Shown here: in pieces, positions 1 to 64,000 of the stretch | Layout of the letters: each line of letters opens with the position of its first letter | Numbering within the stretch: position 1 is the first letter of the stretch | Source: Streptobacillus moniliformis DSM 12112 | Lineage (GTDB): Bacteria > Fusobacteriota > Fusobacteriia > Fusobacteriales > Leptotrichiaceae | Assembly (NCBI RefSeq): GCF_000024565.1 | Contig: NC_013515.1 | Span: 558,001 to 622,000 of the forward strand | Reading direction: 5' to 3' | Length of the DNA: 64,000 nt | Translations under genes and position numbers: made by a program | The notes under the pieces: generated by a model | The model's database searches: none | The model's input: the letters and a program-made list of their open reading frames with translations, nothing else | What the model was told of the DNA's origin: nothing

Positions 1-2708
1 GTTCATTTGTTAATGAAGATATAGTAAATGAAAAAACAGGAGAAATAGTAATAGAATCAGAAAGTTTCATAGATGAGATTACTGTAGATAAGTTAATTGA
101 ATATAACATTCCTGAAATTACTATATGGGAAGTAAAACCAGAAGATAGAATGATAGCTAAATCAATTAAAGATGATCATACTAAATCATCTGATGAAGCT
201 GTAGTAGAAGTATTTAAAAAAATAAAACCAGGGGATATAGTTACAGTAGAGAGTGCATATAATTTAATTATACCTATGTTCTTTAATCCTCAAAGATATG
301 ATTTTGCACCAGTTGGAAGATATAAGATCAATAAGAGATTAAAACTTGAAGGTGAAATCAATGAGCAAGATATAGTATTAACAAAAAAAGATGTAATAGC
401 AACTATAAATTACTTGAAAGTTCTATATAACGGTGGGGGAAGCACTGATGATATAGATAATTTATCAAATAGAAGGGTAAGAGGAGTAGGAGAGCTACTA
501 TCTATACAAATTAAAGGTGGAGTAGCTAAAATGTCTAAAATGGTTAAAGAAAAAATGCAAACTCAAGACATTAATACTTTAACACCTCAAAGCCTATTAA
601 ATACTAAACCATTAAATGCATTAATATTAGAATTTTTTGGTAGTGGACAATTATCTCAATTTATGGATCAATCAAATCCACTTGCTGAACTTACTCATAA
701 AAGAAGAATATCTGCTTTAGGACCTGGAGGATTATCAAGGGATAGAGCAGGATTTGAGGTTAGAGACGTTCATAATTCTCATTATGGAAGAGTTTGTCCA
801 ATAGAAACTCCAGAAGGACCAAATATAGGGTTAATAGCTTCACTTTCAACTTATGGTAAAGTAAATAAATATGGATTTATTGAAACTCCTTTCGTTAAAG
901 TTAAAGATGGAGTAGCTGATTTTAATGATATTAGTTATCTTGCAGCTGATGAAGAAGAAGGATTATTTATAGCCCAAGCAGATACTAATATAGATGAAAA
1001 AGGAAGATTACTTGATAATGATGTTACATGTAGATATGGTGATGAAATAGTTCATGTTAAAAAAGAACAAGTTGATTTAATGGATGTTTCACCTAAACAA
1101 ATAGTTTCAGTATCAGCAGGATTAATTCCATTTTTAGAACATGATGATGCTAACCGGGCATTAATGGGTTCAAATATGCAAAGACAAGCAGTACCATTAC
1201 TTAAAACAGAAGCTCCTTATGTAGGAACAGGTCTTGAAAGAAAAGTTGCTATAGATTCTGGAGCTGTACTTGTATCAAAAGTAAAAGGAGAGGTTACTTA
1301 TGTTGATGCAAGTAAGATTATAGTTACAGATAAAAAAGGAGATGAACATTTACATAGATTATTAAATTTTGAAAAATCTAACCAAAGTATGTGTTTACAT
1401 CAAAAACCAATAATAGATTTAGGAGATAAAGTAAATAAAGGGGACATATTAGCAGATGGACCATCTACTTCAGGTGGAGATTTATCTTTAGGTAAAAATA
1501 TATTACTTGCATTCATGCCTTGGGAAGGATATAACTTTGAGGATGGAATATTAATATCAGAAAGATTAAGAAAAGATGATGTATTCACATCACTTCACAT
1601 AGAAGAATTTGATATTGAAGCAAGAACTACAAAACTTGGAGAAGAAGAAATTACAAGAGAAATACCTAATGTATCTGAAGAAGCTTTACGTAATTTAGAT
1701 AAAGACGGTATTGTAAGAATAGGTGCTTATGTTGAACCAGATGATATCTTAGTTGGTAAGGTAACTCCTAAAGGAGAAAGTGAACCACCTGCTGAAGAAA
1801 GATTATTAAGAGCAATCTTTGGAGAAAAAGCTAAAGATGTAAGAGATACATCATTAAGATTACCACATGGAGTTAAAGGTACAGTAGTAGATGTATTGGT
1901 ATTATCTAAAGAAAACAAAGATGATTTAAAAGCAGGAGTAAATAAAGTAGTAAGAGTTTATGTTGCAGAAAAAAGAAAAATAATGGTTGGAGATAAAATG
2001 TCAGGAAGACATGGTAATAAGGGGGTTATATCTCGTGTATTACCAGTTGAAGACATGCCACATTTAGAAGATGGTACTCCAGTTGATGTTTGTTTAAATC
2101 CATTAGGGGTTCCATCTCGTATGAATATAGGGCAAGTATTAGAAGTTCACTTGGGACTTGCTATAGGAGATATGAACAAATATATTGCAACACCAGTATT
2201 TGATGGTGCAACTGAAGAAGATGTTAAAAATTATTTAGAAGAAGCTGGATATCCTAGAACTGGAAAAGTTAAGCTAATTGATGGTAGAACTGGAGAATAT
2301 TTTGACAATCCAGTAACAGTAGGAAGAATGTACATGTTAAAATTACATCATTTAGTTGAAGATAAAATGCATGCTAGAGCAATAGGACCATATTCACTAG
2401 TTACTCAACAACCACTTGGAGGTAAAGCTCAATTTGGTGGACAAAGATTAGGGGAAATGGAAGTTTGGGCTCTTGAAGCATATGGAGCTTCAAATATCCT
2501 TCAAGAAATGTTGACTGTTAAATCAGATGACATTAATGGTAGAACTAAAACTTATGAATCAATAATTAAAGGACAATCAATGCCAGAAGCAGATGCTCCT
2601 GAATCATTTAAAGTATTGATTAAAGAGTTCCAATCTTTAGGACTGGATGTAAATCTATATAATAAAGAGGGAGAAAAAATAGAATTAGACAATAACTTTG
2701 AAGGATAA
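1..2708 (+). CDS. rpoB: DNA-directed RNA polymerase beta subunit (5' truncated by window edge)
   Basis: The reading frame is open from base 3, so the gene starts before the window; about 901 residues are visible and roughly the first quarter is missing. It encodes the beta subunit of core RNA polymerase, which forms the catalytic cleft with beta'. The rifampicin pocket is seen at bases 640-840 ([17 protein letters not shown], then [13 protein letters not shown]) and keeps the usual Q, D, H and S drug-contact residues. The C-terminal [13 protein letters not shown] and [18 protein letters not shown] motifs are intact. rpoC follows after 29 bases with a strong ribosome site, so the two are co-transcribed. 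An internal ATG at 150 is not the start, because family sequence continues upstream of it. Confidence 0.97.
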
Positions 2709-2737
2709 AAAAACTAGAATAAGGAGGCTCATATTCG

Positions 2738-5700
2738 ATGAGTATAAGAGATTTTGATAGTATTCAAATTAAACTTGCTTCACCTGAGAAAATATTAGAA
2801 TGGTCTTATGGAGAAGTAACTAAATCAGAAACTATAAACTATAGAACATTAAAACCAGAACTAGATGGTCTTTTTTGTGAAAGAATATTTGGACCAACAA
2901 AAGATTATGAATGTACTTGTGGTAAACATAAGAAAATGAAAGATAAAGGAACTGTATGTGAAAAATGTAAGGTTACTATTACAACTTCTAAAGTTAGAAG
3001 AGAGAGAATGGGACATATTAAACTTGCAACTCCTATAGCTCATATTTGGTATTCTAAAGGAACTCCAAATAAAATGAGTTTACTTTTAGGTATAAGTACT
3101 AAAGAATTAGAAGCAGTCTTATATTTCTCAAGATATATAGTTATAGATGGTGGAAATACTGAGTTTAATAAAAATCAAATTATTAGAGAACAACAGTACA
3201 GATTATGTATGGAAAGAAATGATCGTGGATCATTCCGTGCTAAAATGGGAGCTGAAGGTATTTTAGAATTATTACAAGAATTAGAATTACCAGTTTTAGA
3301 AAAAGAATTAGAAACAGATATAGATAAAGAAAATTCAAGTCAAAAAAGAAAGAAAATGGTAAAAAGATTAAAAATAGTTAGAGATTTTATTAGTTCTGGG
3401 AATAAGCCTGAATGGTTAATTTTAACTATATTACCTGTTATACCAGCAGATCTAAGACCATTAGTACAACTTGATGGTGGAAGATTTGCAACTAGTGATT
3501 TAAATGATCTATATAGAAGAGTAATAAATAGAAATATTAGATTACAGAAACTAATTGATTCTAATGCTCCAGAAATCATGATAAGAAATGAAAAAAGAAT
3601 GCTTCAAGAAGCAGTAGATGCTTTAATAGATAATGGTAGACGTGGTAAACCAGTTGTTACTCAATCTAATAGAGAACTTAAATCATTATCAAATATGTTA
3701 AAAGGTAAACAAGGAAGATTTAGACAAAACCTACTTGGAAAACGTGTGGATTATTCAGGACGTTCAGTTATAGTTGTAGGTCCAAATTTAAAAATTCATC
3801 AATGTGGATTACCTAAAAAAATGGCATTAGAACTATATAAACCATTTTTAATGAGAGAATTAGTTAAAAGAGGAATATCTAGCAATGTTAAAACTGCTAA
3901 GAAAATGGTAGAAGAGGAAAATGAAGCAGTTTGGGAATTAATAGAAGAAATCATTAAAAATCATCCAGTATTGCTTAACCGTGCCCCAACTCTACATAGA
4001 TTATCAATACAAGCTTTTGAACCAACATTAATTGAAGGAAAAGCTATTAGACTTCATCCATTAGTATGTTCAGCATTTAATGCCGATTTTGATGGGGATC
4101 AAATGGCAGTTCATTTAGTTCTATCACCAGAGGCACAGCTTGAAGCTAAGTTATTGATGCTTGCAACTAATAATATTATTGCTCCATCAAGTGGTAAACC
4201 TATAGCAGTTCCATCTCAAGATATGGTTATGGGATGCTATTATATGACTAAGGAAAGATTAGGAGAAATAGGAGAAAATAAATATTTTTCTAGCATAGCT
4301 CAATTAACTACAGCATACCAAAATGAAAAAGTTGGAGTTCATGCATTAGTTAATGTAAGAATAAATGGAAATATTGTTAAAACTACACCTGGTAGAATAT
4401 TATTTAACCAATTATTACCAGAAGAAATTAGAAATTATGAAGTTACTTTTGGTAAAGGTGAATTAGGTAAATTAATAGCAGGACTATATGAACAATATGG
4501 ATTTGAAAAAACTTGTGAATTAATAGATAAAATTAAAGAATTTGGATATCACTTTGCTACATTTGCTGGGGTAAGTGTTGGTATAGAAGATTTACAAATT
4601 CCAGTTGAGAAAAAAGCTATACTTGCTAAAGCAGATAAGGATGTATTAGATATTGAAAATGCATATAAAGCAGGTGAAATTATTAATGATGAAAGATATA
4701 GAAGAACAGTACAAGTATGGAATAAAGCTACTAATGATGTAACTAAAGCCATGATGGATAGTTTAGATCAATTTAATCCAGTATATATGATGGCAAATTC
4801 TGGAGCCAGAGGATCTATTGCACAAATTCGTCAATTAGGTGGAATGCGTGGAATGATGTCAAATACTAAAGGGGAAATTATAGAAATACCAATTAAAGCT
4901 AACTTTAGAGAAGGATTAAACGTATTAGAGTTCTTTATGTCATCACATGGTGCTAGAAAAGGATTAGCAGATACAGCCTTAAGAACAGCTGATTCAGGAT
5001 ACTTAACAAGAAGACTTGTAGATGTTTCACATGAATTAATAGTTAATAAGGATGACTGTGGTTCTAAAAATCATGGAATAGAAGTAAGTGATTTAACTTA
5101 TGAAGGTAAAATTATAGAAAAATTAGAAGAAAGAATATATGGAAGATTCTTAGCTGAAGATTTAGTAGATAATGGAAAAGTAATAGCTAAAGCTAATACT
5201 TTAATTACTAAAGATTTATTAGCTGAAATAGTTAAGAGAAACATAAGTAGTGTTAAGATGAGATCACCATTAACATGTAAACTTGATAAAGGTGTATGTA
5301 AAAAATGTTATGGAATAGATTTATCTAACCACAAAGAAGTATTACTTGGAGAAGCAGTAGGAGTTATTGCAGCTCAATCAATAGGAGAACCTGGAACACA
5401 GCTTACAATGCGTACTTTCCATACAGGAGGGGTAGCTACAGGTTCTGAAGTTCAATCTGATCATAGAGCAGATGAAGACGGAAAAATTAAATATGAAAAT
5501 ATTGAAACATTTACTTATCCAGATGGAAGAGAAATAGTTGTTTCATCAATAGGTAAAGTAATTTTAGGTAAATATCGTTATGAAGTACCTTCAGGTTCAG
5601 TATTAAAAGTTAAAAATAATGAAAAAGTTAAAAAAGGACAAGTATTAATAGAATTTGATCCTTTCCAAACTCCAACTATTTCAACAGTAGCAGGTCGTAT

Positions 5701-6709
5701 TGAATTTAGAGATATATATATTAAAGAAAATATAGATGTTAAATATGATGTTGTTGAAAGACTGGCGATTAAACCTATAGAAAGTACTCAAGTTAAACCA
5801 AGAGTTATAGTATATGATGATAAAGGTAAGAAAATAAAGGAATATCATATTAATTATGGGTCTTATTTATTATTTAAAGAAGGAGAAATGATTAAACCAG
5901 GAGATATAATTTCTAAATTACCTAAAATTGGTGGAGGAAATAAAGATATTACTGGAGGTCTTCCAAGAGTTCAAGAGTTATTTGAAGCAAGAAACTTAAA
6001 AGGTAAGGCTATACTTGCTAATGTTGGAGGAAGAATTAAATTCTCTGATAAAACTAAAAAAGGTATGAGAGTAGTTGAAATTCATGATATAGATAAAGAT
6101 ACTGTGATAGAAGAATATTCAATACCTGCTGGAGAACATTTAGTAGTTTCAAATGAAATGATAATAAATGCTGGAGATAAATTAACTGAAGGGCCTATAT
6201 CACCTCATGATATATTAAGAATAAAAGGAGCTGTTGAAGCACAACAATTTATACTTGAATCAGTACAAGAAGTATATAGAAGCCAAGGTGTTACTGTTAA
6301 TGATAAGCATATAGAAATAATAGTTAAACAAATGTTCCAAAAAATTAGAATTAAAGAATCAGGAGATTCATTATTCTTAGAAGATGAATTAGTTGATAAA
6401 AAAGCAATAGAAAGAGAAAATAAGATTTTAATTTCTAAAGGTAAGAAACCTGCAATTTTTGAACCAGTTATTCAAGGTATAACAAAAGCAGCTGTAAATA
6501 CAGAAAGCTTTATATCAGCATCCTCATTCCAAGAAACAACTAAAGTATTAGCAAATGCAGCAGTTGAAGGAAAAGTTGATAGACTTGAAGGACTTAAAGA
6601 AAATGTAACTATAGGTAAGAAAATACCTGGAGGAACAGGATTTAAAAATTATAAGGACTTAAATTTATTCTTAGGTGAAGTTGACGAGAAAATAATAGAA
6701 GAAATATAA
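2738..6709 (+). CDS. rpoC: DNA-directed RNA polymerase beta' subunit
   Basis: Catalytic beta' subunit of RNA polymerase, 1323 residues, a normal length for a lineage without large insertions. The N-terminal zinc finger is present (Cys59, Cys61, Cys74, Cys77). The magnesium-binding NADFDGDQM motif is at about 448-456 with Asp450, 452 and 454. A second zinc motif ([13 protein letters not shown]) lies near residue 850. The start follows an AAGGAGG site 29 bases after rpoB. gmk and rpoZ follow, so alpha and sigma-independent core subunits beta, beta' and omega are clustered here. rplJ and rplL are not in view; rplK and rplA lie about 33 kb downstream instead of beside rpoBC. Confidence 0.98.
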
Positions 6710-6715
6710 TATATG

Positions 6716-6731
6716 AGGGGAGTTATCCCCT
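6716..6731 (+). other. GC-rich hairpin between rpoC and gmk
   Basis: AGGGGA, loop GTTA, TCCCCT forms a perfect 6-bp stem 7 bases after the rpoC stop. It is not followed by a U tract, so a Rho-independent terminator is unlikely. It may mark an mRNA processing or stability point between rpoC and gmk. Confidence 0.5.
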
Positions 6732-6755
6732 TGTATATTAATTAGGAGTGTAAAA

Positions 6756-7301
6756 ATGAAAGGGAAGTTATTCATAGTTTCAGGACCATCAGGTTCTGGA
6801 AAATCAACTGTTACAAAACTAGTAAGAGATATGTTAAATATACCTTTAGCAATTTCTGTGACTACTCGTCAAATTAGAACTGGAGAAGTTGATGGTAAAG
6901 ATTATTACTTTATAACTAAAGAAGAATTTGAAAAGAAAATTAATGAAAATGGATTATTTGAATATGCAAATGTTCATGGTAATTATTATGGTACTTTAAA
7001 TTCTGAGATTGAAAAACATTTAGAAAATGGTCAAAATGTTATTCTTGAAATAGATGTACAAGGTGGAGTTATAGCTAAAAATAAAAGAAATGACTCTATT
7101 TTAATATTCTTTAAAGCTCCTAGTCTTGAAGAATTAGAAAAAAGATTAAGAGGAAGAAATACAGATAGTGAAAAAGTAATAAAGAAAAGATTAGAAAATG
7201 CTCTTAAAGAACTTGAATATGAAAAAGATTATGATTATACAATAATTAATTATGATATTGAAGATTCTTGTAAGCAGCTTATTAACATCATAGAGGACTA
7301 A
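6756..7301 (+). CDS. gmk: guanylate kinase
   Basis: Phosphorylates GMP to GDP with ATP, the obligatory step of guanine nucleotide salvage, in the cytoplasm. The P-loop GPSGSGKST is at residues 10-18. The GMP-binding segment (SVTTRQIRTGEVDGKDYYF) and the lid region with RLRGRNTDSE are all visible. At 181 residues it is slightly short compared with the usual 190-207. It starts after a TAGGAG site and is followed after 12 bases by rpoZ, the standard gmk-rpoZ pairing. The products of hpt elsewhere in this window feed it with GMP. Confidence 0.97.
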   Translation: MKGKLFIVSGPSGSGKSTVTKLVRDMLNIPLAISVTTRQIRTGEVDGKDYYFITKEEFEKKINENGLFEYANVHGNYYGTLNSEIEKHLENGQNVILEIDVQGGVIAKNKRNDSILIFFKAPSLEELEKRLRGRNTDSEKVIKKRLENALKELEYEKDYDYTIINYDIEDSCKQLINIIED

Positions 7302-7313
7302 AGGAGAAAAACT

Positions 7314-7499
7314 ATGAAAAAGGAAAAAATTTCAGTAGATGAACTACTGAAAAAAGTACCTAATAAATATGAATTAGCCATCTTAGCTGGTAAAGCAGCT
7401 AGAAAAGAATTTATAGAGGGTGTAGAAAAATTTAAAATTATAGATAATGTATTTGAAGATATATTAGAAGAAAAAGTTAAAATTATTGAAAATGACTAA
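7314..7499 (+). CDS. rpoZ: RNA polymerase omega subunit
   Basis: Short omega protein (61 residues) that helps beta' fold and assemble. The signature NKYELAILAGKAARKE (about residues 17-32) matches the conserved helix of the RpoZ/RPB6 family. An AAAGGAG site precedes the ATG. It lies directly after gmk and about 4.5 kb after rpoC in the same direction. A promoter for dnaG begins 10 bases after its stop. Confidence 0.9.
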   Translation: MKKEKISVDELLKKVPNKYELAILAGKAARKEFIEGVEKFKIIDNVFEDILEEKVKIIEND

Positions 7500-7508
7500 T
7501 ATATTATC

Positions 7509-7536
7509 TTGACAATTTTAAATATCACACTATACT
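7509..7536 (+). promoter_or_regulatory. sigma-70 promoter for dnaG-rpoD
   Basis: TTGACA (7509-7514), 16-bp spacer, TATACT (7531-7536). The predicted transcription start falls at about 7543, only some 12 bases before the preferred dnaG start, so the 5' leader would be extremely short. Confidence 0.75.
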
Positions 7537-7554
7537 TATATTATGGAGGAGTAT

Positions 7555-9342
7555 ATGTATAAACTGTCTGAAGATGAAGAAAAAATAATTAATAATATTG
7601 ACATAGTTGATTTAATAGGACAATATGTTGATTTGAACAAGGCAGGAGTAAGTTATAAGGGATATTCTCCTTTTAAAAGTGAAAATACACCATCATTTTC
7701 TGTACATCCAGTAAAAAAGATTTTTAAGGATTTTAGTTCTGGAAAAGGTGGAAATGTAATAAGTTTTTATTCATATATAAAAAATATTTCTTATTATGAA
7801 GCATTACATGAACTTTCTAAAAAATATGGTATTAACATAAAAAAAAGTAATTCAAAATATCTTATTAAAGATAATATTGGACATAAAATATTAAAAGATG
7901 CAATGGAATTTTTTAGATTAAATTTTGAAAAATCATCAGAAGCCAAAGAATATTTAATTAATAGGGGATTTAATTTAAATGACTTAAAAAGATATGATAT
8001 AGGTTATGCTACTAATGATTGGAATTTGTTATACAATCATCTAAAAGAAAAATATGATGTTGAAGAATTAATTAAATTAGGTTTAGTTACTGTAAGTAGT
8101 ACAGATACTAATAATATTTATGATACATTTAGAAAGAGAATAATATTTCCAATATTTAACATTCATCAACAAGTGGTTGGTTTTGGTGGAAGATATATAG
8201 GTGAAAATGTTAATGCACCTAAATATTTAAATTCTACTGAAAGTTATGTTTTTGATAAAAGTAGTGAACTATATGGATTATTTAATAAAGGTATAGAGAT
8301 AAAAGAAAAAAAATATGCTATATTAATGGAAGGTTTTTTAGATGTATTAAGTTCACATATTAATACTTTTGATAATGCAGTTGCATCATTAGGAACAGCA
8401 TTTACTGAAAAACAAGCCAAATTGTTAAAAAAATATACAGATAATATAATAATAATGTATGATAAAGATGAAGCTGGTCAAAAAGCTACTAAATCAGTAA
8501 TAAATATATTAAATAAATTAGAATTTAATATTAAATGTTCTAGTTTACCTGATGGAGTAAAAGATCCTGATGAATATTTTAAAAAATATAGTAAAGATGA
8601 TTTTTTTGAAATATTAGGTAAATCAGTAGGAGCATTAGATTATATATTTGAAATGGATTTAAAAGATTTTGATTTCACTCAAACAACTTCAAAAAGAGAA
8701 GCTATAGAATTAATGAAATCATATTTTGAAAATGTAACTAATGATATAGTATATAGTGATGAAATAGAAAAATTTTCAAGATTAATAGATGTAGAAACTA
8801 AATATATTTTATCAAAATATATAAGGAATAAGAATAAAAATTTTAAAGATTTAGATACTATTAAAGAAGTTAGTCAAGACAGAGTTAACGAAAAAATAAA
8901 TAAACAAGAGGAGTTAGAAAAATTAAGTATAGTTTTTTTATTACTTGGAAAAGAAGTAGATCAAATATTATATAACATACTTAAATCTTTTGAATTTCAA
9001 AGTGAAAAATATGTTGAACTGCATAAAAAACTTTTATCTATTGATTATAAGATAGATGAAGTTTCTTATCTTGTTTTGACAAAAGATGAAGAAGAATTTA
9101 TGATAGAAACAACATGTGAATTTAAAAATAACTATACAGATGAAGACTATATTAGAATAATTAAAACTTGGTTAGAATTATTGATAAAAAAATATGAAGC
9201 TTCAATTGATATATTACCTATTAATGAAAAAATTGATAAAAAAATACATATAGGTAAGTTATTAAATAAGCTTAGAAATGTTGTAAATATCAATAATTTG
9301 GAAAAATGTTATAAAGAAATAATAGTTTTAAAGGGAGATTGA
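7555..9342 (+). CDS. dnaG: DNA primase with degenerate zinc ribbon
   Basis: Synthesises RNA primers at the replication fork. The ATG at 7555 is preferred over the in-frame ATG at 7543 because GGAGGA (7545-7550) is the ribosome site and would otherwise lie inside the gene; this gives 595 residues. The N-terminal zinc-ribbon domain has the right fold pattern ([17 protein letters not shown], then [10 protein letters not shown]) but every expected CHCC ligand is replaced (Ser, Lys, Asp/Ser). The TOPRIM catalytic core is intact (LMEGFLDVL, then [11 protein letters not shown]), followed by a DnaB-binding C-terminal domain. rpoD follows at once, the classical macromolecular-synthesis order dnaG-rpoD. 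Bacteroidetes primases show a similar ligand loss. Confidence 0.95.
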
Positions 9343-9343
9343 A

Positions 9344-10483
9344 ATGGCGGCTAAAAATATAGATTTAAAGGAAAGTTTATCTAATTTAATTAAAATAGCG
9401 AAAGAAGAGAAAATTATTAGTAGAGAAGAAATTAATAAATTGATGAAAAATAATTTTTCTCAAGATAAAATAGAAGCTACATTTTTTAAGTTGCAAGAAT
9501 TAAATGTAGAAATTGTAAATAAAATAGCCGACAAAAATAAATCTAAAAAAGAAATAGAAAGAAACAAAAAAGAAGAATTAGAAATAAATATTGATGAAAA
9601 AGAAGTAGAAGCCCTATTAAACGAAGATTTAACAACTGTTAGTGAATCATCAGATGTTGATGAACCAATTAAAATGTATTTAAGAGAAATAGGACAAATA
9701 CCTTTACTTAAAAGTGAAGAAGAATTTGAACTAGCAAGACGTATAGGCGAAGGTGATGAAAGAGCCAAACAACAATTAATGGAATCTAATTTAAGATTAG
9801 TTGTAAGTATTGCTAAAAAACATACAAATAGAGGGTTAAAATTACTTGATTTAATTCAAGAAGGTAACATAGGATTAATGAAGGCAGTTGAGAAATTTGA
9901 ATCAGATAAAGGATTTAAGTTTTCAACATATGCTACATGGTGGATAAGACAGGCTATAACAAGAGCTATAGCTGATCAAGGTAGAACTATAAGAATACCT
10001 GTGCATATGATAGAAACTATAAATAAGATAAAAAAAGCATCAAGGATTCATTTACAAGAAACAGGGAAAGAACCTACTGATGATTATTTAGCTGAAATAG
10101 TTGAAATGCCAGTAGAAAAAGTTAAAAATATTTTAGAGATGAATCAAGACCCAATATCATTAGAAACTCCAGTAGGAAGTGAAGATGATTCAGAATTAGG
10201 AGATTTTGTTGAAGATGATAAGTTCTTAAATCCTCACGAAGCCACAGTTAGATCCGTATTAAAAGAAAAATTAAATGATGTACTTAGAAAAGAACTTAAT
10301 GAAAGAGAAGAGCAAGTACTAAGATTAAGATACGGACTTGATGATGGTGCTCCTAAAACTTTAGAAGAAGTTGGGAAAATATTTGATGTAACAAGAGAAA
10401 GAATACGTCAAATAGAAGTTAAGGCTATAAATAAATTGAAAAATATTAAAAAGAAAAAAGGTTTAGAAGATTTTAGAAACTAG
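9344..10483 (+). CDS. rpoD: RNA polymerase primary sigma factor
   Basis: Vegetative sigma-70, 379 residues, with a short N-terminus of the Firmicute SigA type. Region 1.2/2 is clear ([56 protein letters not shown]). Region 3 and the region 4 helix-turn-helix follow ([19 protein letters not shown]). The ATG at 9344 has an AAGGGAG site and begins 1 base after the dnaG stop, so the genes are translationally linked. A strong terminator follows immediately. Promoters throughout the window fit its expected TTGACA/TATAAT specificity. Confidence 0.98.
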
Positions 10484-10509
10484 AGCGATTTAATCGCTCT
10501 TTTTTTTTC
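10482..10509 (+). terminator. Rho-independent terminator after rpoD
   Basis: Stem AGAGCGAT/ATCGCTCT with loop TTA, followed by nine T. It closes the dnaG-rpoD unit and overlaps the rpoD stop codon. Confidence 0.95.
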
Positions 10510-10525
10510 AACAATAAATAAATTG

Positions 10526-10554
10526 TTGACAAAATAAGTCGGGGGGGGGATAAT
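10526..10554 (+). promoter_or_regulatory. promoter with poly-G tract in the spacer, outer-membrane cassette copy 1
   Basis: TTGACA (10526-10531) and GATAAT (10549-10554) are separated by 17 bp, the optimal spacing. The spacer contains part of a run of nine G (10541-10549) whose last G is the first base of the -10 box. Gain or loss of one G would change spacer length and so promoter strength, as known for poly-C promoters of neisserial porA and opc. A homologous promoter with a different G-rich repeat lies at 53499. Phase variation is inferred, not shown. Confidence 0.75.
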
Positions 10555-10585
10555 CTTATAGTAAAAAAATATTAGGGAGAAAAAC

Positions 10586-11165
10586 ATGAAAAAATAATAT
10601 TATTAATAATCCTATACATAGGAATACTATCATTTCCAATAGAACTAACAGGACCAAGATATAAGATAGATCTAAACATAGTAGCAGGATACAGACCTGA
10701 TCCACATGATAGGAATAGACCATTGGAATTTAAAGGAGACTTCAATAATGTGGATATAGAAGTGGGCTTTTCACCAGAATGGACACTTAATATTAATAAA
10801 AACTTTGAAATAGTATTTGGACCAAAACTTACAGTAGTCCTATTTGTTTCTCATTATTTAAATATTAGTGATGAGCCTGAAAGAGAGATATTTTTTGGAA
10901 TAAGCTCAGGAGCAAGAGTAGACTTTGATTATATAATAAAGAAGAATATTAAGCTATATGCAGCATTAGAAGCAGCAGCAACAGTTAGACCAGATATACA
11001 TATTTCAAGTATTTCTAATGATGGAAAAAATATTCTATTAACTGTTCATCCAACAAAAGATTTGCTATAGGAACAAAAATAAAGAGATATAATGTAGGGT
11101 TATATACAGGATATGGATTTCATAAGGAATTAGTAGGTGGAATAGAAGTAGGGTATTCTTTTTAG
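10586..11165 (+). pseudogene. outer-membrane beta-barrel protein A, copy 1 (frameshifted)
   Basis: Homologue of the intact gene at 53565-54152. The ATG at 10586 is followed by a six-A run (10589-10594) and a stop after three codons; one more A would open a frame encoding a signal peptide (MKKIILLIILYIGILSFP) and the mature protein. A second lesion is a 7-bp deletion relative to copy 2 at about 11057, which makes the frame end at 11070 with HPTKDLL. The stop equivalent to that of copy 2 is at 11165. Bases 10684-11056 are identical to 53664-54036, while the flanks diverge. The intact relative ends in Phe, typical of outer-membrane barrels. Function unknown. Confidence 0.8.
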
Positions 11166-11185
11166 TGTAGGAAGGGAGAAATAAG

Positions 11186-11955
11186 ATGAAGAAAATAATA
11201 TTAGTTCTATTAATAGGTATAACATCATTTAGTGCACCTATAACTAGACAGATAAATAGAAGAGTAAATGAAGTAAGAAAAGTAGAGAGAGTAAAAAAGT
11301 AGAAAAAGTAAAGAAAATAAATAAAATAGAAGAAATTAGGGAAGTAAAAAAAGAAAAAGAAGTAAAAACTAGAAAGCCATCTAAGATAAAGAAACCAAGA
11401 TATAGGGTAGGAATGGAGATAAGTACATTACCAATATATCATACAAAAACAAAAATGTTTGGATATTATGCCTATAAATCTTTTTCATTTTTACCAGAGT
11501 GGAAGATAGATGTTACCAGAGATTTTGATGTAACAATAGGACCAAAGTTTTCAGCAAATTTAGTATTTGGGGTAAATAACAGAAATAGATCAGATTATAC
11601 ACAATTCGTAATAGACAAAGATGAAATAATAGTATCAGCATCAGTAGGAGAAGAAGTAGATTTTAATTATAGACTAAGAGATAATTTAAAGGCATATATA
11701 GGCTTAGAAGCACAAGTAGGAATAGGTGAGAGAATATATACTAAGTCAGGACTATATGATACAGGAAAGAAAATTGAGGGAAGCTCAGAAAATGCTTTTA
11801 AACCATATACACCTTATATAATATTTAACAACACTCATATTATGTATAGTGGAAAAGTGTCAGCTGGACTTAAGATAAGGGATAAGTATAATATTGCCTT
11901 ATATGGTGGATATGGTAAGGGTTATTTTGGGATTGAGTTTGGACAGACATTTTAA
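11186..11955 (+). pseudogene. outer-membrane beta-barrel protein B, copy 1 (frameshifted)
   Basis: Homologue of the intact gene at 54173-54943. It starts with a signal peptide (MKKIILVLLIGITSFSAP) at 11186 but stops at 11300 in a Lys/Val/Glu-rich stretch. One extra A in the six-A run at 11293-11298 would join it to the downstream frame. That frame runs from the low-complexity charged linker into the barrel domain (MEISTLPIYHTKTKMFG, then ends GIEFGQTF, a C-terminal aromatic residue). The barrel domain is a paralogue of protein A (FLPEWKIDV against FSPEWTLNI, with a shared LGPK/FGPK motif). The open 3' part (from 11413) is long and well conserved, so the lesion is recent or reversible. Confidence 0.75.
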
Positions 11956-11963
11956 ATAAGTAT

Positions 11964-11992
11964 TTGACAAATATTACTAAATATGTTACTAT
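11964..11992 (+). promoter_or_regulatory. promoter of infC-rpmI-rplT
   Basis: TTGACA (11964-11969), 17-bp spacer, TACTAT (11987-11992) with an extended TGT just upstream. The predicted start near 12000 leaves a leader of about 200 nt before infC. Confidence 0.75.
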
Positions 11993-11999
11993 TTCATAG

Positions 12000-12178
12000 T
12001 AAAAGAAAATATTAGTATTTTAATATTAAAAAAAGTAGAATTTTGATTCTCACCTTTCCATAGCGTTTAGTATGCATAGGCTTAATATGAGTTGGGTTAT
12101 TAATAATTTATTTGTATTAGAAATAGTCTAATAGATTTTTATTGATGATTGAGAACAAGATTTTATCTTGTTTTTTTA
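12000..12178 (+). promoter_or_regulatory. attenuator-like leader of the infC operon (candidate L20/IF3-type autoregulation)
   Basis: The long untranslated leader ends in a terminator hairpin (AACAAGAT, TTT, ATCTTGTT at 12154-12172, then seven T) located upstream of the infC ribosome site. TTCTCA at about 12047 can pair with TGAGAA just before the terminator, giving an alternative fold. infC-rpmI-rplT leaders in Firmicutes are attenuated by L20, so the same logic is likely here. The RNA does not obviously match the Bacillus L20 leader in sequence. Confidence 0.6.
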
Positions 12179-12204
12179 TTACAAAAATATAGGAGGTGTT
12201 CTTT

Positions 12205-12729
12205 ATTAAGGGAACTGGAAAAACTGATGGATCTAGAATCAATGATGAAATTAGAGCTAAAGAAATAAGATTAATTTCAGAAGAAGGTGAACAATTAGGT
12301 GTAATGTCTTTTTATGATGCTTATAACATAGCTCAAGAAAAAAATCTTGATTTAGTAGAAATGTCATCGAGTAATGGTGTATCAGTATGTAAAATAATGG
12401 ATTATGGAAAATATCGTTATGAAAAAATAAAAAAAGATAAAGAAAATAAGAAAAGACAAAAAAATACTGTAATTAAAGAGATAAGAGTTAAACCTCATAT
12501 CGACACACATGACATGGAAACTAAAATTAATCAAATTGATAAATTTTTAGAAAAAGAAAATAAAGTAAAAATCAGTTTAAGATTATCAGGAAGAGAAAAA
12601 TTGCATTCAGAAACGGCTATAAAAGTTCTTGATGAATTTGCAAATGTCTTTGAAGATAAGGCTATAGTTGAGAAAAAATATGGTAGAGAGCAAGTACAAA
12701 AATTTGTTATGCTTTCACCTAAAAAATAG
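12205..12729 (+). CDS. infC: translation initiation factor IF-3 with AUU start codon
   Basis: Binds the 30S subunit, blocks premature 50S joining and checks initiator tRNA and start codon. I place the start at ATT 12205-12207: a perfect AGGAGG (12191-12196) sits 8 bases upstream, whereas the GTG at 12196 overlaps that ribosome site and no ATG is available. This gives 174 residues. The N-terminal RINDEIRAKEIRLI motif and the C-terminal domain with KEIRVKPHIDTHDMETK are typical. E. coli infC also uses AUU, where IF3 discriminates against its own start and so autoregulates. rpmI and rplT follow. Confidence 0.93.
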   Translation: MKGTGKTDGSRINDEIRAKEIRLISEEGEQLGVMSFYDAYNIAQEKNLDLVEMSSSNGVSVCKIMDYGKYRYEKIKKDKENKKRQKNTVIKEIRVKPHIDTHDMETKINQIDKFLEKENKVKISLRLSGREKLHSETAIKVLDEFANVFEDKAIVEKKYGREQVQKFVMLSPKK

Positions 12730-12747
12730 ACAAGAGGAGGAAAATTT

Positions 12748-12954
12748 ATGCCAAAGATGAAAACACACAAAGGAACAAAGAAAAGAGTTAAAGTAACAGG
12801 AACAGGTAAATTCGTAGTTAAACATTCAGGAAAAAGCCATATATTAACTAAGAAAACTCATAAGAGAAAGAAAAGATTAGGTAAAGACCAAGTATTAGAT
12901 GGTAAGGCAGCTAAAAAAGTATCAAGATTATTAGCAGGACAATCAGGAAGATAA
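12748..12954 (+). CDS. rpmI: 50S ribosomal protein L35
   Basis: 68-residue, highly basic protein ([21 protein letters not shown], then [14 protein letters not shown]) typical of bL35. It has an AGAGGAGG site and lies between infC and rplT, the conserved order of this operon. Confidence 0.97.
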
Positions 12955-12976
12955 TAACTTATAAGGAGGAAAGAAA

Positions 12977-13327
12977 ATGCCAAGAGTAAAAACAGGAATA
13001 GTAAGAAGAAAAAAACATAAAAAAGTATTAAGTGAAGCAAAAGGATATAGAGGATCTACAAAAACTAATTATAAAAAGGCTAATGAAGCTGTTAAAAAAG
13101 CTATGGCTTATGCAACAGAACATAGAAAATTAAAGAAAAGAACAATGAGAGAATTATGGATAATAAGAATTAATGCAGCAACTCGTGCAGAAGGATTATC
13201 ATATTCTAAGTTCATGAATGGATTAAAGAAATTAAACATTGAATTAGATAGAAAAGTTTTAGCAGAACTTGCTTTAAACAACTCTGTAGAATTTAAAGCT
13301 TTAGTAGAAAAAGTAAAATCTTTATAA
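12977..13327 (+). CDS. rplT: 50S ribosomal protein L20
   Basis: 116-residue bL20, an early-assembly 23S rRNA binder and, in Bacillus, the repressor of its own operon. It begins [18 protein letters not shown] with the long basic N-terminal extension, and contains the [18 protein letters not shown] motif. It is last in infC-rpmI-rplT and is followed by a strong terminator. It is the likely ligand of the leader at 12000-12178. Confidence 0.97.
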
Positions 13328-13336
13328 TAAACTTAA

Positions 13337-13367
13337 ACTGAATTATATATATAATTCAGTTTTTTTA
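13337..13367 (+). terminator. terminator after rplT
   Basis: Perfect 10-bp stem ACTGAATTAT/ATAATTCAGT with a 4-base loop, followed by seven T. Confidence 0.93.
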
Positions 13368-13374
13368 TTAAAAA

Positions 13375-13383
13375 TGGTATAAT
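13375..13383 (+). promoter_or_regulatory. extended -10 promoter for the addB-addA genes
   Basis: TGGTATAAT: a TATAAT box (13378-13383) with an upstream TG. No good -35 is seen because the terminator precedes it. It lies 23 bases before the first gene. Confidence 0.6.
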
Positions 13384-13405
13384 ATATGAAAAAAGGTGGT
13401 GTATA

Positions 13406-14071
13406 ATGGCTTTGAAATTTGAATATAAAGGAATAGATTTTAACCTAAATGAAAACACTGTAGATAATACCTTATATGTTTTTTCAAATTTTAATGATAA
13501 ATTTGAAATAGAAAATAATGATAAAGATATATTTACAACTAAAAAATATATAACTGAAACTGAATTTTGGGAAAAAATTATTCTTACTAAAAAAATATTG
13601 CTTAAGGAAGAAAAAGAAGTAGTATATTTTTTTAATAGTTTAGATGATGAACTTAAAAAGAAATTGCAAATAAATAGCTATTTTGATTGTATTGATATTG
13701 CATATAGATATTATTCTTTTATGAGAGAATATATAGAATATGGTATAGATTTAGATAAAATAACTATACATGAATGGCAAAAAAAAATTATTAACATATA
13801 TTTAGAGATTAATGATATTATGTTAGAAAAATCAAAAAAAGAAGATAAGATACCTAGATACCTATTACCAGTATATTCATATATTAATACCGACTATATT
13901 AATTCATTTAAGAATATAGTTTTTGTTAATAAGTTTTCATATAATGTTTTTGAAAAGAAAATACTTGAAGATATAGATAATTTATCTATATATCTTTTTG
14001 TTGATAAAAATGATTATGATGAGGAAAAGAATATATTAAAAAATATAACTATTCCTAATTTTGAAAGATAA
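13406..14071 (+). CDS. AddB-like protein, N-terminal part (frame broken near 14063)
   Basis: 221-residue reading frame that resembles the N-terminal part of large PD-(D/E)XK/AddB-type exonuclease subunits: the PRYLLPVYSYI motif at about 151-161, then a helicase-like segment (FKNIVFVNKFSYNVFEKKILEDI). It ends abruptly at IPNFER. The next frame continues with KDKKIKIVECSDKYSQIL, as expected for the same protein, so this looks like one gene of about 838 residues split by a single-base indel at the GAAAG (14063-14067). Homology is judged from motifs only. An AAGGTGGTG ribosome site precedes the ATG. Confidence 0.65.
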   Translation: MALKFEYKGIDFNLNENTVDNTLYVFSNFNDKFEIENNDKDIFTTKKYITETEFWEKIILTKKILLKEEKEVVYFFNSLDDELKKKLQINSYFDCIDIAYRYYSFMREYIEYGIDLDKITIHEWQKKIINIYLEINDIMLEKSKKEDKIPRYLLPVYSYINTDYINSFKNIVFVNKFSYNVFEKKILEDIDNLSIYLFVDKNDYDEEKNILKNITIPNFER

Positions 14072-15917
14072 GAAAATTAAAATAGTAGAATGTAGTGATA
14101 AATATAGTCAAATATTAAATATTATTGATAATATAGAGTTTAATATTTTCTATGATATGGAAGAAAAGAAGATAGATGAAATTAAACCCGAGAATGTATA
14201 TATAAATCAGAATGAAATTGCAAATACCTTTGATTTTTCATTTAATAAGACAGTAGTGTATAATATAGTATCAAAAATACATGCGGCTATTAATAATGGA
14301 ATTAATGGAAAATATTTAATATCAGATATATATAATCTTTATACTATAAAGGAATTTAAAAAAGAATTTAATATATCAGAAAATGATATAAATACTCTAT
14401 TTAGAGAATCAAAGTATGGTAATATATATATTAATAGTGAAAAAATAAAAAGTCTAAAATTTTTAGATGAAATGAAAGGATATAAGAGTAAGGAAGAATA
14501 TTTAGAAAAATTAACAAAAATAGGAAATATTAAATCTAGTAAAGAATATATGTTTAATACAAGTTTTACATATTTTGAAGCATTAACTGAGGTTAATGTA
14601 TTAGATTTTTCTTTTTTGAATAATTTTTCAAGTGAATATCTTAAGCTATTTTTAAAATATTTAGATAGAAAGAGTTTACATGTAGGTATATGTAATAATA
14701 ATAGTAAAATATTAGATAAAAAAAAATTAAGTACAGGAATTAAAGAAAATTTTGCGTTAATTAATGTACAAGGAAATATTTTTTCTAAAGATAGAAATAT
14801 ATTTTCTAAGATACAAAGTAGTGAATTAGGGCTACCTATATCTGATAATTTAATATATGAAAATTTATATAATATCTATAGAAATATAGTTATGTCAAAT
14901 AATATATATATAAGCTATATTAAAAATGAAGATGAAAATATTTCTGAAATGCCATTTTTAACAGAATTAATGTTTAATAACAATTTAAAAGCTGAAAAAA
15001 AAGAAGTTACTATGAGTGAAAAAGCTAATATATTAAATCAATTATTAGATAAAAGTAATATAAGGAAAGTATTTAATCCTGTGTATTTAACTAATAATGA
15101 CATTATGCATAAAAATGAACTGCTTAATGATTTTAATAAAATATCAGTTACTAAATTACTTAGTCTTATTAATTCAGAAATAGAATATTATCTTTCATCT
15201 AAAATAGAAGAAAGTGATATATATAATGAGGATATAGAAAGTGTTGAAGTAGGAAATATTACACATAATATTATGGAATTAATGATAAATAAAGTGGGTA
15301 AAAATATTAATCATGTTAAAAAGAATGAATTGCTTGAATATATAAAAGAAGCTATAAGTAATGTGATTAATCAAAAAGATAATAATATATTAGAAAAATA
15401 TAAGAAATATTTTTATATCACATATATAAATGATTTACCTAAAACTATATTAGATTTCTTTGATAAATTAAAAAAGGTTTTAATTCATGAGAATATAGTA
15501 GATGTATATAGTGAAAAAGTTGTGGAATTTGATGTAGAGTTAGAAGATAGAATAATTAAAGTTAATGGTAAAACAGATCTAGTAGTAGAAACAGAAGATA
15601 AATATATAATAATTGATTTTAAAACAGGTAAATTTAAAAAAGAAAAAATGAAAGTTTATGCAAATCAAGTAACTATTTATTCATATATGAATGAATTTAA
15701 AGATAAAGAAAAAGTGGGATATATTAGTTTTATTCAAACATTTGATAGTTTAAAGGAAATTGATGTTGAAAAGGCAGAAGTAAATAAGGATATAATAAAA
15801 GAGGTTTTAAATAATTTTGTAACAGGAGATGTTTTTGAATTTGGTAAGGAAGATAAATATTCTAAATTTAAGGAGGTAATTAAATATGGTGAAAATGAAA
15901 ACAGTAGTAAAAGCTAG
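14061..15917 (+). CDS. AddB-like PD-(D/E)XK nuclease, C-terminal part
   Basis: 618-residue frame beginning at a TTG that overlaps the previous frame by 11 bases and lacks a ribosome site, which supports a frameshifted single gene rather than a separate start. The C-terminal RecB-type nuclease motif is clear: GNITHNIMEL, then GKTDLVV, IIIDFKTGKFKKEK and the QVTIYSYM helix. The Fe-S cysteines of Bacillus AddB are not evident. With the following helicase it would form a double-strand-break resection enzyme. Its end overlaps addA by 32 bases. If the split is real, activity depends on frameshifting or on the separate pieces. Confidence 0.75.
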   Translation: MKDKKIKIVECSDKYSQILNIIDNIEFNIFYDMEEKKIDEIKPENVYINQNEIANTFDFSFNKTVVYNIVSKIHAAINNGINGKYLISDIYNLYTIKEFKKEFNISENDINTLFRESKYGNIYINSEKIKSLKFLDEMKGYKSKEEYLEKLTKIGNIKSSKEYMFNTSFTYFEALTEVNVLDFSFLNNFSSEYLKLFLKYLDRKSLHVGICNNNSKILDKKKLSTGIKENFALINVQGNIFSKDRNIFSKIQSSELGLPISDNLIYENLYNIYRNIVMSNNIYISYIKNEDENISEMPFLTELMFNNNLKAEKKEVTMSEKANILNQLLDKSNIRKVFNPVYLTNNDIMHKNELLNDFNKISVTKLLSLINSEIEYYLSSKIEESDIYNEDIESVEVGNITHNIMELMINKVGKNINHVKKNELLEYIKEAISNVINQKDNNILEKYKKYFYITYINDLPKTILDFFDKLKKVLIHENIVDVYSEKVVEFDVELEDRIIKVNGKTDLVVETEDKYIIIDFKTGKFKKEKMKVYANQVTIYSYMNEFKDKEKVGYISFIQTFDSLKEIDVEKAEVNKDIIKEVLNNFVTGDVFEFGKEDKYSKFKEVIKYGENENSSKS

Positions 15918-18831
15918 TGCTGGTACTGGTAAAACATATAGATTATCTTTAGAATATATATATTTTCTTTTACTTGGTATAGATTTTAGAAATATTTTAG
16001 TAATGACTTTTACTAAAAAAGCTACAGCAGAAATAAAAAATAGAATTTTTGAATTTATTTTAATAATAATTTCTAAAGAAGGAAATTATGAAGAGTTAAT
16101 GAAAAATATAGAAAATAATTTTGGATATAAATTTAAAGATGGAGATATAGAAAAATTAACAGATATATATAAGGATATGCTTATTAATAAAAATAGTGTT
16201 AGAATAGATACTATAGATGGATTTACTTCTAAGGTGTTTAATACTTGTATTGCTGAACCTATATTAGAAATGTATGACTATAATATACTAACAGAAGATA
16301 CAGATACTGATAAGACACTATATACTGATTTTGTGGTTAATTTATTAAATAATAAAGAATTTGACTTTAAGTTTAGTAGTAAAGATATAAAGGGTATAAT
16401 AAAGGAAATTAAGGGTAATTTTCTATATAATAAAAATGAATTGTTGAGTATAAAAAAACTTGAAGAAAAATATAGTTTAGATTATGTTATAACTAGAGTT
16501 AAAAATCTATTCTTTAATGATTTAAAAATAGAATATAATGGAGAGGAAGCTAAGTTAAAGGCTGATAGTATAAAAATATTAGAAATTTTAGAAAAAATTA
16601 ATTTAAATAACATGGAGATAGAATATAGTAATTTAAAACCATTATTAAATAAAATGTATAAAATGCAAAATGTATTTAATACTAGATCTAAAAAGAGTGA
16701 AGTAGTAAAATATTTGTTTGAAAAAAATTATGAATTAACTAAAAAAATACAAGATTTTCAATTAATTAGATATAATTATGAAAGCACTAAAAAAACAAAT
16801 GAATTGTTAAAGAATCATAAAATAGTATTTGATGAAGACTTTAGATTAAAAAAAGCAAATAAATTACTTGATTTTAATGATATAACATATTACACATTTA
16901 AATATATGTTTGATGAAAAATTAGGATTGGTTAAAGATGGAAAAGTTACAGATTATTTCTATGAATTAATGGATGGTAAAATAGATGCTTTAATGGTAGA
17001 TGAGTTTCAGGATACAAGTGTTCTTCAATTTAAATTCATTAAATTAATAATGGATGGAGCAAAGATTGTTACTTGTGTAGGAGATGAAAAACAAAGTATA
17101 TATGAATGGCGTGGAGGATATAAGAAATTATTTGAAGATTTAGATAAAGCTTTAGGAGAAGAAACTGTAATAAAAACTTTATGTACTTGCTATAGATCTG
17201 AAAAAAATATAATTTCTTTTATAAATAATATATTTACTAAGCTTCCAAATTATAGATACGATGAAGTTAAATCAAGTAAAGAAGAAAAAAAATCAGGATA
17301 TGTTGAAACTATTTTAGTTGAGAAAAAAAGTAAAGATGATGATGATATAATAAAGAAAATAGTTGAAAAAATTAAAGAAAATAAAGATTTTACAAATACA
17401 GCTATATTATTAAGAGATAATAATAAATTAGAAAAAATTGCTAAATATTTAGATGATGAAAATATTAGGTATTCTTTAATGACTAAATCAAGTATATTAA
17501 ATGTTCCCTCTGTAAAAACAGCTCATAAATTAGTTAAATATTTAGTTACTAAAAATGAAGTAAATAAATATGAATTTTTAAGAAGTGATATTAAAAAATA
17601 TAGTTTAGATGAAGTAAGTGATGTGATTCAAGGTAAAATAGATGAAGACATTAAATATTTCGAAGATAATTTTGATAGACATAATTCATTTAATTCAGAT
17701 GATTTTGATTTTGCTAAGGAATATATAGAAAGATTTGGTTATAGTTTAAATGATGATTCTAATGATATATTAAACTTAAATTTCTATTTTGAGAAAATGA
17801 AAGAATTTTCAAATATATATGATTTTTATGAAAATATTGAAGGAAATAAAATATTAAAAAAATCTATTGTTGAAAAAGATGGAATAACATTAAGTACTAT
17901 TCATGCATCTAAAGGATTAGAGTATAAAAATGTGTATATTTATGATGATAGTTTTGATGATGTAAAAACAGGTTTAAAAAAATATGTTGCATATGATGAT
18001 GAGTATAATATAATTAAATTTAGGATGTGTAATTATAATATTTTAAATAAAATGATTAAAGAAATAAATGATGATGATAAATTAAATGATTTTGAAAAAG
18101 ATAATTTGATGAATAATTTTAAAGAATTTGAGAATGCATATGATGAATATATGACTATTAATAAGAGTGAATCAGATGCTTACTTAAATCTTAATTATGT
18201 AGCATATACTAGAGCAAAAGAAAATTGCTATATTTTCTATGGAATGCCAGGGCCTTTAATTAGAGAAGAAAAAATTCTTGGAACTAGAAATATGTCTAAT
18301 GCTATGATAAAAGAAGATAATGTTTTAGATTACCTTAAGTATGCTAATTATTTCAAACAGAGTAAATATGTTGAAGTTGATAGTGAAAAATATGATGTAG
18401 AAAGAATTAATAGGCAAAAAGAAGGAAGTGCAATACATTATTTCTTTGAGGTATATAATGGTGATGTAGAAATTGCTATAGATATAGTTAAAAAGAAATA
18501 TGGTAATTTATTATCTGGTTTAAGTTTTGAAAGAGTACTTTATTTAATAGATAAAAATGTAGAAAGATATAAAAATATATTGGAAAGTAAAAATACAAGA
18601 TATTCAGAATTTAAAATTTTTGATAAAGATGATAATGATAAAATGTATATTATAGATTTATTATTAATAGATAAGGATAAAAAGAGAGCATATATTTATG
18701 ATTTTAAAACAGGTCATAATGTTATTAATAATCCTAAATATATTAAACAATTAGAGAAGTACAAGAAAATTTTATCAAAAACAATCACAGATTATGAAAT
18801 ATTTGTAGAAATACTTCCACTTGATGAATGA
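15886..18831 (+). CDS. addA: AddA-like UvrD/RecB-family helicase-nuclease
   Basis: 981-residue superfamily 1 helicase with nuclease tail, the motor subunit of an AddAB-type recombination complex that resects DNA ends for RecA loading. Walker A is KASAGTGKT (about 9-17). MTFTKKATAEIKNR, the DEFQDTS Walker B motif, GDEKQSIYEWRGG and STIHASKGLEYKNVYI complete the helicase motifs. The C-terminus carries a second PD-(D/E)XK motif (YIIDLLLI, then YIYDFKTGHN, then QLEKYKKIL). AGGAGG (15871-15876) supports the ATG at 15886, inside the previous gene. The N-terminus is shorter than Bacillus AddA (about 1230 residues). Confidence 0.85.
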   Translation: MVKMKTVVKASAGTGKTYRLSLEYIYFLLLGIDFRNILVMTFTKKATAEIKNRIFEFILIIISKEGNYEELMKNIENNFGYKFKDGDIEKLTDIYKDMLINKNSVRIDTIDGFTSKVFNTCIAEPILEMYDYNILTEDTDTDKTLYTDFVVNLLNNKEFDFKFSSKDIKGIIKEIKGNFLYNKNELLSIKKLEEKYSLDYVITRVKNLFFNDLKIEYNGEEAKLKADSIKILEILEKINLNNMEIEYSNLKPLLNKMYKMQNVFNTRSKKSEVVKYLFEKNYELTKKIQDFQLIRYNYESTKKTNELLKNHKIVFDEDFRLKKANKLLDFNDITYYTFKYMFDEKLGLVKDGKVTDYFYELMDGKIDALMVDEFQDTSVLQFKFIKLIMDGAKIVTCVGDEKQSIYEWRGGYKKLFEDLDKALGEETVIKTLCTCYRSEKNIISFINNIFTKLPNYRYDEVKSSKEEKKSGYVETILVEKKSKDDDDIIKKIVEKIKENKDFTNTAILLRDNNKLEKIAKYLDDENIRYSLMTKSSILNVPSVKTAHKLVKYLVTKNEVNKYEFLRSDIKKYSLDEVSDVIQGKIDEDIKYFEDNFDRHNSFNSDDFDFAKEYIERFGYSLNDDSNDILNLNFYFEKMKEFSNIYDFYENIEGNKILKKSIVEKDGITLSTIHASKGLEYKNVYIYDDSFDDVKTGLKKYVAYDDEYNIIKFRMCNYNILNKMIKEINDDDKLNDFEKDNLMNNFKEFENAYDEYMTINKSESDAYLNLNYVAYTRAKENCYIFYGMPGPLIREEKILGTRNMSNAMIKEDNVLDYLKYANYFKQSKYVEVDSEKYDVERINRQKEGSAIHYFFEVYNGDVEIAIDIVKKKYGNLLSGLSFERVLYLIDKNVERYKNILESKNTRYSEFKIFDKDDNDKMYIIDLLLIDKDKKRAYIYDFKTGHNVINNPKYIKQLEKYKKILSKTITDYEIFVEILPLDE

Positions 18832-18832
18832 A

Positions 18833-18866
18833 AAAATGGGCAGTTTTAAAGTATGCCCATTTTTTA
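18833..18866. terminator. bidirectional terminator between addA and gltS
   Basis: AAAATGGGCA/TGCCCATTTT stem with an 11-base loop and T/A tracts on both sides. It serves the converging addA and gltS genes. Confidence 0.88.
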
Positions 18867-18869
18867 ATA

Positions 18870-20048
18870 TTAACCGAAGTATTGTATGAAAAATGTAATA
18901 ATAGTAATATTGAAAAAGTCTATAAACAATGCTCCTACTATAGGAACAACTAAAAATGCAAGTTTTGAATAACCAAATTCTTCATTTATAGATTTCATAT
19001 TAGCTAAAGCATTAGGTGTAGCACCCATACCAAATCCCATATGTCCTGCTGAAATAACTGCTGCATCAAAGTTTCCACCCATAATGTTAAATGTAATGTA
19101 TCTTATAAACACATATATGGTAATAATTTGAGCTAATAGAAGTACAGATAATGGTCCAGCAAGATCAAATAACTGCCATAATTTTAATGAAATTAGTGCC
19201 ACAGAAAGAAATAAACTAAGTGAAATGCTTTCTAGTATTTGTATTTCCTTCATAGGGATTTCTTTATATAATATATCAAATAAATTTCTAATGATAGCAG
19301 CTATAAACATAGGTCCTATATAAACAGGTAATTGAAGACCTATTTTTTTAAACCAAATATTTAATATTGTACCAGTACTCATAGATAAAAGTAGGATGAA
19401 AAATGCTTTTGCAAATTTTTCTTCATCAAGTTCATGTATTGTATCATCTTCTTTTACTTCATCATCTACCTTATCATTAGATTTAAGATCATATTTTTGT
19501 ATTAATTTTTTTCCAAGAGGAGGTCCTATTAATGAACCTATAACAGTACCAAAGGTTGCAGCTGCAATTGCTATAGTTTTTAATTCATCTATTTGTATGC
19601 TTTCAGATATAGCTATAGAAGTTCCGTGTCCTCCTGTCATAGAAGTTGAACCAGTCATTAATGCTATTAAGGGATTAATATTTAAAAATTTTCCAACAAT
19701 TAATGCTACTCCATTTTGAAAAAATATTAGTAAGACTGCAACAAATAAGAAGTGTACAAGCTTAATTCCACCTTTTTTAAGTAATTTGAAACTAGCATTA
19801 AATCCTATACTGGTAAAGAACATTATTAAAAAGAAGTTTTGTAATGTAGTGTCAAATTTAAATTCGACAATCTTTAAATATCTTAATATTAATGATATTA
19901 CAGAAAATATTATCCCACCAATAACTGGATTAGGTATACAATATTTTTGTAATAATTTTGTTTTCTTTTTTAATTTTATACCTAGAATTAAAAATATTAC
20001 AGCAATACCTATAGTTTGTATCATATCAAGTTCAATTATATATCTCAT
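18870..20048 (-). CDS. gltS: sodium/glutamate symporter
   Basis: Inner-membrane Na+-coupled glutamate importer of the ESS family, 392 residues, close to the usual 400. The start at 20048 is chosen because GGAGG (20054-20058 on the minus strand) lies 5 bases upstream; an earlier in-frame ATG at 20078 would swallow this site. Many hydrophobic helices are visible, with the conserved glycine-rich loops TGSTSMTGGHGTS and AGHMGFGMGATPNALANM that form the two re-entrant substrate loops. It is transcribed alone from a well-formed promoter, against the direction of its neighbours. Glutamate is a common carbon and energy source for fusobacteria. Confidence 0.94.
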   Translation of the reverse strand: MRYIIELDMIQTIGIAVIFLILGIKLKKKTKLLQKYCIPNPVIGGIIFSVISLILRYLKIVEFKFDTTLQNFFLIMFFTSIGFNASFKLLKKGGIKLVHFLFVAVLLIFFQNGVALIVGKFLNINPLIALMTGSTSMTGGHGTSIAISESIQIDELKTIAIAAATFGTVIGSLIGPPLGKKLIQKYDLKSNDKVDDEVKEDDTIHELDEEKFAKAFFILLLSMSTGTILNIWFKKIGLQLPVYIGPMFIAAIIRNLFDILYKEIPMKEIQILESISLSLFLSVALISLKLWQLFDLAGPLSVLLLAQIITIYVFIRYITFNIMGGNFDAAVISAGHMGFGMGATPNALANMKSINEEFGYSKLAFLVVPIVGALFIDFFNITIITFFIQYFG

Positions 20049-20069
20049 AAATACCTCCAAATAAATAAT

Positions 20070-20098
20070 ATAATACAATATTAATAGAAAAAAATCAA
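20070..20098 (-). promoter_or_regulatory. gltS promoter
   Basis: Reading on the minus strand: TTGATT (20098-20093), 17-bp spacer, TATTAT (20075-20070), ending 21 bases before the gltS start. Confidence 0.65.
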
Positions 20099-20165
20099 TT
20101 ATATTATATTAATATAAGGATTTATAGAATATATTTAGCCTCTATTCATATGTATAAATATTTGA

Positions 20166-20194
20166 TTGACAGCTATGATTAAATGTGATATTAT
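20166..20194 (+). promoter_or_regulatory. promoter of rplU-prp-rpmA
   Basis: TTGACA (20166-20171), 17-bp spacer, TATTAT (20189-20194). Confidence 0.8.
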
Positions 20195-20202
20195 ACTATG
20201 TA

Positions 20203-20236
20203 CGCATATGTTAGGTGGCTAATACCTAAAGTAGCG
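20203..20236 (+). promoter_or_regulatory. structured leader upstream of rplU
   Basis: Hairpin TTAGGT (20211-20216)/ACCTAA (20224-20229) enclosed by CGC (20203-20205)/GCG (20234-20236). It sits between the promoter and the rplU ribosome site. L21 leaders with autoregulatory potential are described in Bacillales; whether this is the same class is unknown. Confidence 0.5.
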
Positions 20237-20261
20237 ATTTTATAATTTCGGAGGTGAACAG

Positions 20262-20558
20262 ATGTTTGCAGTAATTAAAACTGGAGGAAAACAATACAAA
20301 GTTGAAGTAGGTTCATTATTAAAAGTTGAAAAATTAGCCGTAGAAGTTGGAACTGAAGTTTCGTTTGAAGAAGTATTAATGGTAGGAGAAAAAGTTGGAT
20401 CACCATTAGTTGAAGGAGCTAAAGTAGTAGCTGAAGTTAAAGAGCATGGTAAAGGTAAAAAAGTTATCAACTTTAAATATAATAAAAAAACATACTACAG
20501 AAAAAAAGGTCATAGACAACATTATACTTTAGTTGAAGTTAAAGATATTAAAGGATAA
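20262..20558 (+). CDS. rplU: 50S ribosomal protein L21
   Basis: 98-residue bL21 ([20 protein letters not shown] at the start, then [20 protein letters not shown]). The CGGAGGTG ribosome site is strong. It is the first gene of rplU-prp-rpmA, the conserved order in Firmicutes and Fusobacteria, and prp begins 2 bases after its stop. Confidence 0.97.
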
Positions 20559-20560
20559 TT

Positions 20561-20896
20561 ATGACATATATTGAATTTTCTGAAAAAGAAGATAAAATTG
20601 TATCCTATTTAATTAAAGGGCATACAGAAGCATATAACTATGGAGAAGATATAGTTTGTGCATCAATTTCTGCTACATCTATTATGACATTAAATGGTTT
20701 AATAGAAGTATTAAAAATAAAGAAATTGAATTATGAAATGAGAGATGGATATATTTTTTGTGATTTGAGAAATGTTGATGAAGAGGATTTAGAAAAATCT
20801 CAAAGTTTAATAAAGTCATTAGCTATAATGCTTGAAAGTATTGCAAAAGATTATCCTAAAAATGTACAATTTAGAACTAGGAGGTATGAAAAATGA
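20561..20896 (+). CDS. prp: ribosomal-processing cysteine protease Prp (YsxB family)
   Basis: Cysteine protease that removes the N-terminal extension of L27 before ribosome assembly. 111 residues, with the catalytic pair His21 (in IKGHTEAY) and Cys33 (in [10 protein letters not shown]), spaced as in Staphylococcus aureus Prp. It lies between rplU and rpmA and overlaps rpmA by 4 bases (ATGA). The L27 made next door carries the matching cleavage site, which is good independent support. Confidence 0.93.
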
Positions 20897-21174
20897 TATT
20901 AAAGTTGAATTTACAATTATTCGCCTCAAAAAAAGGACAAGGATCTACTAAAAATGGTAGAGATTCTAATCCTAAATATTTAGGAGTAAAAAGATATGAT
21001 GGTGAAGCTGTAAAAGCTGGAAATATAATTGTTAGACAAAGAGGAACTAAATTCCACCCAGGTAATAACATGGGAGTTGGAAAAGATTATACTTTATTTG
21101 CTTTAATTGAAGGTTTTGTTAAGTTTGAAACATTCAAAGGTAAAAAAAGAGTAAGTATTTATCCAGAAAAATAA
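20893..21174 (+). CDS. rpmA: 50S ribosomal protein L27 with Prp-cleavable N-terminal extension
   Basis: 93-residue bL27. It begins [11 protein letters not shown] before [14 protein letters not shown]; the LNLQLFA motif fits the Prp cleavage consensus, with cut expected after FA. Mature L27 reaches into the peptidyl-transferase centre. The start is at the ATGA overlap with prp, behind an AGGAGG site within prp. A terminator follows. Confidence 0.97.
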
Positions 21175-21191
21175 ATTAAATAATAAATAAG

Positions 21192-21222
21192 AAAAGCCTT
21201 TTTAATTAAAAGGCTTTTTTTT
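21192..21222 (+). terminator. terminator after rpmA
   Basis: AAAAGCCTTTT/AAAAGGCTTTT hairpin followed by a T run. Confidence 0.9.
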
Positions 21223-21236
21223 CAAGGTGAATATAT

Positions 21237-21884
21237 ATGACTAAAAAAGATAGAGTAAAGCAAGTTCTTGAAGCACTTAGAAATAAGTTCAAAAATCCCA
21301 AAATAGCTTTAAATTATAATAATGAATATCAGTTAATGGTTGCAGTAATTTTATCTGCTCAATGTACTGATAAAAGAGTAAATATTGTTACAGAAGAATT
21401 TTTTAAAGTTATAGAAAAGCCAGAAGATATGGAAAAATTATCTTTAGAAGAAGTTGAAAGATATATTAAATCTACAGGATTTTATAAGAATAAGGCTTTA
21501 AACTTAAAGGCTAATGCAAAAATTCTAATAGAAAAGTATAATGGTGTATTACCAAGAACCATGGAAGAATTAATTAAACTTCCAGGAGTAGGTAGAAAAA
21601 CTGCTAATGTACTTTTAGGAGATCTTTGGGGTATAAGAGAAGGAATAGTTGTAGATACACATGTCAGAAGATTATCTAATTTAATTGGTTTTGTTGATAA
21701 TGATAATGTAGAAATTATTGAAAGAGAATTAATGAAGATAATTCCTAAAAAATATTGGTATGAATATTCACATTTTTTAATTTTACATGGTAGAGATAAA
21801 TGTATTGCTAGACGTCCTAAATGCCATGAATGTGAAATAAAACATTTATGCAAATATAATGAAAAAAATAAAGAAAAGGAATAG
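21237..21884 (+). CDS. nth: endonuclease III
   Basis: Bifunctional DNA glycosylase/AP lyase that removes oxidised pyrimidines in base-excision repair. 215 residues. The helix-hairpin-helix LPGVGRKTANVLLG with the catalytic Lys, the catalytic Asp in VDTHVRRLSN, and the [4Fe-4S] ligands Cys189, 196, 199 and 205 (Cx6Cx2Cx5C) are all present. It starts just after the rpmA terminator and is followed by the dacA-like gene after 2 bases. Confidence 0.97.
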   Translation: MTKKDRVKQVLEALRNKFKNPKIALNYNNEYQLMVAVILSAQCTDKRVNIVTEEFFKVIEKPEDMEKLSLEEVERYIKSTGFYKNKALNLKANAKILIEKYNGVLPRTMEELIKLPGVGRKTANVLLGDLWGIREGIVVDTHVRRLSNLIGFVDNDNVEIIERELMKIIPKKYWYEYSHFLILHGRDKCIARRPKCHECEIKHLCKYNEKNKEKE

Positions 21885-21886
21885 AC

Positions 21887-23014
21887 ATGAAAAAAATATT
21901 AATATTAATTTGTACATTCAGTTTAAGTATTTATGGTATGGAAATAGAAAAAAAAGAAAGAATACCAATAATATATACAGCTTTAACTGATGGAACAGAA
22001 GTTATAGATATTAATTCTGAACTTATATCACCTATAGCCTCTTTAACAAAGGTTATGAATGTAATAGTAGCAAAAGATGAAATATCTAAAGGTAAATTTT
22101 CTTTAAGTGATAAAGTTACATTTGATAAATATACTGCTTTTATAACTGGAGGTTCTATATCAGCATGGAGTGGAGATAATAGTTATACTTTAGAAGATTT
22201 ATTAAAGGCACAAATGATATTTTCTTCTAATAATGCTGCTTATGCTACTGCTAAACATATAGGGCTGGGAGATATTGATAATTTTATTATCTTAATGAAT
22301 AAGAAAGCAAGAGAGCTTGGAATGTATAATACATATTTTGCATCTCCAGCAGGACTTCCACCAAGACTTAATAAGGGATTTGGAATGGATATTTCAACAG
22401 CTAAGGACCTATATTTATTAGCTAAATATGCAATTGAAAATACTGATATTTTAGAATATAGTAATAAGAAATCTATTACTTTTCCTAATAGTAGAGATCC
22501 ATTAAGAATGTATTATAATAGAATTACTATGTTAGGGGAATATGGAGTAGTTGGATTAAAAACAGGTTATCATGATGAAGCTGGATTTAATATTATAATT
22601 ATTTCTAAAATAGGAGATTCAACAGTTATTTCAATTTCACTTAATTCTGAAACAGAAAAACAAAGATATATTTTACAAAGAGAAATACTTTCAAAATTAA
22701 GTGAAAGATTAGAAAAGATTATTGATAAAGATAAAGCGTATTATTTATTTGAAGTAAAAGACTATAAAAATAAGATATTAGAGGGATATATAAAAGAAGA
22801 TATAAATCTTATTAATCTAGGTCAAAAATTTGAATATGATATAAAATTAAATGATATAAATGATAATATAAATATTGATGATGAAATTGCTACTTTATAC
22901 ATTAAGGTTGGTGATGAAGTTATTTTAACTAAACCTATACTTGCTAAAAATGAAAATAGAAAGTTAAATTGGTTTGAAAAAATTCTTAGATATATTAGTT
23001 TTGGACTATATTAA
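21887..23014 (+). CDS. D-alanyl-D-alanine carboxypeptidase (PBP5/DacA type)
   Basis: Serine-type peptidoglycan carboxypeptidase that trims the terminal D-Ala of stem peptides in the periplasm. 375 residues with a signal peptide (MKKILILICTFSLSIYG). The penicillin-binding motifs are SLTK (Ser52-Lys55), SNN (Ser114-Asn116) and KTG (225-227). A C-terminal domain of about 100 residues and a final LNWFEKILRYISFGLY fit the amphipathic membrane anchor of PBP5. It lies between nth and rapZ. Confidence 0.93.
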   Translation: MKKILILICTFSLSIYGMEIEKKERIPIIYTALTDGTEVIDINSELISPIASLTKVMNVIVAKDEISKGKFSLSDKVTFDKYTAFITGGSISAWSGDNSYTLEDLLKAQMIFSSNNAAYATAKHIGLGDIDNFIILMNKKARELGMYNTYFASPAGLPPRLNKGFGMDISTAKDLYLLAKYAIENTDILEYSNKKSITFPNSRDPLRMYYNRITMLGEYGVVGLKTGYHDEAGFNIIIISKIGDSTVISISLNSETEKQRYILQREILSKLSERLEKIIDKDKAYYLFEVKDYKNKILEGYIKEDINLINLGQKFEYDIKLNDINDNINIDDEIATLYIKVGDEVILTKPILAKNENRKLNWFEKILRYISFGLY

Positions 23015-23024
23015 GGGAGTATTT

Positions 23025-23822
23025 ATGGATAAAAATATTTTAATACTTGGACTTAGTGGTTCAGGTAAAACAACAGTATTGAAATTTTTGGAAGATAATG
23101 GATATAATGTTAGTTTAAATTATCCAATTAATCATTTATTAGAAGTAGAAGATAATACTAAAAGTGCTATAAGCATATATGTAAAAACTAAAGAAGAACT
23201 TGAAATATTAAAAAAAGTAATTAATTTAGATAGATTTAATATAATATTTTTGGAAGCTAGTAATGAAGAATTAATCAGAAGATATGAGTTATTTAGAAAA
23301 ACACATCCATTTTTAAAAGATGGTGATTTAAAAGACTCTATAAATGCAGAGAGAGAATTTTTATCTATATTAAAAACTTATGATATTAATAAAATAGATA
23401 CTACAGGATTAACTCCAAAAATGCTATATGAAATATTAGAAAATATATATTTATTAAAGAAAAAAATATTAATTTCTTCTTTTGGGTATAAACATGGTAT
23501 ACCTCAAGATGCTAATTATGTTTTTGATGTTAGATTTTTAGATAATCCATATTATTTAGAAAAATTAAAATATAAAACAGGTAATGATAAAGAAGTATCA
23601 GATTATGTTATGTCTTTTGATGAAAGTATAAATTTATTTCAAAAAATACATGATTTTTTTGAATTTGTATTACCTATATTCTTTAAGAATACAAAAAATA
23701 GTATACATATTGCTATAGGTTGTACTGGAGGAAGACATAGATCAGTTACTTTGGTTAATAAGCTATATGATAAATTTAAAAATAAATATGAAGTATATAA
23801 ATTACATAGGGAGATAAAATAA
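23025..23822 (+). CDS. rapZ: RNase adapter protein / nucleotide-binding protein RapZ family
   Basis: 265-residue RapZ/YvcJ-family protein. The N-terminal P-loop is GLSGSGKTT. The C-terminal domain has the conserved ISSFGYKHGIPQDANYVFDVRFLDNPYY block and IGCTGGRHRSVTLVNKL. In E. coli RapZ controls glmZ decay; in Gram-positives its role is less clear and includes GTP/ATP hydrolysis. The ATG at 23025 has a AGGGAG site 6 bases away; the longer frame from 22974 would overlap the previous gene without a ribosome site. Its stop overlaps the uvrC start (TAATG). Confidence 0.93.
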   Translation: MDKNILILGLSGSGKTTVLKFLEDNGYNVSLNYPINHLLEVEDNTKSAISIYVKTKEELEILKKVINLDRFNIIFLEASNEELIRRYELFRKTHPFLKDGDLKDSINAEREFLSILKTYDINKIDTTGLTPKMLYEILENIYLLKKKILISSFGYKHGIPQDANYVFDVRFLDNPYYLEKLKYKTGNDKEVSDYVMSFDESINLFQKIHDFFEFVLPIFFKNTKNSIHIAIGCTGGRHRSVTLVNKLYDKFKNKYEVYKLHREIK

Positions 23823-25588
23823 TGTTTGATATTAAAAACATTCCAACTAATCCTGGTGTATATATGATGAAGGATATAAATGATAAGGTAATATATGTAG
23901 GTAAAGCTAAAAATCTAAAAAATAGAGTTAGTTCATATTTTAATAATCCGAAATCATCTATGAAGACTTTTGAACTTATTAAACATATTAAAGATATAGA
24001 GTTTTTCTTGTGTAATAGTGAGTTAGAAGCTTTGATTTTAGAAAATAATTTGATAAAAAAATATTTACCTAAGTATAATATTTTATTAAAAGATAATAAA
24101 ACTTATCCATATTTAAAGATAACAACTGAAAAGATTCCACAAATAAGTGTGGTTAGAAGTAGAAAACATTTAGAAGAGAGTACAGAAGCTTATTATTTCG
24201 GACCATATCCATTTAATATGAAGGAAATGATAAAGTTATTGTTATCTGCATTTGATATGCAATATTTTAATATAGATATGTATAATAAAAAAATTATTGG
24301 AAATAACTTAAGGTATAATAATCTAAATAAAGAGTTGTATTTTGAAAATGTTGAAGATGAGAATAAGTATATTGAAAATTCAAAAGCTATGATAAATTTT
24401 CTTAAAAATAAAGATGTTAGTATTATAGATAAATTACATAATCAAATGATAGAATATTCTGAAAATTTAGATTATGAAAAAGCACTTATTATGAGAAATA
24501 GGATAGAAAAATTAAATGCATTAATAAAAACACAGTTGATAGAACATAGTCAACAAGTTGATGAAGATGTATTTGTTTTAACTAACATAGGTAATAATAT
24601 ATTTATGTGTATACTAAATATTAGAGATGGTAAAATTATTGGAAAGAATAATATTAGAATTGATAATAAGTATGAAGAACAGGATATATTTGAGGACCTA
24701 TTTTTATCATATTATGATAATAAGAAAATACCTAAAAATATTATTATAGAAAATAAATATAAGAGTAATATTGATATACTTGAAAAATACTTTTCTACTG
24801 AAAAAAATAAGCTTGTGAAAATACATGCCCCTATAATAAAAAGTAGAAGATTAAGTTTACTTGAATTAGGTAAGAAAAACTTAAATTATTATCTTGATGA
24901 ATATATGAGAACAGAAAAAGCTATATCTAAAGGTTTAATTGACTTAAAAAATGTTTTAAATCTTAAAAAATTACCTAAGATTATAGAATGCTTTGATATA
25001 TCAAATATACAAGGAAAAGATGCTGTTTCAGCAATGAGTGTTACAGTTAATGGTAAGGCAGATAATAAAAGATACAGACATTTTAAGATTACTGTAAAAG
25101 ACACTCCTGATGATTTTATGATGATGAGAGAAACTCTTATGAGAAGATATTCAAAGCTTGAAATTGATGAATTACCTGATGTTATTTTAATTGATGGAGG
25201 TAAAGGTCAATTAGGAGTTGCAGTAGATGTGTTAAAAGAATTAGGAAAATTTGAATTTTTAGATATAATTAGTATTGCAAAAAAGGAAGAATTAATTTTT
25301 AAAGCAGAAGAGAGTGTTCCATATAGATTTGATAAAAATGATGAAGCATTAAAAATATTAATTAGAACTAGAGATGAAGTTCATAGATTTGGTATAACTT
25401 ATCATAGAAAATTAAGATCAAAAAGAAATATAAAGTCAGTTTTAGATGAAATAAGAGGAATAGGACCTAAGAGAAAAAAGGAATTAATATTAAAATTTGG
25501 AAGTATTAAAAACATTTTAGAAGCAAGTGAAAAAGAGCTTTTGGAAATACTCCCATTAAATGTAGTAAAGGAAATAAAAAAAATTTAG
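23822..25588 (+). CDS. uvrC: excinuclease ABC subunit C
   Basis: Makes both incisions around UvrB-marked lesions in nucleotide-excision repair. 588 residues: the GIY-YIG domain (NPGVYMMKDINDKVIYVGKAKNLKNRV cut here into two recognisable parts) at the N-terminus, a UVR motif near 200, the RNase H-like 3' nuclease domain (ECFDISNIQGKDAVSAMSV, LIDGGKGQLGVA) and a C-terminal helix-hairpin-helix (IRGIGPKRKKELILKFGS). It is translationally coupled to rapZ by a one-base overlap. Confidence 0.97.
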   Translation: MFDIKNIPTNPGVYMMKDINDKVIYVGKAKNLKNRVSSYFNNPKSSMKTFELIKHIKDIEFFLCNSELEALILENNLIKKYLPKYNILLKDNKTYPYLKITTEKIPQISVVRSRKHLEESTEAYYFGPYPFNMKEMIKLLLSAFDMQYFNIDMYNKKIIGNNLRYNNLNKELYFENVEDENKYIENSKAMINFLKNKDVSIIDKLHNQMIEYSENLDYEKALIMRNRIEKLNALIKTQLIEHSQQVDEDVFVLTNIGNNIFMCILNIRDGKIIGKNNIRIDNKYEEQDIFEDLFLSYYDNKKIPKNIIIENKYKSNIDILEKYFSTEKNKLVKIHAPIIKSRRLSLLELGKKNLNYYLDEYMRTEKAISKGLIDLKNVLNLKKLPKIIECFDISNIQGKDAVSAMSVTVNGKADNKRYRHFKITVKDTPDDFMMMRETLMRRYSKLEIDELPDVILIDGGKGQLGVAVDVLKELGKFEFLDIISIAKKEELIFKAEESVPYRFDKNDEALKILIRTRDEVHRFGITYHRKLRSKRNIKSVLDEIRGIGPKRKKELILKFGSIKNILEASEKELLEILPLNVVKEIKKI

Positions 25589-25600
25589 AAATTTTGCATT

Positions 25601-25627
25601 TTGACACTTTATGTTGTATAATATAAT
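25601..25627 (+). promoter_or_regulatory. promoter of the nucleoside ABC transporter operon
   Basis: TTGACA (25601-25606) with TATAAT at 25622-25627 (15-bp spacer); a second overlapping TATAAT begins at 25617. It lies 29 bases before the first gene. Confidence 0.65.
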
Positions 25628-25656
25628 AGTTCGGAAAAAATAAATAGGAGGAAGCA

Positions 25657-27177
25657 ATGAGTAATTATATTTTGGAAATGCATAATATAAGAAAAGAATT
25701 CTTCGGTGGTAAAATCGTTGCAAATGACGATATTACTCTTAAAATACAAACTGGGGAAATTCATGCTATCGTCGGTGAAAATGGGGCTGGAAAATCAACA
25801 TTAATGAAAATTTTAAATGGATTATATGATCCAACATCAGGTAAAATTTTTTATAAAGGAAATGAAGTTACTATAGATACACCAACTGAAGCAGCAAGAC
25901 TTGGAATAGGGATGGTTTATCAGCATTTTATGTTAGTTGAAACATTAACTGTTGCTGAAAATATGGTTTTAGGGTTTGAACCAACAAAAAATAATGTATT
26001 CTTTGATTTAGAAACAGCAAGAAAAAAAGTTATAGAAGTTTCTGAGAAATATGGATTAAATATAGATCCAGATGCAAAAGTTGGAGATTTATCTGTTGGT
26101 ATACAACAAAGAATTGAAATTTTAAAAATATTATTTAAAGGTGCAGAATTATTAATTTTTGATGAACCGAGTGCTGTTTTAACTCCACAAGAAGTTATAG
26201 AATTATATGGAATTATGCGTAATCTTATTAAAGAAGGAAAAACAATAATATTTATTACACATAAGTTACAAGAAGTATTAGATTTATCAGATAATATTAC
26301 AGTTATACGTCGTGGAAAAGATGTAGGTAACTTAAAAACAAGTGAAGCAACAAAAACAGTAATAGCAAATATGATGGTTGGAAGAGAAGTTTTATTTGAT
26401 ATTAAAAAAGAAAAAGTTGAAATAGGAAAACCTTTAGTTAAAGTAGATGACATAGTTGCTTTAAATGATCAAGGTGCTAAAAAAGTAAAAGGTATATCTT
26501 TTGAAATTAAAGAAGGTGAAGTTCTTGGTATAGCAGGAGTTGAAGGTAATGGTCAAACAGAACTTATTGAAGTACTTGCTGGACTTAGAAAAGCTCAATC
26601 TGGAACATATAGTATAGATGGGGTAGAATTAATTAATACTAGCCCTAGAAATATTAGATTATCTGGACTTTCACATGTACCTGAAGATAGACATAAAAGA
26701 GCTACTATAGATGAGTTTACAGTAAATGAAAACTTAATCTTAGGAGATATGGATAAATATGTAAATAAAGGTATAATTAACTTTAATAAAGTTTCAAAAA
26801 GTACTAAAGAAATGATAGAAAAATATGATATAAGACCTGTTGATGGAACTGTAATATATGGTGGATTATCTGGAGGAAATCAACAAAAAGTTGTTATAGC
26901 TAGAGAATTAGAAAAAGAAAATAAATTTATTATAGCATCTCAACCAACAAGAGGGGTTGATATAGGGGCTATAGAAATGATACACAATACTATATTACAT
27001 GAAAGAACTAAAGGAAAAGCTATACTTGTAGTATCAGCAGAACTTACAGAAGTTATGACTTTAAGTGATAGAATAGCTGTTATGTATTCTGGGAAAATAG
27101 TTGGTTTATTAGATAGAAAAGATGCAACTATGGAAAAATTAGGAATATTAATGGCAGGAGGTAAATTAGATGAGTAA
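25657..27177 (+). CDS. nucleoside ABC transporter, double ATPase subunit
   Basis: 506-residue tandem ABC ATPase of the simple-sugar/nucleoside group (NupA, YufO, RbsA-like). The first domain has GENGAGKSTLMKIL and a degenerate signature (LSVGIQQRIEILK). The second has a diverged Walker A (GVEGNGQTELIEVL) and LSGGNQQKVVIARELE, the usual asymmetry in this family. It powers nucleoside uptake with the two permeases and the BMP lipoprotein downstream. An AGGAGG site precedes the ATG, and its end overlaps the first permease by 8 bases. Confidence 0.92.
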   Translation: MSNYILEMHNIRKEFFGGKIVANDDITLKIQTGEIHAIVGENGAGKSTLMKILNGLYDPTSGKIFYKGNEVTIDTPTEAARLGIGMVYQHFMLVETLTVAENMVLGFEPTKNNVFFDLETARKKVIEVSEKYGLNIDPDAKVGDLSVGIQQRIEILKILFKGAELLIFDEPSAVLTPQEVIELYGIMRNLIKEGKTIIFITHKLQEVLDLSDNITVIRRGKDVGNLKTSEATKTVIANMMVGREVLFDIKKEKVEIGKPLVKVDDIVALNDQGAKKVKGISFEIKEGEVLGIAGVEGNGQTELIEVLAGLRKAQSGTYSIDGVELINTSPRNIRLSGLSHVPEDRHKRATIDEFTVNENLILGDMDKYVNKGIINFNKVSKSTKEMIEKYDIRPVDGTVIYGGLSGGNQQKVVIARELEKENKFIIASQPTRGVDIGAIEMIHNTILHERTKGKAILVVSAELTEVMTLSDRIAVMYSGKIVGLLDRKDATMEKLGILMAGGKLDE

Positions 27178-28261
27178 ATTTAAAAAGACATTTTATAGTA
27201 TTTTACCATCATTATTATCTGTAATGATAGCATTATTTGTTGGGGCATTAATAATGATGTCAAGAGGAGTTAATCCTATTGAAGCCTACGTGGCAATGTT
27301 TAAAAGTTCACTATATCAATCATCACCTAAATTCCCATTTAATGGTCTTGCAAAAACATTAGTTTATGCTACACCGTTAATGTTTTCAGCTATTGCTGTA
27401 ATGGTAGCTTTTAAAGCAGGATTATTTAATATAGGGGTACAAGGTCAATTAGTAGCTGGAGGATTAGGAGCAGTAATTTCAGGTACATTTATTACTAAAT
27501 ATTTAGATAGTTTTGGTATTTTAAATATATTAATATGTTTATTTTTTGCTGCCTTATTCGGATTTTTATGGGCATCACTTGCAGGGTTCTTAAAATCAAA
27601 ATATAATATACATGAAGTAATTAGTACTATAATGTTAAATTATATTATGATTAATTTACAAAGATATTTAATTAACCCATCAAATGGACCTTTAAAAGAT
27701 CCAACTACAAATAATAATATTACTAAAAAAGTATTTGAAGCATCAAGATTACCTTTATTTTTCTATGAACAAACAAAACAAAATTTAAATCTTGGGTTTA
27801 TATTAATAATAATTATTATTATAGCTTCTTATTTCTTCTTTGAAAAAACAAGACTTGGTTATGAAATTAAAGCAGTAGGATTTAATCCAACTTCTTCTGA
27901 AAATGCAGGTATTAACCCTAAATTAATAGCATTTGTGGCTATGGGACTTGCAGGAGCTATAGCAGGTCTTGGTGGAGCTGAAAGAGTTTTAGGAGGTGCA
28001 GCTGAATATAGATACACTGATTTTATTATGGCTGATTATGGATTTACAGGTCTTGCGATAGCATTATTAGGTAAAAATAACCCTATAGGAATATTCTTTG
28101 CAGCTATATTTTACGCTTCTCTTGAAATAGGAGGACAAACTTTACAAAGACAATTTAATATAGATAAAGAAATAGTATTTATTATTCAAGCCTTGATAAT
28201 TATACTAGTTGCCGCAGAAAACTTGTTTAAGTATCTTTTAAATAAGAGAAAGGGGAAATAG
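27170..28261 (+). CDS. nucleoside ABC transporter permease (first)
   Basis: 363-residue multi-pass membrane protein of the BPD_transp_2 family (NupB/YufP type), with about ten hydrophobic segments, the family motif FNIGVQGQLVAGGLGA (about 87-102) and a KAVGFNPTSSENAGI cytoplasmic loop. AGGAGG upstream and overlap with the ATPase indicate coupling. It forms the channel with the next gene product. Confidence 0.92.
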   Translation: MSKFKKTFYSILPSLLSVMIALFVGALIMMSRGVNPIEAYVAMFKSSLYQSSPKFPFNGLAKTLVYATPLMFSAIAVMVAFKAGLFNIGVQGQLVAGGLGAVISGTFITKYLDSFGILNILICLFFAALFGFLWASLAGFLKSKYNIHEVISTIMLNYIMINLQRYLINPSNGPLKDPTTNNNITKKVFEASRLPLFFYEQTKQNLNLGFILIIIIIIASYFFFEKTRLGYEIKAVGFNPTSSENAGINPKLIAFVAMGLAGAIAGLGGAERVLGGAAEYRYTDFIMADYGFTGLAIALLGKNNPIGIFFAAIFYASLEIGGQTLQRQFNIDKEIVFIIQALIIILVAAENLFKYLLNKRKGK

Positions 28262-29122
28262 ATGGAAGCACTAAAAATAATATTAATACAAACAATTAAG
28301 GTTGCTCCACCAGTTTTAATTACTGCGGTTGGAGCGTGTTTATCAGAGTTATCTGGAGTTACTAACATTGGACTTGAAGGTATGATGTTAACAGGTGCAT
28401 TTACAGCAGCAGTAGTAAATTATTTCACAGGAAATCCTTATTTAGCAATAATATGTGGTATGCTTGTTGGTTCTTTAATGTCATTAATTCATGCAGTTAT
28501 AAGTATACATTTAAAGGGTGAACAAATTATAAGTGGGGTTGCAATTAACTTATTTGCAGTTGCAGTTACATCTTATTTAGTTAAGGTAATATTTAAAGCT
28601 TCTGGTCAAACACCATCAGCTTCTAGTCATCCTAATAATATTTTAGTAATATGTGCGATATATATATTAGCTATACTTTCATATTTCTTGGTGTATAAGA
28701 CTGTATTTGGATTAAGATTAAGAGCTGTGGGTGAACATCCATTAGCTGCTGATACTGTAGGTATAAATGTATATAAATATAGATATATAGGAGTTTTACT
28801 ATCAGGATTATATGCTGGTTTAGGAGGAGCATATATGACTACAGTAATACTTTCAAGTTTTACGAATAATATGTCAGCTGGACGTGGATTTATGGCATTA
28901 GCTGCTATGATATTTGGTAGATGGAATCCATTAGGTGCTATACTTGCAAGTTTATTATTTGCATTTGGTCAAGCAGTTTCTGACTTTACAAAAGCAACTG
29001 GTGGAAGTGTACCACAAGAATTTTTAGCTATGATACCATATCTTATGACAGTTATTGCTTTAGTAATATTTGGACGTAGATCAAGACCACCTAAAGCAAG
29101 TGGAAAACCTTATAAGAAATAA
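28262..29122 (+). CDS. nucleoside ABC transporter permease (second)
   Basis: 286-residue permease of the same family (NupC/YufQ type), with TNIGLEGMMLTGAFTA and a LRAVGEHPLAADTVGINVYKYR loop. The ATG directly follows the stop codon of the first permease. Together they make the heterodimeric pore. Confidence 0.92.
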   Translation: MEALKIILIQTIKVAPPVLITAVGACLSELSGVTNIGLEGMMLTGAFTAAVVNYFTGNPYLAIICGMLVGSLMSLIHAVISIHLKGEQIISGVAINLFAVAVTSYLVKVIFKASGQTPSASSHPNNILVICAIYILAILSYFLVYKTVFGLRLRAVGEHPLAADTVGINVYKYRYIGVLLSGLYAGLGGAYMTTVILSSFTNNMSAGRGFMALAAMIFGRWNPLGAILASLLFAFGQAVSDFTKATGGSVPQEFLAMIPYLMTVIALVIFGRRSRPPKASGKPYKK

Positions 29123-29161
29123 TTAAATTAAAAATATTATAAATATATTTAAAACTAGGTA

Positions 29162-29190
29162 TTGCTTTTTAAATAAAAAAGAGGTATAAT
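29162..29190 (+). promoter_or_regulatory. internal promoter for the BMP lipoprotein gene
   Basis: TTGCTT (29162-29167), 17-bp spacer, TATAAT (29185-29190). It would let the substrate-binding protein be made in excess over the membrane parts. Confidence 0.7.
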
Positions 29191-29222
29191 TAAATGCAAC
29201 AAATATTTAGGAGGAATTTTAA

Positions 29223-30245
29223 ATGAAAAGATTATTTGGAATTTTTACAGTTTTATTAACTTTCGTTCTTGTTTTATCATGTGGAGCGAAAACTGGTAGT
29301 TCAACATCTGCTGATCAACCAGCTAAAAAAATCGCCATCGTATATTCAACAGGTGGTAAAGGAGATAAATCATTCAATGATTCATCTTTCAGAGGTATGG
29401 AAAAAGCTAAAGCAGAATTAGGAATAGAGTATTCAGAATACGAACCAAAAGATCCATCAGTAGAAGCTAAAAACCAATTAACTGAATATGCTCAAACTGG
29501 AGAATATGAATTAATAATTGGTGTTGGATATACTATGAAAGAATCTTTAGAAGCAGTAGCAAATGAATATCCAAATCAAAAATTTGCTTTAATTGATGAT
29601 GTTATTGAAGGAAAAGATAATGTTGTTTCATTAATGTTTAGAGAACAAGAAGGATCATTCTTAACAGGAGCATTAGCAGCTATGATGACTAAAACTAATG
29701 TTTTAGGATTTGTTGGAGCTATAGAAGCACCAGTTATTCATAGATTCGCTACAGGATTTATACAAGGTGTAAGACATGTTAATCCTGAATTAAAAATTTT
29801 AACTGCTTATGTAAATGGTTCTAATCCATTCAATGATCCAGTTGCAGGTAAACAATTAGCTGAAAGTTTAATAGCTCAAAATGCTGATATAGTTATGCAC
29901 GCTGCGGGAGCAAGTGGAGCAGGAGTATTTAAAGCTGCACAAGAAAAAGGAGTATTCTCTATAGGTGTTGACTCAAATCAAGATGGTGAAGCTCCAGGAA
30001 CAATTTTAACTTCAATGATTAAAAATGTTGACGTAGCAGTATTTGAAACTATTAAATCTGTTCTTGAAGGAAAATTTGAATCAGGTGTTAAATACTTTGG
30101 TATCGCAGAAGATGGTGTTGGAATATCTGAATTAGAATTTACTAAAGATATAATTGGACAAGAAATTATAGATAAATTAGAAGCTTTAAGAATGGAAATT
30201 AAAGAAGGTAAAATTAAAGTTGAAGAAAATGGTCCTTTAAAATAG
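29223..30245 (+). CDS. BMP-family nucleoside-binding lipoprotein
   Basis: 340-residue periplasmic or surface lipoprotein (BmpA/TmpC/PnrA family) that captures purine or other nucleosides. The lipobox LVLSC ends the signal peptide at Cys20. The family core is clear: IVYSTGGKGDKSFNDSSF, then YEPKDPSVEAKNQLTEYA and HAAGASGAGVFKAAQEKG. It follows the ATPase and permease genes, with its own promoter and an own terminator. Related lipoproteins in spirochetes are immunodominant antigens. Confidence 0.94.
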   Translation: MKRLFGIFTVLLTFVLVLSCGAKTGSSTSADQPAKKIAIVYSTGGKGDKSFNDSSFRGMEKAKAELGIEYSEYEPKDPSVEAKNQLTEYAQTGEYELIIGVGYTMKESLEAVANEYPNQKFALIDDVIEGKDNVVSLMFREQEGSFLTGALAAMMTKTNVLGFVGAIEAPVIHRFATGFIQGVRHVNPELKILTAYVNGSNPFNDPVAGKQLAESLIAQNADIVMHAAGASGAGVFKAAQEKGVFSIGVDSNQDGEAPGTILTSMIKNVDVAVFETIKSVLEGKFESGVKYFGIAEDGVGISELEFTKDIIGQEIIDKLEALRMEIKEGKIKVEENGPLK

Positions 30246-30257
30246 GATGATAGATAA

Positions 30258-30286
30258 AATCAGGACATAAGTCCTGATTTTTTTTC
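30258..30286 (+). terminator. terminator after the BMP lipoprotein gene
   Basis: AATCAGGAC, loop ATAA, GTCCTGATT, followed by seven or more T. Confidence 0.93.
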
Positions 30287-30298
30287 ACATTAGGCATA

Positions 30299-30327
30299 TT
30301 GACAAATTAATAAAATAAAGGTAAAAT
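30299..30327 (+). promoter_or_regulatory. promoter of a short terminated transcript
   Basis: TTGACA (30299-30304), 17-bp spacer, TAAAAT (30322-30327). Transcription from here would meet a terminator after about 90 nt. Confidence 0.7.
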
Positions 30328-30334
30328 TATATAG

Positions 30335-30424
30335 AACTAATAAAAATAAATGGTATTAATATACTTAGTTGCAATAAATTCAACCTAAGTTTAAAAAAAC
30401 AGGAATTATTTTTCCTGTTTTTTT
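30335..30424 (+). ncRNA. candidate small RNA or attenuator leader upstream of pdp
   Basis: The transcript predicted from the promoter at 30299 carries two hairpins: ACTTAGTTG (30363-30371) with CAA-C-CTAAGT (30381-30390, one bulged C), then a terminator AAAACAGGAA/TTCCTGTTTT (30396-30421) with a T tail. No open reading frame of note lies inside. Because pdp has a second promoter after the terminator, this may be a free small RNA or a conditional leader that adds readthrough to pdp. I do not recognise a known riboswitch. Confidence 0.5.
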
Positions 30425-30433
30425 ATCTGAAAA

Positions 30434-30462
30434 TTGACAAATAGGTAAATTAATACTAATAT
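30434..30462 (+). promoter_or_regulatory. proximal promoter of pdp-deoC-deoD-cdd
   Basis: TTGACA (30434-30439), 17-bp spacer, TAATAT (30457-30462). It is only 15 bases before the pdp start, so the leader would be very short. Confidence 0.6.
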
Positions 30463-30477
30463 ATGAAAGGAAATGTT

Positions 30478-31782
30478 ATGAGAATTGTTGATATTATTCA
30501 AAATAAAAGAGATGGTTTTGAATTAAGTACTGAAGAAATAAAATTCTTATTAAATGAGTACATGCAAGAAAAAGTTCCTGAATATCAAATTGCTTCATTT
30601 TTGATGGCAACATATTTTCAAGGAATGACTGATAGAGAATTAGTTGATTTTACAATGGCTATGAGAAATTCTGGAGATATTATAGAATTTCCTAAAGTAG
30701 ACAAATTCTTAGTTGACAAACATAGTACTGGTGGAGTAGGAGATAAAGTTACAGTAGTACTTGCTCCAATACTTGCATCCCTTGGAATGGCAACAGCTAA
30801 ATTATCTGGTAAAGGTTTAGGGCATACAGGAGGTACTATAGATAAATTTGAATCTATAGAAGGATTTAATTTCTCAAACACTAAAGAAGAATTATCTGAA
30901 ATTGCTATGAAAACAGGAATAGGATTAATGGGTTCTAGTGATAAAATAGTTCCGCTTGATAAAAAGATTTATGCATTAAGAGATGTTACAGCTACCGTTC
31001 CATCAATACCATTAATTGCAAGTAGTATAATGAGTAAAAAATTAGCTATTCAAAATGATGTTATTGTCCTTGATGTTAAAGTTGGTGATGGAGCATTTAT
31101 GAAAACTATTGACATAGCAAGAGAACTTGCTAAAAGAATGGTTGCAATAGGAAAAGGAACTAACAGACAAGTTAAGGTTGTTTTATCTAATATGGATGAA
31201 CCTTTAGGTCATAATATAGGGAATGCTTTAGAAATAATAGAAGGAATAGAAGCATTAAAAGGGAATATATCAGCAGATTTAAAAGAAGTGGTGTATACAA
31301 TAGTTTCACTTGCTTTAAAAGCTAAAGGAGATATAAAAGAATTATCAGAAGGAAAACAAATTATAGATGATATTATTAAAACTGGTAAACCATTAGATTT
31401 TTTTGCAAACTTCATTAAAGAAAGTGGAGGAAATCCAGAAATAATAAATGACTATAATTTACTTCCTACAGCTAAAAATTGTTTAGAAGTTAGATCAGTA
31501 TCTTCTGGAATAGTAACTAAGATAAAGACAGAAGAAATAGGTAAGGCTGCTATGGTTATAGGTGCTGGAAGAGAAACTAAGGAATCTATTATAGATCATG
31601 CAGTTGGAATTAGAATACTAAAAAAAGTAGGAGATAAAGTAGAAAAAGATGAAGTAATTGCAAAAATTTACTATAATGATGAAAGTAAAGTAAATGCTTC
31701 AAAAGAGATGATACTTGAATCATATGTTATTGGAAATGAAAAATTAGAAGTAATAACACCAATATTAGATATTATAGAATAA
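30478..31782 (+). CDS. pdp: pyrimidine-nucleoside phosphorylase
   Basis: Cleaves uridine, thymidine and deoxyuridine with phosphate to free base and (deoxy)ribose-1-phosphate. 434 residues, the usual length. The thymidine-phosphorylase signature SGKGLGHTGGTIDKFES and KHSTGGVGDKV (phosphate site) are present. The start at 30478 (MRIVDIIQNKRDG) matches the family better than the in-frame ATG at 30463. It begins a nucleoside-catabolism operon pdp-deoC-deoD-cdd directly downstream of the nucleoside importer. Confidence 0.95.
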   Translation: MRIVDIIQNKRDGFELSTEEIKFLLNEYMQEKVPEYQIASFLMATYFQGMTDRELVDFTMAMRNSGDIIEFPKVDKFLVDKHSTGGVGDKVTVVLAPILASLGMATAKLSGKGLGHTGGTIDKFESIEGFNFSNTKEELSEIAMKTGIGLMGSSDKIVPLDKKIYALRDVTATVPSIPLIASSIMSKKLAIQNDVIVLDVKVGDGAFMKTIDIARELAKRMVAIGKGTNRQVKVVLSNMDEPLGHNIGNALEIIEGIEALKGNISADLKEVVYTIVSLALKAKGDIKELSEGKQIIDDIIKTGKPLDFFANFIKESGGNPEIINDYNLLPTAKNCLEVRSVSSGIVTKIKTEEIGKAAMVIGAGRETKESIIDHAVGIRILKKVGDKVEKDEVIAKIYYNDESKVNASKEMILESYVIGNEKLEVITPILDIIE

Positions 31783-31800
31783 AAAATAGGAGGAATAATT

Positions 31801-32469
31801 ATGTTAAATATTGCTAAATATATTGATCATACAGTATTAAAAGCAACAACTAAATCATGTGAAATTAAAAAACTTTGTGAGGAAGCAAAAGAATATGGAT
31901 TTTATTCTGTTTGTGTAAATGGTTGTTATGTTAAAGAAGCGAAGCAATTATTAGAAGGAAGTGAAGTTAAAATTGCAGCAGTAGTTGGTTTTCCATTAGG
32001 AGCTATGACTAAAGAAGCTAAGGTTTTTGAAGCAAAAGAAGCTATTTCAAATGGAGCAAATGAAATAGATATGGTTATCAATGTTGGTAAGTTATTAGAA
32101 GGCGATGTTAAATATGTAGAAGATGAAATTCGTGCTATTAAAGAAGCTATAGGTAATAATGTGTTAAAAGTAATAATAGAAACTTGTTATTTAAATGATG
32201 AACAAAAAGTATTAGCTTGTGAGTTATCATTAAATGCTAATGCTGATTTTGTAAAGACATCTACTGGATTTGGTACAGGTGGAGCTACATTTGAAGATGT
32301 TATTTTAATGAAAAAAGTTGTAGGAGATATGGCTGAAGTTAAAGCAAGTGGAGGAGTTAAGAGTCTTGAAACTGCTGAAAAATATATTGAAATAGGAGCT
32401 ACTCGTTTAGGTACAAGTTCAGGAGTTGAAATAGTAACAGGAGCTAAAGTGGATTCAACAAAATATTAA
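31801..32469 (+). CDS. deoC: deoxyribose-phosphate aldolase
   Basis: Class I aldolase that splits 2-deoxyribose-5-phosphate to glyceraldehyde-3-phosphate and acetaldehyde, so that deoxynucleosides feed glycolysis. 222 residues. The Schiff-base Lys is in VKTSTGFGTGGAT, and VVGFPLGAMTKEAK and VKASGGVKSLETAE are typical. A GGAGGAA site lies 18 bases after pdp. Confidence 0.96.
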   Translation: MLNIAKYIDHTVLKATTKSCEIKKLCEEAKEYGFYSVCVNGCYVKEAKQLLEGSEVKIAAVVGFPLGAMTKEAKVFEAKEAISNGANEIDMVINVGKLLEGDVKYVEDEIRAIKEAIGNNVLKVIIETCYLNDEQKVLACELSLNANADFVKTSTGFGTGGATFEDVILMKKVVGDMAEVKASGGVKSLETAEKYIEIGATRLGTSSGVEIVTGAKVDSTKY

Positions 32470-32489
32470 TTATAAAGGAGTGAGTAACC

Positions 32490-33200
32490 ATGGCAACTGC
32501 ACACATAGAAGCAAAAAAAGGAGATATAGCTGAGACTATATTATTACCTGGAGATCCATTAAGAGCAAAATATATTGCAGAAAACTTTTTAGAAAATGTG
32601 GTTCAATACAATAATGTAAGAGGTATGTTAGGATTTACAGGTACTTACAAAGGGAAAAGAATATCTGTACAAGGAACTGGTATGGGTGTACCTTCAATAG
32701 GTATATATACACATGAATTAATAAGTGAATATGGGGTAAAAAATTTAATAAGAATTGGAACTGCTGGTTCAACTAATGCTGATGTTAAAATTAGAGATGT
32801 AGTTGTAGCTTTAGCAGCTTCTACAGATTCAGCAATTAATAAATTAAGATTTAATGGAGCGGACTATGCACCCACAGTAAGTGCAAATCTATTATTTAAA
32901 GTATATGAAGAAGCTAAAAATAAGAATATAAATTTAAAAGCTGGAAATATTCTAACTAGTGATATTTTTTATTCTGATAATGTAAATGAATGGGAAAAAT
33001 GGTCTAAATTTGGAGTGTTGTGTGTTGAAATGGAAACTGCTCAATTATATACAACAGCAGCTAAATTTAATGTAAATGCTTTGACATTGTTAACTATAAG
33101 TGATTCATTAGTTACAGGTGAAACTACTACATCTGAAGAAAGACAAAATACTTTTAATGATATGATTACTTTAGCATTAGATTCTGCAATAACATTTTAA
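32490..33200 (+). CDS. deoD: purine-nucleoside phosphorylase (DeoD type)
   Basis: Hexameric trimer-of-dimers type phosphorylase for inosine, guanosine and adenosine with their deoxy forms. 236 residues. It begins [31 protein letters not shown] in the family manner; [23 protein letters not shown] and the ribose-binding VEMETAQLY are present. Catalytic Asp is in [10 protein letters not shown]. It follows deoC after 20 bases. Confidence 0.95.
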
Positions 33201-33208
33201 GGAGTAAT

Positions 33209-33628
33209 ATGAATAGATATAGTGAACAAGAAATTAGAAAATATATTGAAAAAGCTAATAATTTATTAGACAGATCTTATAGCCCTTATTCTAAGTATAA
33301 GGTTGCAGCCGTTATGATAGATAGTGAAGGTAATTTACACGAGGGTGTAAATGTTGAAAATGCATCTTATGGTTTAACCATATGTGCTGAAAGAAATGCC
33401 ATAGCATCATCAATTACTAAAGGAATGAAAAAAATTGATTTAATAGTTATTACTGGTGATGTAGACAATCCAATTAGTCCATGTGGAATGTGTAGACAAG
33501 TTATTAGAGAATTTTCTAAAAAAGATACATTAATTGTACTTGCTTCATCTAGGTCAAAAGAATATATTTTATGGACTGTTGAAGAAATGATACCTTATTC
33601 TTTTGGTCCTGAAGATTTAAATAAATAA
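33209..33628 (+). CDS. cdd: cytidine deaminase
   Basis: Zinc enzyme converting cytidine and deoxycytidine to uridine forms, which pdp can then cleave. 139 residues. Zinc ligands are in CAERNAIA and PCGMCRQ (HAE is replaced by CAE, as in the all-cysteine tetrameric type); NVENASYGLTICAE is the substrate loop. It ends the operon and is followed by a terminator. Confidence 0.95.
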   Translation: MNRYSEQEIRKYIEKANNLLDRSYSPYSKYKVAAVMIDSEGNLHEGVNVENASYGLTICAERNAIASSITKGMKKIDLIVITGDVDNPISPCGMCRQVIREFSKKDTLIVLASSRSKEYILWTVEEMIPYSFGPEDLNK

Positions 33629-33649
33629 AATGCCTTAGGGCATTTTTTT
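33627..33649 (+). terminator. terminator after cdd
   Basis: AAAATGCC, loop TTAG, GGCATTTT followed by T. Confidence 0.88.
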
Positions 33650-33684
33650 ATACATTGATTTTAACATATATATTTAATTAGTAC

Positions 33685-33714
33685 TTGATTTTATTAGGTT
33701 TGTTATGTTAAAAT
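33685..33714 (+). promoter_or_regulatory. promoter of hpt-rsmA operon
   Basis: TTGATT (33685-33690), 18-bp spacer, TAAAAT (33709-33714) with an extended TG. Confidence 0.65.
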
Positions 33715-33744
33715 AATAGAAATAAATAAAGAGAGGTAAAGAAA

Positions 33745-34308
33745 GTGAAAGATTGGGAAGCAGGAATAGTAAGAAAGATTATCACAGAAGAACAATTAAA
33801 AGCAAGAATAGAAGAATTAGGAAATCAAATTACTGATGATTATAAAGATGATGATGCAGAATTTATTGTTGTGGGTATATTAAAAGGTTCAATACTATTT
33901 ATGGCAGATTTAATTAGAAAAATAAGATTACCTTTAAAAATAGATTTCATGGAAGTTTCGAGCTATGGAGATAGTTTTGAAACTACTAAAGATGTTAAAA
34001 TTATAAAAGACTTAGATTATTCAGTAAGAGGAAAAAATGTATTAATTGTTGAAGATATAATAGATTCTGGATTAACTTTAAAGAAAATTTTACAACTTAT
34101 TGGTAAAAGAGGACCTAAAAATGTGATTTTATGTACTTTACTTGATAAGGTAACAAAAAGAGAAGTTGATATTAATATACAATATACTGGATTTGAAATT
34201 CCTAATGAATTTGTTTTAGGATATGGTTTAGATTTTATACAAGAATATAGAAATATTCCATATATTGGAGTAATGGATTTAGAAAAGTATGAAAAAGAAA
34301 AAAAATAA
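33745..34308 (+). CDS. hpt: hypoxanthine phosphoribosyltransferase
   Basis: Salvages hypoxanthine and guanine with PRPP to IMP and GMP. 187 residues with a GTG start behind an AGAGGT site. The PRPP-binding VEDIIDSGLTLKKI motif, GILKGSILFMADLIR and DFMEVSSYGDS are the family blocks. It uses the bases set free by deoD. Its 3' end overlaps rsmA by 20 bases. Confidence 0.95.
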   Translation: MKDWEAGIVRKIITEEQLKARIEELGNQITDDYKDDDAEFIVVGILKGSILFMADLIRKIRLPLKIDFMEVSSYGDSFETTKDVKIIKDLDYSVRGKNVLIVEDIIDSGLTLKKILQLIGKRGPKNVILCTLLDKVTKREVDINIQYTGFEIPNEFVLGYGLDFIQEYRNIPYIGVMDLEKYEKEKK

Positions 34309-35110
34309 TGTTGAACATAAACATAAGAAAAAATTTGGACAAAACTTTTTAGATGATAAAATATTATTAGAAAAAATAAAAGAAGTAACCAATATTAGTG
34401 TTAATGATAATATTATTGAAATAGGTCCAGGTATAGGTTTTTTAACATCTATGATATTAGAAAGTGGAGCTAAATTAAAGTCTTTTGAAATTGATAATGA
34501 TTTGATACCAGTTTTAAATAAAAAGTTTGGAAATTATGAAAATTTTGAATTAATACATGTTGATTTTCTTTTATATAACCTTGAAAATATTATGGGAAAA
34601 GGTAAGGAATATAGAGTTATAGCTAATATTCCATATTACATTACTGCACCAATTATAAATAAGCTTTTAGAATTTAAAGATAATATTAAAGATATATATC
34701 TAATGGTTCAAAAAGAAGTTGGAGAAAGGCTTAATTTTGAAAAAAATACTAGTAATAAAGGAGTATTTACTCATGTTGTAGGATTTCATTCTAAAGTAGA
34801 ATATTTATTTACTGTAGAAAAAGAGTTTTTTGATCCAATTCCTAAAGTTGATTCAGCTTTTATTAGAATTAATATAGATAAGGAAGAAAAATATTCTAAA
34901 ATGATTTCTTTTGAGAAATATTTGAAATATGTTAAGGCAAGTTTTGCCTCTAAGAGAAAAAGTATTTCTAATAACCTTAAAACTATAGGAATATCAAAAG
35001 GTATTACAGAGAATGCATTAGTATTTATAGGGAAGAATAATAATAGTAGAGCTGAAGAATTGTCTATAGAAGATTTTATAGCTTTAATTAATATTATAGA
35101 AAAGGGATAA
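34289..35110 (+). CDS. rsmA: 16S rRNA dimethyladenosine transferase
   Basis: KsgA/RsmA methylates the two adjacent adenines in helix 45 of 16S rRNA. 273 residues. The FGQNFLDD N-terminus, SAM-binding EIGPGIGFLT, and catalytic NIPYYITAPI (NIPY motif) are visible. The very basic start (MKKKKNN) lies inside hpt. An RNase M5 domain, its usual genomic partner, is found 2 kb downstream. Confidence 0.96.
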   Translation: MKKKKNNVEHKHKKKFGQNFLDDKILLEKIKEVTNISVNDNIIEIGPGIGFLTSMILESGAKLKSFEIDNDLIPVLNKKFGNYENFELIHVDFLLYNLENIMGKGKEYRVIANIPYYITAPIINKLLEFKDNIKDIYLMVQKEVGERLNFEKNTSNKGVFTHVVGFHSKVEYLFTVEKEFFDPIPKVDSAFIRINIDKEEKYSKMISFEKYLKYVKASFASKRKSISNNLKTIGISKGITENALVFIGKNNNSRAEELSIEDFIALINIIEKG

Positions 35111-35112
35111 AT

Positions 35113-35352
35113 ATGAAAAGTTATGAATATATTATTAGTACAGATAAATATAATATTGATTTTATAAATAAAGTTGTGGAAGCTTATGAAGGTTTAGCTA
35201 TAATAAGAACTCTTGATAGAAAAGAGGGATTAATAAAGCTATTAACTAACACTTATTTTATAGATGATATTAATTTATTAATTGATAAATTTAGAAAAAA
35301 TGGTATAGATATGAAAATACTTGAAGAAAGAGTATGGAAAGGAGAACTATGA
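35113..35352 (+). CDS. DUF4911-like small protein
   Basis: 79-residue acidic-basic protein beginning MKSYEYIISTDKYNIDFIN with the core YEGLAIIRTLDRKEGLIKLL. It resembles the DUF4911 family of short proteins found beside translation genes in Clostridia and Fusobacteria; the assignment is from memory of the motif. No catalytic residues or membrane segment are seen. It lies 2 bases after rsmA and overlaps the khpA ribosome site, so it is coupled to both. Confidence 0.7.
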   Translation: MKSYEYIISTDKYNIDFINKVVEAYEGLAIIRTLDRKEGLIKLLTNTYFIDDINLLIDKFRKNGIDMKILEERVWKGEL

Positions 35353-35603
35353 TGCAAGATTATTATTTAGAATTAGTTAATTTTTGGTTAGAAAATTTAA
35401 CAGGTTCAAGAGAAGGTTATGATATTACTGTTCAAGTTAAAGATAAAAATTACTATATTGATATATTTGCAAATAAGAGTGAAATAGGTAAAATTATAGG
35501 AAAAAATGGTAAAATTATAACTAGTTTAAGAAACCTTGTAGGTTCAATTGCAAATAAGAATAAAGATAATGTAACTTTAAAAATAAGTGAAAAAGAGATA
35601 TAG
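35352..35603 (+). CDS. khpA: KH-domain RNA-binding protein KhpA (YlqC family)
   Basis: 83-residue single KH domain with the GxxG loop in IGKIIGKNGKIITSLRNLV. KhpA pairs with KhpB (Jag) and affects cell elongation and small RNAs in Firmicutes. Two adjacent ATGs (35349, 35352) are possible; 35352 has the better distance from GGAGA. It ends the hpt-rsmA unit before a terminator. Confidence 0.85.
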   Translation: MQDYYLELVNFWLENLTGSREGYDITVQVKDKNYYIDIFANKSEIGKIIGKNGKIITSLRNLVGSIANKNKDNVTLKISEKEI

Positions 35604-35605
35604 TT

Positions 35606-35633
35606 AAAAAGTCTAGTAAAATAGACTTTTTTT
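35606..35633 (+). terminator. terminator after khpA
   Basis: AAAAAGTCTA, loop GTAAAA, TAGACTTTTT, followed by T. Confidence 0.92.
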
Positions 35634-35636
35634 AAT

Positions 35637-35665
35637 TTGTAAAACAGTATAAACTGTGGTATAAT
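35637..35665 (+). promoter_or_regulatory. pepD promoter with inverted repeat in the spacer
   Basis: TTGTAA (35637-35642), 17-bp spacer, TATAAT (35660-35665). The spacer holds a perfect inverted repeat ACAGT-ATAA-ACTGT (35644-35657), placed where a bound repressor would block RNA polymerase. The regulator is unknown. Confidence 0.65.
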
Positions 35666-35703
35666 TTTTTATATAAAACACAATATGTAAAGGAGATTTT
35701 ATT

Positions 35704-37182
35704 ATGGAAAATATGATTACAAAGGGAATATATCCAGAGTTAGTATTTGAATTTTTTGAAAAAATTTCTGCAATACCAAGAGGTTCGGGTAAAGAGAAAA
35801 AAATTAGTGATTGGTTAGTTAATTTTGCAAAAGAAAGAAATCTTGAAGTATATCAAGATGATTACTATAATATAATAATAAAAAAAGATGCGACACCAGG
35901 TTATGAAAAATACCTTCCTTTAATTATACAAGGGCATATAGATATGGTTTGGGAGAAAAATAAAAATGTTGATTTTGATTTTGAAACACAAGGTATTAAA
36001 TTAAAGATAGAAGATGGATTTTTAAAAGCAGATGGAACAACTCTTGGTGCAGATAATGGTATAGCTGTAGCTATGGCACTTGCATTATTAGACTCTAAAG
36101 ATATAGATCATCCAGCATTGGAAATACTTTTAACTTCAGATGAAGAAGTTAATATGAGTGGAGCTGAAAATATTGATGTAAGTAAATTAAAGGCTAAGAA
36201 GATGCTTAATCTTGATACAGAAGAAGTTGGAGCAATTTATGTAAGTAGTGCTGGAGGAGCAACTATTAGATTAACAACTGAAGTTGATAATTTTGAATTA
36301 GAATCAGATGATAATATATATTCATTAGAAATTTTAGGATTAAAGGGTGGTCATTCTGGAGCAGAAATACATTTAAAATTAGGTAATTCAATTAAAATGT
36401 TAATGGAAGCTTTAAAACATCTTGAATTAAAATTTGAATATGAATTAATCTTATTTGATGGTGGAAATAAAGATAATGCTATACCTAGAGAAGCTATCGC
36501 ATATATTGCAACTAAGGCTTCAAAAGAAGAAATTATCGAGTTAATGGATAAATTCATTGATGTTAAAGTTGAGGAATATAAGGAAGAGGAAAGTAATTTA
36601 AGATATGAATTAAATGAGCTAACAGATAAAGAATTAAGAAAAATATCTAAAAGAGATACTAGAAAAGTAGTAGCTTTATACAATGAATTTCCTCATGGTG
36701 TAAGAACTATGAGTAAAAACATAGAAGGTTTAGTACAAACTTCATTAAATTGTGGAGTATTAAAAACTGAAACAATAGGTAATAAGACAATGTTTAAAGT
36801 TAATTCATTACTAAGAAGTTCAAATATAAAAGAATTAGATGAACTGCAAGATTTCTTAATAGATTTAGGTAAAAAATATGAAACTTATGGTGAAAAAGTT
36901 CCTTCATTTTATCCTTGGGAATACAAAGAAGATTCAAGCTTAAGAGAATTAGTTACTAAAGTATTTAAAAATAAATATGGAAAAGAAATTGAAATTAAGG
37001 CAATACATGCAGGGCTTGAATGTGGAATGTTTACAGAAAAAATAAAAGATTTAGATGTAGTTTCATTTGGACCTAATATATTTGGAGCACATACTCCTGA
37101 TGAAAAAATGGAAATAGAAAGTGTAGCCCTAACTTGGAATTATTTATTACAAATTTTAAAAGAATATAATTTAGTTGATTAA
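35704..37182 (+). CDS. pepD: aminoacyl-histidine dipeptidase (M20 family)
   Basis: Cytosolic dinuclear-zinc dipeptidase (PepD, beta-alanyl-histidine type), 492 residues. Metal and catalytic residues: GHID (His78, Asp80), ADNGIAVAMA, TSDEEVNMSG and LDTEEVG; the lid domain starts LKGGHSGAEIH. HAGLECGMF near the C-terminus carries the fifth segment. It provides amino acids from peptides. It has its own promoter and AAAGGAG site; the fusion gene follows after 2 bases. Confidence 0.93.
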   Translation: MENMITKGIYPELVFEFFEKISAIPRGSGKEKKISDWLVNFAKERNLEVYQDDYYNIIIKKDATPGYEKYLPLIIQGHIDMVWEKNKNVDFDFETQGIKLKIEDGFLKADGTTLGADNGIAVAMALALLDSKDIDHPALEILLTSDEEVNMSGAENIDVSKLKAKKMLNLDTEEVGAIYVSSAGGATIRLTTEVDNFELESDDNIYSLEILGLKGGHSGAEIHLKLGNSIKMLMEALKHLELKFEYELILFDGGNKDNAIPREAIAYIATKASKEEIIELMDKFIDVKVEEYKEEESNLRYELNELTDKELRKISKRDTRKVVALYNEFPHGVRTMSKNIEGLVQTSLNCGVLKTETIGNKTMFKVNSLLRSSNIKELDELQDFLIDLGKKYETYGEKVPSFYPWEYKEDSSLRELVTKVFKNKYGKEIEIKAIHAGLECGMFTEKIKDLDVVSFGPNIFGAHTPDEKMEIESVALTWNYLLQILKEYNLVD

Positions 37183-37184
37183 TT

Positions 37185-38300
37185 ATGAAAAAATTAAAAA
37201 TTGATGAAATTATTGTTGTAGAAGGTAAAGATGATGTAACTAGACTATCTCAGGTAATAGATGCAACTATAGTACAACTAAATGGTAGTACTGGACTTAG
37301 CAAAGAAAAAATATCATATATTAATGAATTATCAAAAAGAAAAGATATTTTACTTTTTACAGATCCAGATTTTACTGGGAAAAAAATAAGAGAAAAAATA
37401 AATAAAAATATTGAAGGTAAGGTTATAAATATATATGTTTCCAGAGAAGAAGCAACTAAAAATGGAAATATAGGTGTTGAAAATATTGATAATAAAAAAA
37501 TATATGAAATATTTAGTGAATATTTATCTAAGAGATTAATAGAAAATAAGGATAATAAAAAATATATATATGATATAGAGAAGTTACTTGAAAATGGTTT
37601 AGTGGGAAATAAATTATCTAAATTAAAAAGAGAAATTATAGGAGATATATTAAAAATAGGTTATTATAACTCTAAGGGATTATTATCTATGTTAAATTGC
37701 ATGAATATATCATATTCTGATTTTGAAAATGCAATATTAATGATGAATAAGAAAATAGATAAAAAAGAAAAAATAGGAATTATTTTTGGTAAATTTATTC
37801 CATTACATATGGGACATCTTAATTTTATTAGATATGCTTCAAAAGAGGTAGATAAATTACATGTACTTTTATGTGTTGAAAGGAATAGAGATTTAAAGTT
37901 ATTGATTAATTCAAGTTTACCTAAGATATTAACTGAAAATGATAGAATGTATTATTTAAAAAAAGAATTAGAAATGTTTGCAAATGTTGAAGTACATGTA
38001 TTAAGAGAAGAAGGTATAGCCTATTATCCTAATGGTTGGAGCGAATGGACAGATAGAGTAATTAAGTTTCTTAAAGACAATAATATTAAAATTAATACAG
38101 TATTTACTAATGAAATAGAAGATAAGAATAATTATGAGAAGTTTTTTGTAAATAATGAAGTATTTTCAAAAGAATTAGATGTGCATTTTACAGATCCAGA
38201 AAGATTTGAGTATAATGTTTCATCAACGAAAATACGAAATAATTTTGAAAAATATAAAAGATATTTACCAAAGTCATTACAAGATTTTTTTAGTAGATAA
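37185..38300 (+). CDS. fusion of RNase M5-like TOPRIM domain and NadR-type NMN adenylyltransferase
   Basis: 371 residues. Residues 1-115 match RNase M5 (5S rRNA maturase): IIVVEGKDDV with Glu13, NGSTGL, FTDPDFTGKKIR with Asp60 and Asp62, and GNIGVEN. Residues 196-371 match the NadR adenylyltransferase domain: IIFGKFIPLHMGH (202-211, nucleotide-binding HxGH), NRDLKL, PNGWSEWTDRV and SSTKIR (346-351). NadR's ribosyl-nicotinamide kinase domain is absent. Thus one chain may mature 5S rRNA and make NAD from NMN. A middle linker of about 80 residues fits the rest of RNase M5. No frameshift separates the parts. Confidence 0.82.
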   Translation: MKKLKIDEIIVVEGKDDVTRLSQVIDATIVQLNGSTGLSKEKISYINELSKRKDILLFTDPDFTGKKIREKINKNIEGKVINIYVSREEATKNGNIGVENIDNKKIYEIFSEYLSKRLIENKDNKKYIYDIEKLLENGLVGNKLSKLKREIIGDILKIGYYNSKGLLSMLNCMNISYSDFENAILMMNKKIDKKEKIGIIFGKFIPLHMGHLNFIRYASKEVDKLHVLLCVERNRDLKLLINSSLPKILTENDRMYYLKKELEMFANVEVHVLREEGIAYYPNGWSEWTDRVIKFLKDNNIKINTVFTNEIEDKNNYEKFFVNNEVFSKELDVHFTDPERFEYNVSSTKIRNNFEKYKRYLPKSLQDFFSR

Positions 38301-38305
38301 AAAAG

Positions 38306-38334
38306 TTGACAAATGCAATAACTTATGATAGAAT
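38306..38334 (+). promoter_or_regulatory. promoter of rpmG-tRNA-Trp-secE-nusG-rplKA
   Basis: TTGACA (38306-38311), 17-bp spacer, TAGAAT (38329-38334) with an extended TG. It lies right after the fusion gene. Confidence 0.8.
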
Positions 38335-38400
38335 TAAAAAGCTGATATAAAATCAGTATCTGTATTACCAATACAAATTTTTATATTGGGAGGAATGAAA

Positions 38401-38550
38401 ATGAGAGTACAAGTTATTTTAGAATGCACTGAAACAAAGTTAAGACATTATGTTACAACTAAGAACAAAAAAACTCATCCTGAAAGAATTGAGTTAAGAA
38501 AATACAACCCAGTGTTAAAAAGATATTCTCTATATAGAGAAGTAAAATAA
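38401..38550 (+). CDS. rpmG: 50S ribosomal protein L33, zinc-free type
   Basis: 49 residues: [20 protein letters not shown], then [17 protein letters not shown]. It is bL33 by position (before tRNA-Trp and secE) and by sequence. Only one Cys of the four zinc ligands remains, so it is the C-minus form. A GGGAGGA site lies 6 bases upstream. Confidence 0.93.
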
Positions 38551-38561
38551 TTATTTAAAAT

Positions 38562-38636
38562 AGGCCAGTAGTTCAATGGTAGAGCGTCGGTCTCCAAAAC
38601 CGAATGTTGTAGGTTCGAGTCCTATCTGGCCTGCCA
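38562..38636 (+). tRNA. tRNA-Trp (CCA anticodon)
   Basis: Cloverleaf visible: acceptor AGGCCAG/CTGGCCT, anticodon stem TCGGT/ACCGA around CTCCAAA (anticodon 38594-38596), T arm with TTCGAGT, discriminator G and encoded CCA (38634-38636). It sits between rpmG and secE, a classical position. Confidence 0.97.
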
Positions 38637-38659
38637 TTTTAAGAATATGGAGTTAATAT

Positions 38660-38866
38660 ATGAAAAAAGAGAAAATGAATTTATTTAATCAAATAATAGC
38701 TGAGTATAAACAAGTACAATGGCCAAGTAAGGCTGAGGTCTTTCAAGTTACTATAGTAGTATTATTAATAACTTTATTTGTTTCTTTGATGATATTAATA
38801 TTTGATTTTGGCTTTACAACATTTATGGATAGATTTTCAAGCATTGTAAAATCGCTATTTAGTTAG
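38660..38866 (+). CDS. secE: preprotein translocase subunit SecE
   Basis: 68-residue single-helix clamp of the SecYEG channel. The amphipathic segment IIAEYKQVQWPSKAEVFQVT precedes one transmembrane helix (VVLLITLFVSLMILIF), as in Gram-positive SecE. It starts 24 bases after tRNA-Trp and nusG follows. Confidence 0.95.
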   Translation: MKKEKMNLFNQIIAEYKQVQWPSKAEVFQVTIVVLLITLFVSLMILIFDFGFTTFMDRFSSIVKSLFS

Positions 38867-38880
38867 GGGGCTGAAGACTA

Positions 38881-39453
38881 ATGATAATTGAAAATAAAGA
38901 ATATGTTAAAAAATGGTATATAATTCATACTTATTCAGGATACGAAAAAAAAGTAAAAACTGATTTAGAAAAAAGAATTATGTCAGAAGATTTAAATGAT
39001 AAAGTTTTTAGAATATTAGTACCTGAAGAAAAGATATTTGAAGAGAAAAAAGGTAAAATGGTACCAGTGTTCAGAAAGATATTTCCTAGTTATGTACTAG
39101 TTGAAATGTTAGCTTTTAGAGATGTTACAGAAGACTCAGTAAGTTATAGAGTGGATAGTAGAGCATGGTATATAATACGTAATACTAATGGTGTTACTGG
39201 TTTTGTTGGTGTTGGCTCTGATCCATTACCAATGGATGAAAAAGAAGTTGAAGAAATATTTAGTAAAATGAGCAATGAAGATTTCCAAGAAAAATTAGAA
39301 TATGAAGTTGGAGATTATGTTAAAACTTTAGATGGTATAGAAGGAACAGTTGAACATATAGATTACATTGCTAAACAAATTAAGATAGTAATTCAAGTAG
39401 GAAGTAGACCTACCACATTAACTTTAGGATTAAACGAAGTTACTAAATTTTAG
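38881..39453 (+). CDS. nusG: transcription termination/antitermination factor NusG
   Basis: 190 residues: NGN domain (KKWYIIHTYSGYEKKVKTDL, then FPSYVLVEM) and C-terminal KOW domain (VGDYVKTLDGIEGTVEHID). It binds RNA polymerase and links it to Rho or S10. It lies in the usual secE-nusG-rplK order. Confidence 0.97.
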   Translation: MIIENKEYVKKWYIIHTYSGYEKKVKTDLEKRIMSEDLNDKVFRILVPEEKIFEEKKGKMVPVFRKIFPSYVLVEMLAFRDVTEDSVSYRVDSRAWYIIRNTNGVTGFVGVGSDPLPMDEKEVEEIFSKMSNEDFQEKLEYEVGDYVKTLDGIEGTVEHIDYIAKQIKIVIQVGSRPTTLTLGLNEVTKF

Positions 39454-39470
39454 AATTTATAGTAATAAAA

Positions 39471-39497
39471 GTGGGAGATTTAATATTCAATTACCAC
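39471..39497 (+). promoter_or_regulatory. hairpin element upstream of rplK (repeat copy 1)
   Basis: GTGGGAGAT, then AATTACCAC: a GTGG/CCAC-closed stem-loop immediately before the rplK ribosome site. The same element occurs before rplA at 39966. It could be an L1 autoregulation site or a processing site. Confidence 0.5.
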
Positions 39498-39516
39498 AAA
39501 GGAGGAAAATAGAAAA

Positions 39517-39951
39517 ATGGCTAAAATCAATAAAGAAGTCGTGGATAAAGTAAAATTACAATTAAGTGCTGGTAAAGCAAATCCTGCACCACCAGTTGGG
39601 TCAGCATTAGGACCAAAAGGGATCAATATTCCTGAGTTTTGTAAACAATTTAATGCACAAACACAAGATAAACCTGGATTTATAATTCCAGTAGAAATTT
39701 CAATCTATGCAGATAGAAGTTTTAGTTTCGTTTTAAAAACACCACCTGCATCAGATTTATTAAAAAAAGCTGCAAAAGTTGAAAAAGGAGCACAAAACTC
39801 TGTTAAAGATGTAGCTGGAAAAATTTCAAAAGCTCAATTACAAGAAATTGCTGAAACTAAAATGCCAGATTTAAATGCTGCAAATTTAGAAGCAGCTATG
39901 AACATTATTGCTGGAACAGCAAGAAGTATGGGAATTAAAATAGAAGACTAA
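39517..39951 (+). CDS. rplK: 50S ribosomal protein L11
   Basis: 144-residue uL11 of the GTPase-associated centre. Motifs: [29 protein letters not shown], and the C-terminal [18 protein letters not shown] precedes the ATG. rplA follows. Confidence 0.97.
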
Positions 39952-39965
39952 TAATATGAAATTAA

Positions 39966-39992
39966 GTGGGAGATAAAAATTTCAATTACCAC
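39966..39992 (+). promoter_or_regulatory. hairpin element upstream of rplA (repeat copy 2)
   Basis: AAGTGGGAGAT, then CAATTACCACA just before the GAGGAGG site of rplA; nearly the same as the element before rplK (39471-39497), with the same distance to the ribosome site. Confidence 0.5.
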
Positions 39993-40009
39993 AGAGGAGG
40001 AAAAAAATA

Positions 40010-40717
40010 ATGTCAAAAAAAGGGAAAAGATATAATGAAATTTCTCAAAAAGTAGATAAATTAAAAATCTACACACCAGAAGAAGCTTTAGAATTAGTAT
40101 TTGACACAAAAAGTGCAAAATTTGTAGAAACAGTTGAATTAGCTATTAGATTAGGAGTAGATCCAAGACATGCTGATCAACAAGTTAGAGGTACAGTTAT
40201 TTTACCTCATGGAACTGGGAAAACAATTAAAATTTTAGCAATAACTTCAGGAGAAAATATTGATAAGGCATTAGCTGCTGGAGCAGATTTTGCTGGTGAT
40301 GAAGAATATATCAACAAAATTTCTGCTGGATGGATGGATTTTGATTTAGTTATAGCTACTCCAGACATGATGCCTAAATTAGGTAAATTAGGAAGAGTTT
40401 TAGGAACTAAAGGATTAATGCCTAACCCTAAATCAGGAACTGTTACAACTAATATTTCTCAAACAGTTGAAGAATTTAAAAAAGGTAAAGTTGCATTTAA
40501 AGTTGATAAATTAGGTTCAATTCATTTACCAATAGGAAAAGTTAATTTTGAAAAAGAACAAATAATTGAAAACTTTAAAGTTGCTTTAGGGCAAATAATT
40601 AAATTAAAACCTGCGGCTTCAAAAGGACAATATTTAAGAACAGTTGCTATCTCATTAACTATGGGACCTGGAATTAAAATTGATCCATTATTAGCAGCTG
40701 GATTTTCAAGCAAATAA
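40010..40717 (+). CDS. rplA: 50S ribosomal protein L1
   Basis: 235-residue uL1 of the L1 stalk. FVETVELAIRLGVDPRHADQQVRGTV, then GRVLGTKGLMPNPKSGTV and SLTMGPGIKID are diagnostic. It is normally followed by rplJ-rplL-rpoB; here a terminator and an insertion sequence follow, and rpoB lies about 40 kb upstream. Confidence 0.97.
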   Translation: MSKKGKRYNEISQKVDKLKIYTPEEALELVFDTKSAKFVETVELAIRLGVDPRHADQQVRGTVILPHGTGKTIKILAITSGENIDKALAAGADFAGDEEYINKISAGWMDFDLVIATPDMMPKLGKLGRVLGTKGLMPNPKSGTVTTNISQTVEEFKKGKVAFKVDKLGSIHLPIGKVNFEKEQIIENFKVALGQIIKLKPAASKGQYLRTVAISLTMGPGIKIDPLLAAGFSSK

Positions 40718-40725
40718 ATAATATA

Positions 40726-40750
40726 AAGAAGACATAATGTCTTCTTTTTT
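40726..40750 (+). terminator. terminator after rplA
   Basis: AAGAAGAC, loop ATAAT, GTCTTCTT followed by T. The IS91-type element begins within 5 bases of its T tract. Confidence 0.92.
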
Positions 40751-40895
40751 ATTTTTCTATAGGAAATTAAAAAAATATCCAAGATAAAAAAATAAAAGAA
40801 AATAGTAAAAAAATATTGATAAAGAAAAGAAAAATTAATAGAATAAAAAATAAGAGAACAACAAAACTACCTATCATAAAAATAGGCATAATATA

Positions 40896-42119
40896 TTAAT
40901 TATAGAACTTATGAATAGGAGGAGAAAGACCATTATCAATAAATAGTTCATAACGTTTAAGATAAATATTACAATGAGGACACATAAAAGGGTCAAAGTC
41001 CCAAAGTTCTTTAAAGTTTTTCCTAAATAAAGAAAGAGACTTTTTATTAACCTGAGCTTTAAGATAAAATAGAGACATTTTAACTTTAGAAGAAATTCTT
41101 CTAGCATAGAAACCATATCTATTAATCATTTTAAAATACTTTAAAGGTAGATGAAAAAGCACTTTAGCAACAAAATCTTTAAAAGATAAAGTAGAATAAG
41201 TAACTTCTTTATTATTACTTAAATCTTCAAATTTAAATGTAAGAGAATTTTTATTAAAATCAATATTAACAATCTTATATTCAGCAATAGGAACTCTTGA
41301 TAAATATCTACCAAGATATTTAATAATGTATTTAGGATTATTAATATCATTACCAGCTACATTAAAAAAGAACCTAACATCATTATCATAAACATTAGAT
41401 ACAGCTTTTTTAGCTTGTATTTTAATAATATCATTAGGATAATTAGCATTACTAATTAATTTACAAAGAGAAAACTTCCATTGATTAGCAATAGAGGGGA
41501 CATGAAAGTATTTAAGTTCTTTATATTGAAATTTTTTATTAAAACCTCCAAGAGAGATGATGGCATGAATATGAGGATTAAACTTAAGGTCTCTACCAAA
41601 AGTATGAATAACAGTAATAAGTCCGTAGTTAATAATATCAGAATTAGTAAAGTAATTAGGATTAGATTTAGGGATATATATTTTTCTTTTAACTTTATCT
41701 TTGATATTATGGAATTGATATTTAAAAATATTATTAATAGCTTTAGACATTTTAGAAAGAATAGATCTATCATAAGCAATAAATTTTCTAAATTCTTTAG
41801 GGACAGTAAAAAGGACATGCCTATGAGGGATGTTAATAAATTGTTTTAAGATAGAATTAGTCCAATTAACAGAATAGTTATAACCACAAGATGGACAAAG
41901 TCTAGATTTACAAGTAAGTTTCATTTTATGTTGAAAATTACAAGAGGAACAACGATAAGAGATAAAGCCTTTAGAGAGATTACCACAGTTAAGAAAATTA
42001 TGAATGGAATGGTTGATATGTTCAATATGTTTTTTATCAAAATATGGCTTGATAGAATTAATAGAATTTGTTAAAATATATTTGGAGAAGATAGATTTAA
42101 TTTTATTAGAATTATACAT
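40896..42119 (-). CDS. IS91-like rolling-circle transposase, copy 1
   Basis: 407 residues. The N-terminal zinc-binding domain has Cys45, 57, 60, 70, 75 and 78 (RCSSC, then CKSRLCPSCG). The HUH motif is NPHIHAIISLGG (His183, His185). The Y2-type motif is YLGRY with Tyr268 and Tyr272 four apart. These are the features of IS91/ISCR single-strand transposases, which nick with tyrosine and replicate by rolling circle. AAGGAG lies 8 bases before the ATG. Identical in protein sequence to copy 2. Confidence 0.9.
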   Translation of the reverse strand: MYNSNKIKSIFSKYILTNSINSIKPYFDKKHIEHINHSIHNFLNCGNLSKGFISYRCSSCNFQHKMKLTCKSRLCPSCGYNYSVNWTNSILKQFINIPHRHVLFTVPKEFRKFIAYDRSILSKMSKAINNIFKYQFHNIKDKVKRKIYIPKSNPNYFTNSDIINYGLITVIHTFGRDLKFNPHIHAIISLGGFNKKFQYKELKYFHVPSIANQWKFSLCKLISNANYPNDIIKIQAKKAVSNVYDNDVRFFFNVAGNDINNPKYIIKYLGRYLSRVPIAEYKIVNIDFNKNSLTFKFEDLSNNKEVTYSTLSFKDFVAKVLFHLPLKYFKMINRYGFYARRISSKVKMSLFYLKAQVNKKSLSLFRKNFKELWDFDPFMCPHCNIYLKRYELFIDNGLSPPIHKFYN

Positions 42120-42175
42120 TATATTGACTCCTTTCTGTTATTTGGTTTGGCGATTAAATTATACAGAAAAAGAAG

Positions 42176-42220
42176 AGGTGATTCAAGAATTTTTTTTGAA
42201 ATTCTTAATCACCTTTTTTT
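42176..42220 (+). terminator. strong hairpin at the right end of IS copy 1
   Basis: AGGTGATT-C-AAGAATTT pairs with AAATTCTTAATCACCT (one bulged C), followed by seven T. It can terminate plus-strand transcription and lies at the transposase-proximal end of the element. The same structure is at 53417-53461 in copy 2. It could also be the recognised end (origin or terminus) for rolling-circle transposition. Confidence 0.75.
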
Positions 42221-42224
42221 AAAT

Positions 42225-42262
42225 AAAAAAAGAATTATTACTAAAATTATTAGAATAATTCT
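42225..42262 (-). terminator. terminator of the upp-RDAC unit
   Basis: On the minus strand: AGAATTATT (42262-42254), loop, AATAATTCT (42239-42231), then a T tract that is shared with the right end of the IS. Confidence 0.75.
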
Positions 42263-42272
42263 TTTTACCATT

Positions 42273-42515
42273 TTATATACTTTTTCCGAATAAATATTCT
42301 TTACTTTCACTATATTCTATTTCTATTCCATATTTAATAAAATGTTGATTTATTATTGAATATATTAATGGATCAACTGTAGTTGTAATTCTAGTTCCAT
42401 CTAAATTCTTTAACTGAAGACAACTAGCACCACAAGCATCTTTTAATGATAATTTATATCCATATTCAAATAATAGTTTATTAGCTTCAATTATATGATC
42501 AAATATTATTGCCAT
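42273..42515 (-). CDS. small RDAC-family-like protein of unknown function
   Basis: 80 residues: [20 protein letters not shown], then LKDACGASCLQL and IINQHFIKYGIEIEY. It resembles short 'RDAC' proteins with the conserved (R/K)DACG.x.C motif, known only as a family name. Its two cysteines might bind metal or form a redox pair, which is inference. The ATG overlaps the upp stop codon by one base, so it is coupled to upp. Confidence 0.65.
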   Translation of the reverse strand: MAIIFDHIIEANKLLFEYGYKLSLKDACGASCLQLKNLDGTRITTTVDPLIYSIINQHFIKYGIEIEYSESKEYLFGKSI

Positions 42516-43138
42516 TATTTTGTACCGAAGATTCTATCTCCAGCATCTCCTAATCCTGGATAGATATATTTATTTTCATTTAATCCCTTATCGATTGAAG
42601 CGATATATAAATCAACATCATCATGTTTATCTTTTATAGCAAGTATACCCTCTGGTGCAGCTATAATTGATAGTATAGAAATATTTTTAACACCTAAAGA
42701 TTTTAAATAATCTATAGTATAAATTATTGAACCACCTGTTGCAAGCATTGGATCAACTATTAATACTTTACTCTCAACAACATTAGAAGGCATTTTAGCA
42801 TAATAATATACAGGTTCAAATGTTTCTTCGTTTCTATAAACTCCTAAATGACCGACTTTTGCATTAGGTATATGTGCAAGTAAGGCGTCAACCATACCTA
42901 ATCCAGCTCTTAATATAGGAACTATAGTTACTGGTTCATCTAATACTTGAGTAATTGTTTCTTGTATAGGTGTTTTGACTGTAATATTTTTTAATTTTAA
43001 ATCTTTTGTAGCTTCATAAACCATTAATGATGCAATTTCATTTAGACTTTCTCTAAATAATTTTGTATCTGTTTCTACATTTCTTAAAATTGATAATTTG
43101 TGGCTTATTAGTGGATGTTTGTATTCAAAAATTGCCAT
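42515..43138 (-). CDS. upp: uracil phosphoribosyltransferase
   Basis: Converts uracil plus PRPP to UMP. 207 residues. [27 protein letters not shown] and the PRPP motif [14 protein letters not shown] are intact, with the uracil-binding C-terminal [25 protein letters not shown] precedes the start. It uses uracil produced by pdp and cdd. Confidence 0.97.
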
Positions 43139-43166
43139 AATATTCCTCCTATATTTATTGTAATTT

Positions 43167-43200
43167 TAAAAAAACAGAATTACTGAAAACGTAATTCTGT
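43167..43200 (-). terminator. terminator after rpmE
   Basis: On the minus strand ACAGAATTAC, 7-base loop, GTAATTCTGT, then seven T. It separates rpmE from upp. Confidence 0.9.
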
Positions 43201-43206
43201 AATATA

Positions 43207-43446
43207 TTATAAATTGTATTTTTTCTTAAATTTATCAACTCTTCCAGTTTCGTCAACAAATTTGAACTTCCCTGTATAAAATGGATGAGAAGTTGAACTT
43301 ATTGCAACTTTAATTACTGGATATTCTTGTCCTTCAAACTCAACAGTTTCTTTAGTTACTTTAGTAGATTTTCCTAAGAATCTTTCACCATTACTTGTAT
43401 CTTCAAAAACAACTAATCTGTATTCTGGATGTATACCTTTTTTCAT
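43207..43446 (-). CDS. rpmE: 50S ribosomal protein L31 type B (zinc-free)
   Basis: 79 residues: [20 protein letters not shown], then [24 protein letters not shown]. It has no cysteines, so it is the YtiA/RpmE2 zinc-independent form. The start at 43446 has AAGGAG 8 bases upstream; the earlier ATG at 43464 would include that site. Confidence 0.95.
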
Positions 43447-43531
43447 GTTATGGACTCCTTTCATAAAATTTATATAATTTATGAATATATTATAACACTT
43501 ATATTTGTGTATAAATATACAAATGAGTAGC

Positions 43532-43798
43532 TTATGCGTTTAAAGCTTTTACTTTAGTAGCAAGTCTTGATTTAGTTCTTGAAGCAGTATTTTTTTTCAA
43601 TACACCTTTTGTAACTGCTTTATCAAGCTCTTTATAAGCTACAGATAATGCTGCCTTAGCATCATCAATATTTTTAGAATCTACTGCTGCTAATACTTTT
43701 TTAACAAAAGTTTTAACTCTACTTGTAATTGCTTGGTTTCTTAATCTATTTCTTTCACCAATAACGATTCTTTTTTTAGATGATTTAGTATGTGCCAT
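43532..43798 (-). CDS. rpsT: 30S ribosomal protein S20
   Basis: 88 residues, helical and basic: [22 protein letters not shown], ending [14 protein letters not shown]. The start at 43798 is preceded by AAGGAGGA; the in-frame ATG at 43822 lies upstream of that site. Divergent from dinG. Confidence 0.96.
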
Positions 43799-43833
43799 TC
43801 TGTTTTCCTCCTTTATACACAATTTAACAAGTT

Positions 43834-43862
43834 ATTTTAACATTTTTATAAGTTAAAATCAA
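43834..43862 (-). promoter_or_regulatory. rpsT promoter
   Basis: Minus strand: TTGATT (43862-43857), 17-bp spacer, TAAAAT (43839-43834). Confidence 0.7.
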
Positions 43863-43885
43863 GTCTTTTTTTATTTATATATATT

Positions 43886-43894
43886 TGATATAAT
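43886..43894 (+). promoter_or_regulatory. extended -10 promoter of dinG
   Basis: TGATATAAT: TATAAT (43889-43894) with an upstream TG, 16 bases before the gene. No good -35. Confidence 0.55.
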
Positions 43895-43910
43895 TTTATT
43901 AGGTGAAAAT

Positions 43911-45914
43911 ATGATAGAGAAAATATATAATAGACTGTATTCTGATTATGATTTTGAAAAAAGAGAAAATCAGATTAATATGTCTAAGATAATAAAAAAA
44001 GGAATAGATAATGATATGCCTGTATTACTAGAAGCTGAAACAGGTTCTGGTAAAACTTTAGGATATTTAATACCTGCAATAGATTTTGCATTAACTGAGA
44101 TGAAAAACATTGTAATTTCTACTAACACTTTAAATCTTCAAGATCAAATCTTAAATAAAGAATTACCACTTTTGAAAAAATTATTTGGTGAAAAAATGAA
44201 ATATACTTTAATTAAAGGAAGAAATAATTATGTTTGTAAAAGGAAATTACAAGATTTAGTTATGAAATCTGATGATGAAAAGTATATGGATTTAATAGAA
44301 GCAGTTAAAGCTTCTTTAACTGGTGATAGAAGCGATATTAAATATAAGATAAGTAATGATTTATGGAATGAGATAAAATCTGATAAGGATAGTACATTTG
44401 CTAACAAATGCCCTTATTATAAATCATGTTATTTCTATCTTTCAAGAAGTAAAAATGAACACTGCAATATTTTTATAGTTAATCATCATATCTTATTATT
44501 AGATCATATTATTAAACAAAATAATAATGTAGGATTAATACCTAAATATGATTTAATAGTTATTGATGAAGCTCATAATCTTGAAAATGTTGTTAGAAAA
44601 TATTATTCATTATCTTTTAGTTTTAAAGAGGTTTTTAAAATTATAGGTATGCTTTATTCTAATAATGTTAAAGATATAGAAAACGCAGGATTAATTGGCA
44701 AAATCATAATTAATATTTCTGAAAATTCTAATCATTTCTTAATTGATGAATTAAAGGAAATATTTTTTTCAAATATTAATAATATTTATTATGCTTTAGT
44801 TGAATTAAGAAAAAAAATAGTTAGAAAATATACTGATTTAAATCAAAATGGAATATTAACTAAAGATATATGTGATTTAAATGTTAATGACTTGTTAGAA
44901 AAAATATTTAGTAGTAACTTAATTTTAAAGAAGGAAGTCTATAGATTAATTAATTTTTTAGAAGAAAGAGATGAATTAGATAAAGATAATTTAAGACTAT
45001 TTTTATCTAGTAGTTATAATAATCTTGAAGAACATTTAAATACATTACAAGAAATATTTGAATTAAATTATGAAAAATACATATATTGGATGAATTTAGA
45101 TATAGATAATGTATTTCCTATTATTAATGCTACTCCATATAGTATTTCTAAGGAGTTTGGTGAAAATTTTATAGAAAAAATAAGGAAGGTAATATTAATT
45201 TCAGCTACATTAACTGTAGGAAATAGTTTTAGGTATATAAAAAATAGTTTAGGAATAATAGATTCAGTAGAAGAAAATATACCCTCAGAATTTGATTATT
45301 TAAATAATATGAATATATATTTACCTGATAATTTACCTTTGCCTAATGAAATTGATTTTAATGAGAGGGCTACAAAATTTATTCTTGATTATGCTGAGAA
45401 GAATAATGGTAAGTGTTTTGTCTTATTTACATCGTATAAGGATTTAAAATTTGTAGCTAATTATTTAAATAAATATAGTTCTAGTTTAAATGTATTAATT
45501 CAAGGTGAATATGAAATAATAGAACTTATAAAGATGTTTAAAGAAAAAGAAAATTCAATTTTACTTGGAACTTATAGTTTTTGGGAAGGTGTAGATGTTC
45601 AAGGAGAGGCACTTAGTAATGTAATAATATTTAAATTACCATTTCAAGTACCAGATGATCCTATTGTTAGTAGTATTTGCTATAGGCTAAATGAGCTTAA
45701 TTCAAATAGTGCTTTTAAAGAATTTCAGCTTCCTTATGCAGTACTTAAAATGAAACAGGGAGTAGGAAGATTAATAAGATCAAAGGAAGATAAGGGTAAT
45801 ATCATTATTTTAGATAAAAGGATACATAAGAAGAGTTATGGTAAAATTATTTTGAAATCTCTACCTAAAGGAAATATAGAAATACTAAGTATAGAAGATA
45901 TACTCTTAAAATAG
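43911..45914 (+). CDS. dinG: DinG-like Fe-S superfamily 2 DNA helicase
   Basis: 667 residues, XPD/DinG family 5'-3' helicase that unwinds R-loops and damaged forks. Walker A is ETGSGKTLGY (about 44-53); the DEAH box is VIDEAHNLENVV. Candidate Fe-S cysteines are in NNYVCKRKL, NKCPYYKSCYF and HCNIF. C-terminal motifs ISATLTVG, SFWEGVDVQGE and KQGVGRLIRSKEDKG complete the motor. No N-terminal exonuclease domain. It starts a long unit leading to ppaC. Confidence 0.9.
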   Translation: MIEKIYNRLYSDYDFEKRENQINMSKIIKKGIDNDMPVLLEAETGSGKTLGYLIPAIDFALTEMKNIVISTNTLNLQDQILNKELPLLKKLFGEKMKYTLIKGRNNYVCKRKLQDLVMKSDDEKYMDLIEAVKASLTGDRSDIKYKISNDLWNEIKSDKDSTFANKCPYYKSCYFYLSRSKNEHCNIFIVNHHILLLDHIIKQNNNVGLIPKYDLIVIDEAHNLENVVRKYYSLSFSFKEVFKIIGMLYSNNVKDIENAGLIGKIIINISENSNHFLIDELKEIFFSNINNIYYALVELRKKIVRKYTDLNQNGILTKDICDLNVNDLLEKIFSSNLILKKEVYRLINFLEERDELDKDNLRLFLSSSYNNLEEHLNTLQEIFELNYEKYIYWMNLDIDNVFPIINATPYSISKEFGENFIEKIRKVILISATLTVGNSFRYIKNSLGIIDSVEENIPSEFDYLNNMNIYLPDNLPLPNEIDFNERATKFILDYAEKNNGKCFVLFTSYKDLKFVANYLNKYSSSLNVLIQGEYEIIELIKMFKEKENSILLGTYSFWEGVDVQGEALSNVIIFKLPFQVPDDPIVSSICYRLNELNSNSAFKEFQLPYAVLKMKQGVGRLIRSKEDKGNIIILDKRIHKKSYGKIILKSLPKGNIEILSIEDILLK

Positions 45915-45931
45915 ATTTTAAATAAAATTTA

Positions 45932-45940
45932 TGGTATAAT
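45932..45940 (+). promoter_or_regulatory. extended -10 promoter of pgpH
   Basis: TGGTATAAT with TATAAT at 45935-45940, 31 bases before pgpH. Confidence 0.55.
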
Positions 45941-45971
45941 GTATTAATATAATAAGAGTTGAGGGATATAA

Positions 45972-48014
45972 ATGAAAATTAGTTTTTTTGGAAAAATATT
46001 ACAAATAAATATAGTTAATAATAAAATAGAAAAAGGCGAATCTATTTTAAAAAAACTTTTTAAACAAAATGTTAATAGAAGAGTAATAATGTACATTTCT
46101 ATGGTTGCAATATTTTTTATGTTTATGGCTATAAATAATAATTCAAATAATTATGCTGTAGGAACAATAGCTAAAAAAGATGTTATTGCACATAAAGATG
46201 TAAGTTATACAAAAGATATACTTGATGATGAATTAAAAAGAAAAATAAAACAAAATACAACACCTGAATACGATGAGATAAAGGATGTAGCTAAAAATCA
46301 GCTAGATAAATTAGAACAATTTTTACAGAATATAAATCAGATTGATTTAAATAATGATACTGAAATTTTGAAATTCATTAGAACAAATAATTTGAGATTA
46401 ACTGTAAATGAAGTAAAAACTATAGGAATTAGTAAAAGTGTAAAATATTATTTATTTTTATCTAATGTTTTAGAAGAAATATATAAAAGTGGGGTTGTAA
46501 ATAAAACAGATTTCAATAAAATCCTTGCAGAAAAACAGATAGTTTTAGCTAATGAAGAAAAAAGATTATTATTAAATTTCATAGAACCAAATTTAGAAAT
46601 TAACAAATTTAAAACATTAGCTAAAATAGAAAAAAATATGGAAAACTTAAAAAACAATGTTGTTGTAATTGAAAAAGGAGATATTGTATTAAAAGAAGGT
46701 ACAGTAATTACTGATGCAATTTATGATAAATTGAAAAATTTAGGTTATGTTCATAAAAGTGATGGATTATATAGAATAGTAGGAGAGATTATATTATTTA
46801 TAATAGTATCAGGTATATTCTTTAATTATTCAATTAGATATTTAAAAGAAGATTTTACATCAAAATCATTTTACCCATTACTATTAACATTAATTTTTAG
46901 TAATAGTATTTATATACTGCTTTATAATAATAGTAATCTCAAATATTTTGTACCTTATCTTTTAACTGCTATTATAGCAAGTGTTCTTGTTAAAAATTGG
47001 GTATTTACAATATCACTAATAACATTTAATTATATATTTGTTTTAGAAGATTTAAAATGGGTATTTGCAGTCATTTTTTTAAGTATATTAATAACATATA
47101 TTAATAAGTCTGTAACAAGTAGAAATGAAATAGTTAAAAATAGTATATATATAGGAATGATACAAAGTTTAGTTGCATTTTCTATGGGATTAATATCAAA
47201 TATTAATCTTATACAGATTATTCCTAATGTTATAATATCATTGGTTTCTGGATTGATTATGGGGATAGTTTCCTTAGGGTTATTACCGTATTTTGAAAAT
47301 ACATTTAAAATACTTACTGATATTAAGTTATTAGAATTATCAAATTTTTCTAATCCTTTACTTAAGAATTTATTACTTACAGCACCTGGAACATTTCACC
47401 ATAGTTTAATGGTAGGAGCATTATCTGAAGCTGGGGCAGAGGCAGTTAATGCAAATCCAATATTATGTAGGGTAGCCTCATATTATCATGATATAGGTAA
47501 AATGAAAAGACCAGAATATTTTGTTGAAAATCAATATGGTATAAAAAATCCACATAATAATTTAAAACCTGCACTTAGTGCTTTAATTATTATATCACAT
47601 GTTAAAGATGGATATATATTAGGTAAGAAATATAATTTGCCAGATGAAATATTAGATGTAATTCTATCTCATCATGGTAATACTTTAGTGCAGTATTTCT
47701 ATTATCAAGCACTTGAAAATAAAGAATCAGTTATTGAAAGTGATTTTAGATATGAAGGACCAAAACCTACTACTAAAGAATCAGGTATAGTAATGTTAGC
47801 AGATACAATAGAAGCTGCTGTAAGAGCAAATGCTGATAAGAGTTCAGAAAATGTTGAAAAAATAGTAAGACATTTAATTAAATCTAAGGTTGAAGATGGT
47901 CAACTTTCAGAATGTGATATGACTATGAATGAAATTGAAAAAGTAACAAAGGCATTTTTAAATATTATTCGTGGAATATATCATGAGAGAATACAATATA
48001 AGAGAGGAAATTAA
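45972..48014 (+). CDS. pgpH: 7TM-HD family cyclic-di-AMP phosphodiesterase (PgpH type)
   Basis: 680 residues: N-terminal membrane segment (about 38-50), extracytoplasmic 7TMR-HDED domain (to about 265), seven hydrophobic helices (about 268-440) and a C-terminal HD domain with FHHSLMVGAL, ASYYHDIGKMKRPEYF and LSHHGNTL. In Listeria PgpH degrades c-di-AMP to pApA. It lies before ybeY and dgkA, the same order (pgpH-ybeY-dgkA) as in many Firmicutes. Confidence 0.92.
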   Translation: MKISFFGKILQINIVNNKIEKGESILKKLFKQNVNRRVIMYISMVAIFFMFMAINNNSNNYAVGTIAKKDVIAHKDVSYTKDILDDELKRKIKQNTTPEYDEIKDVAKNQLDKLEQFLQNINQIDLNNDTEILKFIRTNNLRLTVNEVKTIGISKSVKYYLFLSNVLEEIYKSGVVNKTDFNKILAEKQIVLANEEKRLLLNFIEPNLEINKFKTLAKIEKNMENLKNNVVVIEKGDIVLKEGTVITDAIYDKLKNLGYVHKSDGLYRIVGEIILFIIVSGIFFNYSIRYLKEDFTSKSFYPLLLTLIFSNSIYILLYNNSNLKYFVPYLLTAIIASVLVKNWVFTISLITFNYIFVLEDLKWVFAVIFLSILITYINKSVTSRNEIVKNSIYIGMIQSLVAFSMGLISNINLIQIIPNVIISLVSGLIMGIVSLGLLPYFENTFKILTDIKLLELSNFSNPLLKNLLLTAPGTFHHSLMVGALSEAGAEAVNANPILCRVASYYHDIGKMKRPEYFVENQYGIKNPHNNLKPALSALIIISHVKDGYILGKKYNLPDEILDVILSHHGNTLVQYFYYQALENKESVIESDFRYEGPKPTTKESGIVMLADTIEAAVRANADKSSENVEKIVRHLIKSKVEDGQLSECDMTMNEIEKVTKAFLNIIRGIYHERIQYKRGN

Positions 48015-48015
48015 T

Positions 48016-48480
48016 ATGTTGAATTTAGATATCAGTTTTAAAGATATAGATAATAAAGAATATATTAATGAAGATAAGATATTAGAATTTTCAGAATTTG
48101 TAATAAAGAATGAAAGAGAAGATTATTTAGATAAAGAATTATATATTTCTCTATTATTAACTGATAATAAGAATATACAAGAAATAAATAGAGAATATAG
48201 AGAAAAAGATTCACCAACAGATGTTATTTCTTTTGCATATAATGAAACTGAAAACTTTGGAGGAGTAGAAGTAGTTGGTGATATTGTAATTTCTCTTGAT
48301 AGAGTTGAAGAACAATCTAAAGAATATAACCATAGTGTAATTAGGGAATTTTATTATGTTTTAGTACATGGATTACTACATATACTAGGTTATGATCATA
48401 TTGAAGAAGATGATAAAAAGATAATGAGAGAAAAAGAAGAATACTATTTATCTAAATTCAATTATACGAGGGAAATATGA
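48016..48480 (+). CDS. ybeY: endoribonuclease YbeY
   Basis: 154-residue zinc metalloprotein needed for 16S rRNA 3'-end maturation and ribosome quality control. The metal site is HGLLHILGYDH, and DSPTDVISFAYNE is the conserved substrate face. The ATG at 48016 has an AGAGGA site; a longer frame starts inside pgpH. Its stop overlaps the next gene by 4 bases. Confidence 0.95.
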   Translation: MLNLDISFKDIDNKEYINEDKILEFSEFVIKNEREDYLDKELYISLLLTDNKNIQEINREYREKDSPTDVISFAYNETENFGGVEVVGDIVISLDRVEEQSKEYNHSVIREFYYVLVHGLLHILGYDHIEEDDKKIMREKEEYYLSKFNYTREI

Positions 48481-49208
48481 AACATAAAAAAAATTCACAA
48501 ATTGATAGCTTCAATAATGCAATTAATGGTATATTACATGCTATTAAAAGCGAAATTCACATGAAAATACATATGTTTTTTGCGATTATGGTATTAATAT
48601 TAAGTTTAATAATTGATATTAGTAAATTTGAAATTATGTTAGTTATAATTATGATAACATTAGTAATTTTTTCAGAGATGTTAAATACAGCTTTAGAAAA
48701 AATTGTAGACTTAGTTTCTCCAGAATATAGTGAAGTGGCAAAAATTGTAAAAGATGTATCAGCAGGAGCTGTATTGGTAAGTGCTATAGGCTCTGTATGT
48801 GTAGGATATTTAATTTTTTATGATAGATTAATAGCACTTTATTTTAACGGTGATAATTTTTTTAAATTAGTTGGTAGAATAGGTAATGTTACTATGATAA
48901 TTATAACCTTAGTTTCATTATCTGTAATATTAATAAAGGCTTATTTGAGGAAGGGGACATCATTAGAAGGTGGAATGCCTAGTGGTCATTCTTCTATAGC
49001 TTTTGCTATGTCTGCAATTGTAATGTTTTTAACTAGTGATGCAAGGATTATTATATTAGTTTTATTAATGGCATTATTGGTTGCACAAAGTAGAGTAAAA
49101 TCTAAAATACATACATTAAATGAAGTTATAGTAGGAGCAATTTTAGGTTTTAGTATTAGTTTTTTAATTTTAGAAATATTATATAAATTTGGAACTTTAA
49201 TAAATTAA
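48477..49208 (+). CDS. fusion of undecaprenol kinase-like (DgkA) and PAP2 phosphatase domains
   Basis: 243 residues. Residues 1-118 match the small integral-membrane kinase DgkA (FSEMLNTALEKIVDLV with catalytic Glu67), which in Gram-positive-type bacteria phosphorylates undecaprenol. Residues 125-243 match a PAP2 lipid phosphatase: KAYLRKG, then PSGHSS (168-173) and SRVKSKIHTLNEVIVGAILG. One protein therefore has opposing kinase and phosphatase parts, presumably for recycling the peptidoglycan lipid carrier. About seven transmembrane helices. It overlaps ybeY. Confidence 0.9.
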   Translation: MKHKKNSQIDSFNNAINGILHAIKSEIHMKIHMFFAIMVLILSLIIDISKFEIMLVIIMITLVIFSEMLNTALEKIVDLVSPEYSEVAKIVKDVSAGAVLVSAIGSVCVGYLIFYDRLIALYFNGDNFFKLVGRIGNVTMIIITLVSLSVILIKAYLRKGTSLEGGMPSGHSSIAFAMSAIVMFLTSDARIIILVLLMALLVAQSRVKSKIHTLNEVIVGAILGFSISFLILEILYKFGTLIN

Positions 49209-49220
49209 AGGAGAGTAAAA

Positions 49221-50138
49221 ATGATTATTTTTGGACATAAAAATCCTGATACAGATGCTATCTGTTCAGCTATAGTTTATTCACATTTAAAAGAAGATTT
49301 AGGAATTAAAGCAGTTGCTAAAAGAATAGGAGAATTAAACGAAGAAACAAAATTTGTATTAAAGTATTTTGGTGTTGATGCACCTGAATATATTGATAAT
49401 GTAGCAGGTGAATCCATTATACTTGTTGATCATAATGAAAGAACACAAACAGCAGATGGATTTGAAGAAGCTAAAGTTTTAGAAGTAATAGATCATCATA
49501 GAGTAGCTAATTTTAATGTATCTGACCCGCTATATATGAGGGTTGAGGCTGTTGGATGTACTTCAACTATTTTATTTGATATGTATAGAGAAAATAATAT
49601 TAAACCATGTAAAATAATGGCAGGATTAATGCTAAGTGCAATAATTTCAGATACTTTATTATTTAAATCACCGACTTGTACTCCAAAAGATGTAATAGCT
49701 GGTAAAGAACTTGCTAAAATAGCAGGGCTTGATTTAAAAGAATATGGTTTAGAAATGTTAAAGGCAGGAACAAATTTATCTTCAAAAACAGAAATGGAAT
49801 TATTAAATATGGATATGAAAATATTTGAAGTAGAAGATATAAGAATGTCTATAGCACAAGTAAATTCAGTAAATGAAGATGAAATGCTTGAAAGAAAAGA
49901 AAAATTATTAGTTGAAATGAAAAATTTAATGGAAAAAGAAAAAGTAAATTTTGTGATGTTCGTTATTACAAATATTTTAACTAATGATTCAGTTGGTTTA
50001 GTTTCTGGTAATAATTTAGATGTAGTTGAAAAAGCATTTAATGAAAAAATAAATGATAATATGATAGTTTTAAGAAAAGTTGTTTCAAGAAAAAAACAAG
50101 TAGTTCCACCATTAACAGATGCTATTAAAAATAGATAA
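49221..50138 (+). CDS. ppaC: manganese-dependent inorganic pyrophosphatase
   Basis: Hydrolyses pyrophosphate from nucleotide and polymer synthesis. 305 residues, family II DHH enzyme: FGHKNPDTDAICSA, VDHNE, VIDHHRV and the C-terminal SRKKQVVPPL. AAAGGAG precedes the start. Confidence 0.96.
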   Translation: MIIFGHKNPDTDAICSAIVYSHLKEDLGIKAVAKRIGELNEETKFVLKYFGVDAPEYIDNVAGESIILVDHNERTQTADGFEEAKVLEVIDHHRVANFNVSDPLYMRVEAVGCTSTILFDMYRENNIKPCKIMAGLMLSAIISDTLLFKSPTCTPKDVIAGKELAKIAGLDLKEYGLEMLKAGTNLSSKTEMELLNMDMKIFEVEDIRMSIAQVNSVNEDEMLERKEKLLVEMKNLMEKEKVNFVMFVITNILTNDSVGLVSGNNLDVVEKAFNEKINDNMIVLRKVVSRKKQVVPPLTDAIKNR

Positions 50139-50146
50139 AATCTAAC

Positions 50147-50175
50147 TTGAAAATTTTATTTTATTATGATATAAT
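50147..50175 (+). promoter_or_regulatory. rpsO promoter
   Basis: TTGAAA (50147-50152), 17-bp spacer, TATAAT (50170-50175) with an extended TG. Confidence 0.78.
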
Positions 50176-50181
50176 TACTTT

Positions 50182-50240
50182 GAATTTATACTAAGGATGT
50201 ATTTTTGCCGAATATATGCTTGGTTTAAATAATATATATT
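50182..50240 (+). promoter_or_regulatory. untranslated leader of rpsO
   Basis: About 70 nt between promoter and gene, with a weak GCCGA/TTGGT hairpin (G-U pairs included) near 50207-50224. S15 represses its own mRNA in several bacteria through G-U/G-C motifs, so autoregulation is possible but not shown. Confidence 0.35.
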
Positions 50241-50255
50241 TAGGAGGAAATAACA

Positions 50256-50519
50256 ATGGCAATGAAACCAAAATCACAAATTATTGCAGAATTTGGAAAA
50301 GATGAAAAAGATACAGGATCAGCTAATGTTCAAATAGCTATTTTAACAGAAAGAATTTCTCATTTAACAGAGCATTTAAAACTACATTTTAAAGATGTTC
50401 ATTCAAGAGCAGGATTATTGAAATTAGTTGGGAAAAGAAGAAGATTATTAAACTATGTTAAAAATAGAAATTTAGATGAATATAGAGAATTAATTGAAAG
50501 ATTAGGAATTAGAAAATAA
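50256..50519 (+). CDS. rpsO: 30S ribosomal protein S15
   Basis: 87-residue uS15. [45 protein letters not shown] are diagnostic. AGGAGG precedes the ATG. Closed by its own terminator. Confidence 0.98.
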
Positions 50520-50520
50520 T

Positions 50521-50546
50521 AAAAAGGAACGTAAGTTCCTTTTTAA
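50521..50546 (+). terminator. terminator after rpsO
   Basis: AAAAAGGAAC, loop GTAA, GTTCCTTTTT. Confidence 0.9.
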
Positions 50547-50566
50547 ATTTGATATATGGAGCAACA

Positions 50567-51922
50567 ATGAGAGGAAGATTGAATTTAGTAGAAGGAAGTA
50601 TAGGTATTAATTTATTTAGATTGGCTTTTCCAATTATTTTAACTTCATTAATGTCTATATTATATAATCTTACAGATATAAAGTTTATAAGTTATTATCT
50701 TGGAGATGATGCAGTAAGTTCTGCAACAGCTGCAAGTTTTTATATTGGTTTAAGTTATTCTTTATTATTTATAACTAAAAATAGTGTACAGATATATGTA
50801 GCACAATCTATAGGAGCTAATAGAAAAAATTCAGCTAAGAGATATGCAAGAGTATCATTAATCATATCAGTTGTTTTTTCTATATCATATGGATTATTCA
50901 CATATATATTTGCAGAACAATTAATAAGATTAGTTGGAGTTAAAAGCCCACATTATTTATATCCAGCAATTGATTTTTTGAGAATATCTACATTCGGGTT
51001 TATATTCTTATTTTTATCACAAAATTTATCAGCTATTATTAATGGACAAGGAGATACTTTAGGTCCTTTTGTATTCCTTTCATCAGGAGTAATATTAAAT
51101 ATTTTTCTTGATTATTTATTCCTTGGAATATTTCGTTTTGGTATAAAAGGAGCTGCAATAGCAACAGTATTTTCTCAATTGATATCCGTAATTTTGTTAT
51201 TTATGTATTTAAAGAGAAAAAATTCTATATTTAGGAATATGAAATTCTTTAAATTAGATGAAATTAAATTTTATAGAAAGATAATAAGACTTGGATTACC
51301 AAGCGGTATAAGTCAAGGACTATTTACTCTTATTTCTATTATTATTGCTAAAATGATAGCAGATGTAGATGAAAGTATTTTAGGAGTACAAAGATTAGGA
51401 ATACAGTTTGAATCATTTTCATGGAATATAGCAGGAGGATTTGCAGCAGCAGTTGCAACATTTGTAGGGCATAATTATGGTGCTGGTAAATATGACAGAA
51501 TTTTGAAGATATATAAGGTGTCTGTTATAAGTATTTCAGGATTTTGTCTTGTATTAACAGGAATATTTGTATTTTTTGCAAGACCTTTATATTCTATGTT
51601 TTTTATAGATACTAGACTTATTGAAGAAGGAGTTAAATATCTTACAATTATTGGTTTAGCTCAAGTCCCACAGGGTATAGAAATTATTACAACAGGAGCA
51701 TTTAACGGAGTGGGTAAAACTAAAGAACCAAATATTATAGGTATAGTTGGAACTAGTTTGAGAATACCTATAATTATGATAACATTACCTACATTTGGAT
51801 TGCTTGCAATCTGGTGGACTATACACTTTTCAATGGTATTTAAAGGAATTATTTCAGCTTTAATATTTATCATTACATGGAAAAAACAACTGGAATATAT
51901 GAAAATTACTTTAGAGATATAA
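50567..51922 (+). CDS. MATE-family efflux transporter
   Basis: 451-residue inner-membrane protein with about twelve hydrophobic helices and two pseudo-symmetric halves (LFRLAFPIILTSLMSILYN at the start, IRLGLPSGISQGLFTLISI in the middle). MATE proteins export cationic drugs or metabolites with Na+ or H+; the substrate is not predictable. The ATG at 50567 has a GGAG site 5 bases away; the in-frame TTG at 50549 does not. Confidence 0.9.
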   Translation: MRGRLNLVEGSIGINLFRLAFPIILTSLMSILYNLTDIKFISYYLGDDAVSSATAASFYIGLSYSLLFITKNSVQIYVAQSIGANRKNSAKRYARVSLIISVVFSISYGLFTYIFAEQLIRLVGVKSPHYLYPAIDFLRISTFGFIFLFLSQNLSAIINGQGDTLGPFVFLSSGVILNIFLDYLFLGIFRFGIKGAAIATVFSQLISVILLFMYLKRKNSIFRNMKFFKLDEIKFYRKIIRLGLPSGISQGLFTLISIIIAKMIADVDESILGVQRLGIQFESFSWNIAGGFAAAVATFVGHNYGAGKYDRILKIYKVSVISISGFCLVLTGIFVFFARPLYSMFFIDTRLIEEGVKYLTIIGLAQVPQGIEIITTGAFNGVGKTKEPNIIGIVGTSLRIPIIMITLPTFGLLAIWWTIHFSMVFKGIISALIFIITWKKQLEYMKITLEI

Positions 51923-51960
51923 ATAACAGGGATTGTCCCTAAATAAAATAAAAATTAAGA

Positions 51961-51994
51961 GAAATTTCTACAAAATGGAAATTTCTTTTTTTTT
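51961..51994 (+). terminator. terminator after the MATE gene
   Basis: GAAATTTC (51961-51968) and GAAATTTC (51978-51985) pair, followed by nine T. The second IS copy starts one base after the T run. Confidence 0.85.
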
Positions 51995-52136
51995 ATTCTA
52001 TAGGAAATTAAAAAAATATCCAAGATAAAAAAATAAAAGAAAATAGTAAAAAAATATTGATAAAGAAAAGAAAAATTAATAGAATAAAAAATAAGAGAAC
52101 AACAAAACTACCTATCATAAAAATAGGCATAATATA

Positions 52137-53360
52137 TTAATTATAGAACTTATGAATAGGAGGAGAAAGACCATTATCAATAAATAGTTCATAACGTTTA
52201 AGATAAATATTACAATGAGGACACATAAAAGGGTCAAAGTCCCAAAGTTCTTTAAAGTTTTTCCTAAATAAAGAAAGAGACTTTTTATTAACCTGAGCTT
52301 TAAGATAAAATAGAGACATTTTAACTTTAGAAGAAATTCTTCTAGCATAGAAACCATATCTATTAATCATTTTAAAATACTTTAAAGGTAGATGAAAAAG
52401 CACTTTAGCAACAAAATCTTTAAAAGATAAAGTAGAATAAGTAACTTCTTTATTATTACTTAAATCTTCAAATTTAAATGTAAGAGAATTTTTATTAAAA
52501 TCAATATTAACAATCTTATATTCAGCAATAGGAACTCTTGATAAATATCTACCAAGATATTTAATAATGTATTTAGGATTATTAATATCATTACCAGCTA
52601 CATTAAAAAAGAACCTAACATCATTATCATAAACATTAGATACAGCTTTTTTAGCTTGTATTTTAATAATATCATTAGGATAATTAGCATTACTAATTAA
52701 TTTACAAAGAGAAAACTTCCATTGATTAGCAATAGAGGGGACATGAAAGTATTTAAGTTCTTTATATTGAAATTTTTTATTAAAACCTCCAAGAGAGATG
52801 ATGGCATGAATATGAGGATTAAACTTAAGGTCTCTACCAAAAGTATGAATAACAGTAATAAGTCCGTAGTTAATAATATCAGAATTAGTAAAGTAATTAG
52901 GATTAGATTTAGGGATATATATTTTTCTTTTAACTTTATCTTTGATATTATGGAATTGATATTTAAAAATATTATTAATAGCTTTAGACATTTTAGAAAG
53001 AATAGATCTATCATAAGCAATAAATTTTCTAAATTCTTTAGGGACAGTAAAAAGGACATGCCTATGAGGGATGTTAATAAATTGTTTTAAGATAGAATTA
53101 GTCCAATTAACAGAATAGTTATAACCACAAGATGGACAAAGTCTAGATTTACAAGTAAGTTTCATTTTATGTTGAAAATTACAAGAGGAACAACGATAAG
53201 AGATAAAGCCTTTAGAGAGATTACCACAGTTAAGAAAATTATGAATGGAATGGTTGATATGTTCAATATGTTTTTTATCAAAATATGGCTTGATAGAATT
53301 AATAGAATTTGTTAAAATATATTTGGAGAAGATAGATTTAATTTTATTAGAATTATACAT
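52137..53360 (-). CDS. IS91-like rolling-circle transposase, copy 2
   Basis: 407 residues, identical in protein sequence to the copy at 40896-42119, with the same six zinc-ligand cysteines, the His183/His185 HUH motif and the Tyr268/Tyr272 pair. Intact, so it may still be active. Confidence 0.9.
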   Translation of the reverse strand: MYNSNKIKSIFSKYILTNSINSIKPYFDKKHIEHINHSIHNFLNCGNLSKGFISYRCSSCNFQHKMKLTCKSRLCPSCGYNYSVNWTNSILKQFINIPHRHVLFTVPKEFRKFIAYDRSILSKMSKAINNIFKYQFHNIKDKVKRKIYIPKSNPNYFTNSDIINYGLITVIHTFGRDLKFNPHIHAIISLGGFNKKFQYKELKYFHVPSIANQWKFSLCKLISNANYPNDIIKIQAKKAVSNVYDNDVRFFFNVAGNDINNPKYIIKYLGRYLSRVPIAEYKIVNIDFNKNSLTFKFEDLSNNKEVTYSTLSFKDFVAKVLFHLPLKYFKMINRYGFYARRISSKVKMSLFYLKAQVNKKSLSLFRKNFKELWDFDPFMCPHCNIYLKRYELFIDNGLSPPIHKFYN

Positions 53361-53416
53361 TATATTGACTCCTTTCTGTTATTTGGTTTGGCGATTAAAT
53401 TATACAGAAAAAGAAG

Positions 53417-53461
53417 AGGTGATTCAAGAATTTTTTTTGAAATTCTTAATCACCTTTTTTT
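53417..53461 (+). terminator. strong hairpin at the right end of IS copy 2
   Basis: Same bulged 16-bp stem and T tail as at 42176-42220. Here it would insulate the outer-membrane cassette from upstream plus-strand transcription. Confidence 0.75.
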
Positions 53462-53498
53462 AAATAAAATAACATCTTCTAATTAACCAACAAAAACA

Positions 53499-53534
53499 TT
53501 GACAAAATATAACGGTGGTGGTGGGGGGTATAAT
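53499..53534 (+). promoter_or_regulatory. promoter with G-rich repeat spacer, outer-membrane cassette copy 2
   Basis: TTGACA (53499-53504) and TATAAT (53529-53534) are both perfect, but the spacer is 24 bp because it contains three GGT units and six G (53514-53528). The equivalent spacer in copy 1 is 17 bp. A 24-bp spacing should be nearly inactive; loss of repeat units would restore it. Slipped-strand phase variation is inferred from the structure. Confidence 0.75.
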
Positions 53535-53564
53535 CTTATAGTAAAATAAGATTAGGAGAAGAAG

Positions 53565-54152
53565 ATGAATAGAATAATATTTTTAATGATGTTTCTAATG
53601 AGCCTGTTTTCATTTCCAATAGATATAACAGGACCAAATTACAGACTAGATTTAAATGTAGCAGCAGGATACAGACCTGATCCACATGATAGGAATAGAC
53701 CATTGGAATTTAAAGGAGACTTCAATAATGTGGATATAGAAGTGGGCTTTTCACCAGAATGGACACTTAATATTAATAAAAACTTTGAAATAGTATTTGG
53801 ACCAAAACTTACAGTAGTCCTATTTGTTTCTCATTATTTAAATATTAGTGATGAGCCTGAAAGAGAGATATTTTTTGGAATAAGCTCAGGAGCAAGAGTA
53901 GACTTTGATTATATAATAAAGAAGAATATTAAGCTATATGCAGCATTAGAAGCAGCAGCAACAGTTAGACCAGATATACATATTTCAAGTATTTCTAATG
54001 ATGGAAAAAATATTCTATTAACTGTTCATCCAACAATATTAGGAAGATTTGCTATAGGAACAAAAATAAAGAGATATAATGTAGGGTTATATACAGAATA
54101 CGGACTTAACAAAGAATTAGTAGGTGGAATAGAAGTAGGGTATTCTTTTTAG
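53565..54152 (+). CDS. small outer-membrane beta-barrel protein A, copy 2 (intact)
   Basis: 195 residues with a signal peptide (MNRIIFLMMFLMSLFSFPI) and alternating hydrophobic beta-strand patterns, ending GGIEVGYSF. A C-terminal Phe and strand-rich sequence fit an outer-membrane barrel of about eight strands. No named family recognised. It is followed after 20 bases by its paralogue protein B. Bases 53664-54036 are identical to the broken copy at 10684-11056 while the signal peptides differ, a pattern of gene conversion. Likely surface exposed and phase variable. Confidence 0.75.
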   Translation: MNRIIFLMMFLMSLFSFPIDITGPNYRLDLNVAAGYRPDPHDRNRPLEFKGDFNNVDIEVGFSPEWTLNINKNFEIVFGPKLTVVLFVSHYLNISDEPEREIFFGISSGARVDFDYIIKKNIKLYAALEAAATVRPDIHISSISNDGKNILLTVHPTILGRFAIGTKIKRYNVGLYTEYGLNKELVGGIEVGYSF

Positions 54153-54172
54153 TGTAGGAAGGGAGAAATAAG

Positions 54173-54943
54173 ATGAAGAAAATAATATTAGTTCTATTAA
54201 TAGGTATAACATCATTTAGTGCACCTATAACTAGACAGAGAAATAGAAGAGTAAAAATAGAAGAAGTAAAGAAAATAGAAAAGATAGAAGAAAATTTAGA
54301 TAAAACAATAAATATAGAAGAAGTTATAGATAAAGAACCTAAGATAATTAAAAGAAAGAAGATAAATAAACCAAGATACAGAGTAGGAATGGAGATAAGT
54401 ACATTACCAATATATCATACAAAAACAAAAATGTTTGGATATTATGCATATAAGTCATTTTCTTTTTTACCAGAATGGAAGATAGATGTTAATGAAAACT
54501 TTGACATAACATTAGGACCAAAGATTTCAGCAAATCTAGTATTTGGAGTAAATAATAGAGATCAAATAAATAGTAATGAATATTCACAACAATCTATAAT
54601 AGATAAAAGTACAATAATAATATCAGCCTCAATAGGAGGAGAGATAGACTTTAATTATAGACTAAGAGATAATTTAAAAGCGTATGTAGGACTAGAAACA
54701 CAAATAGGAATAGGGGAGAAAATTTATACTAAGTCAGGGTTATATGATACAGGAGAGAAAAAAGAAGGACAAATAGAGAATACTTTTAAACCTTACACAC
54801 CATATCAAATATTCAAAAATACATATTTAACATATACTGGAAAGGTATCGGCAGGACTTAAGATAAGAGAGAAGTATAACATAGGAATATTTTTTGGATA
54901 TGGTAAGGGCTATTTTGGGATAGAGTTTGGACAAACATTTTAA
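54173..54943 (+). CDS. outer-membrane beta-barrel protein B, copy 2 (intact)
   Basis: 256 residues: signal peptide (MKKIILVLLIGITSFSAP), a charged Lys/Glu/Ile-rich linker (about 25-68), then a barrel domain starting RYRVGMEISTLPIYH and ending GYFGIEFGQTF. It shares PEW..(D/N)(I/V)N.NF(D/E)I.(L/F)GPK with protein A, so the two are tandem paralogues. Compared with copy 1, the first 60 bases are identical, the linker differs and the barrel has scattered changes in loops. Function unknown. Confidence 0.75.
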   Translation: MKKIILVLLIGITSFSAPITRQRNRRVKIEEVKKIEKIEENLDKTINIEEVIDKEPKIIKRKKINKPRYRVGMEISTLPIYHTKTKMFGYYAYKSFSFLPEWKIDVNENFDITLGPKISANLVFGVNNRDQINSNEYSQQSIIDKSTIIISASIGGEIDFNYRLRDNLKAYVGLETQIGIGEKIYTKSGLYDTGEKKEGQIENTFKPYTPYQIFKNTYLTYTGKVSAGLKIREKYNIGIFFGYGKGYFGIEFGQTF

Positions 54944-54951
54944 GCTACATT

Positions 54952-54991
54952 GCACTCCAAAGCTTGGATACAAGAATGGAGGTGCTTTTTT
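54952..54991 (+). terminator. terminator after the outer-membrane cassette
   Basis: GCACTCC (54952-54958) with GGAGGTGC (54978-54985, one bulge), then six T. Confidence 0.65.
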
Positions 54992-54997
54992 ATATTT

Positions 54998-55037
54998 AAA
55001 AAAGAGGAAAATTCCTATTTTCATAGAAATTTCCCTA
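54998..55037 (-). terminator. probable terminator of the 5'-nucleotidase gene
   Basis: Minus strand: AGGGAAATTTC pairs imperfectly with GAAAATTCCTC, followed by T. It lies 10 bases after the stop codon. Confidence 0.5.
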
Positions 55038-55046
55038 TATTTTTAT

Positions 55047-56801
55047 TTATTTTGCGTTATGGAATATAACATTTGATGTTGTGTATGCTTCAAATCCAGG
55101 ATTATTTTTCATAAATTTAATGAAGCTTTCAGCATCTGGTAAGAATGAATCTGTACCTTCAGCAGCTGGATCTTTGAATAATTTTCCAAATGTAGCATAA
55201 CCATCTTTACCACTTGCTATATAGTTGTTAGTTCCAACTACATACATTTTTTCTGGCATTACTTCTTCCCACATTCCAGTTTCTTTATTAAATACTTCAG
55301 CTTTTACTATTCTCTTACCATTAGCATCAGGAGTTTCATTTGCTTCATATCTTATTCCTGCACCATATGGGAAAGCACCTGTTGATTTAGTTAAAGCAAA
55401 GTTTATTGCATCTTCTAATACTTGTAAAGTATCTGCTCCAGAAATCTTATATGTGTATAAAGTATTTCCGAATGGTAGGTAAGTATATGCATCATTAAAT
55501 GATATATCTCCAGCAAGTATATCTGCTCTTACTCCACCTGAATTTTGTATTACATAATCAACGAATTTTAATTCATTTAACATAGTTTCAGCAACAAATC
55601 TTGTAGCTATTGAACCATGTTCAGAAGCACCTTTTCTTCCAGGTATTCTATTATTTGAACCACCAGGCATATTAGCTCCTGAGATTGAACCTATTACTTG
55701 TTTTGCTAATACATCTTTTTCAGCCTTATATTTAGCTAATATTTTAGAAGTTCTTGGATCTTCTTTAGCAAATGAAATTGACTTATTAGCTTTTAAGTGA
55801 GAAATAATATGTTCTCTTTCTTTACCTTGTAATTCTTCCCATTTTCCTTCTTTATTTCTTGCTTGTAATTTATTAGTATGTAATAATACATAAGGATTTT
55901 TTCTAGTTATAGATGCAATACCATCTTTAGTGAAGTGTATTCCTAAATCTCCAACTACACCTGAATAAGCCCAAGCTTCAACTACGAATACTGGTTCACC
56001 ATTAGGATTTTTAAATTCTGTTGGATATTCATGTACTACAGGTAAATTTAATTTTCTTAATTCATCATTACCATATAAGTAATGAGAATCTCCAGTTATT
56101 ATTATATCTATATCATTAACTTTTTGAGCTATCTCGAAGTTTTTCTCAGTACCAGCATGTGATAATAAGATGATTTTGTTAATTCCTTGTGATTTTAAAA
56201 CATTTGCCATTATTTGAGCAGTAATAACTTCATCATAGAATTTAACATCTTTACCTGGACTAGATGAATTTACAGTTTTACTTACTGTATCTAATCCTAT
56301 TATTCCTATTTTTTCTCCATTAATAACTTTTATTGCATAAGGTTTCCATTTGTTATATAATATAGAACTTTTATCAGGTATAACATTTGCTGATAATACA
56401 GGTATTTTTAATGGTTCTAATAATTTTAATAATCCTTCATTACCTGCATCAAATTCATGATTTCCTAAAGTGAAGTAATCAAATCCACCTTCATTCATTA
56501 CGGCAGCATCAGCTGAACCACCAAATAATGTGAAATATAGTGTACCTGTTATAGCATCTCCAGCATGTAGAACTAATGGATTTTTACGAGTTCTTCTTAA
56601 TTCTTTTACTTTTTGGTTAACTGCTGAGAATCCACCTATATTAACCTTAAATTGTTTACCATCAACTGTAATTCTTTGCTCAGTTGGTTCTAAGTAAGAA
56701 TGGTGATCATTAATGTGAATTATGCTTAAATCAAGAGCTTTATTTGCTGAAAATCCAAGCGTTGACACAGCTAATAATCCTGCTAATAGTTTTTTGTTCA
56801 T
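55047..56801 (-). CDS. secreted 5'-nucleotidase / UDP-sugar hydrolase family protein
   Basis: 584 residues with a signal peptide (about 1-18, ending LGFSA). The calcineurin-like metal domain has IIHINDHHSYLEP, LVLHAGDAITG, LGNHEFDAG and ITGDSHYLYG. The C-terminal 5'-nucleotidase domain has NSGGVRADI, FGNTLYTYKISG and NNYIASGKDGYATF. It would dephosphorylate nucleotides outside the inner membrane, giving nucleosides to the BMP transporter. AGGAGG precedes the start. Confidence 0.93.
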   Translation of the reverse strand: MNKKLLAGLLAVSTLGFSANKALDLSIIHINDHHSYLEPTEQRITVDGKQFKVNIGGFSAVNQKVKELRRTRKNPLVLHAGDAITGTLYFTLFGGSADAAVMNEGGFDYFTLGNHEFDAGNEGLLKLLEPLKIPVLSANVIPDKSSILYNKWKPYAIKVINGEKIGIIGLDTVSKTVNSSSPGKDVKFYDEVITAQIMANVLKSQGINKIILLSHAGTEKNFEIAQKVNDIDIIITGDSHYLYGNDELRKLNLPVVHEYPTEFKNPNGEPVFVVEAWAYSGVVGDLGIHFTKDGIASITRKNPYVLLHTNKLQARNKEGKWEELQGKEREHIISHLKANKSISFAKEDPRTSKILAKYKAEKDVLAKQVIGSISGANMPGGSNNRIPGRKGASEHGSIATRFVAETMLNELKFVDYVIQNSGGVRADILAGDISFNDAYTYLPFGNTLYTYKISGADTLQVLEDAINFALTKSTGAFPYGAGIRYEANETPDANGKRIVKAEVFNKETGMWEEVMPEKMYVVGTNNYIASGKDGYATFGKLFKDPAAEGTDSFLPDAESFIKFMKNNPGFEAYTTSNVIFHNAK

Positions 56802-56838
56802 CTTTATCCTCCTAAATTTTATTGCTTATATATTCTTT

Positions 56839-57603
56839 TTAATATATACCATTAATAAATGATTTGAATGTTTTTTCTCTTGTTTCTTGAGTAGTTGTAT
56901 CTAAAAGATATCTCTGTCTATCAAGATATGAGAAATCATCAACTTCAACACCGCTTAATTCTTTGTTAAATATAGCATTTGATAATGCAAGTTTTTCTTT
57001 AACACGAGATGAAGCAGAAATTATTAATACTCTAACTTCTATTAATGAAAAATTATTCTTTTCAGGATAATCTTTTTTTATTTGTTCATTAATTGCATTA
57101 AGTATCTCTTTATCACTATTTTCAAATAACAAGACCTGTTCTTTTTTTGCCCTAGAATATATTCTATTTAAAAATTGTTCGGCACTGTTATTAGTATTGT
57201 TGATATAAATTATTGAATCGTTATTAGCATTAAATGCTACCATAATTTTTTGTATTTGCTCATCAATAAGATTTTTATCATCTGTTTTAATAGGTTCAAA
57301 ATATATGTACTTTATAATCTTAGGTACTAAATTTTTCTCACTTTTAAATACACGAGAAAAAATTTTTTCTACATCTTCAACCTGTTTTTTAAATTTATTT
57401 GCTTTATTACGGTCTATTTTATACATTAAATCTTCATAATATTTCTTTTCTTTTTTTGAATTTATTGAATGAAAATATGTATATTTTGTACTCACTATTT
57501 CAAAATTATTTTTATCGTTTTTTGATACATTATCTTTATTAAAATTATTAACATTAGATAATGCAATAAAAGATAAAAACGATAATAAAAACATTTTTTT
57601 CAC
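56839..57603 (-). CDS. secreted protein of unknown function
   Basis: 254 residues with a signal peptide (MKKMFLLSFLSFIALSN) and a Lys/Asn-rich helical body; no family recognised. A coiled-coil-like stretch covers about 50-90, and the C-terminus has SYLDRQRYLLDTTTQETREK. I prefer the GTG at 57603, 9 bases after AGGGAG, over the ATGs at 57612/57609, which are too close to that site. It lies just upstream of the 5'-nucleotidase on the same strand and probably shares its transcript. Confidence 0.7.
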   Translation of the reverse strand: MKKMFLLSFLSFIALSNVNNFNKDNVSKNDKNNFEIVSTKYTYFHSINSKKEKKYYEDLMYKIDRNKANKFKKQVEDVEKIFSRVFKSEKNLVPKIIKYIYFEPIKTDDKNLIDEQIQKIMVAFNANNDSIIYINNTNNSAEQFLNRIYSRAKKEQVLLFENSDKEILNAINEQIKKDYPEKNNFSLIEVRVLIISASSRVKEKLALSNAIFNKELSGVEVDDFSYLDRQRYLLDTTTQETREKTFKSFINGIY

Positions 57604-57632
57604 TAACATCATCTCCCTAACATCTTATTTTA

Positions 57633-57661
57633 ATTATACATTCAAAATTGACAAAAAGCAA
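57633..57661 (-). promoter_or_regulatory. promoter of the secreted protein and 5'-nucleotidase genes
   Basis: Minus strand: TTGCTT (57661-57656), 17-bp spacer, TATAAT (57638-57633). Confidence 0.7.
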
Positions 57662-57710
57662 TACACTATTTTGTTTTATGCAAGATAAAAAAATATCTTT
57701 ACATAAGCTA

Positions 57711-57739
57711 TTGCAAAAGAATCTTAAAAAGGTTATTAT
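57711..57739 (+). promoter_or_regulatory. candidate promoter of nrdI-nrdE-nrdF
   Basis: TTGCAA (57711-57716), 17-bp spacer, TATTAT (57734-57739). The -10 box lies inside GGTTATTA (57731-57738), one arm of an inverted repeat with TAATAACC (57774-57781). Confidence 0.55.
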
Positions 57740-57780
57740 ATAAACAATTACATCATAAGGTAATTTTTATAAGTAATAAC

Positions 57781-57794
57781 CACAATATATTGTG
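57781..57794 (+). promoter_or_regulatory. candidate NrdR box
   Basis: CACAATATATTGTG is a perfect 14-bp palindrome and fits the NrdR box consensus. It lies 16 bases before nrdI. A weaker match (ACACTATTTTGT) is at 57663-57674. NrdR represses ribonucleotide reductase genes when dATP is high. Confidence 0.7.
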
Positions 57795-57810
57795 TTTTGA
57801 AAGGTAGAGT

Positions 57811-58212
57811 ATGAATGATAAAATTATAATATATTATGAAAGTTTGACAGGTAATGTTGAAAAATTTATTTCTAAAATGAAGAGTTATGAAGATTTTGAG
57901 TTTATAAAAATTTCATCTGAAACTATAGTTGAAAAAGAAGGGCATTTAATAACTTTTACAACTGGTTTTGGGCAAATTTCAAAAAATACAGATTTTTTTC
58001 TGACTAATAATGAAAATTATAAAAAGATTAAGACAGTTTGTTCTAGTGGGAATATGAACTGGGGTAAAAATTTTGCAAAAGCAGGAGAGCTTATTAATGA
58101 GAAATATGGTATTTATTTCATTTTTAAATTTGAACTTTCTGGAACATTGCAAGATGTTAAAGAATATACTAGAAAAATAAAAAAATATGAAAAAGAAAGA
58201 GAGTGTAATTAA
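57811..58212 (+). CDS. nrdI: flavodoxin-like NrdI
   Basis: 133-residue flavoprotein that gives the oxidant for building the dimanganese-tyrosyl cofactor of NrdF. YYESLTGNVEKFISKM is the FMN-phosphate loop; FTTGFGQISKNT and CSSGNMNWGKNFAKAG are family blocks. First of nrdI-nrdE-nrdF; one-base overlap with nrdE. No nrdH (glutaredoxin-like) is present in this operon. Confidence 0.93.
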   Translation: MNDKIIIYYESLTGNVEKFISKMKSYEDFEFIKISSETIVEKEGHLITFTTGFGQISKNTDFFLTNNENYKKIKTVCSSGNMNWGKNFAKAGELINEKYGIYFIFKFELSGTLQDVKEYTRKIKKYEKERECN

Positions 58213-60296
58213 TGAAGTGGGTTTATTTAAATAATGAAATAATGGTAAAAGATAGTGAAGGTAAATTACAAATTGAGAAAGATAAGGAAGCAGTTTATTC
58301 ATATTTTATTGATTATATCAATAAAAATACAGTATTTTTTCATAATTTAAAAGAAAAAATAGATTACTTAATTGAAAAAGATTATTATATAAATTTCTAT
58401 GATATGTATTCATTTGAAGAAATTAATGAAGTTTTTAAATTTGTATACTCTAAGAAATTTAGATTTAAATCATATATGGCAGCTTCAAAATTTTATCAAA
58501 GCTATGCATTAATGGATGATACAGGAGAAAAAATATTAGAAAGGTATGAAGATAGAATATCTATAGTAGCCCTTTACTTAGGTCAAGGAAATAAAGAAAA
58601 AGCACTGAAATATGCAAAAATGTTAATAAATCAAGAATATCAACCAGCAACACCGACATTTTTAAATGCAGGTAAGAAAAGATCAGGAGAGCTTGTATCT
58701 TGTTTTTTAGATGAAATAGGTGATAATTTATCAGGAATAGGCTATGCTTTTGAATCTGCTATGAAATTATCTTCAATAGGAGGCGGAGTTGCTTTTAATA
58801 TCTCTAAATTAAGAGCAAGAGGTGAAGCAATTAAAGGTGTTGAAGGTAGGGCAAGTGGAGTACTACCTATAATGAAAATACTTGAAGATATATTCTCATA
58901 TGCTAATCAATTAGGGCAAAGACCAGGAGCTGGAGCTGTATACTTAAATGTATTTCATTCAGATATATTAGAATTTTTAGATACTAAAAAAATTAATGTT
59001 GATGAAAAAATTAGAATTAAATCATTATCTATAGGTGTAATAATTTCAGATAAATTTATGGAACTTGCAAGTGCTGATTTACCATGTTATACATTCTATC
59101 CACATTCTGTATATCTTGAATATGGGAAGTATCTTGATGATTTAGATATGAATGAGTGGTATGAAAAACTTGTTGCAAATCCTAAAGTTAAGAAGAAAAA
59201 AATTAATGTAAGAGAATTTTTAGTTAAGGTTGCACAAACACAAAAAGAAAGTGGATATCCATATCTATTTTTCAAAGATAATGCAAATAGGGAACATGCA
59301 TTAAAAGAAATAGGTGATGTTAAATTTACTAATCTATGTACAGAAATTATGCAATTAACTGAAGTTTCAGATATAAATAACTATTATGAAGAAGATAATA
59401 TTAGACGTGGAATTTCATGTAATTTAGGATCTGTAAATATTGCTAAAGTTATGGAAAATAAATCTATAAAAGAGGTAGTTAAAAATGCTATAGATTCATT
59501 AACTACAGTTTCAGATCTAACTAATATATCAATAGTTCCAAGTATTAAAAAGGCAAATGATGAATTAAGCTCAGTTGGACTAGGTGCAATGAATTTACAT
59601 GGATATTTAGCTAAAAATATGATACAATATGAATCACGTGAAGCACTTGATTTTTGTAATGTATTTTTTATGATGATGAATTATTATTCATTAGAAAGAA
59701 GTATGGAAATAGCTAAAGAAAGAAGTAGAAGTTTTTTAGGATTTGAAAAATCTGAATATGCAAATGGTAAATATTTTGAAAAATATATAACTAAAGAATA
59801 CATGCCAGTAACAGATAGGGTTAAGGAATTATTTGAAGGGATACATATACCTGGGGTAGAAGAATGGAAAAAATTAAAAGAAGATGTAATGAAGTATGGA
59901 GTGTATAATGCATATAGAATGGCTATTGCTCCTAATCAATCAACTTCATATATTATGAATGCTACTGCATCTGTTATGCCTATAGTTGATAAAGTTGAAG
60001 TAAGAGAATATGGTGATTCTACTACTTTTTATCCTATGCCATATTTAAATTATGATAATTTCTTTTACTATAAATCTGCATATGATATGGATCAAAAAAA
60101 TATACTTAAATTGATATCTGTAATTCAAAGACATGTAGATCAAGGTATTTCGACTATCCTATTTACTAAAAGTAATGATACTACAAGAGATTTATCAAAA
60201 CTATATATTTTAGCTCATAAATTAGGGTTAAAATCACTATACTATACAAGAACTAGAAAATCAACAATTGAAGAGTGTTTAAGCTGCTCAGTATAA
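58212..60296 (+). CDS. nrdE: ribonucleotide reductase class Ib, alpha subunit
   Basis: 694 residues; reduces NDPs to dNDPs. Active-site Cys in GELVSCFLDE, the SCNLGSVNIAK block with a further catalytic Cys and FTNLCTEI, the PNQSTSYIMNATASVMP phosphate-binding loop, and the C-terminal redox pair CLSCSV. No N-terminal ATP-cone is seen, in line with class Ib. Ribosome site weak; translation is coupled to nrdI. Confidence 0.95.
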   Translation: MKWVYLNNEIMVKDSEGKLQIEKDKEAVYSYFIDYINKNTVFFHNLKEKIDYLIEKDYYINFYDMYSFEEINEVFKFVYSKKFRFKSYMAASKFYQSYALMDDTGEKILERYEDRISIVALYLGQGNKEKALKYAKMLINQEYQPATPTFLNAGKKRSGELVSCFLDEIGDNLSGIGYAFESAMKLSSIGGGVAFNISKLRARGEAIKGVEGRASGVLPIMKILEDIFSYANQLGQRPGAGAVYLNVFHSDILEFLDTKKINVDEKIRIKSLSIGVIISDKFMELASADLPCYTFYPHSVYLEYGKYLDDLDMNEWYEKLVANPKVKKKKINVREFLVKVAQTQKESGYPYLFFKDNANREHALKEIGDVKFTNLCTEIMQLTEVSDINNYYEEDNIRRGISCNLGSVNIAKVMENKSIKEVVKNAIDSLTTVSDLTNISIVPSIKKANDELSSVGLGAMNLHGYLAKNMIQYESREALDFCNVFFMMMNYYSLERSMEIAKERSRSFLGFEKSEYANGKYFEKYITKEYMPVTDRVKELFEGIHIPGVEEWKKLKEDVMKYGVYNAYRMAIAPNQSTSYIMNATASVMPIVDKVEVREYGDSTTFYPMPYLNYDNFFYYKSAYDMDQKNILKLISVIQRHVDQGISTILFTKSNDTTRDLSKLYILAHKLGLKSLYYTRTRKSTIEECLSCSV

Positions 60297-60310
60297 TGAA
60301 AGGAATTAAA

Positions 60311-61312
60311 ATGGAAAAAAAGATATATAAAGCTGTTAATTGGAATACATTAGATAATGATTATGTTGAAGTATTTTGGGAACAAAATTTAAGACAATTT
60401 TGGATAGATACAGAATATATACCTTCAAAGGATATAGATTCATGGCATTCTTTATCTCCTGAAATGAGAGAAACTTACAAAAAAGTATTAGGAGGTTTAA
60501 CTTTACTTGATACATTACAATCTCATACAGGTATGCCTAAAATTATAGATCATATTGAATCATTACAATGTAGATCAGTTCTGTCATATATGTGTATGAT
60601 GGAATCTATACATGCTAAATCATATTCAACAATATTTACTACAGTTGCATCAACTGAGGAAATAAATGAAATATTTAGATGGGTACAAGATAATCAATAT
60701 TTACAATTTAAAGCTAATAAAATTGATGAATATTATCAATGTTTAAATAATCCTAATGCAACTCCAAGAGAAATATACATGGCATTAGTAGCTTCTGTTT
60801 TCTTAGAATCATATTTATTTTATAGTGGATTCTTTTTACCACTTTGGTTGTCAGGACATGGTCAAATGGTTGCAAGTTCAGATATTATTAAAAAAATTAT
60901 TGCTGATGAATCTATACATGGAGTTTTTGTTGGAAAATTAGCTCAAGAAATATTTGAAGAAATGTCATTCGTTGAAAAAGAAAGTGTTAAAAAAGAAATA
61001 ATGAATTTATTCTATGAGTTATATGAAAATGAATTGAAATTTACAGATGAAATATATTCAGATGTAGGACTTACATCAGAAGTTAAGGAATATATTAGAT
61101 ATAATGGGAATAAGGCTTTAATGAATTTAGGTTTTAAAGAAGAATTTGAAATTAAGGAAGTTAATGCTATAGTATTAAATGGATTAAATGTTGAAACTAC
61201 ACAACATGATTTCTTTTCTAAAAAATCTACAAATTATGAAAAAACATTGGAAGTAGTACATCTAAATGATGATGATTGGAATGAAGATTTCGACACAGAT
61301 TTAGATATTTAG
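60311..61312 (+). CDS. nrdF: ribonucleotide reductase class Ib, beta subunit
   Basis: 333 residues; holds the metal-tyrosyl radical. Metal ligands Asp67, Glu98 and His101 and the radical Tyr105 (MESIHAKSYSTIF) lie at the same numbers as in Salmonella NrdF; later ligands are in FLESYLFYSG and ADESIHGVF. The start at 60311 follows AAAGGA; an in-frame ATG at 60275 lies inside nrdE. Confidence 0.95.
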   Translation: MEKKIYKAVNWNTLDNDYVEVFWEQNLRQFWIDTEYIPSKDIDSWHSLSPEMRETYKKVLGGLTLLDTLQSHTGMPKIIDHIESLQCRSVLSYMCMMESIHAKSYSTIFTTVASTEEINEIFRWVQDNQYLQFKANKIDEYYQCLNNPNATPREIYMALVASVFLESYLFYSGFFLPLWLSGHGQMVASSDIIKKIIADESIHGVFVGKLAQEIFEEMSFVEKESVKKEIMNLFYELYENELKFTDEIYSDVGLTSEVKEYIRYNGNKALMNLGFKEEFEIKEVNAIVLNGLNVETTQHDFFSKKSTNYEKTLEVVHLNDDDWNEDFDTDLDI

Positions 61313-61321
61313 GAGGTAAAA

Positions 61322-62473
61322 ATGACTAAAAAATATACATTAATGCAAATACTATACTGGGCTATGTTTAGCTCAGTATATGCTTTTGCAAATAGCTTTT
61401 TAAGCTCGAGAGGATTTAATTCAACATTAATAGGAACTGTTATGGCATTATCTGCCCTTTTTTCAGTTTTATTGCAACCTTTAACAGCAAGGTTAATTGA
61501 GGTTTATAAAAAAATAACAGTTAAAAATTCACTTATAGCCTCAATGCTATTAGTTTTATTAAATGCCTTATTAATTAGCTATTTTGATGATAAGATACTT
61601 GTTTCAATTTTTTTTATAATCTTAATTACAGGATTGCTTAATGCCCAAACATATATGTATACCTTCATATTTCAATATATTAATAAGGGTGAGAATGTAA
61701 ATTTTGGTATAGCAAGAGGTATGGGATCAGCAGCATTTGCAATATCATCATATTTTTATGGGTTGTTAGGTTCTAAAATAGGCTTTGAATTTATACCTAT
61801 ATGTGCAACGATATTATCATTATTTGTTATATTTGTTATTATGAGTTTTAAAGATATAAAGAAAGAAACATTAAATAATGAAACAGAAATTAAAGCAAAT
61901 TTTTTAGAATTTTTTAATAAGTATAAAAGATTTTGTTATGTACTTTTAGGTATGATATTTATATTTTTTACACATACTGTTATTAATACATTTATGAGAA
62001 ATATTTTAGAAAGTTTAGGTAGAGGAGCTGAAGAAGTAGGTATAGGATTTATGATAGCAGCTGTTGTTGAATTGCCAGTTATGTTTTATATAGTGAAATT
62101 GAATAAAAAATTTGGTTATTCAAAATTATTAAAAATATCAGCTATTGCCTTTTTAACAAAGATAACAATAACATATGTTACTATTTTAACAGGAAATATT
62201 ACATTGTTTTATATAGCACAAATTACACAATTTGCAGGATATGCAATATATGTACCTGTTTCAGTTTATTATACGAATCATATTATGGAAGAAAAAGACA
62301 GAATAAAAGGACAAGCTTATATGGCTGTTTCAGCAACTATAGGTTCTATATTAGGTAATTTAATAGGAGGTAAAATCATTGAAATATATTCATTAAATTC
62401 TATGATATTAGCTTCTTTAATTGCAACCATTATAGGGGCTGTAATATTAATGTTAAATTTAGAAGACAAATAA
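61322..62473 (+). CDS. MFS transporter
   Basis: 383 residues, about twelve transmembrane helices. The N-terminal half (LYWAMFSSVYAFANSFLSSRGF) resembles the phenylpropionate/oligosaccharide-H+ symporter branch of the major facilitator superfamily. NFGIARGMGSAAFAISSYFYG and the C-terminal GQAYMAVSATIGSILGNLIGG fit. Substrate unknown. AGGAGG 10 bases after nrdF suggests readthrough from the nrd operon. Confidence 0.85.
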   Translation: MTKKYTLMQILYWAMFSSVYAFANSFLSSRGFNSTLIGTVMALSALFSVLLQPLTARLIEVYKKITVKNSLIASMLLVLLNALLISYFDDKILVSIFFIILITGLLNAQTYMYTFIFQYINKGENVNFGIARGMGSAAFAISSYFYGLLGSKIGFEFIPICATILSLFVIFVIMSFKDIKKETLNNETEIKANFLEFFNKYKRFCYVLLGMIFIFFTHTVINTFMRNILESLGRGAEEVGIGFMIAAVVELPVMFYIVKLNKKFGYSKLLKISAIAFLTKITITYVTILTGNITLFYIAQITQFAGYAIYVPVSVYYTNHIMEEKDRIKGQAYMAVSATIGSILGNLIGGKIIEIYSLNSMILASLIATIIGAVILMLNLEDK

Positions 62474-62481
62474 TAAATATG

Positions 62482-62510
62482 ACATGTATCTTAATGATAC
62501 ATGTTTTTTT
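62482..62510 (+). terminator. terminator after the MFS gene
   Basis: ACATGTATC, loop TTAAT, GATACATGT followed by T. Confidence 0.93.
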
Positions 62511-62519
62511 ATTAAATGG

Positions 62520-62548
62520 TTGAAATAAATAAAAAATAGGGCTACAAT
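62520..62548 (+). promoter_or_regulatory. promoter of the small frameshifted ORF
   Basis: TTGAAA (62520-62525), 17-bp spacer, TACAAT (62543-62548). Confidence 0.6.
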
Positions 62549-62573
62549 TTATATTATATTAAGGAGATGAATA

Positions 62574-62859
62574 ATGGAAGACTTAGAGTTATTTGAAGCA
62601 ATAGGAAAAATTAGATTTTGGAAAAAAAATAGAAATACGAATATTTTTAAAAGGTAGTAATAAATATAGATATTTTGATGCATTATTAGAAGCATACAAT
62701 AGTGCTTCTGATAATGAGTTATACCCAGAAGAAAAGGAGGCATACCCATATCTTTTAGATGGTGCTAGTATATATATAAAGCCGTTTAGTGAATATGACA
62801 ACGACGAGTATTTTGCTTCTGAAATAGAAAAAACAGAAATATTAAGGGAATATGATTGA
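62574..62859 (+). pseudogene. small acidic protein, frame broken at an eight-A run
   Basis: The ATG at 62574 has an AAGGAG site. The frame (MEDLELFEAIGKIRFWKK) stops after 27 codons. Removing one A from the eight-A run (62622-62629) would give a 94-residue acidic protein continuing IEIRIFLKGSNKYRYFDALL and ending KTEILREYD. The second frame has coherent composition, so this is either a fresh frameshift, a slippage-controlled gene or a sequencing error. No family recognised. Confidence 0.6.
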
Positions 62860-62891
62860 AAAAAGAAATTATAAAATATTCAAACTAAAAA

Positions 62892-62913
62892 GCGACCGTG
62901 TGGTTGTTTTTTT
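62892..62913 (+). terminator. terminator after the small frameshifted ORF
   Basis: GCGACC, loop GTGT, GGTTGT with G-U pairs, followed by seven T. Confidence 0.65.
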
Positions 62914-62931
62914 GTTTAGAAAGGATTTAGA

Positions 62932-63270
62932 ATGAAATTAAACCTAGATTTAGTAAGAAAAATTCTACTGTATATAGAAGAAAATGGGAATGATGAAAGG
63001 GGCATAAATGTTGAAATAAAAGGCTATACTAGGCTAGAAATAGATTATCATATTTGTGTTTTATCTGAAGGTAATTATCTGTTATTATATGAAGATAAAA
63101 CACCTAAAAGATGGACTATGAAGGGTCATTCTTACATAGAGAACATAAGATGTAAATATATTTGGGAGGAGCTAAAAAAAGATGTTGAACTAAAGGGGAT
63201 ACTGACAACATCTTTAGATATAATAAAGGATTATGGTAACAAATTTATTAAAGACAAATTAGAGCTATAA
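62932..63270 (+). CDS. DUF2513-like phage-associated protein
   Basis: 112 residues: MKLNLDLVRKILLYIEENG, EIDYHICVLSEGNYLL, WTMKGHSYIENIRC and a helical C-terminus. The start and the (W/L)T..GH.(F/Y)(L/I).. motif match DUF2513 proteins, which are common in Firmicute prophages and mobile islands. Function unknown. It lies near a truncated phage scaffold-like ORF and tRNA-Lys, so it is probably a remnant of an integrated element. Confidence 0.75.
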   Translation: MKLNLDLVRKILLYIEENGNDERGINVEIKGYTRLEIDYHICVLSEGNYLLLYEDKTPKRWTMKGHSYIENIRCKYIWEELKKDVELKGILTTSLDIIKDYGNKFIKDKLEL

Positions 63271-63346
63271 AAAATTATATTTTATAAAAAAATATTTTTA
63301 AAATAGCTAAATTTTAAGATTTTAGGAATAAAACTAGCTAAAAACT

Positions 63347-63384
63347 CGCCTTTTTGTGGTAGGCGTTAAAGAACCACTTTTTTT
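63347..63384 (+). other. candidate H-type pseudoknot with U tail
   Basis: CGCC (63347-63350) can pair with GGCG (63362-63365), while GTGGT (63356-63360) in its loop can pair with ACCAC (63373-63377), followed by seven T. Simple termination by GTGGT/ACCAC is an alternative. Confidence 0.4.
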
Positions 63385-63409
63385 ATTTACAAAAAAATGA
63401 GGTGTAAAC

Positions 63410-63562
63410 ATGAACAAAGAGGAATTAATGGTTTTAGGGCTTACAGAAGAGCAAGCTAACAAGGTTTTAGTTGAATTTAACGCAAAATTGAAAGAGGTTA
63501 CTGATGAGAAGAGGGTGGGTGGGCATAAAAAAAAGCTAGTCCATACTAGCATTCAATTTTAA
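63410..63562 (+). pseudogene. truncated phage scaffold-like (GP20-type) remnant
   Basis: 50 codons: MNKEELMVLGLTEEQANKVL resembles the N-terminus of phage minor structural GP20/scaffold proteins (about 180 residues or more). It ends soon after, running into the terminator of tRNA-Lys. A GAGGTG site precedes the ATG. Probably the leftover of a prophage cut at its border. Confidence 0.55.
63527..63550 (-). terminator. terminator of tRNA-Lys
   Basis: Minus strand: GCTAGT, loop ATGG, ACTAGC, followed by eight T. It lies 20 bases after the tRNA. Confidence 0.85.
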
Positions 63563-63569
63563 TATATAA

Positions 63570-63645
63570 TGGTGAGCCAGCAGGGGGTCGAACCCTGGAC
63601 ACACGGATTAAGAGTCCGTTGCTCTGCCAACTGAGCTACTGGCTC
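63570..63645 (-). tRNA. tRNA-Lys (CTT anticodon)
   Basis: Minus strand cloverleaf: acceptor GAGCCAG/CTGGCTC, D arm with AGCTCAGTTGGCAGAGC, anticodon stem ACGGA/TCCGT around CTCTTAA, T arm with GGTTCGA, discriminator A and encoded CCA (63572-63570). Confidence 0.96.
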
Positions 63646-63750
63646 ATATACATAAAGAGTATACAACAATTTTGATTAAAAATCAATAGAAAAAAATAAG
63701 AAAATGTGATAAAATATTTTTAATATAGATTTTATTTTTAAGGAGTAAAA

Positions 63751-64000
63751 ATGAGAAAAACATATATAAAATATAGTTTGATTTCATTGGGGTTTGCGAT
63801 ACTTTCAAATTTAATTTATCCTAGATATTATTTTCTAACATGGAATTTGTTTTTGGCATATATTCCATTTTATATTAGTAATATAAAGAAAAAAAATATT
63901 TTTGTGGATGCTTTTTTAGCTTTCGTTGCATTAATATTTTATCCTAATGCAGTTTATCTATTTACAGATTTAATACATATTAGTAATTTAAGCTTTTATA
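63751..64000 (+). CDS. DUF1361 membrane protein (3' end outside window)
   Basis: 83 codons visible: hydrophobic, with the family-like blocks FLTWNLFLAYIPF and FYPNAVYLFTDLIHI. DUF1361 proteins are multi-pass membrane proteins of unknown function. AAGGAG precedes the ATG. Confidence 0.8.
   Translation, partial: MRKTYIKYSLISLGFAILSNLIYPRYYFLTWNLFLAYIPFYISNIKKKNIFVDAFLAFVALIFYPNAVYLFTDLIHISNLSFY

Follow-up and report, generated by a model that had tools for sequence, protein, structure and literature searches.

A compound GGT/G spacer in a putative slippage-switch promoter of Streptobacillus moniliformis, one of about 37 promoters with G-rich spacers upstream of predicted surface or secreted proteins

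Several bacterial promoters are known in which a repeat occupies the spacer between the -35 and -10 elements. In Neisseria meningitidis, a poly-G tract lies between these elements of the porA promoter (PMC3899988); in Treponema pallidum, the OmpW homologue tp0126 has a poly-G tract at the same position, with an optimum of 17 nt (PMC7864442); and hifA/hifB of Haemophilus influenzae carry a TA repeat in the promoter spacer (PMC3899988). Here we compare with these systems a promoter of Streptobacillus moniliformis DSM 12112, designated 53499 by its first position. As in porA, an outer-membrane protein gene follows a sigma-70-type promoter whose -35 and -10 are separated by a G tract, the length of which sets the spacing (PMC3899988), whereas Streptobacillus has tens of such promoters and the one at 53499 combines GGT units with a short G run in a compound spacer of 24 bp. 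With tp0126 it shares a poly-G spacer before a small beta-barrel gene, although no sequence relation is shown and triplet units are not described for tp0126 in the accessible text (PMC7864442). A non-homopolymer repeat within the spacer is also found at hifA/hifB (PMC3899988), but there it is a dinucleotide at a single divergent promoter and is not compounded with a G run. Besides, sister Streptobacillus species have GT/G spacers, compound repeats at the same position in an orthologous promoter set, although the unit is GT rather than GGT and the spacer is 20 bp in both cases. The type of mechanism is already known from porA and tp0126; in the open-access literature, we found no published report of phase variation in Streptobacillus or of such a promoter set.

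The site lies in a window of 64,000 nucleotides, bases 558001 to 622000 of the 1,662,578-bp chromosome of DSM 12112 (NC_013515.1), the one S. moniliformis genome used here; coordinates are those of the window unless given as genome positions. Read directly, positions 53499 to 53534 are TTGACA-AAATATAAC-(GGT)3-G6-TATAAT, and the site and its surroundings comprise the following features.

51983 to 53472, minus strand: IS91-family element (Pfam, NCBIfam) 5' of the promoter, its end about 30 bp before the -35
53499 to 53504, plus strand: -35 hexamer TTGACA (direct reading), identical at 37 genome sites
53505 to 53528, plus strand: 24-bp spacer, AAATATAAC-(GGT)3-G6, the longest of 37 in the genome (others 15 to 22)
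53505 to 53513, plus strand: AAATATAAC, left part of the spacer (direct reading)
53514 to 53522, plus strand: (GGT)3 triplet repeat, the sole such promoter spacer in the 98 Fusobacteriota genomes searched
53523 to 53528, plus strand: G6 run; all other promoters of the set have longer ones (G9 to G13)
53529 to 53534, plus strand: -10 hexamer TATAAT (direct reading)
53554 to 53558, plus strand: ribosome-binding site AGGAG, 6 nt 5' of the ATG (direct reading)
53565 to 54152, plus strand: intact open reading frame (ORF) of 195 aa with a signal peptide and a predicted 8-stranded beta-barrel, member of the Streptobacillus 'ITGPRYR' paralogue family
54173 to 54943, plus strand: second ORF of the cassette, 256 aa, one stretch of it related to the first ORF (32% identity)
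54952 to 54992, plus strand: likely intrinsic terminator, GCACTCC...GGAGGTGC then a T run (inferred from direct reading)

This reading agrees with a first-pass annotation of the window, which had described perfect -35 and -10 boxes around a 24-bp spacer of GGT units plus G in the second of two cassettes. That annotation had also made the spacer 7 bp longer than that of the first copy, which holds if GATAAT is taken as the -10 of copy 1 (17 bp), but the boxes of copy 1 are not perfect. The ATG of the barrel gene begins 30 bp past the -10. Within the window, GGTGGTGG is confined to this site, with 2 overlapping matches where 0.11 would be expected (0 of 100 shuffles). Pairs of TTGACA and TATAAT at a spacing of 15 to 28 are not rare alone, with 2 found in the whole window against 1.15 expected; the weight of the observation rests on the G-rich spacer and its recurrence, not on the hexamer pair. 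Two characters of porA/tp0126-type promoters are present at 53499, namely consensus -35 and -10 boxes around a G-rich repeat, and a surface structure as the gene driven (signal peptide and 8-stranded barrel). A third, an unbroken tract of about 8 or more Gs, is lacking there, where G6 follows (GGT)3, and is found at the 36 other promoters of the set described below (G9 to G13).

The AlphaFold2 model of the 195-aa product has eight strands after the signal peptide (pLDDT 84.5), and a Foldseek search returned OmpA, Ail, and OmpX as the closest solved folds (E value of 4e-6 to OmpA). Pfam and NCBIfam profiles gave no family for either ORF of the cassette (195 and 256 aa). As modeled, the 195-aa product has the fold, though not the sequence profile, of the small 8-stranded outer-membrane barrels (OmpA TM/OmpX/Ail/OmpW). 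The 256-aa protein had no relative in a scan of the named genomes.

Upstream, the IS91 element contains the domains Y2_Tnp and Zn_Tnp_IS91 (106.6 and 71 bits in Pfam) and matches the IS91 transposase model NF033538 with 216.9 bits against a cut-off of 125; it sits in a T-rich stretch past an upstream terminator-like sequence. At genome positions 1462211 and 1470439, matching upstream sequence occurs IS-free beside a retained G-tract promoter, and we therefore infer that the element arrived second and left the promoter intact. In the sister genomes G001 and G003, a MATE-type gene adjoins nadN and the 53499 cassette is absent from the locus; among these three genomes, only DSM 12112 has the two genes separated by the cassette and the IS91 element. 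The window holds two near-identical IS91-family elements (40742 to 42231 and 51983 to 53472, over 99.6%), both directly 3' of terminator-like sequences, and several near-identical copies adjoin poly-G surface-protein loci.

Genome-wide, TTGACA followed by at least 6 G within 26 bp was found at 37 sites, and the reversed-pattern control gave 0, which rules out a chance origin of the set. G runs of at least 9 numbered 38 among the matches listed, against about 0.2 expected under a first-order model. A -10-like hexamer is present at all 37 promoters (TATAAT at 23 and TATACT at 9). Spacers range from 15 to 22 bp with a mode of 19, and G runs from 9 to 13; 53499 alone has 24 bp and a run of 6, and it alone has (GGT)n. 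All 37 precede predicted surface or secreted proteins, the downstream ORFs of which have hydrophobic N-termini and fall into the following paralogue groups by similarity.

12 small proteins, family of the 53565 ORF (small 8-stranded barrels)
14 proteins of the trimeric-autotransporter type; YadA head, stalk, and anchor in 6 of 6 scanned, C-terminal OmpA domain in 2
4 classical autotransporters (about 860 aa), the two scanned both matching autotransporter, autochaperone, and pertactin
3 proteins of about 180 aa; no informative Pfam match
3 proteins of up to 685 aa; no informative Pfam match
1 single protein of 480 aa; no informative Pfam match

With few exceptions, G tracts lie on the plus strand as far as about 630 kb and on the minus strand from about 900 kb; switch orientation is fixed for each chromosome half, probably following replication. 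Missing MutS was considered as a cause of unstable repeats and ruled out, two MutS-type genes being present in the genome. Members of the small barrel family also carry poly-G in the sequence that encodes the signal peptide, at genome positions 402726, 404272, and 1437810, two of them in frame and 404272 (G8) out of frame; the same family may also undergo translational switching.

Sister Streptobacillus species carry the poly-G promoter set too. We paired promoters of two sister species with their DSM 12112 counterparts by flanking DNA, and among the 13 pairs that are at least 94% identical downstream, spacer length was unequal in 10. Examples of orthologous spacers are 16/12 bp at genome position 423053, 18/20 bp at 209861, and 17/16/20 bp at 1637659. 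Homopolymer counts of assemblies may be off by 1 and several of the orthologue differences are 1 bp; such error may account for some of these, but not for differences of 2 to 4 bp or for GT insertions. Within DSM 12112, the left flank AAATAAGTC is identical at sites with G9, G11, and G13. Because the spacer differs in 10 of 13 near-identically flanked pairs, the set recurs, and the control gave 0, the class is, on the evidence of sequence comparison, almost certainly phase-variable through its poly-G spacers, like porA of meningococci and tp0126 of Treponema. The orthologue of the 423053 promoter in G001 (G001:C17:21811) has just G6 and, at 12 bp, stands at the short end of the range of spacers.

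The compound repeat was compared with paralogous and sister-species promoters, including those of two further copies of the cassette in DSM 12112.

10526 to 10554, plus strand: promoter of cassette 1, TTGACA-AAATAAGTC-G9-ATAAT, with a 17-bp spacer only if GATAAT is the -10
10586 to 11955, plus strand: reading frames of cassette 1, the first gene with one frameshift in the signal peptide and another further on, the second with an early stop

A third cassette, at genome position 652371 (650871 to 654335), matches cassette 1 over 1452 bp at 98.8% identity and has the same early frameshift; its spacer is G5TG4. In G001, the locus syntenic to genome position 112132 of DSM 12112 (flanks 88 to 91% identical) has AAATA-(GT)4-G7 against a pure G11 in DSM 12112, and a promoter of S. 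notomytis (G002) has CGTGTG9 against TCG10. Based on the G5TG4 paralogue and the GT/G compounds of the sister species, a course from a pure G tract through T interruption to unit expansion is plausible, and the GGT units probably arose in this way from a T-interrupted G tract. The compound repeat had been called unusual beforehand. Indeed, no (GGT)n was found between TTGACA and TATAAT in the other 97 of the 98 Fusobacteriota genomes searched, but the GT/G compounds in orthologous promoters of sister species show that compounding as such is less exceptional, and, judged by these comparisons, the spacer at 53499 is one product of a process that recurs. Interrupted or short G/GA-rich spacers also occur at genome positions 2811, 323675, 458415, 1072954, and 1633413, with 17 to 18 bp and mostly 5' of surface-type proteins, which suggests that interruption fixes the state, ON at those five sites and OFF at 53499. 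It is conceivable, though we hold this only tentatively, that interruption followed by expansion of 2- or 3-bp units is a recurrent route in Streptobacillus to fixing the state of a switch promoter, sites of 17 to 18 bp being probably locked ON and the 24-bp site locked OFF. If so, slippage promoters of the surface-gene set would at times enter a slow, quasi-stable regime and at times leave it.

Taken together, we consider it probable that 53499 is a member of about 37 poly-G slippage-switch promoters, that its tract decayed to (GGT)3-G6, and that it is OFF at 24 bp and rarely reverts. In such sigma-70-type promoters, a G tract filling the spacer between -35 and -10 would switch the surface-protein gene behind it through replication slippage: tract length would turn the gene ON or OFF, RNA polymerase operating near 17-bp spacing. 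At 53499, a T interruption would have split the G run and triplet units would have expanded until the spacer reached 24 bp, a spacing that would abolish initiation. The first-pass annotation had proposed both a cassette promoter with a slipping spacer and an OFF state. The former, with surface proteins as the products of the cassette, accords with the genome-wide set and the spacer differences between sister species; the latter is predicted because porA/tp0126-type promoters have a 17-nt optimum and no -35-like hexamer was found by direct reading 16 to 18 bp 5' of the TATAAT at 53529. Counted against this explanation is that the commonest spacer of the set is 19 and not 17, the 17-bp optimum being borrowed from other species. 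Reversion would require loss of two GGT units, giving 18 bp, or of two GGT units and one G, giving 17 bp, and with repeats as short as three GGT and six G it should be rare.

The strongest of the other explanations is that the promoter is dead and belongs to a decaying cassette, the growth of the spacer being neutral debris and the gene silent for good. Paralogous cassettes at 10526 and at genome position 652371 are indeed frameshifted, and the IS91 element lies just 5' of the site. However, at 53499 both ORFs are intact, with a signal peptide, a ribosome-binding site, and perfect hexamers, and the first gene has diverged by 8 to 11% from its paralogues yet contains no frameshift; permanent silence is unlikely.

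We consider it still harder to accept that 53499 is an active multi-state switch, in which GGT and G both slip often and expression is graded, as had been proposed at first. GGT and G are both tandem repeats, sister promoters contain GT/G compounds, and a 3-bp variable-number tandem repeat elsewhere in S. moniliformis has 5 to 11 copies among strains (PMC5093955). On the other hand, three GGT and six G fall below all pure tracts of the set (9 to 13 G), and lengths near 17 bp are at least two units distant, which speaks against many spacer lengths and graded expression. Besides, no length variant of 53499 occurred among the genomes compared, which include one S. moniliformis and, in G001 and G003, a locus that lacks the cassette.

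A different start, either an outward promoter borne by the IS element or an unseen box, might transcribe the gene and make the repeat irrelevant. A plus-strand promoter-like match does lie within the element at 53290 to 53318, but such matches are as frequent in shuffled sequence (5 against 4.2), the equal upstream sequences at 1462211 and 1470439 retain the G-tract promoter with the IS missing, and the direct reading offers no second -35; this explanation is improbable. Homopolymers are prone to sequencing error and the genome sequence is an older one, but three GGT units are unlike a typical homopolymer error and the same promoter class occurs in independently sequenced sister species, so an artefact of sequencing or assembly in the type-strain genome is hardly credible.

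Under the preferred reading of 53499 as a decayed slippage switch, this promoter with its perfect boxes offers a natural test of how tract interruption and the size of the repeat unit alter the rate of switching. The set also offers dozens of natural spacer lengths behind a common -35, with which the spacer rule of Fusobacteriota can be measured. About 37 slip-switch promoters on autotransporters and small barrels would leave the surface composition of a zoonotic pathogen largely to chance; S. moniliformis is the rat-bite-fever bacterium, and a stochastic surface would have consequences for serology and typing, for vaccine antigens, and for tissue tropism.

With respect to distribution, TTGACA-N(2-20)-G8-TATA occurs at 29 sites in DSM 12112, 20 in S. 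notomytis, and 17 in G001 (controls 0), and at no more than 3 sites in every other of the 98 Fusobacteriota genomes. The architecture is widespread, as matches outside the phylum show, and by these counts the large surface-protein set is a trait of Streptobacillus within its phylum. Exact TTGACA-x-G9-TATAAT promoters, among the matches listed, were found in many uncultured gut Clostridia, Bacilli, and Lachnospiraceae and in some Treponema and Selenomonadaceae, and some metagenome-assembled genomes, such as Lapin-003-2 bin5 and Lapin-023 bin43, contain several apiece.
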